A stretch of DNA of 64,000 bases from Solitalea canadensis DSM 3403 (GTDB taxonomy: Bacteria > Bacteroidota > Bacteroidia > Sphingobacteriales > Sphingobacteriaceae). Shown one piece after another: positions 1 through 64,000 of this stretch. Position 1 is the first letter of the stretch, and the number at the start of each line of letters is the position of its first letter. The stretch covers positions 930,001 through 994,000 of the forward strand of contig NC_017770.1 of assembly GCF_000242635.2 (NCBI RefSeq). The letters run 5' to 3'. The notes under the pieces are model-generated. The model was not told where the DNA came from, ran no database searches, and was given only the letters and a program-made list of their open reading frames with translations. The translations under genes were made by a program, and so were the position numbers.

Positions 1-2669
1 AGGCTGAAATTGTTGGCTTCAGCTTTACGAAAATCCAACAGTTGATTGGTCAGATCAATCAGGCGGTTAGTGTTTTTATTCATCATCTCAAGACTTTCAT
101 TAATTTCTCCATCATCAATTTTTTGTGCGATCAATTTATCCAAAGGCATTTTTATCAATGTTAATGGAGTACGGATCTCATGTGTAACATTGGTAAAGAA
201 ATCAATTTTTGCATTGTAAATTTCGCGCTCCTTATTGATTTCCAATGCCGCTATCTGGCGTTTACTTTTCTCGCTAATGGCCAGGTAATAATACCTGAAA
301 ATCGTGAAAATAACAGCACCTATAATAATTGCATAGATCAGATAGGCCCAAATTGTAGCCCAGAAAGGCGGCAATATGTTAATTTTTAAAGTAGCTTCCT
401 TCTTATTCCAGATGCCTTCACTGTTCGACCCTTTTACCTTGAAAGTGTAATTTCCGGGTGGAAGTTTGGTGAAGTAAATCTTCCGGTTGTTTTTTAGGTC
501 CACCCAGTTTTTATCTAAACCTTCCAGCTTATATTGATAAGCATTCATTTCTGGGATGATAAAGCTCAAGGCAGCCACATCAATACTGATATTTGATTGA
601 TCATAAGGCAACGTAATGGAAGTAAGGTAAATTTGCGATTGTTTTAAAGGCGAATTCGTTGGGTTGATCGTTACTTCATTATTATTAACCTGAATACCGG
701 TAATGTAAATAGGAGGGACATAGCTGTTGCGTATAAAATCTGAAGGATTAAAGCTGATCAGGCCTTTAACCGTTCCAAAAAATAGCGTTCCATCGTCATT
801 TTTTAATGCCGAATTATAATTGAATTGTTCAGTTGGTAATCCGTTAGGTGTATGATAAATAGTAAACGTTTCCGTTTTGGGGTTAAAACGACATAAACCT
901 TTTGAGGTGCTGATCCATAGTAATCCGCTGTTATCTTCCAACACCTTGAAAACCTGATTAACCGATAACCCGTTCTCCACTGTATAGTTCTTGGTTTTTC
1001 CGGTTGATGGCTCATAATGGATCAAACCACCTTCTGTACAAAACCAAAATGTTCCGTTACTATCCTGGTACAACGAGTTCACATAGTTATTAAAGAGCTT
1101 TACTTTATGGGGTTCATAAGTCTTTTCGCCATTTGACTTCGTTGCAATCTTGCAGAAGTAAACGCCATTCCCGTAACTGCTTATCCAAAGTGTTCCATTT
1201 TTTTCTTCATAGATCGATTGGATAGGGAAGTCGAAAAAGGGAATAGCTGAAAAATTATCGGCGCCTCGGTTATACTTAAACAGACCACTCCACGTGCCTA
1301 CCAAAATATCCTTATCAGCAGTTCTGTAAAGCGTCACGATGAAATTGCTTCTGAAAGATTTTCCATCCAAGGCGGCATTATAGTGTTTAATTACCTTGTT
1401 TGTTTTCAAATCCATTACATCTAAACCGTGCTCATAAGTTCCGATCCACAATTTATCATCATCAGCCACCAATCCATGAAGATTATGATAAGATATGCTA
1501 CCTGGTTTTTTATCCGGAAGAAAACTTTTTACCTCTCCGGTTTTGAGGTCCATGCGGTTTAAACCTGCATCTTCGGTACCGATCCAAAGTTTTCCATAGT
1601 TATCTTTACAAATCTCATGGACAATATTGCCGCTCAGGGTGTTCTTACCTGGTTCAGGAAAGTATTTTTGAAAATTGTTAAATTGTTTCGAATAATAATT
1701 GATCCCTCCAAAATAGGTTCCTACCCAAATGCCACCTTCTTTATCCCGATTAATAGCCGAGATCACATTATCGGTAATAGAATAGGGGTTGCTGAACTCT
1801 TTAGCCACATAACGATAGTTGCCCGTTTTTAGATTGTAAATACATAACCCTGCTTCAGTGCCAAGCCAGTATTCATCGGCAGCCTGCTTAAATATGGTAT
1901 GTACATGAATATCCGTTTTACCATGATTCGGAAAAAGATTGCGAAGCTGCTGCGTTCTGTAATTAAAATGTAAAGCTTGGTTCATCGTTCCTATCAACAG
2001 TGTTGAATCACCGATAGAACATAAATCCAAAATCGAAGAAAGTGGTTTTCCTTTGTTTAATTTCGTTATATCAAAGCTCTGGAAATTATCCGTTTTAGAC
2101 TGGTATTTCCTTATCAAACCATTTACTGTAGCGGTCCAAACTTCATTTTTTTCTGAAATATGTAACGCGATGGTATGATCCTGACTTTTAGAAAGCGGGT
2201 ATGAAACTACCTTTTTGGAAACCTGATTATACTTATATAATAAGGAATTCGAAATGATCCAGATATTATTATTGCCATCACTCTTAATATACCTTACCTC
2301 ACCAGAAGGTATTTTAGTAAACGTTGTAAAGTTTTCAAGCTGAGGATTATATAAATAAATTCCCTTGTAAGTTCCAACCCATAATTGTTCATTTGTATCC
2401 TCGTAAAGACTTAATATAGAATTGCTGCCAATGCTGGTAGCGTCTGCAGGGTTATTATTGAAAACTTTAAACGAAGTGCCCGAAAAGCGGTTAAGGCCAT
2501 TTCGGGTACCAAACCACATAAATCCCTTTTTATCCTGTAAAATGGAGGTAATGATATTATTGGAAAGGCCATTTGAAACCTGGTAATTTTTAAAGTAAAA
2601 AGTACCCGATTGCCCCTTAACGGTCAAGGAAATTAGGCTAAATACGAATGCAATGATAAATTGTCTCAC
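1..2669 (-). CDS. Hybrid two-component system sensor (HTCS), C-terminus outside window
   Basis: Partial gene, reading leftward off the window edge. Translation from a GTG at 2669 gives a signal peptide (MRQFIIAFVFSLISLTVKGQ), then roughly 700 residues of repeated short blades with W-F-G-T-R/GLNRF motifs typical of the two-propeller periplasmic sensor of HTCS proteins. A Y_Y_Y domain follows (YQYKLEGLDKNWVDL, about 440-560 on the plus strand), then one membrane helix (about 270-350), then a HisKA box FFTNVTHEIRTPLTLIK whose histidine codon is at 180-182. The ATPase, receiver and AraC-type parts would lie beyond base 1. HTCS proteins sense oligosaccharides in the periplasm and activate the adjacent Sus-like locus. 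This gene is divergent from susC, so regulation of that locus is the likely role. No ATG fits the signal peptide, hence the GTG start. Confidence 0.9.
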   Translation of the reverse strand, partial: MRQFIIAFVFSLISLTVKGQSGTFYFKNYQVSNGLSNNIITSILQDKKGFMWFGTRNGLNRFSGTSFKVFNNNPADATSIGSNSILSLYEDTNEQLWVGTYKGIYLYNPQLENFTTFTKIPSGEVRYIKSDGNNNIWIISNSLLYKYNQVSKKVVSYPLSKSQDHTIALHISEKNEVWTATVNGLIRKYQSKTDNFQSFDITKLNKGKPLSSILDLCSIGDSTLLIGTMNQALHFNYRTQQLRNLFPNHGKTDIHVHTIFKQAADEYWLGTEAGLCIYNLKTGNYRYVAKEFSNPYSITDNVISAINRDKEGGIWVGTYFGGINYYSKQFNNFQKYFPEPGKNTLSGNIVHEICKDNYGKLWIGTEDAGLNRMDLKTGEVKSFLPDKKPGSISYHNLHGLVADDDKLWIGTYEHGLDVMDLKTNKVIKHYNAALDGKSFRSNFIVTLYRTADKDILVGTWSGLFKYNRGADNFSAIPFFDFPIQSIYEEKNGTLWISSYGNGVYFCKIATKSNGEKTYEPHKVKLFNNYVNSLYQDSNGTFWFCTEGGLIHYEPSTGKTKNYTVENGLSVNQVFKVLEDNSGLLWISTSKGLCRFNPKTETFTIYHTPNGLPTEQFNYNSALKNDDGTLFFGTVKGLISFNPSDFIRNSYVPPIYITGIQVNNNEVTINPTNSPLKQSQIYLTSITLPYDQSNISIDVAALSFIIPEMNAYQYKLEGLDKNWVDLKNNRKIYFTKLPPGNYTFKVKGSNSEGIWNKKEATLKINILPPFWATIWAYLIYAIIIGAVIFTIFRYYYLAISEKSKRQIAALEINKEREIYNAKIDFFTNVTHEIRTPLTLIKMPLDKLIAQKIDDGEINESLEMMNKNTNRLIDLTNQLLDFRKAEANNFS

Positions 2670-3028
2670 AATACAGTATTGAAAAGGTGGTCAGGTAAAT
2701 GTATCGCCCTCAAAATCATAAACCAACACTTTTCAAAAAATGATACATTTTGAATTGAAATTGATAATCTCTGATTGCCTCTCTATTTCTAAAATCGATT
2801 ACTTAGTTCATTATTATGAAATGGCTAGAAGCTGATTACTACGCACTGCAGGCCTAGGTAACAGCATAAATAGCAGCTATAGAACGACCAATTTAACACT
2901 GTATTAAAATTATGAATGTAATCTTATTTAACACCTCGTTGAACTTACTTGCTGTTGGTTGAATAAATGCGTATGTCCTACAGCAGCTCTTTAAATAATT
3001 CAATTTTTTCATATTGAACTAAGTGAAC
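2670..3028. promoter_or_regulatory. Divergent regulatory gap between sensor gene and susC
   Basis: This 359-bp non-coding AT-rich gap separates the divergent HTCS and susC genes, so it must hold both promoters and the site bound by the HTCS regulator. I found no convincing TTTG/TAnnTTTG promoter pair and no clear operator repeat here. The susC frame can also begin at a GTG at 3023, but the ATG at 3029 fits the signal peptide better. Confidence 0.4.
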
Positions 3029-6000
3029 ATGAAACACTTTTTACAAAAAAGAGGCTTACAATACGCTTCAGCGATTTTTTTAAGCCAGGTAATAGTAGCA
3101 TCAGCAATAGTACCCTCTATTGCCGGTGTTCTGACCAAAACAACGTTTTCAGTATATAATAATCGTATTTCAACTCCAGTAAAAGGAGTGGTAACCGATT
3201 CAAAAGGCATGCCTTTACCGGGAGTTTCAATTACCGAAAAAGGAACAACAAATGGAACCTCAACAGATGCCGATGGTAATTTCAAATTGAATGTAGCCAA
3301 TAATCAATCGGTATTGACTTTCAGTTATATCGGTTATACTCCTAAAGAAGTAACCGTTGGCAACAATCAAAATCTTTTTATCAAACTTGATGAAGATGTT
3401 AAAACCCTTGAACAAGTAGTTGTTGTGGGTTATGGAACGCAACGTAAAAAAGACTTAACGGGTGCGGTTGGTTCCATCAGCGGAAAAGATATTGCCTCAC
3501 AACCGGTTCCGGATATTGGTCAGGCTATTCAGGGGCGTGCTGCCGGTGTACAAGTAGTATCAACCGGGGCTCCTGGAAGTAATGTAACCCTTCGCATAAG
3601 GGGAGTAGGAACCATTAACAATAGTGATCCATTATTGGTGATCGACGGTGTTCCTTCTGATGTACCCCTAAATACAATCAGTCCGGATGATATCGCATCC
3701 ATGGATATTTTAAAAGATGCTTCGGCCTCAGCAATCTATGGTTCTCGTGGGGCAAACGGCGTAGTGTTAATTACCACTAAACGAGGAGTAGAAGGCAAAG
3801 GAAGCCTGGAGTTTAAAGTGTTTACGGGCGTTCAGGATGCTACCAGTACGATTGATATGCTCAATGCATCGCAGTTTGCATCCTTAAGTAATGAAATGCT
3901 GGCTAATAATAACCAGCCTCAAAACCCTGCATTTGCGAATCCGCCTGAGTTAGGTACCGGAACCAATTGGCTGAATGAATTATTCAGATCAGCTCCGATG
4001 CAGAACTATTCGTTAGCTTATTCAGCAGGAACAGAAAAATCACATTTTTACTTATCAGGTTCTTATTTAAACCAGAATGGTATCGTAATTAATAATTACT
4101 ATAAGAGATATACGATCCAGTTTAATAGTGATTCAAAAGTATTCGATTGGTTAAAATTCGCTAATAACATAACGCTTAACCATGATGTAAAATCAAGTGG
4201 TTCATATGATATTCGTAATGCAATGGCAGCTTTGCCAACACAATCTGTATTTAATACCGACGGTACCTATGCCGGTCCGGTGGGACAAGCATTATGGTAT
4301 GGCGATATTGCCAACCCTGTAGGTAAGGCGACAATAAATAATAATGCTACCAATGGCTATAACATTTTAGGAAACATCAATGCTGAGGCCACCATTATTC
4401 CTGAGTTAAAATTCAAAACTACGTTAGGTGCACAAGCGGTATTTTACGATTCAAAAAATTGGGCGCCAAAATACAACTGGCAGCCTATTCCACAGCCTGA
4501 AAGTTATTTGGCAGAAAGCTATAATAAAAGCCTTACCTGGATGTGGGATAACTACCTGACCTACGATAAATTCCTGACAGATAAGCATCATTTAACGGTT
4601 TTAGGTGGCATTAGCGCACAAACCAATCGTTACGATAACATGAATGGTTCTGTACAAGGATTTGTAAGTGACGCTACCCAACAACTGGAAAACGGAACGA
4701 TGCTTCCTTCAATTGGTGGTACTGCAAATGAGTGGTCGCTACTTTCATTTATTGGCCGGGCAAATTATGCATATGACGATAAATATTTAGTTACTGCAAC
4801 GCTGAGAAGAGACGGTAGTAGTCGTTTCGGTTCCAACAACCGTTGGGGATGGTTCCCGTCGGGTTCAGTGGCTTGGAGAATATCGCAGGAAGATTTCTTT
4901 GGTAATCCTTCATGGATCAATGATTTAAAGATAAGAGCAGGTTACGGTATCACCGGAAATCAGAATATCGGTAACTATTCATTTGCATCCGTTTATCAAA
5001 CCGGACAATATGCTTTTAATGGTACAGCTGTAGGTTCAGTAATACCTTTAAGAATACCTAATCCAAGTGTTAAATGGGAGCAGGTAGAGCAAGCCAACTT
5101 AGGCGTTGATGCTTCTCTATTGAATAACAGAATTACTGTATCGATCGATGGTTATATCAAAAATACCAATGATATGTTGGTGCCAATGAGTGTGCCGATC
5201 TCTACGGGTTATTCAGACATAGATGTACCTAGCATTAATGCTGGTAATGTTCGCAATAAAGGGGTTGAGTTTACTGTTGCTGCTGATATTTCTAAAGGCG
5301 ACTTTAACTGGAATGCCGGAATGAACGTTTCTTATAATGTTAACGAAGTGTTGAGCTTAAATGGTGATGTTCCTCTTTATGGAGGAAGCGTTGTTAACCA
5401 AAACGTAAACATCCAAAAGAATGGATTACCAGTAAATGCCTTTTATGGTTTCTTAACCAACGGATTATTTCAAACACAGACTGAAGTTGATAATTACGCA
5501 GTGCAAACTCCTGGTAATGATGTATACAACCGTACTTCAGCGGGCGATGTAAGGTTCCTTGATATTAATAACGACGGCCGAATTGATGATGCCGACAGAA
5601 CATTCTTAGGAAATCCAAATCCTCGTTTCATTTTTGCGATGAATAATACCTTGTCTTATAAAGGAGTGGATTTAGCCATTTTCTTACAAGGAGTGGAAGG
5701 TAATCAGATCTTTAATGCCAATCGTATTTTCCAGGAAGGAATGGCCGTGGCCCAAAACCAAACTACCGCAGTTTTGGATCGCTGGCATGGAGAAGGAACA
5801 AGCAATACGATGCCTCGTGCGGTATTTAATGATCCAAATAAAAATACTCGTCCGTCAAACCGCTTTATTGAAGATGGTTCTTACTTAAGGGTTAAGAATG
5901 TAACGCTTGGTTATACGCTTCCGCAAAGTTTAATGCAGAAGATCAAATTGCAAAAAGTCAGAATCTATCTGTCTGCTCAAAATCTCTTCACATTCACTAA

Positions 6001-6100
6001 TTACAGTGGATTTGATCCGGAGGTTTCGGCCAACGGAATTGATTTCAACGTGTACCCGGTTACTAAAACCATCAGTGCCGGAATTAATCTAAACTTTTAA
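3029..6100 (+). CDS. SusC/RagA family TonB-dependent outer-membrane transporter
   Basis: A 1023-residue TonB-linked transporter that imports oligosaccharides across the outer membrane with its SusD partner. After a signal-like N-terminus there is a carboxypeptidase-D regulatory-like domain (about residues 50-130, VKGVVTDSKGMPLPGVSI), a TonB-box region (EQVVVVGYGTQRKKDLTGAV), a plug domain (about 150-260, DILKDASASAIYGSRGANGV) and a long beta-barrel ending in the typical AGINLNF C-terminus. A conserved Ca-binding-like loop (DINNDGRIDDADRTFLG) lies near residue 850. Length and order are normal for SusC. It starts the locus, and the SusD gene follows after 10 bp, so the two are almost certainly cotranscribed. 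Confidence 0.95.
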   Translation: MKHFLQKRGLQYASAIFLSQVIVASAIVPSIAGVLTKTTFSVYNNRISTPVKGVVTDSKGMPLPGVSITEKGTTNGTSTDADGNFKLNVANNQSVLTFSYIGYTPKEVTVGNNQNLFIKLDEDVKTLEQVVVVGYGTQRKKDLTGAVGSISGKDIASQPVPDIGQAIQGRAAGVQVVSTGAPGSNVTLRIRGVGTINNSDPLLVIDGVPSDVPLNTISPDDIASMDILKDASASAIYGSRGANGVVLITTKRGVEGKGSLEFKVFTGVQDATSTIDMLNASQFASLSNEMLANNNQPQNPAFANPPELGTGTNWLNELFRSAPMQNYSLAYSAGTEKSHFYLSGSYLNQNGIVINNYYKRYTIQFNSDSKVFDWLKFANNITLNHDVKSSGSYDIRNAMAALPTQSVFNTDGTYAGPVGQALWYGDIANPVGKATINNNATNGYNILGNINAEATIIPELKFKTTLGAQAVFYDSKNWAPKYNWQPIPQPESYLAESYNKSLTWMWDNYLTYDKFLTDKHHLTVLGGISAQTNRYDNMNGSVQGFVSDATQQLENGTMLPSIGGTANEWSLLSFIGRANYAYDDKYLVTATLRRDGSSRFGSNNRWGWFPSGSVAWRISQEDFFGNPSWINDLKIRAGYGITGNQNIGNYSFASVYQTGQYAFNGTAVGSVIPLRIPNPSVKWEQVEQANLGVDASLLNNRITVSIDGYIKNTNDMLVPMSVPISTGYSDIDVPSINAGNVRNKGVEFTVAADISKGDFNWNAGMNVSYNVNEVLSLNGDVPLYGGSVVNQNVNIQKNGLPVNAFYGFLTNGLFQTQTEVDNYAVQTPGNDVYNRTSAGDVRFLDINNDGRIDDADRTFLGNPNPRFIFAMNNTLSYKGVDLAIFLQGVEGNQIFNANRIFQEGMAVAQNQTTAVLDRWHGEGTSNTMPRAVFNDPNKNTRPSNRFIEDGSYLRVKNVTLGYTLPQSLMQKIKLQKVRIYLSAQNLFTFTNYSGFDPEVSANGIDFNVYPVTKTISAGINLNF

Positions 6101-6110
6101 CAGTACGGAG

Positions 6111-7613
6111 ATGAAACTATTCACAAAATATATAAGTGCCGCAGTGCTTGTTGCTGCCCTCACCAGCTGTAGTGATTTTTTAGATAAAGAGCCATTAAAC
6201 AGTATCGGTACAGAAAACTTTTTTCAAACAGAATCGGATGCGATTGCTGCTATCAATGGTGCTTATCAGCCTTTGCAATGGCCTAAACTGTATAATTTCC
6301 AGTTATGGACAACAGATATATGGGCAGGTAATAGTATTGTAGGTGCTGGTGGTGGTACAGATGGTATTGCCACTCAAGATGTTTCCAACTTTGTAACCAC
6401 AACCGCTAATGAAGCGGCACTTGATATTTGGCGCGGTCCTGCACCGGGTATCTTGCGCTGTAATACCGTACTTCAAAAAGTACCGGATATGGCTATCAAT
6501 GAAACGATAAAAAAAAGGATTATTGGTGAAGCCAAATTCTTACGTGCATTGTATTATTTCAATTTGGTGAGAATTTTCGGAGATGTTCCTTTGATTACGG
6601 TTCCTCAAACTCCTGATGATAATTTATTGGTACCTCGTACTTCAAAATCACAGGTTTATGATTTGATCGTGAAAGACCTTACCGAAGCAGTTGAAATGCT
6701 TCCCAATAAACAAGCTTATAGCGGTAGTGATATCGGCAGGGCTTCTAAAGGCTCAGCAGCTGGTTTGCTAGCGAAAGTGTATTTGACGCTTGGCAACTAT
6801 CAAAAAACACTTGAACTGTGTGAGTTCGTAAACACACTGGGGTATAGCCTTAATGAAGATTATACCAACAATTTTAACGCCTTAATGAAAAATACCAATG
6901 AGTCCTTGTTTGAAGTTCAGTATTTGGGTAAAACAAATGCTGATTTCTGGAACAATGACAATCAGGCGTCGTGGGTAAGCACTTTCACAGGGCCGCGTAA
7001 CTCTGATTTTGTAGGTGGATGTTATGGATGGAATCAGCCTACGCAAGAATTTGCAAATGCATACGAGGCGGGCGACAAGCGTAAAGATCAAACCATTTTT
7101 TACGAAGGTTGTCCGGATTTCGATGGTAAAAAGTATAAAAGCTCGTACTCAATGACAGGGTATAACGTACGCAAATTCCTGGTTCCAAAATCGATCTCTC
7201 CAGACTATAATACCAACCCGTCTAATTTTCCGGTATTGCGCTATGCGGATGTATTGTTAATGCAGGCTGAAGCGCTAAATGAACTGGGCCGAGGTAACGA
7301 AGCGCAAGCCGCAGCAACTTCTATCAACAGTGGTGGACCGTTAAACCGTGTTCGTTTGCGTTCGGGCTTGCCAAATGTATCAGGACTTTCGCAGGCTGAG
7401 TTGAAGCAACGCATTTTGCATGAAAGAAGAATAGAGCTGGCTTTTGAAGGTCAACGTTGGTTTGATTTGGTAAGAGTTGATGGTGGCCAGTACGGATTAA
7501 ACTTCCTTCACTCAATTGGAAAAGCAAATGCAACCACTAAGCACTTGTTAATGCCAATTCCGCAGAAAGAACGCGATGCTAACCCGAATCTGACTCAAAA
7601 TGCTGGTTATTAA
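6111..7613 (+). CDS. SusD/RagB family nutrient-binding outer-membrane lipoprotein
   Basis: A 500-residue surface lipoprotein that forms the lid of the SusC transporter and binds glycan. It has a lipobox (ALTSC, Cys about residue 20) followed by SDFLDKEPLNSIG, the classic SusD N-terminus. The helical TPR-like core includes RIIGEAKFLRALYYFNLVR. The C-terminal signature is RRIELAFEGQRWFDLVR, and the protein ends with LMPIPQKERDANPNLTQNAGY-type sequence, as in nearly all SusD proteins. It follows susC directly and precedes the SusE-like gene by 31 bp. Substrate cannot be read from the sequence; the GH66 gene downstream points to an alpha-1,6-glucan. Confidence 0.95.
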   Translation: MKLFTKYISAAVLVAALTSCSDFLDKEPLNSIGTENFFQTESDAIAAINGAYQPLQWPKLYNFQLWTTDIWAGNSIVGAGGGTDGIATQDVSNFVTTTANEAALDIWRGPAPGILRCNTVLQKVPDMAINETIKKRIIGEAKFLRALYYFNLVRIFGDVPLITVPQTPDDNLLVPRTSKSQVYDLIVKDLTEAVEMLPNKQAYSGSDIGRASKGSAAGLLAKVYLTLGNYQKTLELCEFVNTLGYSLNEDYTNNFNALMKNTNESLFEVQYLGKTNADFWNNDNQASWVSTFTGPRNSDFVGGCYGWNQPTQEFANAYEAGDKRKDQTIFYEGCPDFDGKKYKSSYSMTGYNVRKFLVPKSISPDYNTNPSNFPVLRYADVLLMQAEALNELGRGNEAQAAATSINSGGPLNRVRLRSGLPNVSGLSQAELKQRILHERRIELAFEGQRWFDLVRVDGGQYGLNFLHSIGKANATTKHLLMPIPQKERDANPNLTQNAGY

Positions 7614-7644
7614 GCGTATTGCTAACTGTTAAAAACAAACAGAA

Positions 7645-9114
7645 ATGAAGACGATCATCTCAACAATAAATAAAAAAGCAGTCGGATCGCTGCTCTTTAT
7701 AATAATTTGTGCTGCCTTTATCTCATCGTGTAAGAAAGATATCTACGATTTGGGAAATATAGCAGATCAGCCTTTGGCCTTATCTGCTGTTAAGGACACA
7801 TTGGTTTTGGAAGAAAAAAATTATGCAGCAGATGCACTGGTGCTAAACTGGACAAGCGGAACCAATCAGGGAACAAATGCTGCTATCAGTTATACCCTTC
7901 AGATTGATACAAAGGGTAATAATTTTCAGAATGCTGTTACAGTTGATTTGGGTAAGAGTATTTATACGAAAAAATATACCGTAAGAGAGTTAAATGACCT
8001 GCTAGTAACGAAATGGAACATTACTCCTGGCGTAGCAGCTGTTTTGGAGGCCAAAGTTAATACTACTGTGGCCGGCCATGATTCATTTTCAGAAACATCG
8101 GTGAAAGAGATAAAGGTTACTGCTTATGAGCCTGTAACCAAAACATTGTTTCTTATCGGCGATGCTGCTCCTAATGGTTGGAGTGCCGACAATGCCACTC
8201 CAATGAAAAATAATGCAGACGTTCCTGGATCATTTACATGGAAAGGTTTGCTGAACCCTGGTGAACTTAAATTTATCACTACAAAAGGTCAGTTTTCACC
8301 TTCTTATAACAAAGGAGCCGACAGTGGTCATTTGATGTATCGCACAAGTGATGAGCAACCGGATAATAAGTTCGCAATCGCTAAAAGTGGTGTATATGAG
8401 GTGACCATCAATTTGCTGGATCTTTCGATCTCTATCAGAGAAGGGAATGAGCCTCTTTATTCAAGATTATGGATTTTGGGAGATGCTGTACCAAATGGAT
8501 GGGATATTGGTAACCCGACCGAAATGAGGGTTGACTCAGGTAATTTGTTTGTGTTCAATTATTATGGAGTGTTAAAGGCGGGTGAATTTAAAATTCCGGT
8601 CGCAACAGGCAATTTCGGAACGGATTATTACATGCCATTAACCAATCACCCTGATTTGAGCACTACCACAGTTCAATTAACTCCGGGCGGACAACCAGAT
8701 AATAAATGGCAAATTACCAATGCCGGTCCGTATAAAATTAAACTCAATATGGAGAGCATGACCATCAGCATAAAACCATTTACTCCTTATGCCAAAGTAT
8801 GGATGGTAGGTGACGCTACTCCAACCGGTTGGAATATTGATAACCCAACGGAGCTCACACGCGACGCCGCTGATCCGAATGTATTCAGTTATACAGGCTG
8901 GATGAATGTAGGTGAGTTTAAACTTCCTGTTGAAACCGGTGATTGGGGTGGAGATTTCTTCATGCCAGAAGTAAACGGAGCTGGTCCGGGCAGTACCCGT
9001 ATGAAGTTTGTACCAAATGGTGCCCCTGATTTCAAATGGAAAATTACAGCCGAAGGAAATTATAAGATCACGATCAATCAATTACTGGAAACAATTTCTA
9101 TTCAGAAACAATAA
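7645..9114 (+). CDS. SusE/SusF-like starch/glucan-binding lipoprotein
   Basis: A 489-residue lipoprotein (lipobox before Cys in ISSCKKDIYDLG, about residue 29). An N-terminal SusE-type Ig-like domain (about 35-150) is followed by three tandem repeats of about 110 residues. They begin FLIGDAAPNGW, WILGDAVPNGW and WMVGDATPTGW (about residues 170, 274 and 385) and share GELK/GEFK..P and GGQPDNKW/GAPDFKW motifs. This repeat is the SusE/SusF carbohydrate-binding domain known to bind alpha-glucans on the cell surface. Position after SusD matches dextran and starch loci. The stop codon is immediately followed by a dispersed palindromic repeat. Confidence 0.9.
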   Translation: MKTIISTINKKAVGSLLFIIICAAFISSCKKDIYDLGNIADQPLALSAVKDTLVLEEKNYAADALVLNWTSGTNQGTNAAISYTLQIDTKGNNFQNAVTVDLGKSIYTKKYTVRELNDLLVTKWNITPGVAAVLEAKVNTTVAGHDSFSETSVKEIKVTAYEPVTKTLFLIGDAAPNGWSADNATPMKNNADVPGSFTWKGLLNPGELKFITTKGQFSPSYNKGADSGHLMYRTSDEQPDNKFAIAKSGVYEVTINLLDLSISIREGNEPLYSRLWILGDAVPNGWDIGNPTEMRVDSGNLFVFNYYGVLKAGEFKIPVATGNFGTDYYMPLTNHPDLSTTTVQLTPGGQPDNKWQITNAGPYKIKLNMESMTISIKPFTPYAKVWMVGDATPTGWNIDNPTELTRDAADPNVFSYTGWMNVGEFKLPVETGDWGGDFFMPEVNGAGPGSTRMKFVPNGAPDFKWKITAEGNYKITINQLLETISIQKQ

Positions 9115-9235
9115 CCTCCCCCGACCCCTCCTAAAGGAGGGGAGTCAATGGAGCAGAAGGATTCCACTCCAGGGAGTGGAATCCTTAATCAATGTAGTTG
9201 ATAAAAATCCCCTCTTGAGAGGGGTTGGGGGTGTG
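9115..9235. repeat. Dispersed palindromic repeat element with three hairpins (CCCCTCC type)
   Basis: The element begins at the base after the SusE-like stop codon. It holds three hairpins. The first is CCCCTCCTAAAGGAGGGG near 9126-9143. The second is a 14-bp perfect stem at 9157-9170/9173-9186 (AAGGATTCCACTCC). The third is CCCCTCTTGAGAGGGG near 9209-9224. The outer ends are also inverted copies of each other (CTCCCCCGACCCCTC and GAGGGGTTGGGGGTG). Read in frame it gives NPLLRGVGGV, a motif I recognise from spurious ORFs in many genomes that carry this repeat. It lies between the SusE-like and GH66 genes and may act as an attenuator or mRNA-processing site. Confidence 0.75.
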
Positions 9236-9290
9236 TTATAATGCAAAGGAGGACAACATGAATTATGGTCTTCCTGATGAAAAAATTTAA

Positions 9291-11054
9291 ATGATAAATA
9301 AAATGAAACTAGGATATGTGATTGCATGGGCGTTCTTTTCGTTTGCCGCTTGCAAAAAAGAAGCTCCGGCAACTGATAGGGTTGTTTATGGTGCAAGCTA
9401 CAGGGTAAATATCGCTACTGATAAGGCGTTTTATAAACCAGGCGATAAAATAGAATTTTCAATTGATAAAGATTTGGCCGGATCTCCTAAGGTTAGGTAT
9501 AAATTGTTGAATAATGTGATTCAAGAGGTGTCTTTAACAGGTAATACCTGGAGTTGGACAGCACCTGCCGCGGATTTTACAGGTTATATGGTGGAAGTGT
9601 ATGATGTAGTGGATAAGGAAGAAAAAATTTATTGCACCATTGGCGTGGATGTATCTTCTGATCCCGCTCGTTTTCCAAGAAATGCCTTCCTGTCAGAATA
9701 CGGTGCTATCGGTAACGAACAGATCGGAAAGGTAATGAAACAATTGAACCGTTATCACATGAACTGGGTACAGTTTCAGGATTGGGAATATAAACACCAC
9801 AAACCATTAGCCGGAACACCTGAAAGTCCAAGCGAACAATGGATCGATATTGCAAGTCGAACCAATTATTTAACTACCGTTAAAGGATATATTGATGCAG
9901 CGCATTCGTACAACATGAAAACGCTATCTTATAATCTATGTTATGGTTCATTAAGTGATGCGGCAAGTGATGGCGTTTCAGAAGAATGGTACGCCTATAC
10001 CGATAAAAATCATACCGCTAAAGATAAATTCGAATTGCCAAAGCCTCCGTTCAAGAGCGATATCATGTTCATGAATCCGGGCAATAAAGGTTGGCAAGAT
10101 TACATTATAGCGGCTAATAATAACCTGTATAAAGTATTTGATTTTGACGGATACCAGATCGATCAAGTGGGGAACAGAAATAAAACTTTGTACGATTATA
10201 ATGGAAATGCCTTTGACCTGCCTACTGGGTTTAAATCATTTATTAATGCAATGAAAACGGGAGCACCTCACAAAAGTCTTGTGATGAATGCGGTAACACA
10301 ATATGGGCAAGAGCAAATTGCCACGTCACCGGTTGATTTCTTGTATAGTGAAGTTTGGGCGCCGGACGAAGGTTATAAAGACCTTGCAAGAATCATTCAA
10401 GCCAATAATTCCTTAAGCAACAATAAAAAAAGCACTGTACTGGCTGCTTATATGAACTATAATGTGGCGTCTAATAAAGGTTATTTTAATACACCTGGCG
10501 TTTTATTTACTGATGCGGTAATTTTTGCATTCGGGGCCTCACACCTTGAGCTTGGCGAGCATATGTTAGGAAAGGAATATTTTCCTAATAATAACCTGGA
10601 GATGAAAGACGACCTGAAAGCCGCAATGATCAGCTACTATGACTTTTTGGTAGGTTATCAAAACCTGCTCAGAGATGGCGGAACATTTAATAACCCGGTT
10701 GTTGCTTCTGCTGACGGAAAGATCAAGCTAAATAACTGGCCACCACAATCCGGACAGGTTTCTGTAATCGGTAAATCAGTGGGAAATAAACAGGTGGTTC
10801 ACTTGATCAATTTCGCAACAGCCAGCAGTTTCGACTGGAGAGATACCAACGGCACTCAGACTGCTCCTCAATTAATTTCTTCTGCAAAAGTGAAAGTAAC
10901 CACCGAAAAATCGGTGAAAAAGGTATGGGTTGCATCTCCGGATGTTAATGGTGGAGCATCTACACAGCTGGCTTTCACACAGTCGGGGAATGAAACATCG
11001 TTCACTTTGCCATCCCTTAAATATTGGGATATGGTTGTGATGGAATATGAGTAA
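9291..11054 (+). CDS. Glycoside hydrolase family 66 (endo-dextranase-like) lipoprotein
   Basis: A 587-residue lipoprotein (lipobox FAAC, Cys 21; a second ATG at 9303 is possible). GH66 enzymes are endo-dextranases or cycloisomaltooligosaccharide glucanotransferases acting on alpha-1,6-glucan. An N-terminal Ig-like domain (about 30-120) precedes a TIM-barrel (about 135-500) with the family signatures NWVQFQDWEYKHHKPL, SYNLCYG, FDGYQIDQVG (Asp291, the expected nucleophile) and LYSEVW (Glu354, the expected acid/base). A C-terminal beta domain follows (about 500-587). The spacing of the two catalytic residues is close to that of characterised dextranases. The order sensor-SusC-SusD-SusE-GH66 matches the dextran locus of Bacteroides thetaiotaomicron. 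Dextranase is preferred over the transferase because no CBM insert is visible. Confidence 0.85.
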   Translation: MINKMKLGYVIAWAFFSFAACKKEAPATDRVVYGASYRVNIATDKAFYKPGDKIEFSIDKDLAGSPKVRYKLLNNVIQEVSLTGNTWSWTAPAADFTGYMVEVYDVVDKEEKIYCTIGVDVSSDPARFPRNAFLSEYGAIGNEQIGKVMKQLNRYHMNWVQFQDWEYKHHKPLAGTPESPSEQWIDIASRTNYLTTVKGYIDAAHSYNMKTLSYNLCYGSLSDAASDGVSEEWYAYTDKNHTAKDKFELPKPPFKSDIMFMNPGNKGWQDYIIAANNNLYKVFDFDGYQIDQVGNRNKTLYDYNGNAFDLPTGFKSFINAMKTGAPHKSLVMNAVTQYGQEQIATSPVDFLYSEVWAPDEGYKDLARIIQANNSLSNNKKSTVLAAYMNYNVASNKGYFNTPGVLFTDAVIFAFGASHLELGEHMLGKEYFPNNNLEMKDDLKAAMISYYDFLVGYQNLLRDGGTFNNPVVASADGKIKLNNWPPQSGQVSVIGKSVGNKQVVHLINFATASSFDWRDTNGTQTAPQLISSAKVKVTTEKSVKKVWVASPDVNGGASTQLAFTQSGNETSFTLPSLKYWDMVVMEYE

Positions 11055-11076
11055 AGGCTGGTAGAATAACATAAGC

Positions 11077-11176
11077 TGTCATCCTGAGGTAAGAAGGATT
11101 TTTTGCTTGAGATTGAATAGTTGCAACGGCAATGCTTCCATTTTTCGGAAAGGATGCTTCGTGCCTCAGTATGACA
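11077..11176. repeat. Short MITE-like element with TGTCATCCTGAGG terminal inverted repeats
   Basis: The ends are TGTCATCCTGAGG (11077-11089) and CCTCAGTATGACA (11164-11176), inverted copies with one mismatch. The inner parts AAGGAT and ATGCTTCGTGCC follow the pattern of a dispersed repeat that I recognise from other Bacteroidota genomes. It contains no ORF. No target duplication is visible. It occupies the gap between the GH66 and the six-hairpin glycosidase genes. Confidence 0.6.
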
Positions 11177-11307
11177 CTATTGTTGTTTTTTATAACTAAA
11201 ACCAAACCATTTAAGATGATGTGCTCGATGATCTACTAAATCATCCATTGTCTGATCATCGCAGAGTTCAACATTTTCCAAAGATTTCATCTATAAAAAA
11301 CATTGGA

Positions 11308-13986
11308 ATGAAACCTATCATTACAAATCTAATGCTATTGCTGTTTGCAGGTGCGGCCTCGGCCCAAAGCAGTAAAGAACTTTACCGATCGAAGGAGTTC
11401 TCCATTTATACAGATAAAGTTGTACAGGGTAAATACATAGCAAAAGTGTTATCTCCTACAGAAATGACCTCTGATTACCAGAGTCCGGTTAACCTGTATA
11501 AAAGTCCGAAGCTGACGTTTAAATTCAGCATAAACGGAAAAGATAACGAAATGATCTCGGGTCAGGATCATAGCATCAATGTTATGGCTAAAGATGGCAA
11601 GTTCATTAGTCCGTTGATCACTTTTGGTAAGCATTATGTGGATAAAAAAAATGTACCAGATAATACCTACCTCGAACCTAATATTGATTTTACAATCCGT
11701 TTGGATATGCGCAACGTATTGAACGCTTTTAAAACCGACGGATTTTACAAGGGAGCAGACGGGAAGAAGGTTTATAAAGAAGATTTTAAAGGCGTGTACG
11801 TTGCCGGAAGTACATTGCCGCTGATCTGGGATTTCGATAACCTGGTTCACCATCCTGATCTTCAATTAAAAGATGATGATGGTGATGGCATTTATGAAGT
11901 GAAGGTAGTGTTGAATGAATTTAAAGAACAACCCAGTGTCTCGTCGAACTGGAAACTGAAGAGGAATATATCTGCATTTCCACAATATCAGGCTTCATCT
12001 CCAATTGAAAACGCAATGTATAATTTATCGTTGGATGAAATGGAGAATGCCATAGAAGCCGATAGTACACTGCGTACAGGAAAAGAATGGGCAGGCGTGT
12101 GGACCCGTGATGTAAGCTACAGCATCATTTTATCGATGGCAATTTTGCAACCCAAAGTAGCCGAATATAGCTTGCTGCGAAAGGTTAAAAATGACCGCAT
12201 TATTCAGGATACAGGGACAGGAGGGGCTTACCCGGTTTCAACAGACCGCATGATTTGGGCCGTTGCTGCCTGGGAAATCTATAAAACTACGGGCGACAAA
12301 AACTGGCTTTCAAAGGCTTACTCCATTATTAAAAATTCGATAGAAGATGATTGGAAAAATGCTTACGATCCCAAAACGGGATTGGTAAAAGGAGAATCTT
12401 CTTTTCTCGACTGGAGGGAACAAGAATACCCGAAATGGATGCAGCCGGCAGATATTTATGAATCGGAATGCTTAGGGACAAATGTGGTGCATTTCCAGGC
12501 CAATAAAGTATTTGCTGAAATGGCCATCTTGTTAGGCCAAAAAACAGTATCCGATGAACACAATGCAATTGCTCAAACGATTAAAACGGGTATTAATAAT
12601 TATTTGTGGATAGCGAATAAAGGTTATTACGGACAATATTTGTACGGAAGAAATTATAAGATCTTGTCGCCACGTTCAGAAGCGTTAGGTGAGGCATTGG
12701 CGGTGATCTTTGGGGTTGCAGATAATGAACGACAAAAAACAATCGTACGCAATACGCCGGTAAATAGCTTCGGTATTCCCTGTTTTTATCCTCAGTTACC
12801 CAATACTCCGCCTTACCATAATAATGCTGTCTGGCCATTTGTGCAAACCTATTGGGCTCTGGCTGCTGCAAATGCCGGAAATGAGCAATCGGTAATGGAA
12901 AGTATTGCCGCTATTTATCGTCCTGCGGCTTTGTTCTTAACCAATAAAGAAAATTTCGTAGCAGACAATGGCGATTTTGCGGGGACGCAAATCAATTCGA
13001 GCAACATGCTTTGGAGCTTATCAGGAAATATTGCATTGGTTTATAAAGTGTTGTTCGGCATGCAATTCGGCGCCGATCGGTTAACATTTAAACCAACGGT
13101 TCCGCAAGCGTTGGCAGGCACAAGAATGCTTACTAATTTTAAGTATCGCAACGCTTTGCTTACCATTTCGATGCAAGGTTTCGGGACTCAAATAAAATCC
13201 ATTACGATGGACGGAAAGCCATTAGTTAATGCAATAGTTCCGGCTTCACTAACCGGAAAACATACGATCAAAATGGTGTTGACGAATATGATGGAATCAA
13301 GCTCGACAACCATTTTGCCTGCTTATACTTCACTTACTATACCTCAAGTGGAACTGAAGAATGATGAAATTGTATGGAAAAAAGTGCCGAACGCGGTTAG
13401 TTACGTCTTTATAAAAAATGGCGATCGAATTGATAATGGCATTGATACGGCTTGTATCATCAATAATAACAGTTTTGCAGAATACCAGGTTATTGCAGTC
13501 GATAAAAACGGTGTGGAATCCTTTGGGAGCGAACCCTTGCAAATAATCCCGGAACAAACAGTAAAAACTATAGAAATTGAAAATTTGACATCAAAAGCCG
13601 ATTTGCCTTATAAAGGATATTCAGGTGATGGTTTTGTGGAAATATCCACCCAGAAAAACACTATTCTTTCATTTGAAACAACCATTACGGAAGCCGGAAC
13701 CTACGCGATCAATTTCAAGTATGCAAATGGGAATGGTCCGATTAACACGGAGAACAAATGTGCCTTCCGAACACTAAAACTGAACAATAAGCAGGTAGGT
13801 ACAGTGGTGTTGCCACAAAGAGGCACCAATGAATGGTCGGAATGGGGAATGAGTAACTCCGTTATCGTTGAACTAAAAGCCGGAACCAACAAGTTTGATC
13901 TTACCTATGAGACTAATAATGCCAATATGAATGGAACGGTGAATCAGGCCATGTTGGATTATGTGAGGATAGTAAAGGTGGAGTAG
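11308..13986 (+). CDS. Six-hairpin (alpha/alpha)6 glycoside hydrolase with C-terminal CBM35/6-like domain
   Basis: A secreted 892-residue enzyme. The frame is open from a GTG at 11221, but the ATG at 11308 gives a clean signal peptide (MKPIITNLMLLLFAGAASAQ). Residues about 25-215 form a beta-rich N-domain. About 220-640 is an alpha-helical toroid with WAGVWTRDVSYSIILSMA, STDRMIWAVAAWEIY, ESSFLDWREQEYPKWMQ, SPRSEALGEALAVIFG and NNAVWPFVQTYWALAAANAG, resembling GH63/GH15/GH78-class catalytic domains. An Ig/Fn3-like part and a C-terminal CBM35/6-like domain (about 765-892, YANGNGPINTENKCAFRTL) follow. Position at the end of the GH66 locus suggests an exo-acting alpha-glucosidase or debranching role. 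I cannot assign the CAZy family, and no catalytic residue is asserted. Confidence 0.7.
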   Translation: MKPIITNLMLLLFAGAASAQSSKELYRSKEFSIYTDKVVQGKYIAKVLSPTEMTSDYQSPVNLYKSPKLTFKFSINGKDNEMISGQDHSINVMAKDGKFISPLITFGKHYVDKKNVPDNTYLEPNIDFTIRLDMRNVLNAFKTDGFYKGADGKKVYKEDFKGVYVAGSTLPLIWDFDNLVHHPDLQLKDDDGDGIYEVKVVLNEFKEQPSVSSNWKLKRNISAFPQYQASSPIENAMYNLSLDEMENAIEADSTLRTGKEWAGVWTRDVSYSIILSMAILQPKVAEYSLLRKVKNDRIIQDTGTGGAYPVSTDRMIWAVAAWEIYKTTGDKNWLSKAYSIIKNSIEDDWKNAYDPKTGLVKGESSFLDWREQEYPKWMQPADIYESECLGTNVVHFQANKVFAEMAILLGQKTVSDEHNAIAQTIKTGINNYLWIANKGYYGQYLYGRNYKILSPRSEALGEALAVIFGVADNERQKTIVRNTPVNSFGIPCFYPQLPNTPPYHNNAVWPFVQTYWALAAANAGNEQSVMESIAAIYRPAALFLTNKENFVADNGDFAGTQINSSNMLWSLSGNIALVYKVLFGMQFGADRLTFKPTVPQALAGTRMLTNFKYRNALLTISMQGFGTQIKSITMDGKPLVNAIVPASLTGKHTIKMVLTNMMESSSTTILPAYTSLTIPQVELKNDEIVWKKVPNAVSYVFIKNGDRIDNGIDTACIINNNSFAEYQVIAVDKNGVESFGSEPLQIIPEQTVKTIEIENLTSKADLPYKGYSGDGFVEISTQKNTILSFETTITEAGTYAINFKYANGNGPINTENKCAFRTLKLNNKQVGTVVLPQRGTNEWSEWGMSNSVIVELKAGTNKFDLTYETNNANMNGTVNQAMLDYVRIVKVE

Positions 13987-14012
13987 AACAAATCTTATTG
14001 AATAGTAGTTAG

Positions 14013-14047
14013 CGTCCCTATTTCTTCTATAGGGACGTTTTCTTTTT
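14013..14047 (+). terminator. Rho-independent terminator at end of the Sus-like locus
   Basis: A perfect 9-bp stem CGTCCCTAT/ATAGGGACG (14013-14021 and 14029-14037) with a 7-nt loop is followed by TTTCTTTTTTT. It sits 27 bp after the glycosidase stop and marks the end of the locus. Confidence 0.85.
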
Positions 14048-14132
14048 TTATAAAACCACCAATTCTGAACCTTATGTAAATAATTAATATTGTTAACTAT
14101 TATTTATATTGAGCCCGAAAACTAAACATTCC

Positions 14133-14684
14133 ATGGAAAAGCAGGAAATAAATGATCAGCTTAAAAAAGCTTACCTGGCCTTTACAGTTTATATTGACTC
14201 TTTAACTGATGAGGAATTTATTGTGAGTCATGATGGAAAATGGACTCCGGGACAGCAGCTGAATCATATTTTAATTAGTGTTAAACCGTTAACTCAAGCT
14301 TTGATTTTACCCAATTTCTTGCTTAAAATACTCTTTGGAAGTGCTAACCGGCCAAGTAAAACCTATGATGGGCTGGTTGCAAAATACCAGCAGAAATTAG
14401 CGAATGGCGGTCGAGCTACAAATAGATTTATTCCTAAAGAAGTTACTAGTGATCAAAAAGATAAACTAATCGATTCATTAAACTCATCTGTTGAAAAATT
14501 GATGAAGCAAGTTCAGGGGTTCTCTGAGAGTGATCTCGATCGATTAATATTACCACATCCGTTATTGGGCAAGTTAACCGTAAGGGAAATGTTGTACTTT
14601 ACTATTTATCATGTGGGGCATCATCACGAAATAACTAAAAGAATTATTCATAATCACAATTCGGCTTTAAATGATGAAGCTTAA
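14133..14684 (+). CDS. DinB-like four-helix-bundle protein
   Basis: A 183-residue cytoplasmic protein. A TTG at 14109 is in frame, but the ATG at 14133 (MEKQEINDQLKKAY) is preferred. It shows the DinB/DUF1569-like pattern: GKWTPGQQLNHIL near the N-terminal third and LTVREMLYFTIYHVGHHHEITKRI near the C-terminus. The histidines of these motifs form the metal site of the family. DinB-superfamily proteins include thiol transferases and damage-induced proteins, and the substrate here is unknown. It is a single gene, isolated from the locus before it by a terminator. Confidence 0.75.
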   Translation: MEKQEINDQLKKAYLAFTVYIDSLTDEEFIVSHDGKWTPGQQLNHILISVKPLTQALILPNFLLKILFGSANRPSKTYDGLVAKYQQKLANGGRATNRFIPKEVTSDQKDKLIDSLNSSVEKLMKQVQGFSESDLDRLILPHPLLGKLTVREMLYFTIYHVGHHHEITKRIIHNHNSALNDEA

Positions 14685-14763
14685 CAAACATGGCCAAAAT
14701 AGGTAGGCATTGTATCAAATTTTTACTTGAAGCAAATTCGCTATTTGATATATTCCTTTTAAA

Positions 14764-15168
14764 TCATCTAGATTGTCTGTTTACTTTATAAAATATGGCA
14801 GGAGCCAAACAAAGCCAAATTGGAACCAAAACCCAAAGGCGTCCTTTAAAAATGTTGTAGTCTTCAAGCAACTTTTCCCAGCTATTGCCTCCGTACAAAC
14901 CGAAACCAAATTCAAATAATAAGGTCATTAAACACCACAATATTCCAATGTACATTGCCTGATTTAATGAGAGTGGAGGGAACTTTTTGATAACAAAGTA
15001 TATGTAAATCGCGAAAATTAGTAGCAATGATAGCGTAGAAATTTGTCGGGCTGCTAAGTCTCCTAAATAATTAGTGTATACTAAATCTCTTAATGCGCCA
15101 TTCATTATAGCCAAAACAACCATTGGAAACCAGGCAAGAAAGTACTTTAAATAACTCATGACATTCAT
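14764..15168 (-). CDS. Small membrane protein with four predicted helices, function unknown
   Basis: A 134-residue protein (a second start, MSYLKY, lies three codons in). Four hydrophobic segments are visible: about residues 6-24, 44-62, 70-90 and 110-127. Conserved-looking polar patches lie between them (NGALRDLVY, RQISTLS, GGNSWEKLLEDYNIFKGRLW). No catalytic motif or signal peptide other than the first helix was seen. It stands alone on the minus strand, convergent with the DinB-like gene. I do not recognise a characterised family. Confidence 0.65.
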   Translation of the reverse strand: MNVMSYLKYFLAWFPMVVLAIMNGALRDLVYTNYLGDLAARQISTLSLLLIFAIYIYFVIKKFPPLSLNQAMYIGILWCLMTLLFEFGFGLYGGNSWEKLLEDYNIFKGRLWVLVPIWLCLAPAIFYKVNRQSR

Positions 15169-15362
15169 ATAGACAGACTTAAAGTTGAATGAATTTTTAT
15201 GCTAATCCTATGATTTTCATCAATGGATATATTCTCAATCTTATAAAAAACAGCCTTTTTTAAAAAAAATAAAAAATACTTTAATCCCTATGTCCAATTT
15301 CTGTTCGCTCAGTCATTATTGTAGTGTAAATCAATTATCACTAACAATAAATAAAACAGAAA

Positions 15363-15836
15363 ATGGAACAACGTATCAATGTATTCGAAAAAGGCCGTCC
15401 GGCAATGCAAGCACTTTATGCTTTAGGTATTTACCTTTCAAAATCTTCGGTAGATCAGCATTTGTTAAACCTTATTTATTTCAGGGTGTCGCAAATTAAC
15501 GGGTGTGCAGCTTGTTTGGATATGCACTCAAAAGACCTGCGTGTTAAAGGAGAAACCGAACAACGATTGTACCTGTTAGATGCATGGCGCGAAGCTCCTT
15601 TTTACACCGAACGTGAACGCGCCGCTCTTGCCTGGGCTGAAGCCATTACCGATTTGAAAGATGGTCATGTAAAGGATGAGGTTTATCAAGAAGTAACCCA
15701 ACACTTTTCTGAACAAGAAGTTATCGATCTAACTTTTGCGGCAATCACCATTAACAGTTACAACCGGGTTAATGTGGCCTTTCGAGCTCCAGCTGGTTAT
15801 TATCAACCAACATCAAACGGAACTCACGCAAAGTAA
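15363..15836 (+). CDS. Carboxymuconolactone decarboxylase / AhpD-like protein
   Basis: A 157-residue CMD-domain protein. The AhpD active-site motif is intact: Cys48-Ala-Ala-Cys51 with His55 (INGCAACLDMHSKDLR). This is followed by the usual helical region (FYTERERAALAWAEAITDL). Family members are thiol-dependent alkylhydroperoxidases with possible antioxidant roles. It is the first gene of a short rightward cassette with a YCII/DGPF protein and an ECF sigma factor, a combination common for ECF42-type sigma factors, so it may be under control of that sigma factor. Confidence 0.88.
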   Translation: MEQRINVFEKGRPAMQALYALGIYLSKSSVDQHLLNLIYFRVSQINGCAACLDMHSKDLRVKGETEQRLYLLDAWREAPFYTERERAALAWAEAITDLKDGHVKDEVYQEVTQHFSEQEVIDLTFAAITINSYNRVNVAFRAPAGYYQPTSNGTHAK

Positions 15837-15896
15837 CACATCGGTTAAAAAAACTCAGCTAATTCATACATTTAAGAACCATTAAACAAAAGCAAA

Positions 15897-16235
15897 ATGA
15901 AAGACTTCTTATTAATATTTCGCCAACCAAGCTATGATTATAGCACAACTTCAGCTGCTGATATGCAAGCTCTTACTAAAAAATGGCAAGACTGGGTGGG
16001 AGGAATAGCTGCTCAGGGAAAATTAGCTAGCAATGGAACGCGACTTTCATTAGATGGTAAAGTATTAAAAGCAGGTGGAGTTGTTACAGATGGTCCTTTT
16101 GTTGAAATTCGAGAGCGTTTAGGCAGCTTTGTTATTGTAAAAGCCGAAAACCTGGAAGAAGCAACAACCTTGGCTCATGGTTGTCCGGCATTAGATGCTG
16201 ACGGCAGTGTTGAGATCAGACCAATTATTGGATAA
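15897..16235 (+). CDS. YCII/DGPF-domain protein
   Basis: A 112-residue protein of the YCII-related (DGPF) family, ferredoxin-like fold. It begins MKDFLLIFRQPSYDY and contains the namesake motif TDGPFVEIRERLGSFVIV (about residues 62-79) and a C-terminal GSVEIRPI strand. Biochemical function in this subfamily is unknown. It lies 60 bp after the CMD gene and 58 bp before the sigma-factor gene. DGPF proteins are the hallmark partners of ECF42 sigma factors, which supports one functional unit. Confidence 0.88.
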   Translation: MKDFLLIFRQPSYDYSTTSAADMQALTKKWQDWVGGIAAQGKLASNGTRLSLDGKVLKAGGVVTDGPFVEIRERLGSFVIVKAENLEEATTLAHGCPALDADGSVEIRPIIG

Positions 16236-16293
16236 TACAATTTATTAAAACTCAACCCATTTTTTATTTTAAAAGGTGGGTAGTATTATAGAT

Positions 16294-17526
16294 ATGCAAC
16301 GAGAATACGAACCACTAAAACAATTATTTCAGCAGGAGTTTTCCAAAATGGTAGCTGTAATTAGTAAACTATTTGGTTTACAGCATATCGAACTGGCTGA
16401 AGATATTGTGAGTGAAACATTTTTGCTGGCAGCTGAAACCTGGGGGATAAAAGGCATTCCACCAAATCCGGCTGGTTGGCTTTATACAGTGGCTAAACAA
16501 AAAACGCTGTATCAATTCAGGCGAAATAAAATACTGGAAGAAAAAGTAATTCCTGAATTAGTCATTAGTCAGCATACGGAGGAAGAAATGACTTTACAGT
16601 TTACTTCACAAAATATTAAAGATAGCCAGTTGCAAATGTTATTTGCGGTCTGTAATCCGGTAATTGCCAGCGAGGCCCAGATTGGTTTAGCGTTGCGTAT
16701 TCTTTGTGGTTTCGGAATCGACGAAATTGCAGAAGCGTTTTTATCAAATAAAGAAACCATAAATAAACGTTTATTCCGGGCAAAAGAAAAACTCCGTACC
16801 GAAAAAGTGGAAATGGAATTTCCTGCGGAAAATGAAATAGGTGAGCGATTGGATAATGTTTTACGTGTTATTTACCTATTGTTTAATGAAGGATATTACT
16901 CTAAGACTGAAAACAAGGTCCTGCGTCAGGATTTATGCCTTGAAGCCATGCGATTGGCGGTAATGTTAACCGAGTATGAGCGCACAAATCTACCCTCAGC
17001 TAATGCACTCCTGGCATTAATGTGCTTTCATGCGTCACGATTCAACGCACGTTTGTCGCAAGAGGATTCGTTAGTACTCTACGATCAGCAGAACGAAAAT
17101 TTGTGGGATAAAGGGTTAATAAACCAAGGTTTACATTATTTAAAACTTTCTGCGGCGGGGAATGAGATCACCTCTTATCACCTGGAAGCTAGAATTGCTT
17201 ACTGGCATTGCATAAAAGAAGATACAGAAGAAAAGTGGCAGAGTATCTTGGAATTATACGATAGGCTGCTTCAAATCAATTATTCACCAAGTGTGGCTCT
17301 TAATCGACTTTTTGCACTTTATAAGGTAAAAGGGGCAGAAGTTGCATTGCTCGAAACTGAAAAGTTAAAATTAGAGAACAACCATTTTTACTTCATTTTT
17401 CTTGCCGAACTTTATAAAAATATAGATCATCAACAGGCAAAATTGCATTTACAAAAGGCCTTTTCCTTGGCTAAAACTCAAGCTGAAAAACAAGGAATAC
17501 AAGCAAAAATGGATGGATTGGAGTAA
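16294..17526 (+). CDS. ECF42-type RNA polymerase sigma factor with TPR-like C-terminal domain
   Basis: About 410 residues, far longer than a normal 190-residue ECF factor. The N-terminal sigma2 region (HIELAEDIVSETFLLAAETW) and sigma4 region (LALRILCGFGIDEIAEAFLS, then KETINKRLFRAKEKL) are followed by a ~230-residue helical domain (DUF6596/SigJ-like, LFNEGYYSKT, LLALMCFHASRFNAR). Such C-terminal extensions replace a separate anti-sigma factor in ECF42 members. The GTG at 16276 is in frame, but its region contains AAAAGGTGG, which suits an RBS for the ATG at 16294. It probably controls the CMD and DGPF genes upstream; the signal is unknown. Confidence 0.85.
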   Translation: MQREYEPLKQLFQQEFSKMVAVISKLFGLQHIELAEDIVSETFLLAAETWGIKGIPPNPAGWLYTVAKQKTLYQFRRNKILEEKVIPELVISQHTEEEMTLQFTSQNIKDSQLQMLFAVCNPVIASEAQIGLALRILCGFGIDEIAEAFLSNKETINKRLFRAKEKLRTEKVEMEFPAENEIGERLDNVLRVIYLLFNEGYYSKTENKVLRQDLCLEAMRLAVMLTEYERTNLPSANALLALMCFHASRFNARLSQEDSLVLYDQQNENLWDKGLINQGLHYLKLSAAGNEITSYHLEARIAYWHCIKEDTEEKWQSILELYDRLLQINYSPSVALNRLFALYKVKGAEVALLETEKLKLENNHFYFIFLAELYKNIDHQQAKLHLQKAFSLAKTQAEKQGIQAKMDGLE

Positions 17527-17572
17527 TGTAGGTAAGCTGATCAATCATTGGAAAAGAACCAAGAAGATAAAC

Positions 17573-17606
17573 AAAAAAGTGCTCAAACATCGGTTGAGCA
17601 CTTTTT
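17573..17606. terminator. Bidirectional terminator between convergent genes
   Basis: An inverted repeat, AGTGCTCAA (17578-17586 region) paired with TTGAGCACT, is flanked by AAAAAA on the left and TTTTT on the right. It can therefore terminate both the sigma-factor gene and the leftward DUF4468 gene that ends at 17631. Confidence 0.85.
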
Positions 17607-17630
17607 GTTATACGCTTTTTATTCAGGTTA

Positions 17631-19391
17631 TTACCCGCCAAATTTCATATCATTCATTACGCTAAACGGTTTCATTGCCGATTTTAAGCTTTCAATTACT
17701 TCTTTGATTGATTTGTCTGTTGAAGTTGCATGCATTTTATAAAGAGGTTTATAATCACCGTTATCTTTAAATGCGATATCACTTAAAATCAAATCCTCGA
17801 TAGGAGTAGTCCAGCTTTGTGTATAGGCATTATTCCCCGAAGCATATTCAGATGAATAAATATCAGTCATTTCATAGGTGTAGCCTCCGTTTTTAACTGT
17901 AATGGTCATTGTCCAGGTAAGCTTATGCTGAAAATCTTTTGCATTCAATTTAGTGGTATAACCTGCAAAACCTTTTGCGATCAACACTCCATTATGAAGG
18001 TCATCTCGGTGAAGCACTTGGTTTTCTAACTGAAAGTTTAGTGTAATCCAATCTTTTGCACGTTGAAACAGTTCCACTTTAGTGCTCATTGAATCTAAAC
18101 GAATACCACCAACATAACATACCTTGTTTGTGCTGTCGCTAACTGGAAATGTTATTTTTCCGGTGCCAATGCCTAATGCAGTCATCGTAACACGAGGACT
18201 ATCAGGCATAAAAAACTCCGGTAATGCTTTAACCGGTGCAGAAACTTTTACAGGCTGAGCAACAGTAGTAGTAGTAGGTGCTGTAGCCGCTGGAACAGTA
18301 GCAACCACTTGTTTATTGCTGCTGTCAACTTTCGCTATTACTGGCGAAACAACTATTGCAGACTTAATGCTATCTGCCTTTACCACCGCAACTCCCGGTT
18401 TTTGAACTTTAGCAGCTACCTGGGTGCTGTCAGTTTTTGCGACAGCAGGTTGTGTATTCGGAATAGCCACTTTAGTTGAAGTTTCAATAGGAGCCACCAC
18501 TACAGCATCTTTCGTTTTAACCGAATCCTTTTTAACTATTTCAGCTGATTTATTTGGTGTAATAACCTTTTCATTAACAGCATTTTTAGTGGTGTCATTT
18601 ACTGCAATAGTGTTTTGTTTTTTAGTCAATGCCTCCTTCTCTGCCATTAAATATTTCATAACGCTATCGATAGCTTTACTGTCATTTAAGTTTTTCAGGC
18701 TATTAATTAACGACTGGGCAGTGTTCTGATTGGTTTTGACTGTATCACCTACCTTAGGTGCTGTTACTGCAACTGCCGGAGAATTGGCAGGAACAGCTTT
18801 AACCAAAGGTTCCTGTGCTTTTAACTGATCACTCATCTTAAACGGCTGCATAGCCGATTTAAGGCTTTCAATTACTTGTTTTGCATTTTTATCCAAGGCC
18901 ATTGCATGCATTTTATAAAGCGGCTTATAATCGCCGTTTTCTTTAAAAGCAATGTCGTTTAACACCAGATCTTCCAAAGGAGTAACCCAGCTTTTGGTGT
19001 AAGCATTGTTACCCGATGCATCTTCAGTTGAATAAAAATCGGTCATTTCATAACTGTAGCTGCCGTTTTTTACCCGGATAGTTACCGTCCAGGTGAGCAT
19101 ATGATGAAACTCTTTCGCATTTAATTTAGTAGCATATCCGGCAAATGCTTTACCTACTATGATGCCTTCTTTCAGATCATCTTTATGTAGTACTTTATTT
19201 TCCTCCAAAAAATTCAGCAGAATCCAGTCTTTGGCTCGTTGGTGCAATTCAACTTTCATTAAATCGGCATCAACTTTGATTTCTGCTTTATAACTGATTT
19301 TATTTGTCGTATCTCCTAATGGAAATTCAAGCTTCTGGGCAAGCAATGAACAGGGGAAGAGGAAGAATAAGGCCAGTAAAAATTTATTCAT
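17631..19391 (-). CDS. Exported protein with two DUF4468 domains joined by a low-complexity linker
   Basis: A 586-residue protein with a signal peptide (MNKFLLALFFLFPCSLLAQ). Two homologous DUF4468 (TBP-like fold) domains occupy about residues 20-180 and 415-575. Both carry FPLGDTTNKISY/FPVSDSTNKVCY, QRAKDWI.LNF, L.HKDDL/L.HRDDL, KGFAGY.TKLNAK and NGDYKPLYKMHA. The ~230-residue linker is rich in Ala, Val, Thr and Lys (repeats like KVDSSNKQVV and VAPIET). Family function is unknown; members are periplasmic or surface proteins of Bacteroidota. A single-domain relative lies at 50589-51179. The internal duplication is clear at protein level. Confidence 0.85.
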   Translation of the reverse strand: MNKFLLALFFLFPCSLLAQKLEFPLGDTTNKISYKAEIKVDADLMKVELHQRAKDWILLNFLEENKVLHKDDLKEGIIVGKAFAGYATKLNAKEFHHMLTWTVTIRVKNGSYSYEMTDFYSTEDASGNNAYTKSWVTPLEDLVLNDIAFKENGDYKPLYKMHAMALDKNAKQVIESLKSAMQPFKMSDQLKAQEPLVKAVPANSPAVAVTAPKVGDTVKTNQNTAQSLINSLKNLNDSKAIDSVMKYLMAEKEALTKKQNTIAVNDTTKNAVNEKVITPNKSAEIVKKDSVKTKDAVVVAPIETSTKVAIPNTQPAVAKTDSTQVAAKVQKPGVAVVKADSIKSAIVVSPVIAKVDSSNKQVVATVPAATAPTTTTVAQPVKVSAPVKALPEFFMPDSPRVTMTALGIGTGKITFPVSDSTNKVCYVGGIRLDSMSTKVELFQRAKDWITLNFQLENQVLHRDDLHNGVLIAKGFAGYTTKLNAKDFQHKLTWTMTITVKNGGYTYEMTDIYSSEYASGNNAYTQSWTTPIEDLILSDIAFKDNGDYKPLYKMHATSTDKSIKEVIESLKSAMKPFSVMNDMKFGG

Positions 19392-19791
19392 AAAATTTAC
19401 GTTTAATTCTTTCTGTAATAATTTGGTTAATTAAAATTTAAGGATGATTTAGTTTGGTTTAGAGAACGCGAGTTTTAATACCTGTTTTTGGTAATAAAAG
19501 TTACATTCTTAAGAAGAAAAAAAAATAACAAGCAGTAATCTTACAGAGATAAGCAATTGGATAACAGTGTTTAATTATTGAATATTTTTTAGTATTTTTT
19601 TGTTGCGATAAATGTTGTTAACAAATCCCTTTTTAATAACGTATAATAGCTTTTAGGAAAGACTGAAAAGAGATTTTCGAAGGTTTAGCAATTAACCATA
19701 TATTTTAAGTTTAATAATGAAACTTATACTAATGTTTTACCGTACAAATGTTGTAGGATTGCCCAACAACAGACCATAACCGTAATTTTTA
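19392..19791. other. Divergent intergenic region, no gene seen
   Basis: A 400-bp AT-rich gap between the leftward DUF4468 gene and the rightward PorP/SprF gene. It should contain both promoters. I found no strong TAnnTTTG box, hairpin or ORF with coding character. Poly-T and poly-A tracts are frequent (for example near 19515 and 19590). Confidence 0.4.
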
Positions 19792-20715
19792 ATGAAGAAT
19801 TTTTTACTTACTATAGCTCTCTCTTTATTAATGGCATGTGCCTACGCTCAGCAGCGTCCTCAATACACCCTCTACATGCAAAATAATTACATCTTAAATC
19901 CTGCCATTGGTGGTATTGAAGATTATTATGACTTGAAGTTGAGTTATCGTTCTCAGTGGGTTGGATTAGAAGGGGCTCCCAAAACAGGTTATGCCTCATT
20001 TCATGCTCCTATTGGCGATGTAGATGAGAGACACCATGGAGTAGGAGGGTATATTGTTTCAGATAAAACTGATGCAACCAGCCGATTATCGTTCGATTTA
20101 TCTTATGCTTACCACTTGCCGATTTCAGGAAATATGAAAGTTTCATTTGGCGTTGCCGGAGGCTTTACCCAGTATTCTACGGATGCTGATAAACTTAACC
20201 CTGCAAACCCTGGAGATATGGCAGTTGTAAGTGGAACACAATACTTACCTGACGTTACAGCTGGTATCTGGTTATATTCAGATAAGTTTTATGTAGGGGC
20301 TTCAGGTTTACAGCTGATCCCTGCTACCTTAAGCAATTCTACTTCGTCTGAAAAAGCATTGAATAAATACCGTGCTCACTATTTCTTTACTACTGGTTAC
20401 CGTTTCCCTATAGGATATGATTTTATGGCTACACCATCAATTATGGTTAAATGGATCGATCCGGCTCCGGCTTCTATGGATTTTAACTTTAAATTGATGT
20501 ATCAGGAAACAGTTTGGGCTGGGGTTTCTTATCGTAAAGCAGACAGTTTTTCAGCGTTGATTGGCTTAAATATCAGTTCGTTAATTAACGTTGCCTATTC
20601 ATATGACTATGGAGTAAATGAGTTAACCAACTTTAACAAAGGTAGCCACGAGATCATTTTAGGCCTACAGCTTAATAACTCAGGCAAAGTAAAATGTCCG
20701 CGTAACGTTTGGTAA
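19792..20715 (+). CDS. PorP/SprF family type IX secretion system membrane protein
   Basis: A 307-residue outer-membrane barrel with a signal peptide (MKNFLLTIALSLLMACAYAQ). The PorP/SprF start pattern RPQYTLYMQNNYILNPAIGG and SYRSQWVGLEGAPKTGYASFH is unmistakable, and the protein ends in alternating beta-strands. SprF-type proteins are needed for export of specific type IX cargo that carries type-B (CHU_C) C-terminal domains. Such a cargo gene follows 263 bp downstream, so the two are probably a dedicated pair. Confidence 0.92.
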   Translation: MKNFLLTIALSLLMACAYAQQRPQYTLYMQNNYILNPAIGGIEDYYDLKLSYRSQWVGLEGAPKTGYASFHAPIGDVDERHHGVGGYIVSDKTDATSRLSFDLSYAYHLPISGNMKVSFGVAGGFTQYSTDADKLNPANPGDMAVVSGTQYLPDVTAGIWLYSDKFYVGASGLQLIPATLSNSTSSEKALNKYRAHYFFTTGYRFPIGYDFMATPSIMVKWIDPAPASMDFNFKLMYQETVWAGVSYRKADSFSALIGLNISSLINVAYSYDYGVNELTNFNKGSHEIILGLQLNNSGKVKCPRNVW

Positions 20716-20740
20716 AAATTAATAGAATTTAGCAAGATAT

Positions 20741-20774
20741 AAATCGTCTCTGTTAGGTCAGAGACGATTTTTTG
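20741..20774 (+). terminator. Rho-independent terminator after the PorP/SprF gene
   Basis: A perfect 12-bp stem AAATCGTCTCTG/CAGAGACGATTT (20741-20752 and 20759-20770) with a 6-nt loop is followed by TTTTG. It separates the SprF-like gene from the downstream CHU_C gene, implying partial or separate transcription. Confidence 0.85.
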
Positions 20775-20978
20775 TTTAAATACTACCCCTTTATCCGATT
20801 TGATGTTTGAACTAACAATTTTGTTTCAAAACTAATTTTTCTACTTTCCCCTCTGTAAACTCCCGCATTTTTTTCTTAAATTACTACTACTGATAGTATT
20901 AAAGTGGAAAATGATTATTTCCTCCTAATAAACATACCTGTTTAATATTTCAGGAAACGCTCTCAAATCTATATTTAC

Positions 20979-23384
20979 ATGCGCTACTCTCCATTAAGAA
21001 AAATGCAGTGTCTCCTGTTTTTTTTGGCGGTATCTGCTTGGTTATTTCCTAATAGTTCAATAGCTCAAAATTCAAATAAGGGTACGGATTTTTGGATAGG
21101 CTTTATGAGTCATATCGAGGGTGTTGGAGGTCCTCGTGGTGCAATTATGTCAATTTACATCACCTCTGACGTTTCTACCTCTGGAACGGTGTCTATTCCG
21201 GGTATAAATTCAAATCAAAATTTTAGTGTAACAGCAAATTCAGTAACTACAGTTGATGTTCCTGCATCGGCTTATATTGATAATACTCAAGGTGTAATAA
21301 ATCGAGGTATTCATGTGGTTTCAAATGAACCGGTAGTTGTTTACGCACATATCTATGCTTTTGTCATCTCTGGTTCTACTCTTGTTTTGCCGACCAATAC
21401 CTTGGGAAGAAAGTACATTGTATCCAGCTATCAGCCAAATGGCAGTGAAGGAGGTTCGTTCTCGCAGTTTCTGGTTATCGGAACAGAGGATGCTACTACA
21501 GTTCGCATAATGCCCCGTAGCGCCACTACAAACGGAAATCCTGCAGGTGTACCATTTGATATTGTGCTAAATATGGGAGATGTTTATGAGGTGCAATCGA
21601 AAGGAGATCTTTTCGGCTCTACGGTTGAGTCAATTAGTTCAGGGAGTACAACGGAAACTTGTAAACGAATTGCTGTGTTCGGCGGAACAACCTGGTCGCC
21701 TTTGGGATGTCCCAATGCGGATACGGGCGATAATCTCTTTCAACAAATGTATCCCATTAACTCATGGGGACGAGAGTTCATCACAATGCCTTTTAAAACT
21801 CGTGCAGGCGATTTTTTCAGGGTTTATGCTTCCGAAGCTAATACTCTCGTGAGTATGAATGGTAATAATACAACGCTAACTGCCGGCAGCTATTTTGAAA
21901 CCAATATTATTGACCGACCACAGCACATTACTGCTAATAATCCAATTTCGGTCGTCCAATATAGCATAACTCAAATCTGTGACGGAAATTTGGGCGATCC
22001 GGAAATGATTATACTTAATCCTGTTGAGCAAAACCTGAAAAGGATTACCATGAACTCAACACTTAACTACCAAATCTCCCGTAATTATGTGAATGTGCTG
22101 ATAAAAACTGCTGGTAAAGATAGTTTTCGCATCAACGGCAGAGTTTCCCGTTCAGCCTTTACACCAATTCCTGGCACTAATTATTCTTATTTACAGGAAG
22201 AAATTCCGGCGGGGAGTTTTACTTTAACGGCTGACTCAGGGTTTAATGCCATTGTTTATGGCTTCGGTGATATTGAGTCATATGGGTATTCTGCAGGCTC
22301 TAACCTGGAAGATGTTGATAAACGTATTATTGCCCGCTCAGGGAATGTGGAAGTTGATGGGGCGTGTATCGGTGTGCCGCTTACCTTTGATGTTCAGTTG
22401 CCTTATCAACCTACTAAGTTAGTTTGGAATTTTGCTAACGGGACAATAGTTACACAGGATAATCCTACAACCACCTCTACTCAACAACCGTTTATCTATC
22501 ACTTTATTGATCTTTCCAATAATAACTTAGTTACCTACCAGCAACCTGGCGTGTATGTGGTAAGAGTAACAGCAACACGGCCTGGTGAGCAAGGATGTGA
22601 AGCAATTGACGAACTAATTTATAGCATTAATGTGGAGGCATTACCCGATTTGCGCGCATTACCAATCCCCGAAGTTTGTGAACGGGATGGAAACATTAAT
22701 TTAATTACGCTGTTAAGTAGTCGTCCCGGCAATAACTATACGTTTACTGGCCCAGGTGTTACTGATAGTACGTTTAACCCTTTACAGGCAGGTGGAGGCA
22801 CACATACGATCAATCTTTCTTACTCAAGTCCTAACGCAATTTGTAGTAAGTTTTTGTCATTTTCGATAACCGTAAAGCAATCGCCAATAGCAAACGCCGG
22901 AGAAGATGTTACTATTGATCTGGGAGAATCTACTCAGTTAGTAGGAAGTGTGAGTAGTGATGTTGATACATTTTCGTGGTCGCCAACAGCAACCTTAAGT
23001 AATCCACAAATTCTTAATCCAATTGCCACGCCAACAGAAAATACGGATTACATACTTGCGGGAGTCGGCTCAAATGGGTGCCCTTGTAAAGACACAGTAA
23101 CCGTAAAGGTACTAACCGACCTAAAGATCCCAAATGTATTTAGCCCGAATGGTGACAATGTAAATGATACCTGGGTAATTGACGGAATAATCAATTATCC
23201 TGAGGCTATTGTCGAAATATTTAATAGGTGGGGAGATCGCATGTTTTATTCACAAGGTTATGGAGTTCCATGGGATGGAAGGCAGAATGGGAAAACCATT
23301 CCGCAGGCAACTTATTATTACGTCATAAGACCTAATAATCCGCGATTACAGCCTGTCTCTGGAGCAGTAACGGTTGTGTATTGA
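20979..23384 (+). CDS. Type IX-secreted surface protein with CHU_C (gliding-type) C-terminal domain
   Basis: An 801-residue exported protein (signal peptide ending SSIAQ, about residue 30). The N-terminal half begins NKGTDFWIGFMSHIEG and resembles the IgGFc-binding-protein N-terminal domain found in Bacteroidota adhesins. PKD/Ig-like regions follow (about 450-700, with VWNFANGTIV and NAGEDVTIDLGESTQLVG). The last ~90 residues are the gliding-motility-associated C-terminal domain: NVFSPNGDNVNDTW, EIFNRWGDRMF, PWDGRQNGKTIPQATYYYVI. This domain is a type-B secretion signal for the T9SS. The adjacent PorP/SprF gene is its likely export partner. A surface adhesion role is inferred. Confidence 0.9.
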   Translation: MRYSPLRKMQCLLFFLAVSAWLFPNSSIAQNSNKGTDFWIGFMSHIEGVGGPRGAIMSIYITSDVSTSGTVSIPGINSNQNFSVTANSVTTVDVPASAYIDNTQGVINRGIHVVSNEPVVVYAHIYAFVISGSTLVLPTNTLGRKYIVSSYQPNGSEGGSFSQFLVIGTEDATTVRIMPRSATTNGNPAGVPFDIVLNMGDVYEVQSKGDLFGSTVESISSGSTTETCKRIAVFGGTTWSPLGCPNADTGDNLFQQMYPINSWGREFITMPFKTRAGDFFRVYASEANTLVSMNGNNTTLTAGSYFETNIIDRPQHITANNPISVVQYSITQICDGNLGDPEMIILNPVEQNLKRITMNSTLNYQISRNYVNVLIKTAGKDSFRINGRVSRSAFTPIPGTNYSYLQEEIPAGSFTLTADSGFNAIVYGFGDIESYGYSAGSNLEDVDKRIIARSGNVEVDGACIGVPLTFDVQLPYQPTKLVWNFANGTIVTQDNPTTTSTQQPFIYHFIDLSNNNLVTYQQPGVYVVRVTATRPGEQGCEAIDELIYSINVEALPDLRALPIPEVCERDGNINLITLLSSRPGNNYTFTGPGVTDSTFNPLQAGGGTHTINLSYSSPNAICSKFLSFSITVKQSPIANAGEDVTIDLGESTQLVGSVSSDVDTFSWSPTATLSNPQILNPIATPTENTDYILAGVGSNGCPCKDTVTVKVLTDLKIPNVFSPNGDNVNDTWVIDGIINYPEAIVEIFNRWGDRMFYSQGYGVPWDGRQNGKTIPQATYYYVIRPNNPRLQPVSGAVTVVY

Positions 23385-23528
23385 GGCGAAGCATAAAATA
23401 GGGCAGTGTTTCTCTAAATCGTTACCGTAATGCAAAATTGTAATTCCTGTGTATTTTCGGTATATTATCTATTACTTTTTTGAAAGGTTAACATTCCAGA
23501 TTATGTTTTGCGTTTCAAAAAGATTTTT

Positions 23529-24812
23529 ATGCGCCAGCTTGTTCTATATGTGATCTGCTATTTTCTTACGCCGTTGTTTGTTAAATCCCAAACGGTCGTA
23601 TCGATAAATATTGATGCAGTTATTAATCCTGCTACAGCGGAATACATTCATAGGGGTATAGAAAAAGCTAAAAAAGAAAAAGCCACCTGTCTCATTATTC
23701 ACCTCAATACTCCTGGAGGGCTGCTTAAATCAACACGGATTATTGTAGGAGATATCATGGAATCTACGGTCCCGGTAATCGTTTATGTTTCGCCAGCTGG
23801 TGCTCAGGCAGGTTCTGCAGGTGTATTCATTACATTAGCCGCACATATTGCTGTAATGGCACCTGGTACTAATATTGGTGCAGCGCATCCGGTAGATATG
23901 CAAGGCAATAAGGACAGTATTATGGCTGAAAAGCTCACAAACGATGCAGCAGCTTTTATTCGCACTATTGCCGAAAAAAGAAAACGCAATACAGAATGGG
24001 CTGAATTAGCTGTTCGGAAGAGTGTTTCTATCACTTCTACAGAAGCACTTGATAAAAAGGTGATTGATCTGGTGGCTAAAAATGATCATGAATTATTGCA
24101 ACGTATTGACGGTAGAAAAGTGGAAGTAAATGAAGGTTCCGTTATCCTTCAAACTAAAACGGCACGTGTGCAAACGTATGATATGAATTTTGCGGAAAAG
24201 ATTCTTTCTATCATTGGCGATCCTAACGTTGCTTACATATTACTTATCCTTGGATTTTATGGATTATTGTTTGAATTATATAATCCTGGCGCCATTCTTC
24301 CGGGAATTATTGGTGTTATCAGTCTTATCCTTGCTTTTTATGCTTTACATACATTACCTCTTAATTACGCCGGATTGGCATTAATTGCATTCGCTATTAT
24401 TCTGTTCTTGTTAGAGATAAAAATAGTTAGTCATGGTTTACTTGCCATTAGTGGGGTTATATCAATGTTGCTAGGATCACTAATGTTGATACGGGAAGAT
24501 ACTGGTGAGGTGGGAAAGATTTCGTTGAGTGTGATCCTTACAATGGTTTCCGCTTCTGCGCTTTTTTTCTTATTTGTAATAGGCTTAGGTCTGAAAGCGC
24601 AACGAGCAAAACCGGTAACCGGTGTAGAAGCACTTATTGGCGAAACCGGCTCGTCATTAGAAATGCTTGATCCAGTAGGAACTGTATTTGTACATGGTGA
24701 AATATGGAAGGCTGAATCAACTGCCGGAATAATAAATAAAGGGGAAAAAGTTCGTGTTATTAAAAGACAAAATTTTAAACTTTTTGTTGAAGTCGTTCAA
24801 AAAGATACTTAA
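23529..24812 (+). CDS. nfeD: NfeD family membrane-bound serine protease (long form)
   Basis: About 427 residues. The TTG at 23508 is in frame, but the ATG at 23529 gives a proper signal peptide ([21 protein letters not shown]). The N-terminal ClpP-like protease domain (about 25-220) has the NTPGG motif, [13 protein letters not shown] with the catalytic serine, and a [11 protein letters not shown] region expected near the general-base lysine. Several membrane helices (about 230-370) and a C-terminal OB-fold NfeD domain ([14 protein letters not shown]) follow. Long-form NfeD proteases act with stomatin/slipin partners in membrane quality control. A slipin gene follows after 10 bp. Confidence 0.92.
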
Positions 24813-24822
24813 ACTATATAAA

Positions 24823-25584
24823 ATGGAACAAATACCCGTATTGCTTCTGGTTATTATTCTTTTTGCAATTATTATTCTTGCCAATGCTATACGTATTCTG
24901 CGAGAATATGAGCGAGGTGTTATTTTTCGATTAGGACGATTGATTGAAGTAAAAGGGCCCGGACTCATTTTACTGATTCCCATTGTTGATAAAATGATTC
25001 GGGTGAGCTTACGTACAGTGGTGCTTGATGTAACGCCGCAAGATGTAATAACACAGGATAATGTTTCTATAAAAGTAAATGCTGTTGTTTACTTCCGAGT
25101 TTTGGAACCTCAAAAAGCCATTGTGCAGGTAGAAAATTATTTAGCGGCCACTTCTCAAATATCACAAACTACATTGCGGAGTGTGCTTGGACAATCAGAA
25201 TTGGATGACCTTTTGTCGCAACGTGAAAAAATCAATCACAAGTTGCAGCAAATAATTGATGCTAATACCGAACCATGGGGTGTAAAAGTTTCAAATGTAG
25301 AAGTGAAGCAAATAGATTTACCACAGGAAATGCAGCGTGCAATGGCTAAACAAGCTGAAGCTGAACGGGAACGCCGTTCAAAAGTAATAGCTGCAGAAGG
25401 AGAGTTTCAAGCGGCTCAACGCTTAGCTGATGCAGCAAAAATATTGAGTGAAGTGCCCAGTGCTTTAACATTGCGCTACTTACAAACATTAAGAGAAATA
25501 GCTACTGAAAAAAATTCAACCACTATTTTCCCAGTGCCTATTGATTTGTTGAAACCATTTATGAAACGAGACGATCAACCCTGA
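24823..25584 (+). CDS. Slipin, SPFH/stomatin-like membrane protein
   Basis: A 253-residue protein. An in-frame start at 24754 overlaps nfeD; the ATG at 24823 ([17 protein letters not shown]) is the natural start just after the nfeD stop. One N-terminal membrane helix is followed by [14 protein letters not shown], the SPFH domain entry, then [24 protein letters not shown], and the helical C-part ([18 protein letters not shown]). Slipins scaffold membrane microdomains and are cleaved by or bound to their NfeD protease, so the two genes form the classic operon. Confidence 0.93.
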
Positions 25585-25618
25585 TTCAATTTGAATGTGT
25601 GAATTGATCGTCTGTTTT
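25569..25618 (+). terminator. Probable terminator overlapping the slipin stop codon
   Basis: The 10-bp inverted repeat AGACGATCAA (25569-25578) and TTGATCGTCT (25604-25613) is followed by GTTTTTG. The left arm lies in the last codons of slipin and the loop is 25 nt, so the hairpin is looser than others in this window. Confidence 0.6.
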
Positions 25619-25648
25619 TGTCAGCCTTTAACGCTAATGGAGGGTGGA

Positions 25649-27562
25649 TTAATCCGCCTCTACTTCCACATCGTATAGTTCGTCAATTTCTTCTGCATAT
25701 TTCTTCTCAATTACACGTCGTTTAGCTTTAAGTGTGGGAGTTAGCTCTCCGCTTTCTATGCTGAAAGGATGACGTTTTATAATGAAGTTTTTAATACGCT
25801 CAAATTTTGCCAGCTCATTCGAAAGTTTGCGAATATCTTCTTTAACCCAGTTAGTGATGCGTTCATCCTCAATAAACTGATCAGGTTCATTGAAAAAGTC
25901 TTCATCAAAGTCAAAAGACTCACGTAATGAATCATGAGAAGGAACAACAATGGCTGTTAAATAATCACGCTTATCTCCAATAAGGAAGATTTGTTCGATA
26001 CGCGTACTTTTCAGGTAAATATTTTCAACCTGAGTAGGATATATATTCTTGCCGTAAGAGTTGATCAGAATATTTTTGATACGATCGGTGATCTGTAAGT
26101 TGCCTTTATTGAATTTTCCAACATCACCTGTATGAAACCAGCCCTCATTGTCGATAACGAATTTGGTTTCTTCAGGTTGATTCCAATAACCTTTCATTAC
26201 ACAATGTCCTTTCACAATGATCTCTCCTTCAGCAGATTCAAAATTTGGGTCGAAACTTTCATGAGTTTGTTTGGTAACAATTTCTTTGGTGTCAGTATTT
26301 TGGATGGCTACAACTATACCCGGAATGATACGACCTACCGTACCTATTACTTGTCTGTGGAACTCAGTAACCGCCATAACAGGTGCTGTTTCGGTTAACC
26401 CGTAGCCTTCGAGGATTTTAATGCCTAAGTTTCCGAAGAATTCACCTACATTTTTAGGAAGAGCAGCTCCTCCAGAAATCATGAATTTTAAATTACCGCC
26501 TGTTTTCTCTTTTATCTTGCTAAAAACTAATTTTTCAGCTAGTGTAGCTTTTACAGATAATGGAAACCCAACAGAACTGCCAGCTTCTCTCTTCTGACGA
26601 ACTTCCTTTCCTACTTCAAATGCCCATAAGAATATCTTTGATTTAAATCCGCCGGCAGAAGTTCCGCTTTTAACCGCTTTTTCAGTTATTCGCTCTAATA
26701 ATCGCGGTACTACACTCATAATGGTAGGTTTAACTTCCATCATGTTTTTTCCCAATAATTCCAAGCTTTGTGCAAAAGCAATGGAACTTCCCACCGTACA
26801 GCAAACATGGTAAGTTGCAGTACGCTCAAAAACATGGGAGAGAGGGAGGAAGGATAGAAATACATCTTCTGGTACAATTCCAGGAATTTGCTCTAAGCAG
26901 GCTTTAACGTTGCTTACAAAGTTATAATGAGTGAGCATAGCACCTTTAGGTGTGCCTGTAGTACCTGATGTATATATTAAGGAGGAAAGGTCTTCCGGTT
27001 GCACCATTTCCCGGGCCTGGAAGATTTTTGTTGTATAGTTAGCAAGTAAACTCTTTCCTTCTTCTAAAACCTCACTAAAAGCAAGGATTTTTTTGGTAGA
27101 AGTGAAATGTGAAGTAATCTTATGATAGTCGTCAAATGCAGGGATAAGGTATTCGAGTGTATTACAGTTCTCCGCTATCTTTAATATTTTACGTAATAAG
27201 AAATGGTTACCAATTAATATCGTTTTTAATCCTGCATCCTTGATGATAAACTCAATTTCACTTTCCGAAAGGGTAGGGTATATGGAGACGTTTACCGCTC
27301 CGATTTGTTGTAGGCCTTGGTCATAATAAACATATTTCGGACAGTTTTCGATAAGGAAACCTAAGCGATCGCCTTTTTGAATGCCTTTATCTAAAAACCA
27401 GGCTGAAAGAGCGTCGGCATTGGCTAATGTTTCACCAAAAGTAATGGGTTTATAATCATCTCCGTTTTTCTCCAATAAAAAGGTTGTTTGAGGAGATTTA
27501 ACGTTTTGAACCACATTTCTTAATAATTGTGGGATGGTGGTCCTCTCGGTGATCTGTGCCAT
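25649..27562 (-). CDS. Long-chain acyl-CoA synthetase (AMP-forming)
   Basis: A 637-residue ANL-superfamily enzyme that activates fatty acids to acyl-CoA. The P-loop-like A3 motif SLIYTSGTTGTPKGAML is at about residues 188-204. The A5 motif EGYGLTETAPV is near 388. GWFHTGDVGKF (A7) and the A8/A10 region ITDRIKNILINSYGKNIYP are near 475-510. Length and the long form of the C-terminal domain match the FadD15/ACSL-type group of Bacteroidota. It is monocistronic and leftward, with a 3' end facing the slipin terminator. Confidence 0.92.
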   Translation of the reverse strand: MAQITERTTIPQLLRNVVQNVKSPQTTFLLEKNGDDYKPITFGETLANADALSAWFLDKGIQKGDRLGFLIENCPKYVYYDQGLQQIGAVNVSIYPTLSESEIEFIIKDAGLKTILIGNHFLLRKILKIAENCNTLEYLIPAFDDYHKITSHFTSTKKILAFSEVLEEGKSLLANYTTKIFQAREMVQPEDLSSLIYTSGTTGTPKGAMLTHYNFVSNVKACLEQIPGIVPEDVFLSFLPLSHVFERTATYHVCCTVGSSIAFAQSLELLGKNMMEVKPTIMSVVPRLLERITEKAVKSGTSAGGFKSKIFLWAFEVGKEVRQKREAGSSVGFPLSVKATLAEKLVFSKIKEKTGGNLKFMISGGAALPKNVGEFFGNLGIKILEGYGLTETAPVMAVTEFHRQVIGTVGRIIPGIVVAIQNTDTKEIVTKQTHESFDPNFESAEGEIIVKGHCVMKGYWNQPEETKFVIDNEGWFHTGDVGKFNKGNLQITDRIKNILINSYGKNIYPTQVENIYLKSTRIEQIFLIGDKRDYLTAIVVPSHDSLRESFDFDEDFFNEPDQFIEDERITNWVKEDIRKLSNELAKFERIKNFIIKRHPFSIESGELTPTLKAKRRVIEKKYAEEIDELYDVEVEAD

Positions 27563-27840
27563 AAGCTCTTTGCAAAAAGTTTTTTTTATTTATTGGTCCT
27601 GTAATTGTGTCGTAAATATCAGATAAAGCTTTAATCAATAGCTGATTAGACTTTTAATCAGTATTGATTTTTAGAAACAAGCCTTCAAAGGTGCAAAAAA
27701 AAATCTCAACTATAAAAACAAAGAGCCCCATTTATTGTATGGATTAGCGGTTTTGCCAAATTATTTTCTGAACAGATCGTAAAGAGAAAATTTGGAAGGA
27801 GCGAAGAAAACAACAACGGAATGGAGAAGTACATGCAAAT
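27563..27840. other. Intergenic region upstream of the acyl-CoA ligase gene, no gene seen
   Basis: A gap of about 280 bp between the ligase start and the isc terminator. It must carry the ligase promoter. It is AT-rich, with an A-run (27695-27705). I saw no ORF with coding character and no strong promoter consensus. Confidence 0.4.
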
Positions 27841-27876
27841 AATAAGGGCTTCTGATTTACATCAGAAGCCCTTATT
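27841..27876 (-). terminator. Strong hairpin terminator of the isc operon
   Basis: A perfect 16-bp stem (AATAAGGGCTTCTGAT and its complement, 27841-27856/27861-27876) with a 4-nt loop lies 20 bp past the iscA stop on the minus strand. It is AT-rich at the base and followed on the minus strand by TATTTGC, so the U-tract is short. Confidence 0.75.
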
Positions 27877-27896
27877 ATTTATTTAAAATCAGAAGG

Positions 27897-28223
27897 TTAA
27901 ACAGAAAAACTTTCTCCACAACCACAAGTGCGGCTTGCATTAGGGTTAACGAAATTGAACCCTTTGCCGTTTAAACCGTCGCTAAAATCAAGTTCTGTTC
28001 CCGCCAAATAAAGAAAACTCTTCATGTCAAGGGCGATTCTCAGACCTTTATCTTCAAACATTTGGTCACCTGTTTTAACTTCATTGTCAAAATCCAAATT
28101 GTATGATAAGCCAGAGCAGCCTCCACCTTGAACACCTACTCTTAAAAAGTAACTAGCATCAAGATGAGCTTCACTCATTAATGAATCAATTTTTGATTTT
28201 GCTTTATCTGTTATAGTAATCAT
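27897..28223 (-). CDS. iscA: A-type iron-sulfur carrier protein (IscA/ErpA-like)
   Basis: A 108-residue HesB/IscA family protein. The three ligand cysteines are present: Cys36 in VQGGGCSGLSY and Cys101/Cys103 in RTCGCGESFSV near the C-terminus. It carries Fe-S clusters from the scaffold to target enzymes. It is the third gene of the leftward iscS-iscU-iscA set, separated from iscU by 96 bp that hold a word-type inverted repeat. It could equally be called erpA; the operon context favours IscA. Confidence 0.92.
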   Translation of the reverse strand: MITITDKAKSKIDSLMSEAHLDASYFLRVGVQGGGCSGLSYNLDFDNEVKTGDQMFEDKGLRIALDMKSFLYLAGTELDFSDGLNGKGFNFVNPNASRTCGCGESFSV

Positions 28224-28232
28224 ATTTATTCA

Positions 28233-28317
28233 GATATGAGATTTGAGATATGAGATTTGAGAAGGAGACTTTAAGATTTGTATCCTACACCTGAAATCTC
28301 ACATCTCACATCTAAAC
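28233..28317. repeat. Word-type inverted repeat (GATATGA/GATTTGA) between iscU and iscA
   Basis: The left part (28233-28261) is a tandem run of the 7-mers GATATGA and GATTTGA, alternating twice. The right part (28291-28317) carries the inverse, CTGAAATCTCACATCTCACA. The best arms match 14 of 16 bp, with a ~30-nt loop. It occupies almost all of the iscU-iscA gap and would sit in the iscA leader. Confidence 0.65.
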
Positions 28318-28319
28318 TA

Positions 28320-28733
28320 TTAATGGTGCGATTTTTCTAAAGCAATTGGCTCCATACCGTTTTTAACACGGTAATCATTAATTGCCGATTTAATTGCATC
28401 CTCAGCCAATACCGAACAGTGGATTTTAACCGGAGGTAAAGCCAACTCTTCAACAATATCCATGTTGTCAATTTCAAGCGCTTGGTCGATCGTTTTACCT
28501 TTCAACCATTCAGTTGCTAAAGATGAAGAAGCGATAGCCGAACCACAACCAAAAGTTTTGAATTTTGCATCTGTGATCAGGTTGTTTTCATCCACTTCAA
28601 TTTGAAGGCGCATCACGTCGCCACATTCCGGGGCACCAACTAAACCTGTACCTACATTTTGTTTAGCTTTATCGAGAGTACCTACGTTACGTGGGTGAGT
28701 GTAATGATCGATAACTTTTTCTGAGTAAGCCAT
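28320..28733 (-). CDS. iscU: Fe-S cluster scaffold protein IscU
   Basis: A 137-residue scaffold on which IscS-derived sulfur and iron form a cluster. Ligands are Cys37 (GAPECGD), Cys63 (FGCGSAIASS), His105 and Cys106 (KIHCSVLAED), and the conserved Asp39 is present. The LPPVK motif at 99-103, the HscA chaperone-recognition site, is exact, so an HscA/HscB system is expected elsewhere in the genome. The gene lies between iscS and iscA. Confidence 0.96.
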   Translation of the reverse strand: MAYSEKVIDHYTHPRNVGTLDKAKQNVGTGLVGAPECGDVMRLQIEVDENNLITDAKFKTFGCGSAIASSSLATEWLKGKTIDQALEIDNMDIVEELALPPVKIHCSVLAEDAIKSAINDYRVKNGMEPIALEKSHH

Positions 28734-28866
28734 ATTTTCTAAAATTTTAAGTCTAAAGTAATTTTTTAAGTTCTAAGCCTGAATGGTAAGTTTTAAGTAA
28801 TTAATAGGAGTTAGCTTTATTAAGCAATTCAAACTTATTACTTATATCATAACACTCAATACTATT
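28734..28866. repeat. Degenerate AAGT/TTAAGT word repeat between iscS and iscU
   Basis: This 133-bp gap contains AAGTCTAAAGTAA, TTAAGTTCTAAG and AAGTTTTAAGTAATTA, all variants of one word, and a partly inverted copy (AACTTATTACTTAT, about 28834-28850). It resembles the other word-type inverted repeats in this window but is less regular. Confidence 0.4.
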
Positions 28867-30081
28867 TTAATGTTCAGCCCATTCAATGCTGTTAAGGTCA
28901 ATGCCTTCTTTAAACATTTCCCACAGCGGACTTAATTCACGTAAATGAGTAACTGCTTTTTTAGTTACTTCAATAGCATAATCAACTTCTTCTTCAGTTG
29001 TAAATCTACCTAATCCAAAACGGATTGAGGAATGAGCAAGATCATCATTTAATCCTAAGCTCTTCAATACATATGAAGGCTCTAATGAAGCTGAAGTACA
29101 AGCTGAACCCGATGATACAGCTAAATCTTTCATAGCCATCATCAAACCTTCTCCTTCAACATATTTAAATGAAATGTTGGCAACATGAGATAAACGGTGA
29201 TCTACATTACCGTTTACATAGGTTTCTTCCATTTCAGTAACGGCTTTCTCTAATTTATCACGTAAAGCACCTAAACGCTTAGCTTCAGATTCCATTTCAG
29301 CCAGTGCAATTTCACAAGCTTTGCCAAAACCTACAATACCTGGAACGTTTAATGTACCTGAGCGCATGCCACGTTCGTGTCCGCCACCATCAATTTGAGC
29401 TGTAACTTTAACACGAGGGTTTTTACGACGTACATATAAAGCACCACAACCTTTAGGACCGTAAAGTTTATGTCCGGTGAATGATAATAAATCGATACCG
29501 TCAGCGATAACATCAACCGGGATCTTTCCAACTGCTTGAGTTGCATCAGTATGGAATAGTACTCCGTGTTTGTGCGCAATTGCAGAGATTTCTTTCACAG
29601 GTTGAATAACTCCGATCTCATTATTAGCATACATGATCGAAATTAAGATGGTTTTATCAGTGATCGACTTTTCTAACAAGTCTAAATCAACCAATCCATC
29701 TTCTTTAACAGGTAGAAAAGTTACTTTTCCACCCATTTTTTCAATATGATGAGCTGCGTCAAGTACGCATTTGTGTTCAGTAACAACAGTAATTATATGA
29801 TTACCTTTTTGCTGATACATTTCAAACACGCCTTTAAGAGCCAGGTTATTAGATTCAGTTGCGCCAGAAGTAAAGATGATTTCTTTCTCATTGGCACCAA
29901 TAATTTTGGCTACTTGTTCACGAGCATATTCAACAGCTTCTTCAGCTACCCAACCAAAAGGGTGATTACGGCTGGCTGCGTTGCCAAATTTATCAGTAAA
30001 GTATGGCAACATTGCTTCCAATACGCGAGGGTCCATCGGCGTAGTTGCATTGTTGTCAAGGTAAATAGGTAACTTCAACAT
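28867..30081 (-). CDS. iscS: Cysteine desulfurase IscS
   Basis: A 404-residue PLP enzyme that takes sulfur from cysteine for Fe-S assembly. The open frame begins at 30108, but the ATG at 30081 ([20 protein letters not shown]) matches the family start. Visible motifs are the PLP-lysine site [12 protein letters not shown], the TEHKCVLD histidine region, and the catalytic-loop cysteine in [17 protein letters not shown]. It is the first gene of the operon. A TATTTTTG promoter box lies just upstream. Confidence 0.96.
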
Positions 30082-30110
30082 AATTTGTAAATTGTCTAAA
30101 TAAAGCAATG

Positions 30111-30118
30111 CAAAAATA
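30111..30118 (-). promoter_or_regulatory. Candidate -7 box (TATTTTTG) of the isc operon
   Basis: The minus strand reads TATTTTTG here, matching the Bacteroidota -7 consensus TAnnTTTG, about 30 nt upstream of the iscS ATG. A clear TTTG element at the expected distance is missing, so confidence is moderate. Confidence 0.4.
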
Positions 30119-30331
30119 ACACAAATATTTTTGATTTGTGTTTTTAATCACGTTTTCTTTGTTTGATTTTTACTTTTGCCTTACATTTTTTATGATGTTT
30201 ATAAGGTGGAAAAATAGAATCAAACTTATAACATCATTAGTCAGCAATAGTTTTGCTGCATTCACAGAATTTCGAATTACAAAGTTCAACCTCAACTTAA
30301 ATCTTTATTTTACCATAATATCAATAAATCA

Positions 30332-30733
30332 ATGCTACGAATTGACCACATAGGAGTTGCCGTTAAAGACCTTCAGTCTTCCACTAAGTTATTTGAACAA
30401 CTTTTAGGAACACCGAGCTATAAAACAGAATCAGTTGCCTCAGAAAAGGTTACTACTGAGTTTTTTGAGATAGGAGAGAGTAAAATTGAGTTATTGTTGG
30501 CGGAAAGTGAGGATAGTCCCATCGCAAAGTTTATTGAAAAACGGGGAGAAGGCATTCATCACATTGCTTTTGAAGTGGAAAATATTGAGAACGAAATTGA
30601 AAGACTTAAAAATGAAGGATTTCAGTTTATTGCCGATCATCCTAAAAAAGGAGCTGACAATAAATTGATTTGTTTTCTGCACCCAAAATCAACGAATGGT
30701 GTGTTGGTTGAATTATGTCAAAGTATTTACTAA
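30332..30733 (+). CDS. mce: Methylmalonyl-CoA epimerase
   Basis: A 133-residue glyoxalase/VOC-fold enzyme that interconverts (R)- and (S)-methylmalonyl-CoA in propionate metabolism. The family signatures IDHIGVAVKDL, GIHHIAFEVENIE and VLVELCQ contain the expected metal-ligand histidines and glutamate. Length is typical. It is divergent from iscS; an overlapping ORF at 30138-30353 has no coding support. Confidence 0.93.
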   Translation: MLRIDHIGVAVKDLQSSTKLFEQLLGTPSYKTESVASEKVTTEFFEIGESKIELLLAESEDSPIAKFIEKRGEGIHHIAFEVENIENEIERLKNEGFQFIADHPKKGADNKLICFLHPKSTNGVLVELCQSIY

Positions 30734-30840
30734 TTAATCCAAAATAAAACTCGCCGCCCTGCCGTTTAGTTCTATATAACTATAATAGAAGTTGCTGTTC
30801 TCATAGTAGAACTGTAACTTAAATCTAAATTTTACCCACG

Positions 30841-31275
30841 TTGATCTGGAAATTAAAATCGTTTGAGGAGCTGAATGTAAATGAGCTGTATGCAGTTATT
30901 CAATTGCGTGAAGATGTATTTATTGTTGAACAAAACTGCCCGTTTTTAGATTGTGATGGCAAAGACCCGCAATGCTGGCATTTAATGGGTTGGGCTGATG
31001 GTAAATTGGCAGCGTATACACGGATTGTACCCCCTGGAGTTATTTTTGATACTGCCTCAATTGGTCGTGTGGTAACTAGCAGAGAATTTAGAAGACATGG
31101 AATCGGAAAAGAATTGATGGAAAAGTCAATTGAAGAAGCCGAAAACTTAGGTTATAAAAACCTGACCATAGGAGCTCAATATTATCTGTTAAAGTTCTAC
31201 CAAAGCTTCGGCTTTAAGGAGTTTGGTGAAATTTACCTGGAGGATGGAATTGAACATGTGCATATGAAGAGATGA
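30841..31275 (+). CDS. GNAT family acetyltransferase, ElaA-like
   Basis: A 144-residue N-acetyltransferase of the ElaA group. It shows VIQLREDVFIVEQNCPFLD, SIGRVVTSREFRRHGIGKEL (the acetyl-CoA-binding loop R-x-x-G-x-G type) and KFYQSFGFKEFGE. The start is a TTG at 30841; an upstream in-frame stop at 30826 leaves only ATT or TTG, and MIWKLKSFEELN fits family N-termini. Substrate unknown. Confidence 0.85.
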   Translation: MIWKLKSFEELNVNELYAVIQLREDVFIVEQNCPFLDCDGKDPQCWHLMGWADGKLAAYTRIVPPGVIFDTASIGRVVTSREFRRHGIGKELMEKSIEEAENLGYKNLTIGAQYYLLKFYQSFGFKEFGEIYLEDGIEHVHMKR

Positions 31276-31280
31276 TTTTT

Positions 31281-31377
31281 TAGTCCGTGGTCCATAGTCC
31301 ATAGCTTGACGTCTGAATTACTGTATAAATAAAAACTTAAGTAATATACTATGGACTATGGTCTATCGACTATGGAC
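31281..31377. repeat. Word-type inverted repeat (GTCCATAG) between acetyltransferase and rpmE2
   Basis: Left side (31281-31304) carries three tandem words GTCCGTG-GTCCATA-GTCCATAG. Right side (31349-31377) carries CTATGGACTATGGTC and CGACTATGGAC. The core stem of 13 bp (CCATAGTCCATAG, 31292-31304, with 31349-31361) is perfect; the loop is 44 nt. It ends 23 bp before the rpmE2 promoter. Confidence 0.7.
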
Positions 31378-31400
31378 ACTATTAAGAAAAGTAAATATAA

Positions 31401-31432
31401 TTTGCACATCATATTGCAAAGTTCTATATTTG
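31401..31432 (+). promoter_or_regulatory. rpmE2: Consensus Bacteroidota promoter of rpmE2
   Basis: TTTG at 31401-31404 and TATATTTG at 31425-31432, with 20 bp between them, match the -33/-7 consensus TTTG-N19-21-TAnnTTTG exactly. The ATG is 28 nt past the -7 box, as expected for a ribosomal protein gene. This also supports assignment to Bacteroidota. Confidence 0.85.
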
Positions 31433-31459
31433 CACCTCATTTAAAAATTAAGTGCGAAA

Positions 31460-31708
31460 ATGAAAGCTGATATCCACCCAAAAAATTATAGATTAGTAGT
31501 GTTCAAGGATATGTCGTGCGATTACGCATTCCTTACTAAATCAACTGTTGATACTAGAGATACCATCGTTTGGGAAGATGGAAATGAATATCCATTAGTA
31601 AAATTAGAGATCTCTGACAAATCTCACCCGTTCTATACTGGTAAGATGAAGTTAGTAGATACTGCAGGTCGTATCGATAAATTCAAAAACCGTTACGCTA
31701 AAAAATAG
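31460..31708 (+). CDS. rpmE2: 50S ribosomal protein L31, type B
   Basis: An 82-residue L31 of the type-B class ([46 protein letters not shown]). It has a single cysteine and so lacks the CxxC zinc site of type A. It is a component of the large ribosomal subunit at the subunit interface. It has its own promoter and terminator. Confidence 0.97.
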
Positions 31709-31726
31709 TTCCGGTTTACATGATAT

Positions 31727-31760
31727 AAAAAAGTCCACTAATAGTATTGGTGGACTTTTT
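31727..31760 (+). terminator. Rho-independent terminator of rpmE2
   Basis: AAAAAAGTCCACTA (31727-31740) pairs with TTGGTGGACTTTTTT with one mismatch. It is followed by TTTATTTTT, 18 bp past the rpmE2 stop and 12 bp before the IS element. Confidence 0.88.
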
Positions 31761-31813
31761 TTATTTTTGAAGTGTCCCGTCCTGAAATAGCGATACACAA
31801 AAAAAGAATCGTT

Positions 31814-32239
31814 ATGGAAACCAAGCATTATGAGAAACGAAGTCAACGAGATTACAGTATGTCGTTTAAGCTTCAAGTCGTACAGGAAGTAGAACAAGGA
31901 GAGTTATCCACCACAGGGGCCCAGCGTAAGTATGGAATCCAGGCCCGTTCCACCATAGTGAATTGGTTACGAAAATATGGTAACTTGGACTGGGAAAATC
32001 AAACACCTTCGAATATGCCTAAAACCCCGGAGCAAAAGATTCTGGAACTTGAGGCCAAGGTAAAACTGCTGGAGAAACAGAAAGCCACCCTGGAGCGTCA
32101 AGCCTATGTAGCTGACAAGAAAGTGATCATTTTCGATATGATGATCGATCTTGCTGAACAGGAATATAAAATCGACATCCGAAAAAACTTACCACCCGAA
32201 CAATCGATCGATTTAAAGAACAAAACCAAGAAACCTTAG
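31814..32239 (+). CDS. IS3-family OrfA (DNA-binding subunit)
   Basis: About 141 residues from the ATG at 31814; the longer frame from a GTG at 31772 would use the terminal repeat and target duplication, so it is rejected. A helix-turn-helix (SMSFKLQVVQEVEQGELSTT, GAQRKYGIQARSTIVNWLRK) is followed by a leucine-zipper-like coiled coil (KILELEAKVKLLEKQKATLE), as in OrfA proteins. OrfA binds the element ends. Translation can slip at 32182-32188 to give the OrfAB transposase. Confidence 0.9.
   Translation: METKHYEKRSQRDYSMSFKLQVVQEVEQGELSTTGAQRKYGIQARSTIVNWLRKYGNLDWENQTPSNMPKTPEQKILELEAKVKLLEKQKATLERQAYVADKKVIIFDMMIDLAEQEYKIDIRKNLPPEQSIDLKNKTKKP
32182..32188 (+). promoter_or_regulatory. Programmed -1 frameshift heptamer A-AAA-AAC
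   Basis: In the orfA frame the bases read CG A AA A AA C as A-AAA-AAC, a canonical -1 slippery heptamer. The -1 frame is open from here into orfB and gives KLTTRTIDRFKEQNQETLVF before the annotated OrfB start. This is the expected way to make the IS3 OrfAB fusion. Confidence 0.75.
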
Positions 32240-33105
32240 TGTTTTCCTGTCATTTGTTCGGGATAGACAGACAGGTTTATTACCGTAAACTCAAAAGAAA
32301 GGCCATCAAACAACATAAGGCAATGAAAGTGATGAATCTGGTAAGGAGCAAACTAATGCACATGCCCAGGCTGGGCGGAAAGAAGTTGTACTGTTTATTG
32401 AAGGAAGACCTAAAAGCGCTAAAAATAGGGCGAGACAAGCTTTTTGACATCCTTAGGGCTAACCATTTACTAGTGCCTCCTAAGCGGAGCTATCTGGTTA
32501 CTACCAATTCGCATCATCGGTTCAGGAAGCATTCCAATCTTATTGCAGAGATGGAAATTCATCGACCCGAGCAGGTATGGGTGTCAGACATTACTTACAT
32601 TGGCAAACGAGATAAGCCTTGTTACCTGAGCTTGGTTACCGATGCTTATTCAAAGAAAATAATGGGTTATTATGTAGCCGACAACCTGAATGCGGAAAGC
32701 AGTTTACAAGCATTGAAAATGGCTATTAAACAACGAGTGTATAAAACAGCACCCTTGATCCATCATTCAGACCGAGGGCTTCAATACTGTGCCCAGGACT
32801 ATCAACATGAATTGATCAGTAATAAGATAAAATGCAGCATGACCCAGCATTCCGACCCGTATGAGAATGCTGTTGCTGAACGGGTAAACGGTATATTAAA
32901 ACAGGAATTTAGGATTGATACTCATTATCTGGACTTAAAGACAATGAAAACTATTGTAAAAGAGTCTATTGATATTTATAACAATCAACGTCCGCATTAT
33001 TCCAATTTTATGCATACGCCTAATCAGATGCACCAGCAAAATGAAATTAAAATGAGAACCTATAAAACAAAAACTAGCAGCAAACTTGAATTTGCTGCTA
33101 GCTAA
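32239..33105 (+). CDS. IS3-family OrfB (catalytic transposase part)
   Basis: A 288-residue rve integrase-type transposase. The HTH_21-like region (RSKLMHMPRLGGKKLYCLLK) precedes the catalytic core with Asp117 (VSDITYIG), Asp178 (HHSDRGLQYC) and Glu214 (ENAVAERVNG). The D-E gap of 35 residues is canonical DD(35)E. It starts with GTG overlapping the orfA stop and is expected to be made mainly as the OrfAB fusion. Confidence 0.95.
   Translation: MFSCHLFGIDRQVYYRKLKRKAIKQHKAMKVMNLVRSKLMHMPRLGGKKLYCLLKEDLKALKIGRDKLFDILRANHLLVPPKRSYLVTTNSHHRFRKHSNLIAEMEIHRPEQVWVSDITYIGKRDKPCYLSLVTDAYSKKIMGYYVADNLNAESSLQALKMAIKQRVYKTAPLIHHSDRGLQYCAQDYQHELISNKIKCSMTQHSDPYENAVAERVNGILKQEFRIDTHYLDLKTMKTIVKESIDIYNNQRPHYSNFMHTPNQMHQQNEIKMRTYKTKTSSKLEFAAS
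33074..33101 (+). terminator. Hairpin at the end of the transposase gene
   Basis: A perfect 11-bp stem CTAGCAGCAAA/TTTGCTGCTAG with a 6-nt loop lies inside the last codons of orfB. No U-run follows, so it may be a stability hairpin that limits read-through out of the element rather than a true intrinsic terminator. Confidence 0.5.
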
Positions 33106-33161
33106 AATTGTACTTTTATTTACCTTTAATCCTGTATCATTATTCCAGGACTAGACAAAGA

Positions 33162-34337
33162 ATGCGAAACTACATATTGTTCGACGATGATACTCATCAT
33201 CGCTTACGGCCTTTGACATTCACCCGTCCGGTATCTGAAATTCGGCTTGGGATATTAACCATCCGCCAAAAATGGGAGCTTTATTTAAAAACTACCGTTT
33301 CGTATAAAACAGAAGTCCATTTACAAGAAAAATACCCGATAGTTCTTAGCTCAGAGAATGTATTTATAAATGCTTCCTTTTTACCTGATGAAGCTATAAC
33401 AGAGCAGATTAATAAGCTTAAACCGAATGAAGCAATTAAAGCAGGTGGTAAGCTGATTGCTGTTTGTCTTGCAGAAACATCATCTGACTTCAACCATACT
33501 CTTTATTTAAATAGCGCCGCCGAAATACAGTTAACGTCATTGTCTATTAATTACCCTGAGCATATTTTTCTGTTTAATAAACAAGCGCTGATTGATGATT
33601 TTACCCTGATAACTAAGGGGCGAATTTCAGCTGCTGTTCCGGAAGGAACGCGGGTGTTAGGAGATAGTTTGTTTATTGAAGAAGGTGCAAACGTTAATTT
33701 GGCTACCATTAATACGCAAACAGGTCCGGTTTACATTGGGAAAAATGCAGAAATAATGGAAGGTGCACTTATCAGAGGACCTTTTGCTGCCTGTGACGGG
33801 GCGGTTGTTAAAATGGGCGCAAAGATCTATGGAGCAACTACCTTGGGGCCCAATTCGGTTGTTGGAGGCGAGGTAAAGAATTGTGTAATAATTGGCAACT
33901 CAAATAAAGGGCACGAAGGTTACTTAGGAGATTCTGTAATAGGAGAGTGGTGTAATTTAGGGGCAGATACTAATAATTCTAACCTAAAAAATAATTTCGG
34001 ATCTGTTAAAGTTTGGAATTATGCGGATGCTGATTTTCGTGATACTCAACTGCAAAAATATGGTGTTATTATGGGCGACCATTCCAAAACATCAATAAAT
34101 ACAATGTTAAATACCGGTTCGGTAATTGGGGTGGGATGTAGTATTGCAACAACAGGTTTTCCTCCTAAATTTGTTCCCGATTTTACATGGCATCAGAACG
34201 AAGTTTACTCTGTTTTTCAGTTGGAAAAGTTTTGGAAAACCGCTTTAGAAATGATGAAAACGAAAAAAACTGAGTTTAATGACGAAGAAAAGCGTATACT
34301 TGAATACGTTTATTCAATAAGTAGAAAAGGCTATTGA
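33162..34337 (+). CDS. GlmU-like putative sugar nucleotidyltransferase
   Basis: A 391-residue protein; the ATG at 33162 (MRNYILFDDDTHHRLRPLTF) is chosen because the frame upstream is IS sequence. The N-terminal half is the Bacteroidota GlmU-like nucleotidyltransferase domain (FTRPVSEIRLGILTIRQKWE). The C-terminal half is a left-handed beta-helix of hexapeptide repeats (about 180-320, IGKNAEIMEGALIRGPF, GEWCNLGADTNNSNLKN). It is likely to make or acetylate a nucleotide sugar for envelope synthesis. Its native promoter region has been displaced by the IS3 element. Confidence 0.85.
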   Translation: MRNYILFDDDTHHRLRPLTFTRPVSEIRLGILTIRQKWELYLKTTVSYKTEVHLQEKYPIVLSSENVFINASFLPDEAITEQINKLKPNEAIKAGGKLIAVCLAETSSDFNHTLYLNSAAEIQLTSLSINYPEHIFLFNKQALIDDFTLITKGRISAAVPEGTRVLGDSLFIEEGANVNLATINTQTGPVYIGKNAEIMEGALIRGPFAACDGAVVKMGAKIYGATTLGPNSVVGGEVKNCVIIGNSNKGHEGYLGDSVIGEWCNLGADTNNSNLKNNFGSVKVWNYADADFRDTQLQKYGVIMGDHSKTSINTMLNTGSVIGVGCSIATTGFPPKFVPDFTWHQNEVYSVFQLEKFWKTALEMMKTKKTEFNDEEKRILEYVYSISRKGY

Positions 34338-34427
34338 TTAGTCTTAATTTGCTGATATATAGCTGATAAAAAAGATTCCTCTTCGGAATAAGTTAACACG
34401 AAAACACACAAACTATTTTAAATACAA

Positions 34428-35204
34428 ATGAGAAAGAAAATCGTTGCAGGAAACTGGAAGATGAATAACGATTTACAGGAATCGTTGAAATTATTTTCTG
34501 AAGTAGCCAATATGGTTAAAGATGAAGTAAGTAATGACGCAGAAATTATTGTTTCAGCCCCGTTTACTAATATTTATGCGCTAGATCAGTGGAAAAATGG
34601 GTCTGATATTCACGATAAAATCAAATTATCTGGTCAGAACTGTTGTTGGGAAGAGTCGGGTGCTTATACCGGAGAAGTTTCTGCAAAAATGTTGAAATCT
34701 ATCGGAGCTGAATATGTTATTATCGGCCACTCTGAACGTCGTCAGTACTTTGCTGAAACGAATGCGTTGCTAGCTAAAAAAGTAGATTTAGCTTTGAAAC
34801 ATGAGTTAATTCCGATCTTCTGTATTGGTGAAACTTTGCAGGAGCGTGAGAAAAATATCCACTTGGATCTTATTAAAAACCAACTTCAAGAAGGTTTATT
34901 TCACTTAATTAAAAGTGTAGTAAAAACAGTAGTTATTGCTTATGAACCAGTTTGGGCTATTGGAACAGGATTAACTGCAACTCCTGAGCAGGCTCAGGAA
35001 ATTCATGCATTTATCCGTCAGTTAATTGTAGAAGGTTACGACGAAGAAACTGCAAATGAAGTAAGTATTTTATATGGTGGAAGCTGTAATCCTTCAAATG
35101 CAGCATCTTTATTTTCACAAAAGGATATTGATGGTGGATTAATCGGCGGTGCCTCTTTGAAATCACGCGATTTTACAGATATTATCAAAACTTTTAATTC
35201 TTAG
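34428..35204 (+). CDS. tpiA: Triosephosphate isomerase
   Basis: A 258-residue TIM barrel enzyme of glycolysis. Catalytic residues are visible: Lys11 in GNWKMN, the histidine in IIGHSERRQYF and the glutamate in AYEPVWAIGTG. The phosphate-binding loops YGGSCNPSNA and GLIGGASLKS are intact. It lies 90 bp after the GlmU-like gene and has its own 3' hairpin. Confidence 0.97.
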   Translation: MRKKIVAGNWKMNNDLQESLKLFSEVANMVKDEVSNDAEIIVSAPFTNIYALDQWKNGSDIHDKIKLSGQNCCWEESGAYTGEVSAKMLKSIGAEYVIIGHSERRQYFAETNALLAKKVDLALKHELIPIFCIGETLQEREKNIHLDLIKNQLQEGLFHLIKSVVKTVVIAYEPVWAIGTGLTATPEQAQEIHAFIRQLIVEGYDEETANEVSILYGGSCNPSNAASLFSQKDIDGGLIGGASLKSRDFTDIIKTFNS

Positions 35205-35222
35205 TTCTTTTTTGTTTCTTGT

Positions 35223-35269
35223 ATCACTGATTCATTTCATGTTTAATGCTGTGGATCAGTGATTTTTTT
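35223..35269 (+). terminator. Rho-independent terminator of tpiA
   Basis: The 9-bp stem ATCACTGAT (35223-35231) and ATCAGTGAT (35255-35263) with a 23-nt loop is followed by TTTTTTATTT. It separates tpiA from prmA by 29 bp. Confidence 0.75.
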
Positions 35270-35291
35270 ATTTAAATGCGCTCTGTGTTTC

Positions 35292-36128
35292 ATGAATTAT
35301 TACGAATTAGTATTTACCGTAGTTGACCCTGAAGGGTTTGTAAAAGATCTACTTATCGCCAGTTTATCAGAAATTGGTTTCGACACTTTTGAAGATACCG
35401 AATCAGGTTTTAAAGCCTACATCCAGGCTGAACAGTTTAATGAGCATCTGGTTAGCGAACAGTTATCGGATTATAAAGATCAGTTCAATTTTTCTTACGA
35501 AACCAACCTTATTCCACATAAAAACTGGAATGAAGTGTGGGAAAATAATTTTGAACCTGTAATCGTTGCCGACAAGCTGTACATCCGTGCAACTTTTCAT
35601 CCTGCGCGTGCTGAGTTTCCTATGGAGATTGTTATCGACCCTAAAATGGCTTTCGGTACCGGTCATCATGAAACGACCTATTTAATGTCGGAGTTCTTGT
35701 TACAGACAGAAGTAGAAGGCAAAAAAGTGCTTGATATGGGATGTGGATCGGGTATTTTGGCTATTCTGGCTTCAAAACTGGGTGCTGAGGATTTACTTGC
35801 AGTAGATATTGATCCTATCTGTGTGAGCAGTAGTATTGAAAATGCCCAACTAAACGAGGTTGACAACATGAAAACAGGGTTAGGTGATATCGATCAGGTA
35901 AATGATACTGGTTTCGATCTAATTTTGGCTAACATCAATCGTAATATCTTATTAAATCATATGTCGCATTATGCTGCTATGCTGGCTGATGAAGGAGAGC
36001 TGATTATGAGTGGCTTTTATGAGACTCCCGATCTGGCAATCATTCAGGAAGAAGCTGCTAAATATGATTTGAAATATATCAGTCATTATACCCGTAATAA
36101 TTGGGTTGCAGCAAAATTTGTAAAGTAG
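35292..36128 (+). CDS. prmA: Ribosomal protein L11 methyltransferase
   Basis: A 278-residue SAM-dependent enzyme that methylates L11. The ATG at 35292 (MNYYELVFTVVDPEGF) is preferred to an upstream frame start at 35259. The N-terminal substrate-recognition domain leads to DPKMAFGTGHHETTYLM, the SAM motif VLDMGCGSGILAILASKLGA (about residues 147-166) and the LILANINRNIL motif (PrmA NxNxxx). Length is normal for PrmA. Confidence 0.93.
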   Translation: MNYYELVFTVVDPEGFVKDLLIASLSEIGFDTFEDTESGFKAYIQAEQFNEHLVSEQLSDYKDQFNFSYETNLIPHKNWNEVWENNFEPVIVADKLYIRATFHPARAEFPMEIVIDPKMAFGTGHHETTYLMSEFLLQTEVEGKKVLDMGCGSGILAILASKLGAEDLLAVDIDPICVSSSIENAQLNEVDNMKTGLGDIDQVNDTGFDLILANINRNILLNHMSHYAAMLADEGELIMSGFYETPDLAIIQEEAAKYDLKYISHYTRNNWVAAKFVK

Positions 36129-36165
36129 TTGCAAATAAGATTGCCGGTTGGATAAACTTTTGATT

Positions 36166-36927
36166 ATGTCCCAATTAATTAATCTGACTGAAGAAAATAT
36201 TTGCAACGAGCATATCTGCTGTGCAATTAGCGATAAGAAATGTGCTAAAGGCTACGAATTAAAAAAGGAATGGCTGAAAACACAATTTGAAAAGGGGTAT
36301 CGTTTTCAAAAGGTTGATGTAAGGGGAAAGGTGTTTATTGAATACATTCCAATTGAAGAGTCGTGGTTGCCATTTGATGGACAAAATTTTATGGTGATCA
36401 ATTGTTTTTGGGTATCAGGGCAGTTTAAAGGTCAAGGGTACGGTAAGCAATTGTTGGAGCAGTGTTTTAAAGATGCTGTTGCTATGGACGGGGTTATTGC
36501 TATTACAGGTGATAAGAAGAGAGGCTTCATGAGTGATCCGACATTCTTTAAACACATGGGCTTTGAGATTATCGATGAAGCTCCTCCTTTTTTTAAGTTA
36601 TGGGGAATCAGATTCAATCAAAATGCTGATTACCCTAAATTTAAAGAAACTGCCAGAAAAGGTTCTTGTTCAAATACGGAAGGGATTACAGCTTACTATT
36701 CTGATACGTGCCCGTTTACTGACTATTACATTGGTCAGGAGCTTCAGAAATACGCTAAGAAAACAAATACACCTATTCAAATCATTAAAATTGATAGTAA
36801 AGAAAAGGGGCATCAGATGCCTATTCCATGGATTATCAGCAGTATTTTTTATAAAGGTGAGTTGATAACATTGGAAATGAAACCGGAGAAACATCTGGAT
36901 AAACTTATCGGAACATCGCATTCTTAA
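36166..36927 (+). CDS. GNAT acetyltransferase with YoaP-like C-terminal domain
   Basis: A 253-residue protein; the TTG at 36148 is in frame but the ATG at 36166 (MSQLINLTEENI) is used. The N-terminal GNAT domain carries VSGQFKGQGYGKQLLEQC, the acetyl-CoA loop. The C-terminal ~100 residues (ITAYYSDTCPFTDYYIGQEL, then KIDSKEKGHQMPIPW) match the YoaP domain, a thioredoxin-like region with a single cysteine in place of CxxC. Substrate unknown. It lies just ahead of a DinB-like gene in the same direction. Confidence 0.8.
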   Translation: MSQLINLTEENICNEHICCAISDKKCAKGYELKKEWLKTQFEKGYRFQKVDVRGKVFIEYIPIEESWLPFDGQNFMVINCFWVSGQFKGQGYGKQLLEQCFKDAVAMDGVIAITGDKKRGFMSDPTFFKHMGFEIIDEAPPFFKLWGIRFNQNADYPKFKETARKGSCSNTEGITAYYSDTCPFTDYYIGQELQKYAKKTNTPIQIIKIDSKEKGHQMPIPWIISSIFYKGELITLEMKPEKHLDKLIGTSHS

Positions 36928-36936
36928 ATTATTACC

Positions 36937-37380
36937 ATGATACAAACCGTAAAATCAATTTTCGTCAGAGATCTTCAAAAACTAAAAACAGAAATTGAAT
37001 CTTATCAGCAAGAGAAAAATATCTGGTTGGTACGGGATAATATTGCTAACTCTGCAGGGAATCTTTGCTTACACCTGGTGGGTAATCTTAATCATTTTAT
37101 TGGTGCTACATTGGGAAATAGCGGTTATATTAGAAATCGTGAGCTGGAGTTTTCACTAAAAGATGTTCCTCGCACAGCGTTGATTAGTAAGATTGAAGGC
37201 ACGATTAAGGCTGTTGAAAACGGTTTAGATCAAGTTGCTGATGAACAATTGCAAATGGATTATCCGATTATTGTTTTTAGTGAAAAAACGAGTACGGAGT
37301 TTATGCTTTTTCATCTGTTAACACATTTGTCTTATCACCTCGGACAAATAAATTACCATCGAAGATTATTGGATAAATAA
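36937..37380 (+). CDS. DinB/DUF1572 family protein
   Basis: A 147-residue four-helix bundle protein. The family motifs IANSAGNLCLHLVGNLNHFI and FHLLTHLSYHLGQINYHRRL carry the metal-binding histidines. Function is unproven in this subgroup. It follows the GNAT-YoaP gene by 9 bp, suggesting cotranscription, and is distinct in sequence from the DinB-like protein at 14133. Confidence 0.83.
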   Translation: MIQTVKSIFVRDLQKLKTEIESYQQEKNIWLVRDNIANSAGNLCLHLVGNLNHFIGATLGNSGYIRNRELEFSLKDVPRTALISKIEGTIKAVENGLDQVADEQLQMDYPIIVFSEKTSTEFMLFHLLTHLSYHLGQINYHRRLLDK

Positions 37381-37462
37381 TTTCTATCAGAATTTTTAAC
37401 GAATGGATTGTACCAAACCGAATATAATCCGATTTTCGTTTTCTCAATAGCTCAACAATTAC

Positions 37463-38824
37463 ATGAACGTACATTTTATTTCAATTGGCGGAAGTGCAAT
37501 GCACAATCTGGCCATTGCATTACATAAAAAGGGATATAAGGTTACCGGATCAGATGATGAGGTTTTTGAACCTTCAAAGTCTCGTTTAGCAAAACACGGA
37601 TTGTTGCCAGAAAGTATCGGGTGGAATCCGGAGAATATTCACTCCGAGCTAGATGCTGTTATTTTAGGTATGCATGCCCGCGCCGATAACCCTGAGTTGA
37701 TCAAGGCAAAGGAGTTGGGACTTAAAATCTATTCTTATCCTGAATATATTTATGAACAATCAAAAGACAAAACACGTGTGGTAATTGGTGGTAGTCATGG
37801 TAAAACAACCATTACTGCAATGATTCTTCATGTATTGCATCAATGTAATGTTGATTGTGATTATTTGGTTGGTGCACAATTGGCCGGTTTTGATACCATG
37901 GTTCGTATTACCAAAGATGCTCCGGTAATAATTATTGAGGGCGATGAATACTTGTCGTCACCGATCGATCGTCGCCCGAAGTTTCATTTGTATAAAGCCA
38001 ATTTGGCAATTTTAAGCGGTATTGCCTGGGATCACATTAATGTATTTCCAACTTTTGAGAACTATGTTGAGCAGTTCAAAATCTTTTTGGACACTATTGA
38101 GCCTAAAGGCTTTTTAGCTTATTGTGAGTTGGACGCTGAATTAAAAAAACTAGTTCAAAGCTATCCGAATACTCATTTTGAAACAGTTGGGTATGGCTTG
38201 CCTAAATTTAAGGTAGAGAATGGAGTTACAACTTTGTTAACTGCGGACGGTGATGTTGCAATAGAGGTTTTTGGCGAACATAACCTGATGAATATGAATG
38301 GTGCCCGTTTAATCTGTAATAAATTGGGCGTTTCGGATGTCGAATTCTATAAAGCAATCGCAAGTTTTAAGGGGGCTTCAAAACGTTTGGAGCTGGTGGC
38401 TAAAAATGATCAAACTGCAGTATATAAAGATTTTGCCCACTCTCCTTCGAAGTTAAAGGCCACCACAGCAGCAATGAAGGCTCAGTTTCCGGAGCGAAAA
38501 TTAATCGCAGCAATGGAATTGCATACGTTCAGTAGCTTAAATAAGAATTTTCTAAAAGAGTATGATGGATCGATGGCTACTGCAGATGAAGCATTGGTTT
38601 ATTTCAATCATCATACAATTGAGCATAAAAAATTGGAACCTATTTCAGAAGAACAGGTGAAAGAAGCGTTCAATTCGGATAATATCCAAGTATTCACCGA
38701 TTCAAAAAAGCTGGAGACTTACCTCTTGGCTCAAAAATGGAAAAATGCCAATCTGCTGTTAATGAGTTCCGGCAATTTTGATGGTATTGATTTTAAAGAA
38801 TTAGCAGAAAAAGTGCTTAACTAA
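37463..38824 (+). CDS. mpl: UDP-N-acetylmuramate:tripeptide ligase (murein recycling)
   Basis: A 453-residue Mur ligase that rejoins recycled L-Ala-gamma-D-Glu-meso-Dap peptide to UDP-MurNAc. It has the Rossmann start HFISIGGSAMHNLAIALHKK, the ATP P-loop VVIGGSHGKTTITAMIL (about residue 107-123), IIIEGDEYLSSPIDRRPKFH (Mpl-type, distinct from MurC) and IAWDHINVFPTFENY. Order and length agree with Mpl rather than MurC. Confidence 0.93.
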   Translation: MNVHFISIGGSAMHNLAIALHKKGYKVTGSDDEVFEPSKSRLAKHGLLPESIGWNPENIHSELDAVILGMHARADNPELIKAKELGLKIYSYPEYIYEQSKDKTRVVIGGSHGKTTITAMILHVLHQCNVDCDYLVGAQLAGFDTMVRITKDAPVIIIEGDEYLSSPIDRRPKFHLYKANLAILSGIAWDHINVFPTFENYVEQFKIFLDTIEPKGFLAYCELDAELKKLVQSYPNTHFETVGYGLPKFKVENGVTTLLTADGDVAIEVFGEHNLMNMNGARLICNKLGVSDVEFYKAIASFKGASKRLELVAKNDQTAVYKDFAHSPSKLKATTAAMKAQFPERKLIAAMELHTFSSLNKNFLKEYDGSMATADEALVYFNHHTIEHKKLEPISEEQVKEAFNSDNIQVFTDSKKLETYLLAQKWKNANLLLMSSGNFDGIDFKELAEKVLN

Positions 38825-38869
38825 TTGTTAAGAACTTTTTTTTTAACTAATCGTTAGCTGTTATATATA

Positions 38870-39274
38870 ATGAATAAATTAAAATTGAAGGACCTTGTTT
38901 ACAAGGTTAATGGAGCTGCTATTGAGGTACACAAAGCTTTGGGTCCTGGTTTGCTGGAAAGTGTTTATCACAAATGCCTGATGCATGAGTTGCAATTAAG
39001 GGGTGTTGATTTTTATCCGGAAATGTCAATTCCGGTTAGATATAAAGACATTGAGATTAATACACAGCTTAAATGTGACTTGTTTATTGAGAATTGTTTG
39101 GTTGTAGAGTTAAAAGCTGTTGATGAAGTCCTTCCAATTCATCAAGCTCAGTTACTGTCTTATATGAAACTGTTAAAGGCTCCCATGGGACTTTTGATCA
39201 ATTTTAATTGTGTTAATGTTTTCAACGCGGGACAGAAAACCTATGTAAATGAATTCTATGAGGTCCTTTCTTAA
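38870..39274 (+). CDS. GxxExxY protein, PD-(D/E)XK nuclease-like fold
   Basis: A 134-residue protein of the GxxExxY (PDDEXK_3) family. The name motif is Gly27-Leu-Leu-Glu30-Ser-Val-Tyr33. A candidate nuclease core is Asp70, Glu80 and Lys82 (CDLFIENCLVVELKAV), followed by IHQAQLLSYMKLLK, in the usual PD-(D/E)XK order. Family members are predicted nucleases of unknown role. Its stop codon is followed after a few bases by the ten-unit palindromic array at 39275, which may or may not be related. Confidence 0.83.
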   Translation: MNKLKLKDLVYKVNGAAIEVHKALGPGLLESVYHKCLMHELQLRGVDFYPEMSIPVRYKDIEINTQLKCDLFIENCLVVELKAVDEVLPIHQAQLLSYMKLLKAPMGLLINFNCVNVFNAGQKTYVNEFYEVLS

Positions 39275-40088
39275 TAAACCATATAAGATATATAAGATCA
39301 TTTAAGAAAAAACTTATCTGTTCCTTATATGGTCTTATATGGTTCAGAAATAATCAACCATATAAGACATATAAGATCATTTAAGAAAAAAACTTCTCTG
39401 TTTCTTATATGCCTTATATGGTTCAGAAATAATCAACCATATAAGACATATAAGATCATTTAAGAAAAAAACTTCTCTGTTTCTTATATGCCTTACATGG
39501 TTCAGAAATAATCAGCCATATAAGACATATAAGATCATTTAAGAAAAAGCTTATCTGTTTCTTATATGCCTTATATGGTTCAGAAATAATCAACCATATA
39601 AGACATATAAGATCATTTAAGAAAAAACTTATCTGTTCCTTATATGGTCTTATATGGTTCAGAAATAATCAACCATATAAGAGATATAAGATCATTTAAG
39701 AAAAAAACTTCTCTGTTTCTTATATGCCTTATATGGTTCAGAAATAATCAACCATATAAGACATATAAGATCATTTAAGAAAAAAACTTCTCTGTTTCTT
39801 ATATGCCTTATATGGTTCAGAAATAATCAGCCATATAAGAGATATAAGATCATTTAAGAAAAAGCTTATCTGTTTCTTATATGCCTTACATGGTTCATAA
39901 ATAATCAACCATATAAGATATATAAGATCATTTAAGAAAAAGCTTATCTGTTTCTTATATGCCTTATATGGTTCATAAATAATCAGCCATATAAGAGATA
40001 TAAGATTATTTAAGAAAAAAACTTATCTGTTTCTTATATGCCTTATATGGTTCAGAAATCATAAGACGTGTAAAATGCCTTACATGGT
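39275..40088. repeat. Palindromic tandem array 1: ten units of ~79 bp
   Basis: Ten units start (at CCATATAAG) at 39279, 39358, 39437, 39516, 39594, 39673, 39752, 39831, 39909 and 39987; spacing is 78-79 bp. Each unit is a large hairpin. The arm CCATATAAGACATATAAG meets its inverse CTTATATGCCTTATATGG across a loop with ATCATTTAAG-A-run-CTTAT. The linker is TTCAGAAATAATC. The array fills the entire gap between the converging GxxExxY and phosphatase genes and ends in a partial unit (about 40065-40090) that overlaps the phosphatase stop. No spacer diversity is present, so this is not CRISPR. Confidence 0.95.
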
Positions 40089-40820
40089 TTACCTATTTCG
40101 GCCGTTTTCATTCGGATAGAGCGTTTGTACAATGTCACTCTGAAAAACCTCCTTAGAATCAATGTTCACAGCGGACAGTTTTCCAAGAAAAGCTGCGCCA
40201 GTATCGATATTCCAAACATTACAAGCCTGCATAGGTACGCCTACATCATAGTTTAAAGTTGGAGTATGGCCTATGTAAATTTCGTTGAACAACAGTAATC
40301 GTTTGGGATACAGTTTAGAATCTTTGGTAATACGTTTATCCATTGTCAGAGCCATTTCCCATAAGGTGCGATCCCAGGAAAAATTGCTTGAATATTGTTC
40401 CTTCTCTGGTCCGTGCATAGAAGAAAAGCCAGCGTGAATAAATAGTCTGTTTTGCTCATCTATAAAGTAATTTAACATTCTGCGAAAGAACTTCAGATGC
40501 CTTTCTTTTTCTTCAACCGGAAAAGTGATATAACTTTCAATCGTTGAGTCACCTCCATTAAAAAACCAGGTTTGATTGGGCACATTGCCGTTTAACCAGG
40601 ATTCACACCAAGCGTCGTGGTTGCCTTTAATAAACATGCATTCAAAAGATTCATCAAGTTTAATCAAATAATCAATTACACCTGATGATTCAGACCATCC
40701 ATCTACATAATCCCCTAAAAATATAAGCCTGTCGCCAACAACAGGGTTGATTTTGCTTATAAGTTGTTTCAAAGCTTTCAATGCTCCGTGAATATCTCCT
40801 ATGACAAATGTTCTGGGCAT
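40089..40820 (-). CDS. PPP-family metallophosphoesterase (serine/threonine phosphatase-like)
   Basis: A 243-residue phosphatase. The three PPP signatures are clear: FVIGDIHGAL (metal ligands Asp and His), FLGDYVDGWSESSGV and FIKGNHDAWCESWL. Later histidines lie in LFIHAGFSS and IYIGHTPTLNYD. This is the bacteriophage-lambda/PrpE-like class, which includes phosphatases for proteins and for dinucleotides. It is the last gene of the leftward ADP-ribose cluster, 103 bp after the ADP-ribosylglycohydrolase gene. A role in dephosphorylating ADP-ribose-1''-phosphate or proteins is possible but not shown by sequence. Confidence 0.88.
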   Translation of the reverse strand: MPRTFVIGDIHGALKALKQLISKINPVVGDRLIFLGDYVDGWSESSGVIDYLIKLDESFECMFIKGNHDAWCESWLNGNVPNQTWFFNGGDSTIESYITFPVEEKERHLKFFRRMLNYFIDEQNRLFIHAGFSSMHGPEKEQYSSNFSWDRTLWEMALTMDKRITKDSKLYPKRLLLFNEIYIGHTPTLNYDVGVPMQACNVWNIDTGAAFLGKLSAVNIDSKEVFQSDIVQTLYPNENGRNR

Positions 40821-40923
40821 ATATAAGTTAATTAATACTGTCCTTTAATTAGGTGTTCAATTCTTAGTCTTGAAATGAAAAGCTTGCATCAGTGTTTCGG
40901 ATTGGAGGAATTCGGACAAATAA

Positions 40924-41880
40924 CTAGTAAATAACGGCAAAAAGTTTTTCACTAAGATTTTCTATGTCAGTACGCTTAACAAGTAAATTCAGCCATTCCG
41001 GAGGAATTTCCTGCCAACCGTATAATAACCCAGCCAATCCTCCAGTGATGGCACCTGTTGTATCTGTATCACTACCTAAGTTAACCGCTTTTAATACAGC
41101 ATCGTTGTAATTGTTAGTTGAAAGCACACTCCAAATACTTGCTTCCAGAGAATGTAAAACATAACCTGATGAATGAATTTCAGTTTCGTCGAGATCGTTG
41201 ATAGTTACAATGCCAGTTTCATTTGGCAGTATTCTTTTAAATCTATCAAACTCTTCAATGGAAATTAAATCATGCATTATTAAAAAGTTTTTTACATCAA
41301 GTCCAGCCTGAGTTAGAGCCAGAAGTTTATCGACGCCATTCAAAAGTTTTAGTGCATATTCGAGATAAATAAAGCATGCGACTGCCGAAATAATATGTCG
41401 ATGAGTTAATGAAGATATTTCTTGAACACATTTAAACCTTTCTTGAATTGGTTTTTCTTTAACATAGAACAATAGTGGAAGTATTCTCATTAAAGATCCA
41501 TTCCCATTGCTTTGCTCGCTATTGCCGCCAGACAATAAAGGAGAAATTCCCTTTTTTAACAAATTGATAGCTTGGGAAGTGGCTATTCCTATATCAAATA
41601 CATGGTTATGAGCTGTCCAAAAAGCACTTTCTTTCCATCTAATCATATAAAGAGCCAATTCATCTAAATCATACCCCTTACAAAGCATTTCGGCTAAACA
41701 AAAGGTTAGTGAACTATCGTCAGACCAAGTTCCTGCAGGTTGATTATGAGTGCCAAATGCTTGCATTGTTGTAACCGGATTCGTCCTTATTTCTTCCCGT
41801 GTCATAAATTCAACCGGAACGCCTAATGCATCACCAACAGCTAAGCCTAATAAGGCATCTTTGATATAATTTCGGTGCAT
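40924..41880 (-). CDS. ADP-ribosylglycohydrolase family protein (DraG/ARH-like)
   Basis: A 318-residue all-helical hydrolase that cleaves ADP-ribose from modified targets. Dinuclear Mg site motifs are present: GLAVGDALGVPVEFM, GTWSDDSSLTFCLAE near the N-terminus and LGSDTDTTGAITGGLAGLLY near the C-terminus. Length matches the family. It follows kptA by 6 bp. Target (protein, nucleic acid or small molecule) cannot be inferred. Confidence 0.93.
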   Translation of the reverse strand: MHRNYIKDALLGLAVGDALGVPVEFMTREEIRTNPVTTMQAFGTHNQPAGTWSDDSSLTFCLAEMLCKGYDLDELALYMIRWKESAFWTAHNHVFDIGIATSQAINLLKKGISPLLSGGNSEQSNGNGSLMRILPLLFYVKEKPIQERFKCVQEISSLTHRHIISAVACFIYLEYALKLLNGVDKLLALTQAGLDVKNFLIMHDLISIEEFDRFKRILPNETGIVTINDLDETEIHSSGYVLHSLEASIWSVLSTNNYNDAVLKAVNLGSDTDTTGAITGGLAGLLYGWQEIPPEWLNLLVKRTDIENLSEKLFAVIY

Positions 41881-41886
41881 TTTTAC

Positions 41887-42429
41887 TTAAAACTCAATAT
41901 ACAAGTTGGGAACACTATCAGTTAACCAAACTCCATTATCAGAAATGAAGAACGGGAACCCATCACGATGCATTGCCCCACTTCTGATTGATAGTATAAC
42001 TGGAATGCCTATGCGACTTCCGACTTTTTCCGCAGTTGTTCGGTCCATGCTTAAGTGAACATGCTGGCGACTCATCTTCTTTAGACCTTCTGATTTAATA
42101 GCGTTGATAAACTTAGTAACAGTGCCATGGTATAAATATTCAGGAGGTTCTGTCGTTTTTAAATCAAGCTCAATGTTGATCGAATGGCCTTGGCTTGCCC
42201 TAATTTTAGTATGTTCATCGTTAAAAGTGAAACGTTGTTTATCATTTTGCGATACGATCACTTCTAACTCATCTATTGTGATTTCAATGTTCTTTATTCT
42301 AGCTTTTTCAATCAGTTCATTAACGGATGCCCAGCCGTTAGCATCAAGAGAAAGATTGATCTCTTGAGGATTATGTCGAAGAACATAGCTTAAAAATTTG
42401 CTTATTCCCTTAATTTGTTTTTCATTCAT
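41887..42429 (-). CDS. kptA: RNA 2'-phosphotransferase, Tpt1/KptA family
   Basis: A 180-residue enzyme that transfers an internal RNA 2'-phosphate to NAD+, giving ADP-ribose 1'',2''-cyclic phosphate. Motifs are [48 protein letters not shown] and [10 protein letters not shown], including the Arg-His-Arg-Arg catalytic set of the family. Its ATG overlaps the macrodomain stop by 4 nt (ATGA), implying translational coupling. Bacteria have no known splicing substrate, so RNA repair or capping-like ADP-ribosylation of RNA ends is the likely context. Confidence 0.93.
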
Positions 42430-42938
42430 TTTATTAATAGTTTCTTATATAATTCATAGTTCTCATCATCAAAGCAGACAAAAATTACTTTATCCAATAA
42501 TTCCTGTTGCTTAAAATGCTGAATGGTATCAACCGCTATTTGAGCTGCTTTATTCTTTGGAAAATGATAGACCCCGGTACTAATATTTGGAAAAGCAACA
42601 GTTTTACAACTGTTGTCAATCGCTAACCTTAATGAATTTGTATAGCAATTGCTTAATAGCAAGTCTTCGTTGTTGTTACCCCCGTTCCATATCGGACCGA
42701 CAGTATGTATCACATGTTTTGCAGGTAAATTCCCCGCTGTTGTAATTACAGCTTCGCCAGTAGAGCAACCGCCTTGTCGTTCACGGATTTTAATACATTC
42801 CTCTAAGATTGAGCTGCCTCCTTTGCGATGAATAGCCCCATCAACGCCGCCTCCGCCCAGTAATGAAGAATTAGCAGCATTTACAACGGCATCAACTGCT
42901 ATAGTTGTGATGTCCGCTTTAATAACTTCAATTTTCAT
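42426..42938 (-). CDS. Macrodomain ADP-ribose-binding hydrolase (YmdB/MacroD-like)
   Basis: A 170-residue macrodomain. ADP-ribose-binding motifs are [20 protein letters not shown] (catalytic Asn/Asp region), [19 protein letters not shown] and [20 protein letters not shown]. MacroD-type members remove O-acetyl or protein-linked mono-ADP-ribose. It follows the NADAR gene with 1 bp between them and overlaps kptA, placing it in the core of the ADP-ribose operon. Confidence 0.95.
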
Positions 42939-42939
42939 A

Positions 42940-43485
42940 CTATTTAAGTTTATCTCTTACTTCCATTAATGCATAACCAAGTAGATTTTCTCCTCTCCAT
43001 TTCAACGGATTTTCGATATGTTCATGATCTGCAGCCATACCGATTCCCCAAATATTATCTACAGGACTAGCTTCAACTAAAACACGTTCTTTAGTATTTA
43101 TCAAAAAAGTTTTCATCGCATCATGCTGAGAAAACTTATGAAGATTTCCATTTACAACAATTTCAAATTTATGTTGATCCCAAATTACTGCATTGAAGTT
43201 TTTTACCAATCGTCCCATTTTCTTGGCTTCAGCAGGAGTGTTGGTTTTTAATATTTTCTCAATTGCGATATCGTCATCGAATAAACGAGCTTTTTCAGCC
43301 ATCATCCAATGTTCGGCAGTTTTGTATTTAACTCCATCAACCTCAAAAGAGGAATGCCACCATTGGCTGAAACACGATTGAGTTATACTTCCATTTTTTG
43401 AAGGGTGATGTCCCCAAAAGAACAAGTATTTAATTTTTTCTTTTGACTTGAATTTCTCTACAAGCCAGGTGTTATTATAATTCAT
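42940..43485 (-). CDS. NADAR family protein (YbiA-like)
   Basis: A 181-residue NADAR protein. Motifs are [41 protein letters not shown] and [17 protein letters not shown] with [21 protein letters not shown] proteins act on ADP-ribose-containing molecules, and members have been reported to remove ADP-ribose from guanine bases. The gene is 29 bp after the broken regulator and 1 bp before the macrodomain gene. Confidence 0.92.
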
Positions 43486-43514
43486 GGTTTTAGTTTATTA
43501 TTGATATCACAGAT

Positions 43515-44164
43515 TTAATATGAATTAGACCCCGCGAATTGATATAAATCCGGATGTCTGTTTTTTGCACCTTCTCTTTTCTTACCGGTATTAATTAAAT
43601 ACCCCGAATCGAGTATCTTTCTTCTGAAATTCCTTCGGTCCATTGGAGTATCAAGAATACATTCAAACAATTCATGCAATTCAGTCATTGTGAAAAGTTC
43701 ATCCAATAATTCAAAACCAACCGGGTGGTAACTAATCTTTGATTTAAGACGATCTAAGGCTTGTTCAAAGATCTGAATGTGATCGAAACCTAATAGTGGT
43801 ATTTCCTTTACATTAAACCATTTTACATCGTTAGCCATTGTTCCGGCAACCACTTTAAACTTTTGAGGGTTGATTAATGCATAATAAGCCACAGAGATAA
43901 CCCGCCCGCGAGGGTCCCTTCATCAAATGAATAGAGCTGCTCCAAAAACAAATCATCAATTCCCAATTTCGTTTTTAGTACACGCGAACATGTGTTTCTA
44001 AAGGTTTCCTCCATTTGCAAAAATCCTCCGGGCAGCGTCCATTGGTTCTTAAATGGCTCTTCATTTCTGTTCAACAGCAAAACAGATAAAGTATTTTCAT
44101 GATAACCAAATACAACAAGGTCGATTGCCAGTGATGGATTTTGATAAGAGTGAAAGGCTTTCAT
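43515..44164 (-). pseudogene. NrtR-like Nudix-type regulator, frameshifted
   Basis: Two frames make one NrtR-type protein. The N-part from the ATG at 44164 (MKAFHSYQNPSLAIDLVVFG, WTLPGGFLQMEETFRNTCSR) is a Nudix domain whose Nudix box lacks the catalytic glutamates, as in regulatory NrtR proteins. It loses frame after QLYSFDEG. The next frame continues at 43916 with DPRGRVISVAYYALINPQ and then a winged helix (FTMTELHELFECILDTPMDR, RKILDSGYLINTGKKR). The break lies near 43916-43918 and needs a small deletion. NrtR represses NAD-related genes and is released by ADP-ribose. A decayed gene or a sequencing error are both possible. Confidence 0.8.
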
Positions 44165-44317
44165 TGTTTTGTTTGCGTTATTATGACACAAAGTAAATTA
44201 ATTTTTATGAATTGAACTAATAATTCAAAATAGAAGATAGTTTTTATTGAAAAAATATTGTTAATGAGGTGTTTGTATGAATGAGGTTCAATATTTTTTC
44301 TTTATATTAATTAAACA

Positions 44318-44345
44318 TTGCAAAAATCCTTTGACATTATTTTTG
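44318..44345 (+). promoter_or_regulatory. Candidate promoter of the outer-membrane protein gene
   Basis: TTG at 44318-44320 and TATTTTTG at 44338-44345, 17 bp apart, fit the relaxed Bacteroidota -33/-7 pattern. The ATG follows the -7 box by only 7 nt, so the leader would be very short. Confidence 0.4.
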
Positions 44346-44352
44346 GAAAACA

Positions 44353-45117
44353 ATGCTCAATTATCGATCTGCGCTAGTGCTGTCTTTCCTAATAATTAAT
44401 GGATTTTTATGTTTTGCTCAGCAGGATAATGGTAGGATAGTAGAAATATTCCCATATCCATTAAGAAAGTTTGCCTACATCAGTCCGAGGTATGATCGCT
44501 TAAATTTGAAAAATGACCTTTTCTCAGAATCTTATTACATACGTTTTTTAGCCACTTCAAAAGGAAATCTGCATTTAAAATTGGATTTACCTTTTGGAAG
44601 AACCAATGCAACCGATGATGGTAACATTGATTTTGGTTTGCAGGACGTAGATTTTAGGTTTACCCAATTACTTGGAAGGTCTGAGAACTTCTTTTATGGT
44701 TACCATGTCAGGTTTTATTTTCCAACAGCCACACAAGAGTCATTGGGATCCGGTAAATTTCAAGCTGATCCTGGAGCAGGATTTGCTTATTTCTTTCCAG
44801 GATTAAAAGGCTCAATTGTGTTTGCGGTGGATTATCGATTTTCATATTTAGGAGATGGAAGCAGGCCTGATATCAGTATTTTAGGTATCGCTCCGAATAT
44901 CGATTATTGGGGGAATAATTGGTATATAGGTTATTATCCCACTTATACTTATGATTTTAAGAACGATATTTTTGATTTTCCTTTAGATATTGAAGCTGGA
45001 TATTTTTTAACATCGGCTATTGTTCTTTCGGCCGAGTTTATTCAACCACTTTTAAAGACCAGAACTTATGAAAATGAATTTTCAATCAAGCTCAGGTTTA
45101 GTTTATTTCAAAAATAA
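44353..45117 (+). CDS. Outer-membrane beta-barrel-like protein, function unknown
   Basis: A 254-residue exported protein (signal peptide MLNYRSALVLSFLIINGFLCFAQ, cut near residue 23). The rest alternates hydrophobic and polar residues with many aromatics at strand ends (YYIRFLATSKGNLHLKLDLP, FFYGYHVRFYFPTATQES, NNWYIGYYPTYTYDF) and ends in FSIKLRFSLFQK, typical of outer-membrane barrels. I do not recognise a named family. It is divergent from the ADP-ribose cluster and is not obviously linked to it. Confidence 0.65.
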   Translation: MLNYRSALVLSFLIINGFLCFAQQDNGRIVEIFPYPLRKFAYISPRYDRLNLKNDLFSESYYIRFLATSKGNLHLKLDLPFGRTNATDDGNIDFGLQDVDFRFTQLLGRSENFFYGYHVRFYFPTATQESLGSGKFQADPGAGFAYFFPGLKGSIVFAVDYRFSYLGDGSRPDISILGIAPNIDYWGNNWYIGYYPTYTYDFKNDIFDFPLDIEAGYFLTSAIVLSAEFIQPLLKTRTYENEFSIKLRFSLFQK

Positions 45118-45219
45118 GCTGGTCAGTAGCAGTCAATTGGTGCTATGATTTGTTTTTATTCAATAGCGATCTGCCTTTTTTCGTTCATTTATTCTCCATA
45201 TTTTACTAAATCTATTTGC

Positions 45220-45227
45220 TACTTTTG
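45220..45227 (+). promoter_or_regulatory. Candidate -7 box (TACTTTTG) upstream of ftsK
   Basis: TACTTTTG matches TAnnTTTG and lies 35 nt upstream of the ftsK ATG. No TTTG is found at the ideal distance, so this rests on the -7 box alone. Confidence 0.35.
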
Positions 45228-45262
45228 GGTTGCTCACTATCTTTGAGAGTTATATTTGTCTG

Positions 45263-47827
45263 ATGCAAGAACGTACCAACCGTTTTAGAAACGAAAACCA
45301 AGAGCCTCAAGCTGAGAAAATTAGTCAGAAGGGCAAAATAAAATATCCACCTAAACAACAGGAGGAAAAGAAACCTTTTTTTAGCTTACCCGAAATAGAT
45401 CCTAAGGTTGTTAAGATTACAGGTCTGTTTTTATTGATCATGTCCATCTACTTTTTGGTAGCTTTTACCTCTTATGTGCTAACATGGGGAGAAGATCAGA
45501 GTGTGGTGATGAATATGACATGGGGTAAGATTTTTTCTCCACAGGAAGCACCTGTTGAAAACTGGATGGGATTATGGGGAGCAATGATTGCACACCAGTT
45601 TATCTATCAATGGTTTGGGGTTGCATCCTTTATTTTTGTATTCGTATTCTTTGTTTTGGGATACAGACTTTTATTCAAAGTGGCTGTATTACCGGTGATA
45701 AAGGCTTTAGCTTATTCATTTTTCTTTTTAGTATTCATATCGGTATTAGCAGGTTATTTAAATGGATTTTTTAGCCCAATTCCTCATTTCCTGGAAGGTG
45801 TATTCGGATATCAAACGAATCAATGGCTAGCGGCAACGCTTGGCAAGACAGGTATTTTGGGATTATTAGTATTTGCAGCATTGGTTTTTGTCATTATTGC
45901 ATTTAACCCTGATTTTTCTCCTAAGAAAAAGCCATTGTTTGTTCCTGAACTTGAAGAAACAGGCCCTCGCAAGAACAGGTTTGAGGATATGCAAGACGAA
46001 GATAAGATTGATTTTACTCCACGCAGGGAATACTCACATACAACAGGACCTATTAAGCCTAACCTTGCTTATTTGGAAGAGGAACTAACTCCTGAAGTAC
46101 GTACAATGGAGCTTGATAATAAGCCGCAGAACGAAAAAACTCAGGTAGTGGTTGAGGAAGAGGAAAATGAAGAAATTGATTTTTCTTTACCTCAACAACC
46201 AGAAGAACCGTTGCCGATAGCTGAAAAGCCGGTAGAGGATGATTTGGAGCTAAGTGTAGAGCGGACCCCTGAAGAAAAACTGGCAGAGGACCTGGTTAGT
46301 CAGCATGGCGAATTTGATCCAACCTTGGATTTGGCTACCTATAAGTATCCGATAATTGATTTGTTGGATAATCATGGTTCTAATAAAATTCATGTAGATC
46401 AGGAAGAGTTAGAGGAGAATAAAAACAAGATTGTAAACACGCTGGGGCATTATGGAATTGAGATTGATAAAATCAAAGCTACTATTGGTCCTACTGTTAC
46501 ATTATATGAAATAATCCCGGCACCGGGAGTTCGTATTTCAAAGATCAAGAATCTTGAAGACGATATTGCATTAAGCCTTGCAGCGTTGGGTATTCGTATT
46601 ATTGCTCCTATTCCTGGTAAAGGAACCATTGGTATTGAGGTTCCGAATCAACATCCGGAATTAGTTTCAATGCGTTCTGTAATGGCAACGGAGAAATTCC
46701 AAGCTTCGACAATGGATTTGCCTGTGGCTCTAGGTAAAACAATTTCGAATGAAGTATTTATTGCAGATTTGGCTAAAATGCCGCACTTACTAATGGCAGG
46801 TGCAACCGGTCAGGGTAAATCAGTTGGTATTAATGCACTAATTGCTTCATTATTATACAAAAAACATCCATCTCAATTAAAATTTGTATTCGTCGATCCT
46901 AAAAAAGTGGAATTAACACTTTACAAGAAGATCGAAAGACACTTTTTGGCCAAACTTCCGGGTGAAGGTGAAGCTATTATTACTGATACCAAGAAAGTAG
47001 TTTACACGCTCAATTCATTATGTATTGAGATGGATAACCGATACGAACTATTGAAAGATGCAGGTGTTCGTAACCTGAAAGAGTATAATCAAAAGTTTGT
47101 TTCCAGAAGACTGAATCCTGAAAATGGACACAGGTACTTACCGTATATCGTTCTGGTAATTGATGAGTTTGCCGATTTGATCATGACTGCAGGCAAGGAG
47201 GTAGAAACCCCAATTGCACGTTTAGCTCAGCTGGCCCGTGCTATTGGTATTCACCTGGTAATTGCTACTCAACGTCCGTCTGTAAACGTAATTACCGGTA
47301 TTATTAAGGCTAACTTCCCAGCTCGTTTAGCATTCAGGGTAACTGCGAAAATCGATTCAAGAACAATTTTGGATGCAGGAGGTGCTGATCAGCTGATCGG
47401 TAGAGGAGATATGTTATTCTCAACCGGAGCAGATCTTATTCGTTTGCAATGTGCGTTCCTTGATACCCCAGAAGTGGAAAAGGTATGTGATTATATTGGA
47501 TCGCAACGTGGTTATACCAGTGCATATGAACTTCCTGAATATGTTGGTGAGGATGGAGAAGGTTCAGTGAAGGATTTTGATATGAGCGACCGTGATGCGT
47601 TATTTGAAGATGCTGCCAAATTGGTCGTTATTCATCAACAAGGTTCAACCTCTCTTATTCAGCGTAAACTTAAATTAGGTTATAACCGTGCAGGTAGAAT
47701 TATTGATCAGCTGGAGGCAGCAGGTATTGTGGGGCCATTTGAAGGAAGTAAAGCTCGTGAAGTATTATATCCCGATGAATATTCGTTGTTGCAATATCTT
47801 GATAGCTTAAATTCGAAAGATAATTGA
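45263..47827 (+). CDS. ftsK: DNA translocase FtsK/SpoIIIE
   Basis: An 854-residue septal DNA pump for chromosome segregation. The ATG at 45263 (MQERTNRFRNENQEPQ) is preferred to the frame start at 45230. Four N-terminal membrane helices (about residues 45-200) are followed by an acidic linker (about 220-350) and the RecA-like motor with Walker A AGATGQGKSVGINALI (about 511-526) and Walker B VLVIDEFADLIM (about 629-640). The C-terminal gamma winged helix (DAAKLVVIHQQGSTSLIQRK) reads polar DNA motifs. Length is typical of Bacteroidota FtsK. Confidence 0.96.
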   Translation: MQERTNRFRNENQEPQAEKISQKGKIKYPPKQQEEKKPFFSLPEIDPKVVKITGLFLLIMSIYFLVAFTSYVLTWGEDQSVVMNMTWGKIFSPQEAPVENWMGLWGAMIAHQFIYQWFGVASFIFVFVFFVLGYRLLFKVAVLPVIKALAYSFFFLVFISVLAGYLNGFFSPIPHFLEGVFGYQTNQWLAATLGKTGILGLLVFAALVFVIIAFNPDFSPKKKPLFVPELEETGPRKNRFEDMQDEDKIDFTPRREYSHTTGPIKPNLAYLEEELTPEVRTMELDNKPQNEKTQVVVEEEENEEIDFSLPQQPEEPLPIAEKPVEDDLELSVERTPEEKLAEDLVSQHGEFDPTLDLATYKYPIIDLLDNHGSNKIHVDQEELEENKNKIVNTLGHYGIEIDKIKATIGPTVTLYEIIPAPGVRISKIKNLEDDIALSLAALGIRIIAPIPGKGTIGIEVPNQHPELVSMRSVMATEKFQASTMDLPVALGKTISNEVFIADLAKMPHLLMAGATGQGKSVGINALIASLLYKKHPSQLKFVFVDPKKVELTLYKKIERHFLAKLPGEGEAIITDTKKVVYTLNSLCIEMDNRYELLKDAGVRNLKEYNQKFVSRRLNPENGHRYLPYIVLVIDEFADLIMTAGKEVETPIARLAQLARAIGIHLVIATQRPSVNVITGIIKANFPARLAFRVTAKIDSRTILDAGGADQLIGRGDMLFSTGADLIRLQCAFLDTPEVEKVCDYIGSQRGYTSAYELPEYVGEDGEGSVKDFDMSDRDALFEDAAKLVVIHQQGSTSLIQRKLKLGYNRAGRIIDQLEAAGIVGPFEGSKAREVLYPDEYSLLQYLDSLNSKDN

Positions 47828-47919
47828 GTCATGTGTAAGTAATAATTTACATACATGATTTTAAACGGTGTGGCTTTTGCTAAGTCATAACCCATAGTAT
47901 TGACAAGTATATTTTTGTA

Positions 47920-48573
47920 ATGAAAAAATCAATTTTTATCTCGGCCTTGGCGATGGTGGTATCGGTAGCGGCTTTTGCGCAATCGCCGGCAGAAAAACAG
48001 GCAAAAGACATTTTGACAGGTGTCAGTGCCAAGTATCGTTCTTTTGACGCTATTAAAACTGACTTTTCGTATACGCTCGAAAACCCTTCAGAAAAAATCA
48101 ATGAAACTCAAAATGGAACTTTATACATTAAACAAAAATCGAATAAGTATAAAGTGATTTTGGGTGGAACGGAATTGTTTAGTGATGGCAAACTTTCTTA
48201 TACCTACTTGAAGGATTCAAAAGAAATACAAATCAATAATTTAGAGAAGAACGGTGAGGGGTTGAACCCAGCGCAGATCTTTACTATTTATGAAAAAGGT
48301 TTTAAATATTTGTTGAAAGGTGAGAAGAAGGAAGGGGCTACCACTGTTCAATTGATTGACCTGGTACCTGTAGTTACAAAGCAATTCTCGAAAATTGAAT
48401 TATCTGTTGATAAAAAACAAAAACAGTTAAAGCAGATTAAAATTTTTGATAAAAACGGTAATCGTTATACTTATAAGGTGAAAACATTTGTTCTGAACCC
48501 TAAAGTTGATGATGCATTTTTTGCTTTCGACAAAAAGAAATATCCTGGTGTTGAGGTGGTCGATTTACGATAA
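47920..48573 (+). CDS. lolA: Outer-membrane lipoprotein carrier protein LolA
   Basis: A 217-residue periplasmic protein (signal peptide MKKSIFISALAMVVSVAAFAQ). The half-barrel LolA fold is indicated by DAIKTDFSYTLENP, NGTLYIKQKSNKYKV, DGKLSYTYLKDSKEIQI and FELSVDKK-type strands. It shuttles lipoproteins across the periplasm. It is downstream of ftsK by 92 bp, an arrangement often seen for lolA. A TATTTTTG sequence lies 2 nt before the ATG. Confidence 0.9.
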   Translation: MKKSIFISALAMVVSVAAFAQSPAEKQAKDILTGVSAKYRSFDAIKTDFSYTLENPSEKINETQNGTLYIKQKSNKYKVILGGTELFSDGKLSYTYLKDSKEIQINNLEKNGEGLNPAQIFTIYEKGFKYLLKGEKKEGATTVQLIDLVPVVTKQFSKIELSVDKKQKQLKQIKIFDKNGNRYTYKVKTFVLNPKVDDAFFAFDKKKYPGVEVVDLR

Positions 48574-48599
48574 GATTCAACAGGATTCATAAAATTTAT

Positions 48600-48637
48600 A
48601 TCCCAAATGCTATTTTAGCGTTTGGGATTCTTTTTTG
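48600..48637 (+). terminator. Rho-independent terminator after lolA
   Basis: ATCCCAAATGCT (48600-48611) pairs with AGCGTTTGGGAT (one T-G pair) over a short loop and is followed by TCTTTTTTG. It separates lolA from the small gene at 48690. Confidence 0.82.
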
Positions 48638-48689
48638 ATTAAAGAACGGTATCTCCGGGTGACTAAATCCTAACCCAAAGAAAATTTCA

Positions 48690-48965
48690 ATGTTAGCCAT
48701 TACAAATCATACATTAGAAAAACTTGAAACCTTGCTTCGTGACCTGGAATATAAAGTGCGTTATGAAAAAGGCAATTTTAAGTCAGGGGCATGTTTGTTG
48801 CAATCAACAAAAGTGGTAGTTGTAAACAAGTTTATAACCCTTGAACAAAAGATAAACGCCCTTGTTGAAATTGTTAAGCAGGTTAATGCTGATGAATCTT
48901 TATTGGATGAGAAACAAAAAGCATTTTACCTAAACCTGAAACAAACGAAATTGGAGTTGGAGTAA
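48690..48965 (+). CDS. Small conserved-looking cytoplasmic protein, function unknown
   Basis: A 91-residue protein without signal peptide or membrane helix. It appears alpha/beta: LEKLETLLRDLEYKVRYEKG, a central short-strand region SGACLLQSTKVVVVNKF, and a helical C-terminus (LEQKINALVEIVKQVNADES). The composition and the good start after a terminator support a real gene. I recall similar short ORFs before MBL-fold genes in related genomes but cannot name a family. Confidence 0.6.
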   Translation: MLAITNHTLEKLETLLRDLEYKVRYEKGNFKSGACLLQSTKVVVVNKFITLEQKINALVEIVKQVNADESLLDEKQKAFYLNLKQTKLELE

Positions 48966-48969
48966 AAAA

Positions 48970-49000
48970 GACCATGGTCTATGGTCCATGGTCCATGGAC
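48970..49000. repeat. GTCCATGG word repeat before the MBL-fold gene
   Basis: Four successive words GACCATG-GTCTATG-GTCCATG-GTCCATG, then GAC. It contains two perfect 10-bp palindromes (GACCATGGTC and GTCCATGGAC). The word is a variant of GTCCATAG in the 31281-31377 repeat. Confidence 0.6.
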
Positions 49001-49023
49001 TTTTATTAAGTAATGCATATCAA

Positions 49024-49785
49024 ATGAAAATAACCTTCCTTGGCACCGGAACATCACAAGGTGTACCAGTAATTGCATGTGATTGTGAGGTTTGCACATC
49101 GACAGATAAAAGAGATAACAGATTGCGGTCATCAGTGCTGATTGAATGGAATAATACTGTGGTGGTAATTGACTGTGGTCCTGATTTTCGTTACCAGATG
49201 TTACGTGCGAAGGTTAAAAAGTTAGATGCCATTGTTTTTACTCATGAACACAAGGATCATATTGCAGGTTTAGACGACGTTCGGGCGTTTAATTTTAAAC
49301 ACGATCGAGAGATGGATGTTTACGCCTCTCCTCGTGTTCAGGAGGCTGTTGTGCGTGAATTTGCTTATGTTTTTGCTTCCATAAAATATCCTGGAATTCC
49401 TAAGATAAATCTGGTGGAGATTGGTAATAAGCCATTTACTGTTCATGGCATTGATTTTATTCCAATTGAAGTGATGCATTATAAACTCCCTGTTCTTGGC
49501 TTTAGAATAGGAGATTTTACCTATATCACAGATGCTAAAACTATTTCTGCTGAAGAAAAGGAAAAAATAAAAGGATCAAAAGTTTTAGTGCTGAATGCAT
49601 TGCAGCGGGAAAGTCATGTTTCTCATCTTACTCTCGATGAAGCAATTGAATTAGCTAAGGAATTAAAAGTAGAACAAACGTATCTTACACATATCAGTCA
49701 TCGGTTAGGTAAACATGAAGATGTGGAGAAAATACTTCCTAAGGGGATTAATCTAGCCTATGACGGAATGGTGTTAACCTTATAG
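49024..49785 (+). CDS. MBL-fold metallohydrolase (PhnP-like)
   Basis: A 254-residue metallo-beta-lactamase fold enzyme; the ATG at 49024 (MKITFLGTGTSQGVPVIACD) is chosen over the frame start at 48988, which lies in the word repeat. The metal-binding motif THEHKDHIAGLDD is intact, and histidines in VSHLT and THISHRLGKHED complete the site. The N-terminal CDCEVC is the structural zinc signature of the PhnP group, which cleaves cyclic phosphodiesters. Its stop is followed by palindromic array 2. Confidence 0.88.
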   Translation: MKITFLGTGTSQGVPVIACDCEVCTSTDKRDNRLRSSVLIEWNNTVVVIDCGPDFRYQMLRAKVKKLDAIVFTHEHKDHIAGLDDVRAFNFKHDREMDVYASPRVQEAVVREFAYVFASIKYPGIPKINLVEIGNKPFTVHGIDFIPIEVMHYKLPVLGFRIGDFTYITDAKTISAEEKEKIKGSKVLVLNALQRESHVSHLTLDEAIELAKELKVEQTYLTHISHRLGKHEDVEKILPKGINLAYDGMVLTL

Positions 49786-50588
49786 ATTATTTAAACCATG
49801 TAAGACATATAAGATCATTTAAGAAAAACTTATATGTTCCTTATATGCCTTATATGGTTCAGAAATAATAAACCATGTAAGACATATAAGATCATTTAAG
49901 AAAGAAAACTTATATGTTCCTTATATGCCTTACATGGTTCAGAAATAATAAACCATGTAAGACATATAAGATCATTTAAGAAAGAAAACTTATATGTTCC
50001 TTATATGCCTTACATGGTTCAGAAATAATAAACCATGTAAGACATATAAGATCATTTAAGAAAGAAAACTTATATGTTCCTTATATGCCTTACATGGTTC
50101 AGAAATAATAAACCATGTAAGACATATAAGATCATTTAAGAAAGAAAACTTATATGTTCCTTATATGCCTTACATGGTTCAGAAATAATAAACCATATAA
50201 GACATATAAGATCATTTAAGAAAAACTTATATGTTCCTTATATGCCTTATATGGTTCAGAAATAATAAACCATATAAGACATATAAGATCATTTAAGAAA
50301 AACTTATATGTTCCTTATATGCCTTATATGGTTCAGAAATAATAAACCATGTAAGACATATAAGATCATTTAAGAAAGAAAACTTATATGTTCCTTATAT
50401 GCCTTATATGGTTCAGAAATAATAAACCATGTAAGACATATAAGATCATTTAAGAAAGAAAACTTATATGTTCCTTATATGCCTTACATGGTTCAGAAAT
50501 AATAACCATATAAGACATATAAGATCATTTAAGAAAAACTTATATGTTCCTTATATGCCTTATATGGTTCAGAAAATAACCGATAAGG
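49786..50588. repeat. Palindromic tandem array 2: ten units of 77-80 bp
   Basis: Units begin (at CCAT) at 49796, 49873, 49953, 50033, 50113, 50193, 50270, 50347, 50427 and 50506. Two classes occur. About 80-bp units have the left arm CCATGTAAG and a longer loop with AAGAAAGAAAACTT. About 77-bp units have mostly CCATATAAG and a shorter loop with AAGAAAAACTT. Units 2-5 and 9 match CCATGTAAG with CTTACATGG; units 6, 7 and 10 match CCATATAAG with CTTATATGG. The array fills the gap between the converging MBL and DUF4468 genes and has the same orientation as array 1. Confidence 0.95.
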
Positions 50589-51179
50589 TTATTCGAGGTG
50601 TGGCCCGCGTTCATACTCTATAGAAACAGGTTCCTTTGTTTCCATATCAGTATTAAAAGAAAGTAATTGTTGATTGATCAACTTATAGAATTGCTTTACA
50701 CGGCGGGTATAATCATTCATTTTAGGTTTCTTTAAGTATTGAGCATAATCCTCTTCAATACTTATCTTCGAAGCCGCTACAGATGTATACTGAGACTTTT
50801 CATAAAGTCGTCCCTTAAAGTTGCAGAACTTATACACATAAGCATTATCATAAACTTCTATCTGGATTTTATAATCAATAACTACCTGATTAAGATTATG
50901 TAGGTCCATCTGACTAAATTCCATGGAGCCACAAGCTGTAATCAAACTATCATTTTTATTAACCTCATTAAAGTCCTTGTTTTGTATTGGGAAGTTTTTC
51001 AGTATCCAGTTTTTTGAACGCTCATATATTACAGATTTGGGAGTATTATTGATAAAAACAGTATCGGCATACATTACTTTACCATTTCTAAGAGGAATTT
51101 GAACATTCTTTTGAGCGTTTACAGAAAAATGACCGATAATTAAAATAACGGCAATAACGAAAGATGATTTCATATTCAT
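50589..51179 (-). CDS. Exported DUF4468-domain protein
   Basis: A 196-residue protein with a signal peptide (MNMKSSFVIAVILIIGHFSVNAQ). The DUF4468 pattern is visible: VIYERSKNWILKNFPI, CGSMEFSQMDLHNLNQVVID, NAYVYKFCNFKGRL. It is a single-domain relative of the two-domain protein at 17631-19391. It is convergent with the MBL-fold gene and its stop codon borders array 2. A small exported protein gene precedes it by 5 bp, suggesting an operon. Confidence 0.75.
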   Translation of the reverse strand: MNMKSSFVIAVILIIGHFSVNAQKNVQIPLRNGKVMYADTVFINNTPKSVIYERSKNWILKNFPIQNKDFNEVNKNDSLITACGSMEFSQMDLHNLNQVVIDYKIQIEVYDNAYVYKFCNFKGRLYEKSQYTSVAASKISIEEDYAQYLKKPKMNDYTRRVKQFYKLINQQLLSFNTDMETKEPVSIEYERGPHLE

Positions 51180-51184
51180 ATCAG

Positions 51185-51592
51185 TTACGGTCTTATTCTC
51201 TTAAATACCAATGGCCCAGTGTTGCCTTGCTCGTCTTTAAAAACACCTCTTAAAGTTGATCCGTCAGGAGAGAGTTCCAACAGATGTTCGCCTTTTAAAG
51301 CCCAACCTGGAATGGCTCTCGTCACTACTACTTTATAACTTACTTTATGGTTATTAATAATTCCTTCACCTTCTTCAACCATTGGAGCACCTTTAAACTC
51401 CAAATAATGAGCCACTTTTAGAGTATTGCCAGTTTGTGAGAAGATCACGTAACAATGCTGGAAATTAACAGAATTAGAGTCGGCCCATAGTCCGCTGATA
51501 TTAGGTGTGTCTGATTGGCTGGTATTAAAGGATAATAAGGAAAATGAACAGCAAACAAACAGTAAAAGGACGAATAGTTTGATAGTTTTCAT
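51185..51592 (-). CDS. Small exported protein, function unknown
   Basis: A 135-residue protein with a hydrophobic N-terminal signal (MKTIKLFVLLLFVCCSFSLL). The mature part is beta-rich with lipocalin-like strand patterns (NISGLWADSNSVNFQHCYVI, TLKVAHYLEFKG, LLELSPDGSTLRGVF). No family is recognised. A CCS triplet near residue 14-16 might serve as a lipobox but is poorly placed. Confidence 0.55.
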   Translation of the reverse strand: MKTIKLFVLLLFVCCSFSLLSFNTSQSDTPNISGLWADSNSVNFQHCYVIFSQTGNTLKVAHYLEFKGAPMVEEGEGIINNHKVSYKVVVTRAIPGWALKGEHLLELSPDGSTLRGVFKDEQGNTGPLVFKRIRP

Positions 51593-51672
51593 GCACTGGG
51601 TTATCCCTCTAAAATAGGAAAACTATCCAGAATTTATGGACAGTGTGAGGACAGAAACTTAGTGAATGTTAT

Positions 51673-51969
51673 TCACCCTTGTGTTAAAAAACAAACAGAA
51701 TCTTCCAGTGCTTCAACTGTATGTGGAATTCCCAGTGGAATATCTGTGTGCTCATAAACCGAGAGCGGTATTTTCTTTTCACCTTCTGTATAAACCACCC
51801 GACCGTTTACAACTGTGAGTTTGCCGGGAGTATGCGCTTTATGCTCTTTCAGAATCATTCCTTTTTTGAAGGCAAGAACTAATACCCTAAAATTTTCTCC
51901 TGCATGTAAGGCACCTGCAACAGGAATAGGGGAGGTTTCGAGCTTTTCAAGCAATTCTTTGATAACCAT
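51673..51969 (-). CDS. Cupin-domain protein
   Basis: A 98-residue small-barrel protein. It reads GALHAGENFRVLVLAFKKGM, LKEHKAHTPGKLTVVNGRVV and HTDIPLGIPHTVEALEDS, i.e. the two cupin motifs with metal-binding His/Glu candidates (EHKAH, HTV). Function unknown; such proteins may bind small metabolites or act as isomerases. It is leftward, 80 bp upstream of the small exported gene. Confidence 0.75.
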   Translation of the reverse strand: MVIKELLEKLETSPIPVAGALHAGENFRVLVLAFKKGMILKEHKAHTPGKLTVVNGRVVYTEGEKKIPLSVYEHTDIPLGIPHTVEALEDSVCFLTQG

Positions 51970-52039
51970 CTGAAAATAAGTTTAATAATAGAAAGATAGC
52001 CTTTTCGACCGATAATTAAAAAGAAAACAGCTATGACAT

Positions 52040-52073
52040 AAAAAAGAGCCCCTCTCAATTCGGAGAGGAGCTC
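52040..52073 (-). terminator. Rho-independent terminator of the RND efflux operon
   Basis: GAGCCCCTCTC (52046-52056) and its near complement (52063-52073) make an 11-bp stem. On the minus strand it is followed by TTTTTT, 37 nt past the RND gene stop. Confidence 0.85.
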
Positions 52074-52109
52074 AACTAACCACTTAAAACTAAAGAAAAC
52101 TTTAAATTT

Positions 52110-55100
52110 TTATATACTCATTAATTCATCTTCATGAGTATGTTTATGTTGGATAACTTTTTGATCATCATCCTTTTCATATAACTGTTCAATGATCTCT
52201 TTATTGCCTTTGTTCATACCAAATTTTGCTAAGAACATGTCAATAATTTTATAAACCACCGGTACAATGATCAGTGTTAAGAACATTGAGCTGATCAATC
52301 CACCAATAATTACCCATGCTAAACCATTTTTGATAGCTGCTGTACCACCAGTAGCCAACGCTAAAGGAAGCATACCGATAACCATCGCAATAGTAGTCAT
52401 CAGGATTGGACGCAGACGGGCATTGTTGGCAGCAATAAGGGCCTCATCAGTGGTTTTACCTTCCTCTTTTGCCTGATTAGCAAAGTCGACGATTAGGATC
52501 GCATTTTTCGCTACCAGACCGATCAACATGATCATACCAAGGATTGAGAAAATGTTCAATGTATTATTGGTTAATGCAAGAGCCAATAATGCACCTATCA
52601 TTGCCAATGGGATCGAGAACATAACTACAAACGGATACGCATAATTGTCATATAATGCTACCATGATCAGGTAAACTAATATAATCGAAATCAATAACGC
52701 AACCCCTAAAGTACTGAATGAATCACCTTGGTTTTCAGCGTCACCACCCATAACGAAGGTAACACCTGTAGGTTTTTTCATCCCATCGAGTTTGGTTTTT
52801 AATTGTTGGGAAACAGCACCTGAAGCAACACCCACAACCTGTCCTTGAACAGACACAGAAGTACTCTTATCACGACGCTCTAAACGGCTTGGTCCTGAGC
52901 TCTCGGTAACAGTAGCAAACTGCGATAGTTTAACAGGCTGTTGTTTGTTATTTATAAATGTAATATTTGATACATCCTCAATGCTTTTACGGTTATAGTC
53001 GTCAAAGCGGATGTTGATATCGTATTCGTATTCACCCTGGCTAAATTTAGCATCAGTGTTACCATTAAATGCCACCTGCATGGTACCACCTACAGCGTCC
53101 ATTGATAAGCCTAAAGCAGCCATTTTATCACGGTCAACTTGTACGCTGATCTCAGGGTTACCCTCTTCTACTGAAAGTTTAACATCTTTAGACCCTTTGG
53201 TTGCTTTTAACTCAGCCAAAGCCACTTTTGCAAAAGCCATTACACTATCAAGGTCGGTACCCATAACAACTACCTCTACAGGAGCACGGTTAGCAGTACC
53301 CAATAAACCTACTGGTGTAGTTTTGATTTTTACACCCGGAAGTTTAGCCATCAGCTCATTTTTCAGCTTAGCAGCATAAATATCAGATGGATCTTTACGC
53401 AATTTTGCATCAACCAAGGTGACGGTGATTTCTGATTTATAAGCGGTTGCCTGTGTTACACCAAATCCGTCCTCACTACTCTGACCTACTGTGGTAATCA
53501 TTGATTGCACCTCTTTTTTCGAAGCAAGCAATTGTTCGGTTAAGGTAGTTACTTTATTTGATTGTTCAACAGATGCATCTTTAGGTAATTCTAACTGAAC
53601 AATAAACTGTCCGCGGTCACCTTGAGCAATAAATTCGCCACCGATATAGCCCTTACCAACCAGCATAAACGATGCGACTAATAAGGCTAATGCCAAACCA
53701 ATTGTATAGCGTTTGTGATTTAAGGCCCATTTAAGGATACCTGTTACCCATTCGGTAAATTTGTAAAGCTTAGCTTCGAACCAAAGGATAAAACGACCGA
53801 AAAGGTTTTTATTGGTCAAGTGCTCCAACTTACCGAAACGTGAAGACAGTAACGGAATGATGGTGAACGAGGTAAACAAACTCAATAAGGTTGCAATCAT
53901 TACCACCACACAGAACTCACGCAAGATTTTAGATACTAGCTCATTAGTTAATGAGATAGGTAAGAACACAACCACAATTACCAACGTGATGGAAATAACA
54001 GTAAACCCGATCTCTTTAGCACCATCGAATGCTGCTTTTACACGGTTTTTACCCATCTCCATATGACGGTAAATATTTTCCAATACTACAATCGCATCGT
54101 CGACAAGGATACCTACTACCAGCGAAAGACCCATTAGCGACATCAGATTCAGTGAAAAGTCCATGATCTTCATCCCGATAAATGTTGCAACTAACGAAGC
54201 AGGTATAGAAATCATTACGATCAAGGCATTACGCATACTATGCAGGAACAACAACATTACCGCAGCAACCAGGAAGATCGCCAGCATTAAGTCGTGTATT
54301 ACTGAGTCAGCAGCTTCAAGGGTGAAGTCTGAAGTATCATTAGCTATTTTAACCTTAAGATTTTGCTTACCGTAATCTTTTTCAATTTGTGAAATCGCTT
54401 TCTTAACAGCCTTACTTACATTCACCGCATTTGCGTCAGATTGTTTCTGAATCTGAATGGCAATTGCTCCTTTACGATCAACACGAGCTAGTTTATCAGC
54501 ATCTTTCTGAGCATCCTGAACGTCGGCAACATCTTTCAAACGAACCTGAGAACCATCCTGCGAATTGTAAATAACCATTTCACGCATTTGATCAACGGTT
54601 TTGAATTTACCTGCTAAACGGATCAATACCTGGTTATTAGTGTTTTTGATTTTGCCGGTAGGGAAGTCAAGGTTAGCACCTCTGATCGCTTGCATTACCT
54701 GCATGATTGAAAGGTTGTAAGCCTTTAAACGATCCGCATTAATGTTAACCTGAATCTCACGCTCTTGTCCACCAATAAGGTTTACTTGAGCGACACCCTG
54801 AATACGAGATAGGGCAGGCTGAATCCGTTTGTCAATCAAGTCATACAACTGTGCTCCATCCATACTTGCTGTAGCAGCCAACGTCATAATTGGTAGATCA
54901 TCCAAAGAGAATTTGTTCAAACTTGGTGTTTTAACATCTTCAGGAAGATCCGACAAGATTGCGTTTACCTTGCGCTGAGCTTCCTGTAAACCTATGTCAG
55001 CATCAGCATTACTTGTTAATTCAACAGTTACAATGGATACACCTTCAACCGAACGAGCAGTGATCTTTTTAATGTTTTCCATGGATGCAACCGCATCTTC

Positions 55101-55301
55101 TATCTTCTTGGTAACGGTATTTTCAACCTCATTAGGAGATGCTCCCGGATAAATGGTTGAAATAGTTAGCATTGGCGATGAGAACTTAGGTAACAATTCG
55201 TAATTCAACGAAAAGTAACTTAACAGTCCCATCAGTGTAAGTACGGTAAAGATCACCACAACAATGGTGGGCCTTTTTATAGATACTTCTGTTAGTTTCA
55301 T
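52110..55301 (-). CDS. RND efflux pump inner-membrane transporter (HAE1/AcrB-like)
   Basis: A 1063-residue proton-driven pump. The start MKLTEVSIKRPTIVVVIFTV, the SIFGDDAIVV-type helix region (LVDDAIVVLENIYRHMEMGK), and the twelve-helix two-half layout (TM1, TM2-6, TM7, TM8-12) are clear. Two conserved helices carry FPISLTNEL and GMLPLALATGG. The C-terminal tail is long and charged. It is the third structural gene of an operon with adaptor and TolC genes. Substrate unknown: drugs, metals or other toxic compounds are possible. Confidence 0.94.
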   Translation of the reverse strand: MKLTEVSIKRPTIVVVIFTVLTLMGLLSYFSLNYELLPKFSSPMLTISTIYPGASPNEVENTVTKKIEDAVASMENIKKITARSVEGVSIVTVELTSNADADIGLQEAQRKVNAILSDLPEDVKTPSLNKFSLDDLPIMTLAATASMDGAQLYDLIDKRIQPALSRIQGVAQVNLIGGQEREIQVNINADRLKAYNLSIMQVMQAIRGANLDFPTGKIKNTNNQVLIRLAGKFKTVDQMREMVIYNSQDGSQVRLKDVADVQDAQKDADKLARVDRKGAIAIQIQKQSDANAVNVSKAVKKAISQIEKDYGKQNLKVKIANDTSDFTLEAADSVIHDLMLAIFLVAAVMLLFLHSMRNALIVMISIPASLVATFIGMKIMDFSLNLMSLMGLSLVVGILVDDAIVVLENIYRHMEMGKNRVKAAFDGAKEIGFTVISITLVIVVVFLPISLTNELVSKILREFCVVVMIATLLSLFTSFTIIPLLSSRFGKLEHLTNKNLFGRFILWFEAKLYKFTEWVTGILKWALNHKRYTIGLALALLVASFMLVGKGYIGGEFIAQGDRGQFIVQLELPKDASVEQSNKVTTLTEQLLASKKEVQSMITTVGQSSEDGFGVTQATAYKSEITVTLVDAKLRKDPSDIYAAKLKNELMAKLPGVKIKTTPVGLLGTANRAPVEVVVMGTDLDSVMAFAKVALAELKATKGSKDVKLSVEEGNPEISVQVDRDKMAALGLSMDAVGGTMQVAFNGNTDAKFSQGEYEYDINIRFDDYNRKSIEDVSNITFINNKQQPVKLSQFATVTESSGPSRLERRDKSTSVSVQGQVVGVASGAVSQQLKTKLDGMKKPTGVTFVMGGDAENQGDSFSTLGVALLISIILVYLIMVALYDNYAYPFVVMFSIPLAMIGALLALALTNNTLNIFSILGMIMLIGLVAKNAILIVDFANQAKEEGKTTDEALIAANNARLRPILMTTIAMVIGMLPLALATGGTAAIKNGLAWVIIGGLISSMFLTLIIVPVVYKIIDMFLAKFGMNKGNKEIIEQLYEKDDDQKVIQHKHTHEDELMSI

Positions 55302-55302
55302 C

Positions 55303-55345
55303 TAAAAAATGAGATTTGAGACATGGGATATTGGATTTGAGAAAC
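55303..55345. repeat. GAGATTTGAG word repeat between pump and adaptor genes
   Basis: TGAGATTTGAGACATGGGAT and GGATTTGAG repeat the word GAGATTTGA found at 28233-28261. No full inverted partner is present here. Further along the same gap (55400-55425) lies CTTTGTGTCTTGGCGTCTTTGCGG, a different short word-like run. Confidence 0.4.
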
Positions 55346-55426
55346 CTATATCCTCAATTGTTTTTATTAGCCTGTTATTTACAACAGTCAATTATATGCT
55401 TTGTGTCTTGGCGTCTTTGCGGTTAA

Positions 55427-56488
55427 TTATTTCTGGATAGCTACCTTAGTGCCATTTGTAAGATTGATTTGACCGCTTGTGATTACAGTTTCACCTTCGT
55501 TCAAACCACTTTCGACAACTACTTTATCGCCTATAATTTGTCCTGCTACAACTTTATGAAGTTTAGCAACACCATTTTCCTCCACATAAATTTGGTTACT
55601 GTTAACACCACCAACAAAAGCACCACGAGAAATAAGGATACCTGGAGTAGCCTGTGGTAATGAGAAGTTTGCAGTACCGTACATACCTGCTTTTATTTGC
55701 TGGTCTTTAAGGTTAGTTACTTCAATTTCAACCGGATAGTTTAAGGTATTATCACCTTTAGCAGCTATGAAAGTAATTTTACCATTATAGTCAGCTCCGG
55801 CAAAAACTTTACAGTTTACATTAACCCTATCATTTAATTTAAGGTTGATAACTTGCGATTCAGGAACGGTAACGTTCAATTTCAAAGTAGATACATCAAC
55901 AATATCGAATAATTTAGTACCAGGAGATAAATATGAACCTAACTCAACATATTTCTTATTGATAACACCCGAGATCGGGGCCTTAATTTGCGTATCTGTC
56001 AATTTTCTGCGTGCAGTAATCAAACGACTTTCTGCCTGGCGAATTTGGAAATTAACGTCATCTAATTGCTTTTGAGTGATACCACCGGTTTGTAAAGCGC
56101 TTTCAAAACGTTCACGATCTCTTTTCAATTGATCAAGGCTTGTTTGAGCTGCAGCAAGATCCGCGTTTAAGATCTCGCCATCTATACGTGCAATCACTTG
56201 TCCTTTGGTTACATAACTTCCTTCGTCAACTAATAATGAAGTTATGCGGCCAGAGTTTTCTGAAACAAAAGATAATTCGCGGACTGGAGCAAATGTTCCG
56301 TTCGCAATAAAATCTCTTGCAAAGGTTGTTTTAGTAACCTTTTCAGCCTGAACAGGAATTACAGCAGCTCCTTGTTGTACAAGTGCTGTTTTCTCATTGT
56401 TGGCTTCTTTATTTGAATTAAGCTTCCATCCGATTGCAGCAAATGATGCAATGATTACCGCTCCATAAATGAAAAATTTCTTGTTCAT
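55427..56488 (-). CDS. RND efflux periplasmic adaptor subunit (membrane fusion protein)
   Basis: A 353-residue adaptor with one N-terminal membrane anchor (FFIYGAVIIASFAAIGW). The barrel-sandwich hybrid motifs (GRITSLLVDEGSYVTKGQVI, KAPISGVINKKYVELGSYL) surround a helical hairpin (AAQTSLDQLKRDRERFESAL). A beta-barrel and membrane-proximal domain follow. It links the RND pump to the TolC-like channel. It lies 125 bp ahead of the pump gene in transcription order and 7 bp after the TolC-like gene. Confidence 0.93.
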   Translation of the reverse strand: MNKKFFIYGAVIIASFAAIGWKLNSNKEANNEKTALVQQGAAVIPVQAEKVTKTTFARDFIANGTFAPVRELSFVSENSGRITSLLVDEGSYVTKGQVIARIDGEILNADLAAAQTSLDQLKRDRERFESALQTGGITQKQLDDVNFQIRQAESRLITARRKLTDTQIKAPISGVINKKYVELGSYLSPGTKLFDIVDVSTLKLNVTVPESQVINLKLNDRVNVNCKVFAGADYNGKITFIAAKGDNTLNYPVEIEVTNLKDQQIKAGMYGTANFSLPQATPGILISRGAFVGGVNSNQIYVEENGVAKLHKVVAGQIIGDKVVVESGLNEGETVITSGQINLTNGTKVAIQK

Positions 56489-56495
56489 TGTATTC

Positions 56496-57851
56496 TTAGT
56501 TTAAAAGGGTTCTTAAGTTTCCGTTTGATTTAATTAATTCAATTTCTGCTACTTTATAGTTAAGCAGGGCTTGTGTATAGTTATTTTGAGCTTCAGTTAA
56601 TGAAGTTTCAGCATTTAAAAGATCTGTTAAATCAGCCAAACCAAGGTTGTAGTTGTTTTGAGTTGATTTGTAAACTTCTTCAGCAAGCGATACGTTCTCT
56701 TTCTGCGTATTAATAGTGCTTAAGCTATTATTCAGCTGAATTTTTGCATTATCATAAGCAAGATTTAACGACAGCTTGGTTAACTCTTTGTTTTTTTCCA
56801 ATTGTTTTAAGCTTACTTTGGTTTGATTAACCTTTGAGCGACGAGCAAAACCATCGAAAATTGGAATTTTTACTTTGATACCAATTGATGACATATCAAA
56901 CCAGGTTGCAGTTCCTCCAGACTTGTGTAAGTCAAATTCATTACTTAAACCATTGTAAGAATAGTTGGCAAAAGCAGAAATAGTTGGATAGTACTCTGAA
57001 ACATTGGCCTTCTTTTGTAACTCCAATAACTCTGATTGTTTGTTTAATAATTGAAATTCTGTGCGATTTTCAACATTGAACATATTGGCCTGTAAACCTA
57101 ATCCGCTTTGATTTTCAATTGATTTTAAATCAAGCGCAGGGAAGGTAATCGGCGTATTCAATTGCATACCCATTGCATACTTCAGTTGGTTTTCCTGTTG
57201 AATAATGCCGTTTTTTAACTCATCACGCTGGGAATACAAATTGGTCAGGTTTACTTTTATACGATCTAAGTCAATTTTTTTAGCCAAACCGTTATTGTAC
57301 TGTGATGTTGTAGTTTTTACTAATTGTTCAACGCGTTTGATATTAGCATCAACAACTGATGCTTTTTCTCTGGTAACTTGAGCGAGGTAATATAATTTTG
57401 AAACATTTTGAATTACCTCCTCCTCAGTCATTGAGGTATTAAGTTTATAATACTCTTCACTTTTCTTTGCTGCTCTTAAGCCGGTAAAAACCTGTTGATT
57501 AAATAATTGTTGATTTAATTCAACTCCGGCATTTGCACTGTAGGTAGTTCCTGCTTCAATCGCAGTTACAGTACCTGGTTTTCCTACTAATTCGCCAGGT
57601 AACACCATTTGTTGTTTAATTACATTGTCAGTTAGGCTTGCATTCGCATTGATCTGCGGCAATGCTAATGCACGAATTTCCTCCGTTTTGTAGCGGCCAG
57701 ATTCTTCGTCCATACGAGTGGCTGCTAATTTCAGGTTGTTTTCTAGCGCGTATTTCAGACAATCCTTAAGGCTAAGTTCAGAGCTTTGCGCCTGTGCGAT
57801 TGCGGCTGATAAGCCTAAGAAAAGCAAGGGTATACTAAGTAATCGTTTCAT
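56496..57851 (-). CDS. TolC family outer-membrane efflux channel
   Basis: A 451-residue TolC-like protein with a signal peptide (MKRLLSIPLLFLGLSAAIAQAQ). Two OEP repeats are seen: SLKDCLKYALENNLKLAATR at the start and NLGLADLTDLLNAETSLTEA with QALLNYKVAEIELIKSNG at the end. These form the coiled-coil tunnel. Starts 8 bp after the TetR gene stop, so the operon runs tetR-tetR-tolC-adaptor-pump. Confidence 0.93.
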   Translation of the reverse strand: MKRLLSIPLLFLGLSAAIAQAQSSELSLKDCLKYALENNLKLAATRMDEESGRYKTEEIRALALPQINANASLTDNVIKQQMVLPGELVGKPGTVTAIEAGTTYSANAGVELNQQLFNQQVFTGLRAAKKSEEYYKLNTSMTEEEVIQNVSKLYYLAQVTREKASVVDANIKRVEQLVKTTTSQYNNGLAKKIDLDRIKVNLTNLYSQRDELKNGIIQQENQLKYAMGMQLNTPITFPALDLKSIENQSGLGLQANMFNVENRTEFQLLNKQSELLELQKKANVSEYYPTISAFANYSYNGLSNEFDLHKSGGTATWFDMSSIGIKVKIPIFDGFARRSKVNQTKVSLKQLEKNKELTKLSLNLAYDNAKIQLNNSLSTINTQKENVSLAEEVYKSTQNNYNLGLADLTDLLNAETSLTEAQNNYTQALLNYKVAEIELIKSNGNLRTLLN

Positions 57852-57859
57852 TCTAAAAT

Positions 57860-58462
57860 TTATGCTTCGTGTGTATAGTGTTCAATTAATTCTACTCCTT
57901 CAATGGTAGCAAGTCCACGCATAAAATGTATAGTGTGAGCTAAGGCTACTTGCTGTAATTTTTTATGATGAAGAATATTAGCTGTGGCATTAAAGAGAGC
58001 ATCAATTTCAAGAAGGCGAAGATCAGTCATAATATCAATATTGATATTTTCATTAAACCAACCTTCTTTTATACCGCGTTCGATATTGTCGCGGATCATA
58101 TTTTTAAGGATGTAGCTTCTGAAGAACTCAGCTTCTTTCCAGATTTCAGAATGATATTTTTTTATATCATAAGTGAAACTTGGATTAATGGCCAATGCTA
58201 ATTGTTCAATGTATTTTAAAGCAATGAAGTTTTCTTCAATGGCATCGTTAGCTTCGGTTTTGCATTTTTCCAGTGCCGACTGATAGCTCATTAAAATGTG
58301 ATTCATTAACTGACTTACCAACGAAGACTTGTCTTTATATTGTTCGTAAATTGTACGTTTTGAAACTCCGGCTTTTACAGAGATATCATCCATGCTGACG
58401 CTCTTTACTCCAAATGTTGTAAAGAGTTTTTCTGCTGTTTCTATAATTCTTTCTTTAACCAT
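57860..58462 (-). CDS. TetR family transcriptional regulator (second in the efflux operon)
   Basis: A 200-residue TetR-type regulator. The N-terminal helix-turn-helix is intact (TAEKLFTTFGVKSVSMDDIS, VKAGVSKRTIYEQYKDKSSL). The C-terminal ligand domain (about 60-200) is unlike that of its upstream neighbour. It is 8 bp from the tolC gene and 12 bp after the other TetR gene, so it should autoregulate the pump operon. Confidence 0.9.
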   Translation of the reverse strand: MVKERIIETAEKLFTTFGVKSVSMDDISVKAGVSKRTIYEQYKDKSSLVSQLMNHILMSYQSALEKCKTEANDAIEENFIALKYIEQLALAINPSFTYDIKKYHSEIWKEAEFFRSYILKNMIRDNIERGIKEGWFNENINIDIMTDLRLLEIDALFNATANILHHKKLQQVALAHTIHFMRGLATIEGVELIEHYTHEA

Positions 58463-58474
58463 GATATCTGTTTG

Positions 58475-59092
58475 TTAGTTAATGCTTCTATAGGCTCTGA
58501 TGAAAAGTTCAGTTATTTGTTTTTGTTTCCTGTTGATCACTTTTGCAGTATCCTCGTCTAGTATAGCACTGCGAGTGTTAGGGGTTAATATGCTGAATCT
58601 CACTCCGGCCATTACATCCATATATAATTCTGCTGCTTCCAACGGATTTTCTATTTGCATTTCGCCCTTATCATTTGCCTTGGTAAGCAGTTTTTTCATG
58701 AAAATAGTCTCTCGTTTTATCGCGTTATAGATGATCTCATCTAAAGATCCCTCAGTGCAATCAATGATGTTTCTGTTAAGACCCATATTGTAGTATTTCA
58801 TAAAGAAATCATGACGTACATCGATAAGGGTTAATAATGTTTTTTCTATTGACTTAGCATGATTTGCTTCGCACTCGATCTCTTCAAAGTAGTTGTTCAG
58901 AATTCTGTCAACTACAGCTTTAAATAAGCTCGCTTTATCTGGAAAGTAATAGTATAATAATGCCTTTGATAAATGCAGATCGTCGGCGATCTCATTCATC
59001 GTGGTTTTGGACGGACCATAATGAGCAAAACGTTTTAAAGCCGCTTCTACAATCAGCTCTTGTTTGTCATCTTGTATATCAACTTGACTCAT
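58475..59092 (-). CDS. TetR family transcriptional regulator (first in the efflux operon)
   Basis: A 205-residue TetR protein. The helix-turn-helix reads RFAHYGPSKTTMNEIADDLH and LSKALLYYYFPDKASLFKAV. It closely resembles the TetR protein at 60200-60805 in this part, so they are paralogues. As the first gene of the leftward efflux operon, it is the probable repressor of its own promoter. Inverted repeats 59099-59125 and 59187-59211 lie just upstream. Confidence 0.9.
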   Translation of the reverse strand: MSQVDIQDDKQELIVEAALKRFAHYGPSKTTMNEIADDLHLSKALLYYYFPDKASLFKAVVDRILNNYFEEIECEANHAKSIEKTLLTLIDVRHDFFMKYYNMGLNRNIIDCTEGSLDEIIYNAIKRETIFMKKLLTKANDKGEMQIENPLEAAELYMDVMAGVRFSILTPNTRSAILDEDTAKVINRKQKQITELFIRAYRSIN

Positions 59093-59397
59093 TTACTTTT
59101 TGACTTTTTGTATTGAATGGTCAAATGTACAGTGCGAAAACTATATCTTCCAAAAAAGTTTCCTTTTGTAACAACGAATTTACTTATTGACTTTTTGGGT
59201 ATGTAAGTCAAAAGGTAAAAATGAAGATTGTGGTTGATTTTGTTATAATCAGATATGAAATAGGTATTTATGGAAGAAGAAGATCTTAAGACAGAAAATT
59301 TATATTGAAGAACTTATGGGAGAGGAGCCTTTTAAATAGAATAAGAGTAAACTGATAATTGGCTGTGACCCGGTATAATAGATTGAGTAATATTTTA
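59093..59397. promoter_or_regulatory. Promoter region with inverted repeats, possible TetR operators
   Basis: A 305-bp gap upstream of the efflux operon. Two inverted repeats are visible: TTTGAC...GTCAAA (59099-59104 and 59120-59125, 15-nt spacer) and TTGACTT...AAGTCAA (59187-59193 and 59205-59211, 11-nt spacer). They share the sequence TTGACTTTTTG. This fits operators for the TetR regulators. The rest is AT-rich and holds no gene I can support. Confidence 0.45.
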
Positions 59398-60167
59398 TTA
59401 ATTATATATATCAGGTCGCTCAGTTAGCAATCCGTATTTTAAATTAGGAAGCTTGATAAGTTCTGAGTATTTTTCTTTTACTTCTTTGCTGCCCAATAAA
59501 GTCAAATGTTCAAGGTTTTTAAGATTTAAAATAGGAGTATAATCTTTGTCATTAAGTCGGATTGTTAAAAGACGAAGAAATCTTAATAATGGTAGCTCAT
59601 TTAAAAAAGATAATGAATCAATATGAATATATTTTGGACTAAATCCATCTCCTTCAATTGCTAAACTTTCCAGATTGCTTAGTGCGGTGAGACATGAATA
59701 ATCATTAATTTTCTGAAAGTTTTCTATTGATAAAGCCGTTAAGTTTTTAAGCACTGTTATCGGCCCAATATCCTGAACACTGGCTCCTGATCCTAAATGG
59801 AGGTATCGGAGTTCTTTTAATTGAGTCAACTGCGAAATATCCGGATAAACACCCCATTTGATGTTTAATTTCTTTAATCTTCTTTGATTACAAATGGCAT
59901 TAAATAGTTCTTGCGATACTCTTGTGTTAAAGCTCAGTTAAGTAAAGGTGTCAGGGTTATTCGTTAAAAAAGTACACCATTCTGCCAGAACTCTTTTCCT
60001 GTCTTTAGGTTTGTCATATTGAGGCAAACTAAGTTGGGTGCAATTAATCTCAAGGGATGTATCCTTACCATCATATTCTGATAACTCGATAACTCTTTTA
60101 GGTGCGGGTCATTGCAGTGATAATAAGTAAATCCAAATTTGATTTCTTTTTCAGACAAGATGGACAT
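59398..60167 (-). pseudogene. Leucine-rich-repeat-like protein gene, broken by a frameshift and a stop
   Basis: Three open segments join into one protein. The N-terminus from the ATG at 60167 (MSILSEKEIKFGFTYYHCND) must change frame near 60104-60110. It then reads APKRVIELSEYDGKDTSLEI and VLAEWCTFLTNNPDTFT to a TAA at 59938-59940. The same frame then continues LSFNTRVSQELFNAICNQRR and a series of LRR-like strands (LTQLKELRYLHLGSG, LKNLTALSIENFQKI, LSNLESLAIEGDGF, LKNLEHLTLLGSKEV). The three segments form a continuous LRR-type protein of about 255 residues. Function unknown; proteins of this shape sometimes serve as immunity proteins next to toxins, but no toxin is here. Confidence 0.7.
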
Positions 60168-60199
60168 GGGTTTAATAGTTACGGTTAATTATTGGATAA

Positions 60200-60805
60200 T
60201 TATCCTCTAAGCCCTTTGATGATAAGTTCAGTAAGCAATTGTTGTTTTTCTAATATCATATTAAACTGATTGTCATCTGGTTGAAGGGTGTTGCTGTAGT
60301 TTTCTAAAACAACAAGGCGAATGCCTATCAGCGCATCAAAAATAAGTTCTTCAATTTTTTTAGGGTCTTTGATCTTCAATTCACCTGAATTAGCACCTTC
60401 TGTAAGGATTCTCGTTAAAAAAGCTTGCTCCTTAACTCTAATTTCGCTGAAACGGCTTTTCATTTGTGCAAAATTTTCGCTGCTAAAGCTTTTATTGAAC
60501 TCTAATAAAATGAAATATTTCTTGATGAAATCATGTCTTTTACGAAGGTAAATCGTGAGTGCTTCAGAACTTGAATCAGTTTTTTGTACTTCCTCCTGCA
60601 TTTCATCAAAATGCTCGTTGAAAAGTTTAGCTAAAACTGCAAAATACAGACTGCTCTTATCTGGAAAATAATAGTAAAGCAAGGCTTTAGACATCGAAAG
60701 GTCGTCGGCGATTTCATTCATAGTGGTTTTTGTTAAACCATAATGAGCAAAGCGTTTTTGAGCAACTTCAATTATTCGATCTCTTTTCTTGTCTTGGTTT
60801 TCCAT
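60200..60805 (-). CDS. TetR family transcriptional regulator
   Basis: A 201-residue TetR protein. The HTH is RFAHYGLTKTTMNEIADDLS then MSKALLYYYFPDKSSLYFAV, near-identical in pattern to the TetR at 58475. The ligand domain differs. It stands alone between the decayed LRR gene and the LMW phosphatase gene, and its target is unknown; cross-talk with the efflux operon is possible. Confidence 0.9.
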   Translation of the reverse strand: MENQDKKRDRIIEVAQKRFAHYGLTKTTMNEIADDLSMSKALLYYYFPDKSSLYFAVLAKLFNEHFDEMQEEVQKTDSSSEALTIYLRKRHDFIKKYFILLEFNKSFSSENFAQMKSRFSEIRVKEQAFLTRILTEGANSGELKIKDPKKIEELIFDALIGIRLVVLENYSNTLQPDDNQFNMILEKQQLLTELIIKGLRG

Positions 60806-60888
60806 TAATATTTTGTGTCCGTTCTTTGTTAAGGTTCGAAGATAATAAAAACGGTTGTACGATAAAATGATGCTTTTGTTTTAAATTA

Positions 60889-61203
60889 TTACAAAAAAGG
60901 CTCAACAGCTGTTTGTAATGTAAAGATGAGTTCTTTGTCCATGTATTGATAGTCATCCGGAATATCGAGGATAACCAGCTTTTTACTCGCTGCATTAGGA
61001 AACTTCTTGTTGATAATCTGTCGGTGTTTTATTTCCATCACGAAGATCAAATCGGCCCAATCTATATGTTTGGCTGTAAGTTTTATCCGTGCATCATCAG
61101 AGGTTCCTGCAGATTTAACAACATGATCAGGCAGTTGCTGAAAAATTGTTTCAGCCGTTCTGCTTCTCCATTTATTTTTACTGCAAACGAAGAGAATATT
61201 CAT
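60889..61203 (-). CDS. Low-molecular-weight protein tyrosine phosphatase-like protein
   Basis: A 104-residue protein with the phosphatase P-loop Cys7-x5-Arg13-Ser14 (FVCSKNKWRSRT) at its start and DWADLIFVMEIKHRQIINKK, typical of LMW-PTP. It is shorter than the usual ~150 residues and the C-terminal DP general-acid motif is only suggested by DIPDDY. Its ATG overlaps the ridA stop by 1 nt (TAATG), so translation is coupled. Confidence 0.8.
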   Translation of the reverse strand: MNILFVCSKNKWRSRTAETIFQQLPDHVVKSAGTSDDARIKLTAKHIDWADLIFVMEIKHRQIINKKFPNAASKKLVILDIPDDYQYMDKELIFTLQTAVEPFL

Positions 61204-61568
61204 TAGATAGCTGCTATCGCCTCAATTTCTACTTTGTATCCATAGTGTAAACCAGGAACAGGCACTATACTTCTGGCTGGTTTGTTTTCCGGACCAAAAA
61301 AGGCGGCGTAGGCTGCATTTACAGCTGGCCAGTCATTAACATCTGCAATGTAAACCGTTGTTTTTACGATTTTCTCTTTTGAACTTCCTCCTGCTTCAGC
61401 AATAGCAAGAACTCTGGATAGAGCTATTTTTACTTGTTCCTCTAAAGGAGTTTCAACAGGTGCACCAGTAGGTAATTGTCCCGAAATGAAAACAAAGTGA
61501 TGCGCTGCAACACCTTGATTGTAATGCCCTCCGGGGGTAGGTACGTCAGACGAGTAAATTGGAATCAT
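61203..61568 (-). CDS. ridA: RidA family enamine/imine deaminase
   Basis: A 121-residue RidA-fold protein. The family pattern is clear: HHFVFISGQLPTGAP, ALSRVLAIAEAGGSSKEKIV, KTTVYIADVNDWPAVNAAY and PARSIVPVPGLHYGYKVEIE. The active-site arginine (ARS) and C-terminal glutamate are intact. It hydrolyses reactive enamines and imines from PLP enzymes. The subfamily is not certain, so a gene name is tentative. Confidence 0.9.
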   Translation of the reverse strand: MIPIYSSDVPTPGGHYNQGVAAHHFVFISGQLPTGAPVETPLEEQVKIALSRVLAIAEAGGSSKEKIVKTTVYIADVNDWPAVNAAYAAFFGPENKPARSIVPVPGLHYGYKVEIEAIAAI

Positions 61569-61578
61569 AAGAGAAAGA

Positions 61579-62043
61579 TTAATATAAATGAGATAAGGCT
61601 TCGGATGGTAAGAATTTGCTTACGTCTCCATTGTTTCTCAAAATGTCACGCACGATAGTGGAACTAATAGCCGAGAACTCAGGCTTGCTCAAAATGAAAA
61701 TGGTTTCAATGTTAGGTTTCATAGCGGCATTGATCTGTGCGATAGCACGTTCATATTCAAAATCGGCAACAGAGCGTATCCCTCTGATCATATATTGCGC
61801 ATTGATTTTTTCGCAGAAATCAACTGTTAAACCTTCATAGGTTTGAATTTCAATCTTAGGATTGTTTTCAAAAACAGCTCTTACTATTTCTTCACGTTTT
61901 TCAGGGGATAAGAAACTCGCTTTACTGCTATTTAGTCCGATGCCGATAACTACCTTGTCAAATAGCGGCATAGCGCGCTGAACAATATCAAGATGGGCAA
62001 TGGTAATGGGATCAAACGATCCGGGAAACAAAGCTGTTTTCAT
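61579..62043 (-). CDS. coaD: Pantetheine-phosphate adenylyltransferase
   Basis: A 154-residue enzyme of coenzyme A synthesis that makes dephospho-CoA. It shows GSFDPITIAHLDIVQRA (nucleotidyl-transferase TxxH variant of the HxGH motif; a G-to-A change in the third position), IRGIRSVADFEYE and the ISSTIVRDIL motif. It lies 10 bp upstream of ridA on the minus strand. Length is standard. Confidence 0.95.
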   Translation of the reverse strand: MKTALFPGSFDPITIAHLDIVQRAMPLFDKVVIGIGLNSSKASFLSPEKREEIVRAVFENNPKIEIQTYEGLTVDFCEKINAQYMIRGIRSVADFEYERAIAQINAAMKPNIETIFILSKPEFSAISSTIVRDILRNNGDVSKFLPSEALSHLY

Positions 62044-62164
62044 GCTGGATTTTAAAGTTCATCAAATAATGCAGCACAAAAAAGGAGAAAATTATCCAAA
62101 TAAAAAACTTCTGTAACTAAAAGGTTGAGATTTCCGGAATCGAAAATTCACCATAAGGATTCAC

Positions 62165-62701
62165 TTACGCCTTCTCAAAAAAACTAAAAGTCGACTGACC
62201 ATACTTTCTATTCGAAGAAAAATGAGGCTGGTTTTCCATTTGAATCATGGAGGCGTGTTCAATTACAAGCAGGCCATCTTCTTTAAGCAGGTTGCGTTCA
62301 AACACACTTTTAGCAATTAGCTCTGGATTGGGCATATCATAAGGAGGATCTGCAAAGATGAGATCATACTGTACATTTTCTAATGCAAGGTATTTGAATA
62401 CATCAGCTTTAACGGATTTAATGGTAGTAAGGTGATGCAATGCCGCTGTTTTCTTAATATAATCAACACAACCTGGAAAACGGTCCACCGACACAACAGA
62501 AGGGCAGCCTCTTGATGCCAGTTCAAAGGAGATATTACCTGTTCCTGCGAAAAGATCTAAGGCTGTTATTTCGTCAAAATTGAATCGATTGTACAAAATA
62601 TTGAATAATGACTCTTTAGAAATATCAGTGGTTGGTCGTACTGGTAAATTCTTTGGAGCTTGTAATCGTATACCCTTTAATCTACCGCCAATTATGCGCA
62701 T
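62165..62701 (-). CDS. rsmD: 16S rRNA (guanine-966-N2)-methyltransferase RsmD
   Basis: A 178-residue SAM methyltransferase. Start MRIIGGRLKGIRLQAP, substrate motif PTTDISKESLFNIL, SAM motif ALDLFAGTGNISFELASRGC and catalytic DPPY (LIFADPPYDMP). It modifies 16S rRNA during small-subunit assembly. It overlaps the upstream DUF3822 gene by 10 nt and precedes coaD, the usual Bacteroidota neighbour. Confidence 0.95.
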   Translation of the reverse strand: MRIIGGRLKGIRLQAPKNLPVRPTTDISKESLFNILYNRFNFDEITALDLFAGTGNISFELASRGCPSVVSVDRFPGCVDYIKKTAALHHLTTIKSVKADVFKYLALENVQYDLIFADPPYDMPNPELIAKSVFERNLLKEDGLLVIEHASMIQMENQPHFSSNRKYGQSTFSFFEKA

Positions 62702-63531
62702 AATTCAATGTTTAATAATGAATAAAAGCGATGCTGAGGAATCTGTGTCATAGCCGCGCTAAATCCAAGTCTGGTTGATAATTCGCCAAAATGCACTTTT
62801 CTGAAATGCTGGTGAATTAAATTGTAAGCCACATCGCCTGGACGAATAGCGCCTAACATGAATACATGCAAATCTTTAGGATTTAAATCCAGTTGTTTGC
62901 ATACAAACAAAGGGAAATAAATAAATTCATCATCTGTTTTGTACTCAAACCGATTGTAAAATTGAAGTTTACCATTACTAAATACAACTAATTGTATGGC
63001 TCCCTTGACTACATGAATGTACAGTAATTGTTTCTCAGTGTGACTGCTCTGGTTAATCAAGCCTTCTAATAGCGGGGTTCCTTCAAAATAGATTAACGCT
63101 CCTTCAAAGAAATGTGTAACAGTTCTTTGTAATCTTTCATCCAAAGTGAAAATCTGCTTTGCATTTAAAGATGGAACATCATTAACAAACACTTTGTTGC
63201 TTCTGTTTCTGAAGTGGAGTGAAGCATAGTCGTTAACACTTTTTAAGTCGAAGTATTCATTAGGAATAAGGGTATACTCCTGCGAAGGGACAATAATTCG
63301 AAGTTTGCCATAAAACTGAGTAAGCAGCTCATCGTTTACAATCAAATTATCATATTGATAAGAGTCTAAATTTTCATAATTAGCCAATGCAACGAATCGT
63401 CTTTTCGACGGATCGTAAACACAATAATTAAGGGCTGTTTCGGTAAACTTTACCGTTAGATAATATTTAGAAGCTTGTTTTATTTTAAACGCTTTATCAA
63501 CGATTTTGAACTGCTGTAGGTTTTGCTGCAT
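62692..63531 (-). CDS. DUF3822 family protein
   Basis: A 279-residue protein; the ATG at 63531 (MQQNLQQFKIVDKAFKI) is chosen over the frame start at 63561. The DUF3822 pattern has KYYLTVKFTETALNYCVYDP near the start, VPSQEYTLIPNEYF and NIELCA at the end. It shows an actin/HSP70-like arrangement of repeated beta-strand blocks, and its role is unknown. Its 3' end overlaps rsmD, as usual in Bacteroidota, so they are coexpressed. Confidence 0.85.
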   Translation of the reverse strand: MQQNLQQFKIVDKAFKIKQASKYYLTVKFTETALNYCVYDPSKRRFVALANYENLDSYQYDNLIVNDELLTQFYGKLRIIVPSQEYTLIPNEYFDLKSVNDYASLHFRNRSNKVFVNDVPSLNAKQIFTLDERLQRTVTHFFEGALIYFEGTPLLEGLINQSSHTEKQLLYIHVVKGAIQLVVFSNGKLQFYNRFEYKTDDEFIYFPLFVCKQLDLNPKDLHVFMLGAIRPGDVAYNLIHQHFRKVHFGELSTRLGFSAAMTQIPQHRFYSLLNIELCA

Positions 63532-63709
63532 AGTTTTTGGGCAATTCTCGCAAAAATACAATATAAAGTAACACTTTGGAAGTACAATATAGGTTTAGAT
63601 TGTTATAATCTTATGCTGAATTTGAAAATAAAAAAATAAGCTGATTAGAAACCCATATTATTGATCAGGTAAGTCTAAATTTGTAATTCAAAAAACAGCA
63701 GGTTAATTA

Positions 63710-64000
63710 ATGTTCAATACTTCCATACTCGAAAACGTTTTCCCACATCAACCTACTTTTCAGCAACAAGAGTTATTTAGACAATTACATGATTTTTTAA
63801 GGCAAAGAAGTAATAATGCAGTCTTTATTGTTCGTGGTTATGCTGGAACCGGGAAAACTACAGTGGTAAGTGCTTTAGTTAAGTTGTTGCCTTCTTATAA
63901 GTTAAAATCCGTATTACTGGCACCCACTGGACGTGCGGCAAAAGTGATTAGCTCCTACGCCGGCAAGGAGGCGTTTACAATTCATAAAAAAATTTATCGC
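63710..64000 (+). CDS. AAA/UvrD-like ATP-dependent DNA helicase (RecD/Dda-type), truncated by window end
   Basis: The first 97 residues of a helicase are visible (MFNTSILENVFPHQPTFQQQ). The Q-motif region QQQELFRQLHDFL is followed by Walker A GYAGTGKTTVVSAL and LLAPTGRAAKVIS (motif Ia). These match exonuclease V alpha-subunit-like helicases of Bacteroidota that are encoded beside DUF3822/rsmD. The 3' end is outside the window. Confidence 0.85.
   Translation, partial: MFNTSILENVFPHQPTFQQQELFRQLHDFLRQRSNNAVFIVRGYAGTGKTTVVSALVKLLPSYKLKSVLLAPTGRAAKVISSYAGKEAFTIHKKIYR

Follow-up and report, generated by a model that had tools for sequence, protein, structure and literature searches.

The window, a stretch of 64,000 nucleotides of the Solitalea canadensis genome, raises the question of where a tandem array of giant hairpins lying between two convergent genes came from, and whether it serves its host. 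An earlier note, made from the bare sequence, had described the array and had offered as possible roles a two-way terminator, an mRNA 3'-end guard and a selfish repeat, among others, but it missed that the adjoining gene belongs to the GxxExxY family (PF13366, PDDEXK_3) and that gene and array are linked. We consider it probable that the array, here called array 1, consists of tandemly amplified gene-less (MITE-like) copies of a small GxxExxY mobile element, lying beside the gene that is probably their cognate.

Array 1 and its relatives in the Solitalea canadensis genome

Array 1 (39275-40088) is placed between two protein genes, not in an rRNA gene, and fills the entire gap from the stop codon (39272-39274) of the 134-aa GxxExxY gene on the forward strand (38870-39274) to that of its host neighbour, a converging calcineurin-like phosphoesterase gene on the reverse strand (40089-40820; stop codon from 40089). 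TRF finds 10.0 copies of a 79-bp unit over 39272-40059 with 94% matches, which bears out the ten ~79-bp hairpins between convergent stop codons that had been described; the first CCATATAAG starts at 39279, and after unit 10 a degenerate eleventh half-unit, half a hairpin, runs to 40088. In the typical unit a left arm of three words, CCATATAAG-ACATATAAG-ATCATTTAAG, is followed by an A-rich loop and by the first two words inverted; the left arm of unit 2, for example, reads CCATATAAG ACATATAAG ATCATTTAAG at 39358-39385 on the forward strand, and its right arm at 39404-39423 reads AACCATATAAGGCATATAAG on the reverse strand. The earlier note had seen the words, the loop and the inverted words, but had missed the third left-arm word and a higher-order period of about four units (315 bp, by TRF); the units are near-identical as it stated, and the linker is exactly TTCAGAAATAATC in seven of nine cases and TTCATAAATAATC in two.

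Folding, which had been proposed as a check, gives strong hairpins. A single unit folds as RNA at -24 kcal/mol, where its shuffles average -7.5 (z -6.7), and the entire array at -246 against -133 (20 shuffles; z -19.8). A second array of the same family, array 2 (49792-50575), occupies another convergent gap with ten units of 77-80 bp in which the third word is inverted too, not only the first two as in array 1, and one of its units folded as DNA also beats its shuffles (z -7.8). Elsewhere in the window, a 14-bp perfect repeat of 2.2 copies lies at 28232-28262.

A genome-wide count of arrays, likewise proposed earlier, was made with the 18-mer CCATATAAGACATATAAG, which at up to two mismatches is found in 110 places, its reversed pattern in only 3 (100 of the 110 were listed, those with no or one mismatch completely). 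Restricting the count to no more than one mismatch leaves 11 loci, nine of them multi-copy and two single-copy. The left arm is common to all 11, and the interiors mostly differ among loci while agreeing inside each; one interior is common to array 1, array 2 and an array at 1.33 Mb. Unit 14 of the 1.33-Mb array, ~362 kb away, shares 66 identical bp with the last unit of array 1, and units have therefore been exchanged or moved inside the genome. At another locus (L013:3187-3877) the array consists of six forward half-units and then six inverted ones, with an interior that differs, and each half has therefore expanded separately. An assembly artefact, which the earlier note had named as a way for its reading to fail, is unlikely, because the genome is a single contig and its 11 loci hold arrays or single hairpins of differing interiors; we therefore treat array 1 as a real feature.

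The position of these loci favours one of the roles put forward earlier, that of a two-way transcription terminator or mRNA 3'-end guard selected in convergent gaps. Convergent gaps house eight of the 11 loci, whereas 98 of 606 gaps sampled from 864 kb are convergent (p 5e-5, with naive ORFs; one of the eight has a tRNA-Thr gene ahead of the array), and the hairpins are strong. Against this, a scan of 39200-40150 for intrinsic terminators found no site with a GC-rich stem and a T run, no U-run follows the stem of array 1, and an equal bias would arise if gaps at 3' ends tolerate insertions best. A word array at L012:2978-3442 begins no more than ~25 bp downstream of a tRNA-Thr gene.

A second possibility is that a Y1 (RAYT) transposase has mobilised the units as REP/BIME repeats. 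The units are palindromic and intergenic, the genome has two PF01797 genes, and the stretch around one of these (L200) holds one CATTTAAG and one CTTAAATG; but neither CATATAAG nor CTTATATG occurs in the ~3.3 kb of sequence that surround each of the two Y1 genes, and array 1, on inspection of its sequence, has the hairpin foot AACC instead of GTRG and AT-rich arms built of tandem words. We judge this origin highly improbable, in agreement with the earlier exclusion of REP/BIME of known form. The tested hallmarks of terminators and of REPs are thus both absent. Inspection likewise revealed nothing CRISPR-like in it, as had been stated before, and Rfam at gathering thresholds gave no match in the window. 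The phosphoesterase orthologs in three genomes of the same genus yielded no empty site for array 1.

The GxxExxY gene and its inverted word arms

The gene adjoining array 1 matches PF13366 in Pfam with an E-value of 1e-39 and is the sole full copy in the genome and the putative gene of a full element. A fragment of 32 residues of a second GxxExxY gene lies at 1105952-1106047 of the same genome with no CATATAAG words near and is perhaps a decayed copy. Residues D70, E80 and K82 are invariant in all 119 parsed GxxExxY sequences, and we take them to be the catalytic D...ExK residues of the PD-(D/E)XK superfamily. A phmmer search up to E 1 found no related solved structure, and the AlphaFold model is poor (pLDDT 41). 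Of 148 Bacteroidota genomes sampled, 75 carry the family, often more than once; relatives at E 1e-5 occur in 8 of 72,556 plasmid records and viral contigs gave zero confirmed close relatives of the window's gene. The portions available to us of the open-access literature under the names GxxExxY and PDDEXK_3 state no function for the protein, and among the open-access matches listed no title or opening of an abstract links GxxExxY to word repeats.

The word itself is far more widespread than array 1. Its left arm, AACCATATAAG-ACATATAAG, often with the third word, is found exactly in many Bacteroidota: the 20-mer AACCATATAAGACATATAAG occurs in at least 120 stretches of genome contigs, and all 80 of those listed are Bacteroidota by NCBI rank, with Flavobacterium, Pedobacter, Runella, Cyclobacterium, Chitinophagaceae and Saprospiraceae among the hosts. 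The 80 listed loci hold 98 occurrences, 52 of which continue into the third word and 42 of which have an inverted arm within 240 bp, against 156 of 4000 control windows with the motif. Its spread is patchy, as three other genomes of the window's genus lack the 18-mer at up to one mismatch, and among 60 genomes searched at that setting it is found only in the window's own and in one other of the same class (G037). Among the 36 cases in which the upstream gene points its 3' end at the word, 16 have the word beginning no more than 21 bp past the stop codon (naive ORFs). The excess of convergent gaps, on which the terminator role leans, is modest in these loci (16 of 63 against 33 of 258, p 0.02, the 63 excluding 16 edge cases and 5 words within naive ORFs).

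Of the 146 ORFs that flank the 20-mer, 115 were scanned with Pfam (the remaining 31 lie at contig ends or are very long), and each of the 177 families matched has two members at most. PF13366 is present twice, at L122 and L141, which exceeds expectation (p 0.0015, on a rough background estimate of 1.7 genes per 3,500), but 12 other, mostly large, families also reach 2 of 115, which counts against reading the word as the end of a GxxExxY element. A third candidate neighbour, at L095, was rejected on the sequence and ORF list, the gene there not being adjacent. In L122 (Pedobacter frigidisoli) the GxxExxY gene is bordered by forward words at one end and by inverted words at the other, and in L141 (P. 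sandarakinus) seven forward arm units precede the gene and inverted arms follow it; the proteins are 68% and 65% identical to that of the window, and both genes are flanked by CATATAAG arms. Across 392 Bacteroidota genomes, searched for word and protein at equal settings and taken as one genome set, the word pair is present in 13, namely in 8 of the 12 genomes with a GxxExxY protein at least 60% identical to the window's and in 5 of the 380 others. Inside one genus (g51), no significant association links the word to the close GxxExxY clade (7 of 11 against 5 of 14, p 0.24), which also speaks against the element reading.

More general evidence comes from loci chosen by protein alone from Bacteroidota genomes (the searches of 148 and 392), to which L122 and L141, chosen by word, were added. 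The gene could be parsed in 119 of these 122 loci (L324, L342 and L354 were dropped), and 91 of the 119 have matched inverted arms scoring above the 99th percentile of shuffled flanks (an inverted-repeat score of 13.5). Flanks swapped between loci match in 5.8% of cases, and of 264 small genes taken from the window's genome as controls, 2 score as high (Fisher test); these controls come from one genome, are unmatched in GC and include the window's own GxxExxY gene (13.5, and not one of the two above 13.5). The median arm length is 33 bp, and 69 of the 91 carry a tandem-word signature, compared with 17% of shuffled arms. The remainder count against the element reading: 28 of the 119 loci are under the threshold, 22 of the 91 arms lack the signature, and the window's own gene has no clear left arm, its score of 13.5 not exceeding the threshold and its word array lying only on the 3' side.

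The words also differ from clade to clade. In the loci of the 11 proteins most similar to the window's own (L240-L250), the 5' flank carries forward and the 3' flank inverted CATNTAAG words, a pattern found in none of the next 18; these 11 come from one genus and are essentially one orthologous locus (nine of the other ten match the outer flanks of L240, with L244 outside that set), counted as one event in the co-phylogeny. Arms of the CATATAAG type flank GxxExxY genes in L122, L141, L359, L362 and others, and elsewhere the flavours are CACATAG, CACTAAG, CATTAAG, CACAGAG, CGCAAAG and CACAGATT. Past the nearest 11, falling protein similarity brings CACATAG, CACAAAAG, CACTAAG and CATTAAG, and then CACAGAG, CGCAAAG and CACAGATT. 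With 79 homologous-locus pairs left out, protein identity correlates with arm similarity (Mantel rho 0.24; none of 500 permutations as high). The correlation persists in comparisons across host families (rho 0.25; L122 and L141, with family names that matched no group code, were each set as a different family from the coded rows) and when permutation is confined to GC quartiles (0 of 400); the strictest subset gives a rho of 0.175, with 0.170 as the highest permuted value. Eight flavour labels, assigned by custom regular expressions, require 17 changes on a protein tree of 62 rows, one per locus (28 same-locus and 2 unlabelled rows dropped), against 35-44 in 300 shuffles, and still 17 against a shuffle minimum of 30 when the window's row and the two word-chosen rows are removed. 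The arms and the GxxExxY gene thus form one unit. Since they are physically linked and travel together, their co-phylogeny alone is no proof that the protein reads the word, though it leads us to infer that the protein may recognise it.

Full, gene-less and empty forms at one gap

The behaviour of such units is seen at one gap between two genes that we presume, from motifs recognised by eye, to be sufE and a DUF59 gene. It was compared in 30 of the 40 genomes of one genus that gave a match, and 27 were parsed, the dropped gaps being L384 (22 bp), L385 (63 bp, with a CATATAAG word) and L388 (71 bp). Five of the 27 hold a full CATATAAG-ended GxxExxY element in gaps of 585-718 bp; five hold a gene-less CATATAAG-type hairpin or a lone arm (one of them weak and set by hand); three hold a hairpin of another flavour; three are of other kinds; and 11 have no words (1-41 bp), a class that includes the wordless L386 (36 bp) and L387 (41 bp) beside nine gaps of 1-15 bp by eye. 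The states of L360, L361, L364 (a weak left arm only) and L367 were set by hand from the sequence, and L365, L368 and L376 were named by hand with their states unchanged. In L360, L361 and L367, hairpins of the CATTAAG or CACGAATT type occupy the gap where relatives hold CATATAAG elements.

The gene-less arm pairs of L371 and L373 share their site with full elements. Of the close relatives L359 and L360, whose DUF59 proteins are 99% identical, the first has a full element in the gap and the second a CATTAAG hairpin. The tree, with good support for only 1 of its 24 inner branches, requires at least four changes between occupied and empty and at least nine changes of state. Comparison of empty and occupied gaps by eye defined no target-site duplication. 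GxxExxY genes and matched inverted arms occur together, and within a genus one and the same site can be empty, hold the full element or hold a form without the gene; elsewhere gene-less forms also occur as tandem arrays.

Gene-less hairpins here lie exactly where relatives hold full elements, and it is unlikely that hairpins at this gap have a conserved host role. The same gap bears on the terminator, since sufE and the DUF59 gene lie on one strand (as in L240), and hairpins equivalent to those of array 1 are present between the co-directional genes in some species and missing in close relatives. We therefore find a terminator or 3'-end guard quite improbable as the reason for array 1; such a role is unsupported, though terminator activity could be a local by-product, and no conserved host role of array 1 is evident. 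Among the roles proposed earlier, the selfish repeat fits best. The earlier statement that the array is not a MITE is probably wrong, as its units look like element ends without the gene, but the parent would encode a nuclease-family protein and no known transposase.

A more serious alternative, which we nevertheless hold to be rather unlikely, is that word-ended elements are moved in trans by an unrelated enzyme, with GxxExxY as one passenger gene among several. Genes of the four-helix-bundle family PF05635, which encode no nuclease, also lie between inverted repeats, many of them word-built, at 24 of 34 loci (five of them in the window's genome) against 3.8% with swapped flanks; 5 of the 13 word-bearing genomes among the 392 searched lack the close GxxExxY clade; and most hairpin loci of the Solitalea canadensis genome have no adjoining GxxExxY gene. 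Small genes between inverted word arms may thus be a wider phenomenon, and the mover could act in trans. Against a shared mover, the class of word differs with the gene, the CCNNNNAG-type tandem signature being present in 69 of 91 GxxExxY arms and in 2 of 24 four-helix arms, the flavour tracks the GxxExxY phylogeny, and no alternative mover emerges among the neighbours (no family above 2 of 115, among the best 25 of the 177 families). In the window's own genome, five PF05635 genes (at 4921732, 460252, 780808, 312377 and 2329464) lie within inverted repeats whose words are of another, mostly heptamer-like type such as TAGTCCATAGTCCATGG; one of them is situated between what we take by eye to be N-carbamoylputrescine amidase-like and agmatine deiminase-like genes. 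As a source of array 1 these genes were rejected, their words being different.

A proposed element and its closest known counterparts

We return to the GxxExxY element as the preferred source of array 1 and propose how it may work. A full element would comprise two inverted arms, each of two or three ~9-bp words, around one GxxExxY gene of the PD-(D/E)XK nuclease family, and in its CATATAAG form would fill a gap of ~0.6-0.7 kb. The nuclease may recognise and cut DNA at its own word, perhaps in an extruded hairpin, and repair of the break would then copy the element into gaps, often right past stop codons, where it is presumably tolerated best. Loss of the gene would leave arm-arm hairpins, which unequal recombination or exchange, or repair slippage, could expand into arrays. 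That the nuclease reads the word and drives the movement is our inference from the linkage and co-phylogeny described above. More tentatively, and as a possibility to which we give somewhat less than even weight, GxxExxY proteins may be the mobility nucleases of undescribed, phylum-wide selfish elements, in which each clade reads its own tandem word, cuts word hairpins and spreads full and gene-less forms without a known transposase. If so, many unexplained intergenic word repeats of the Bacteroidota would be the ends of GxxExxY elements, and a mobile element without a transposase of known type would become directly testable; and if GxxExxY clades read matched words, an unstudied family would gain a function together with ready predicted cognate sites.

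Several known systems share parts of this design. MITEs are gene-less inverted-repeat copies of a larger element and are unusual as tandem arrays; the gene-less copies described here likewise share terminal inverted repeats with a larger, gene-bearing element, but the gene between the arms encodes a PF13366 protein of a nuclease superfamily, and no transposase-encoding parent was found. PD-(D/E)XK homing endonuclease genes are selfish nucleases of the same superfamily; unlike them, GxxExxY, a putative nuclease, lies between matched word arms in intergenic gaps.

The intervening sequence of Coxiella 23S rRNA, as far as the part of the report available to us describes it, is likewise small and selfish, combining inverted repeats with a single small gene (S23p/23S_rRNA_IVP), upstream of which lie tandem GACAGAT heptamers (PMC4990558); unlike array 1, it resides within rRNA, encodes a four-helix-bundle protein, of the family to which the PF05635 genes above belong, and uses another type of word. 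The TAACTGA heptamer repeats of Beggiatoaceae, Cyanobacteria and Bacteroidetes resemble array 1 as short tandem intergenic words of patchy phylogenetic spread, with no evident mechanism of transfer (PMC4679880). In the part of that account accessible to us they are a single heptamer, mostly in direct orientation, upstream of start codons and with no linked gene, whereas the words of array 1 are ~9 bp long, stand in inverted arms and are tied to GxxExxY. REP/REPIN sequences with their REPtron (RAYT), in the portion of the source we could consult (PMC6006769), are again short palindromes in intergenic gaps with one linked gene; there, however, the gene is a Y1 transposase and the hairpins typically have a GTRG foot, whereas array 1 pairs word-built arms with a gene of the PD-(D/E)XK family.
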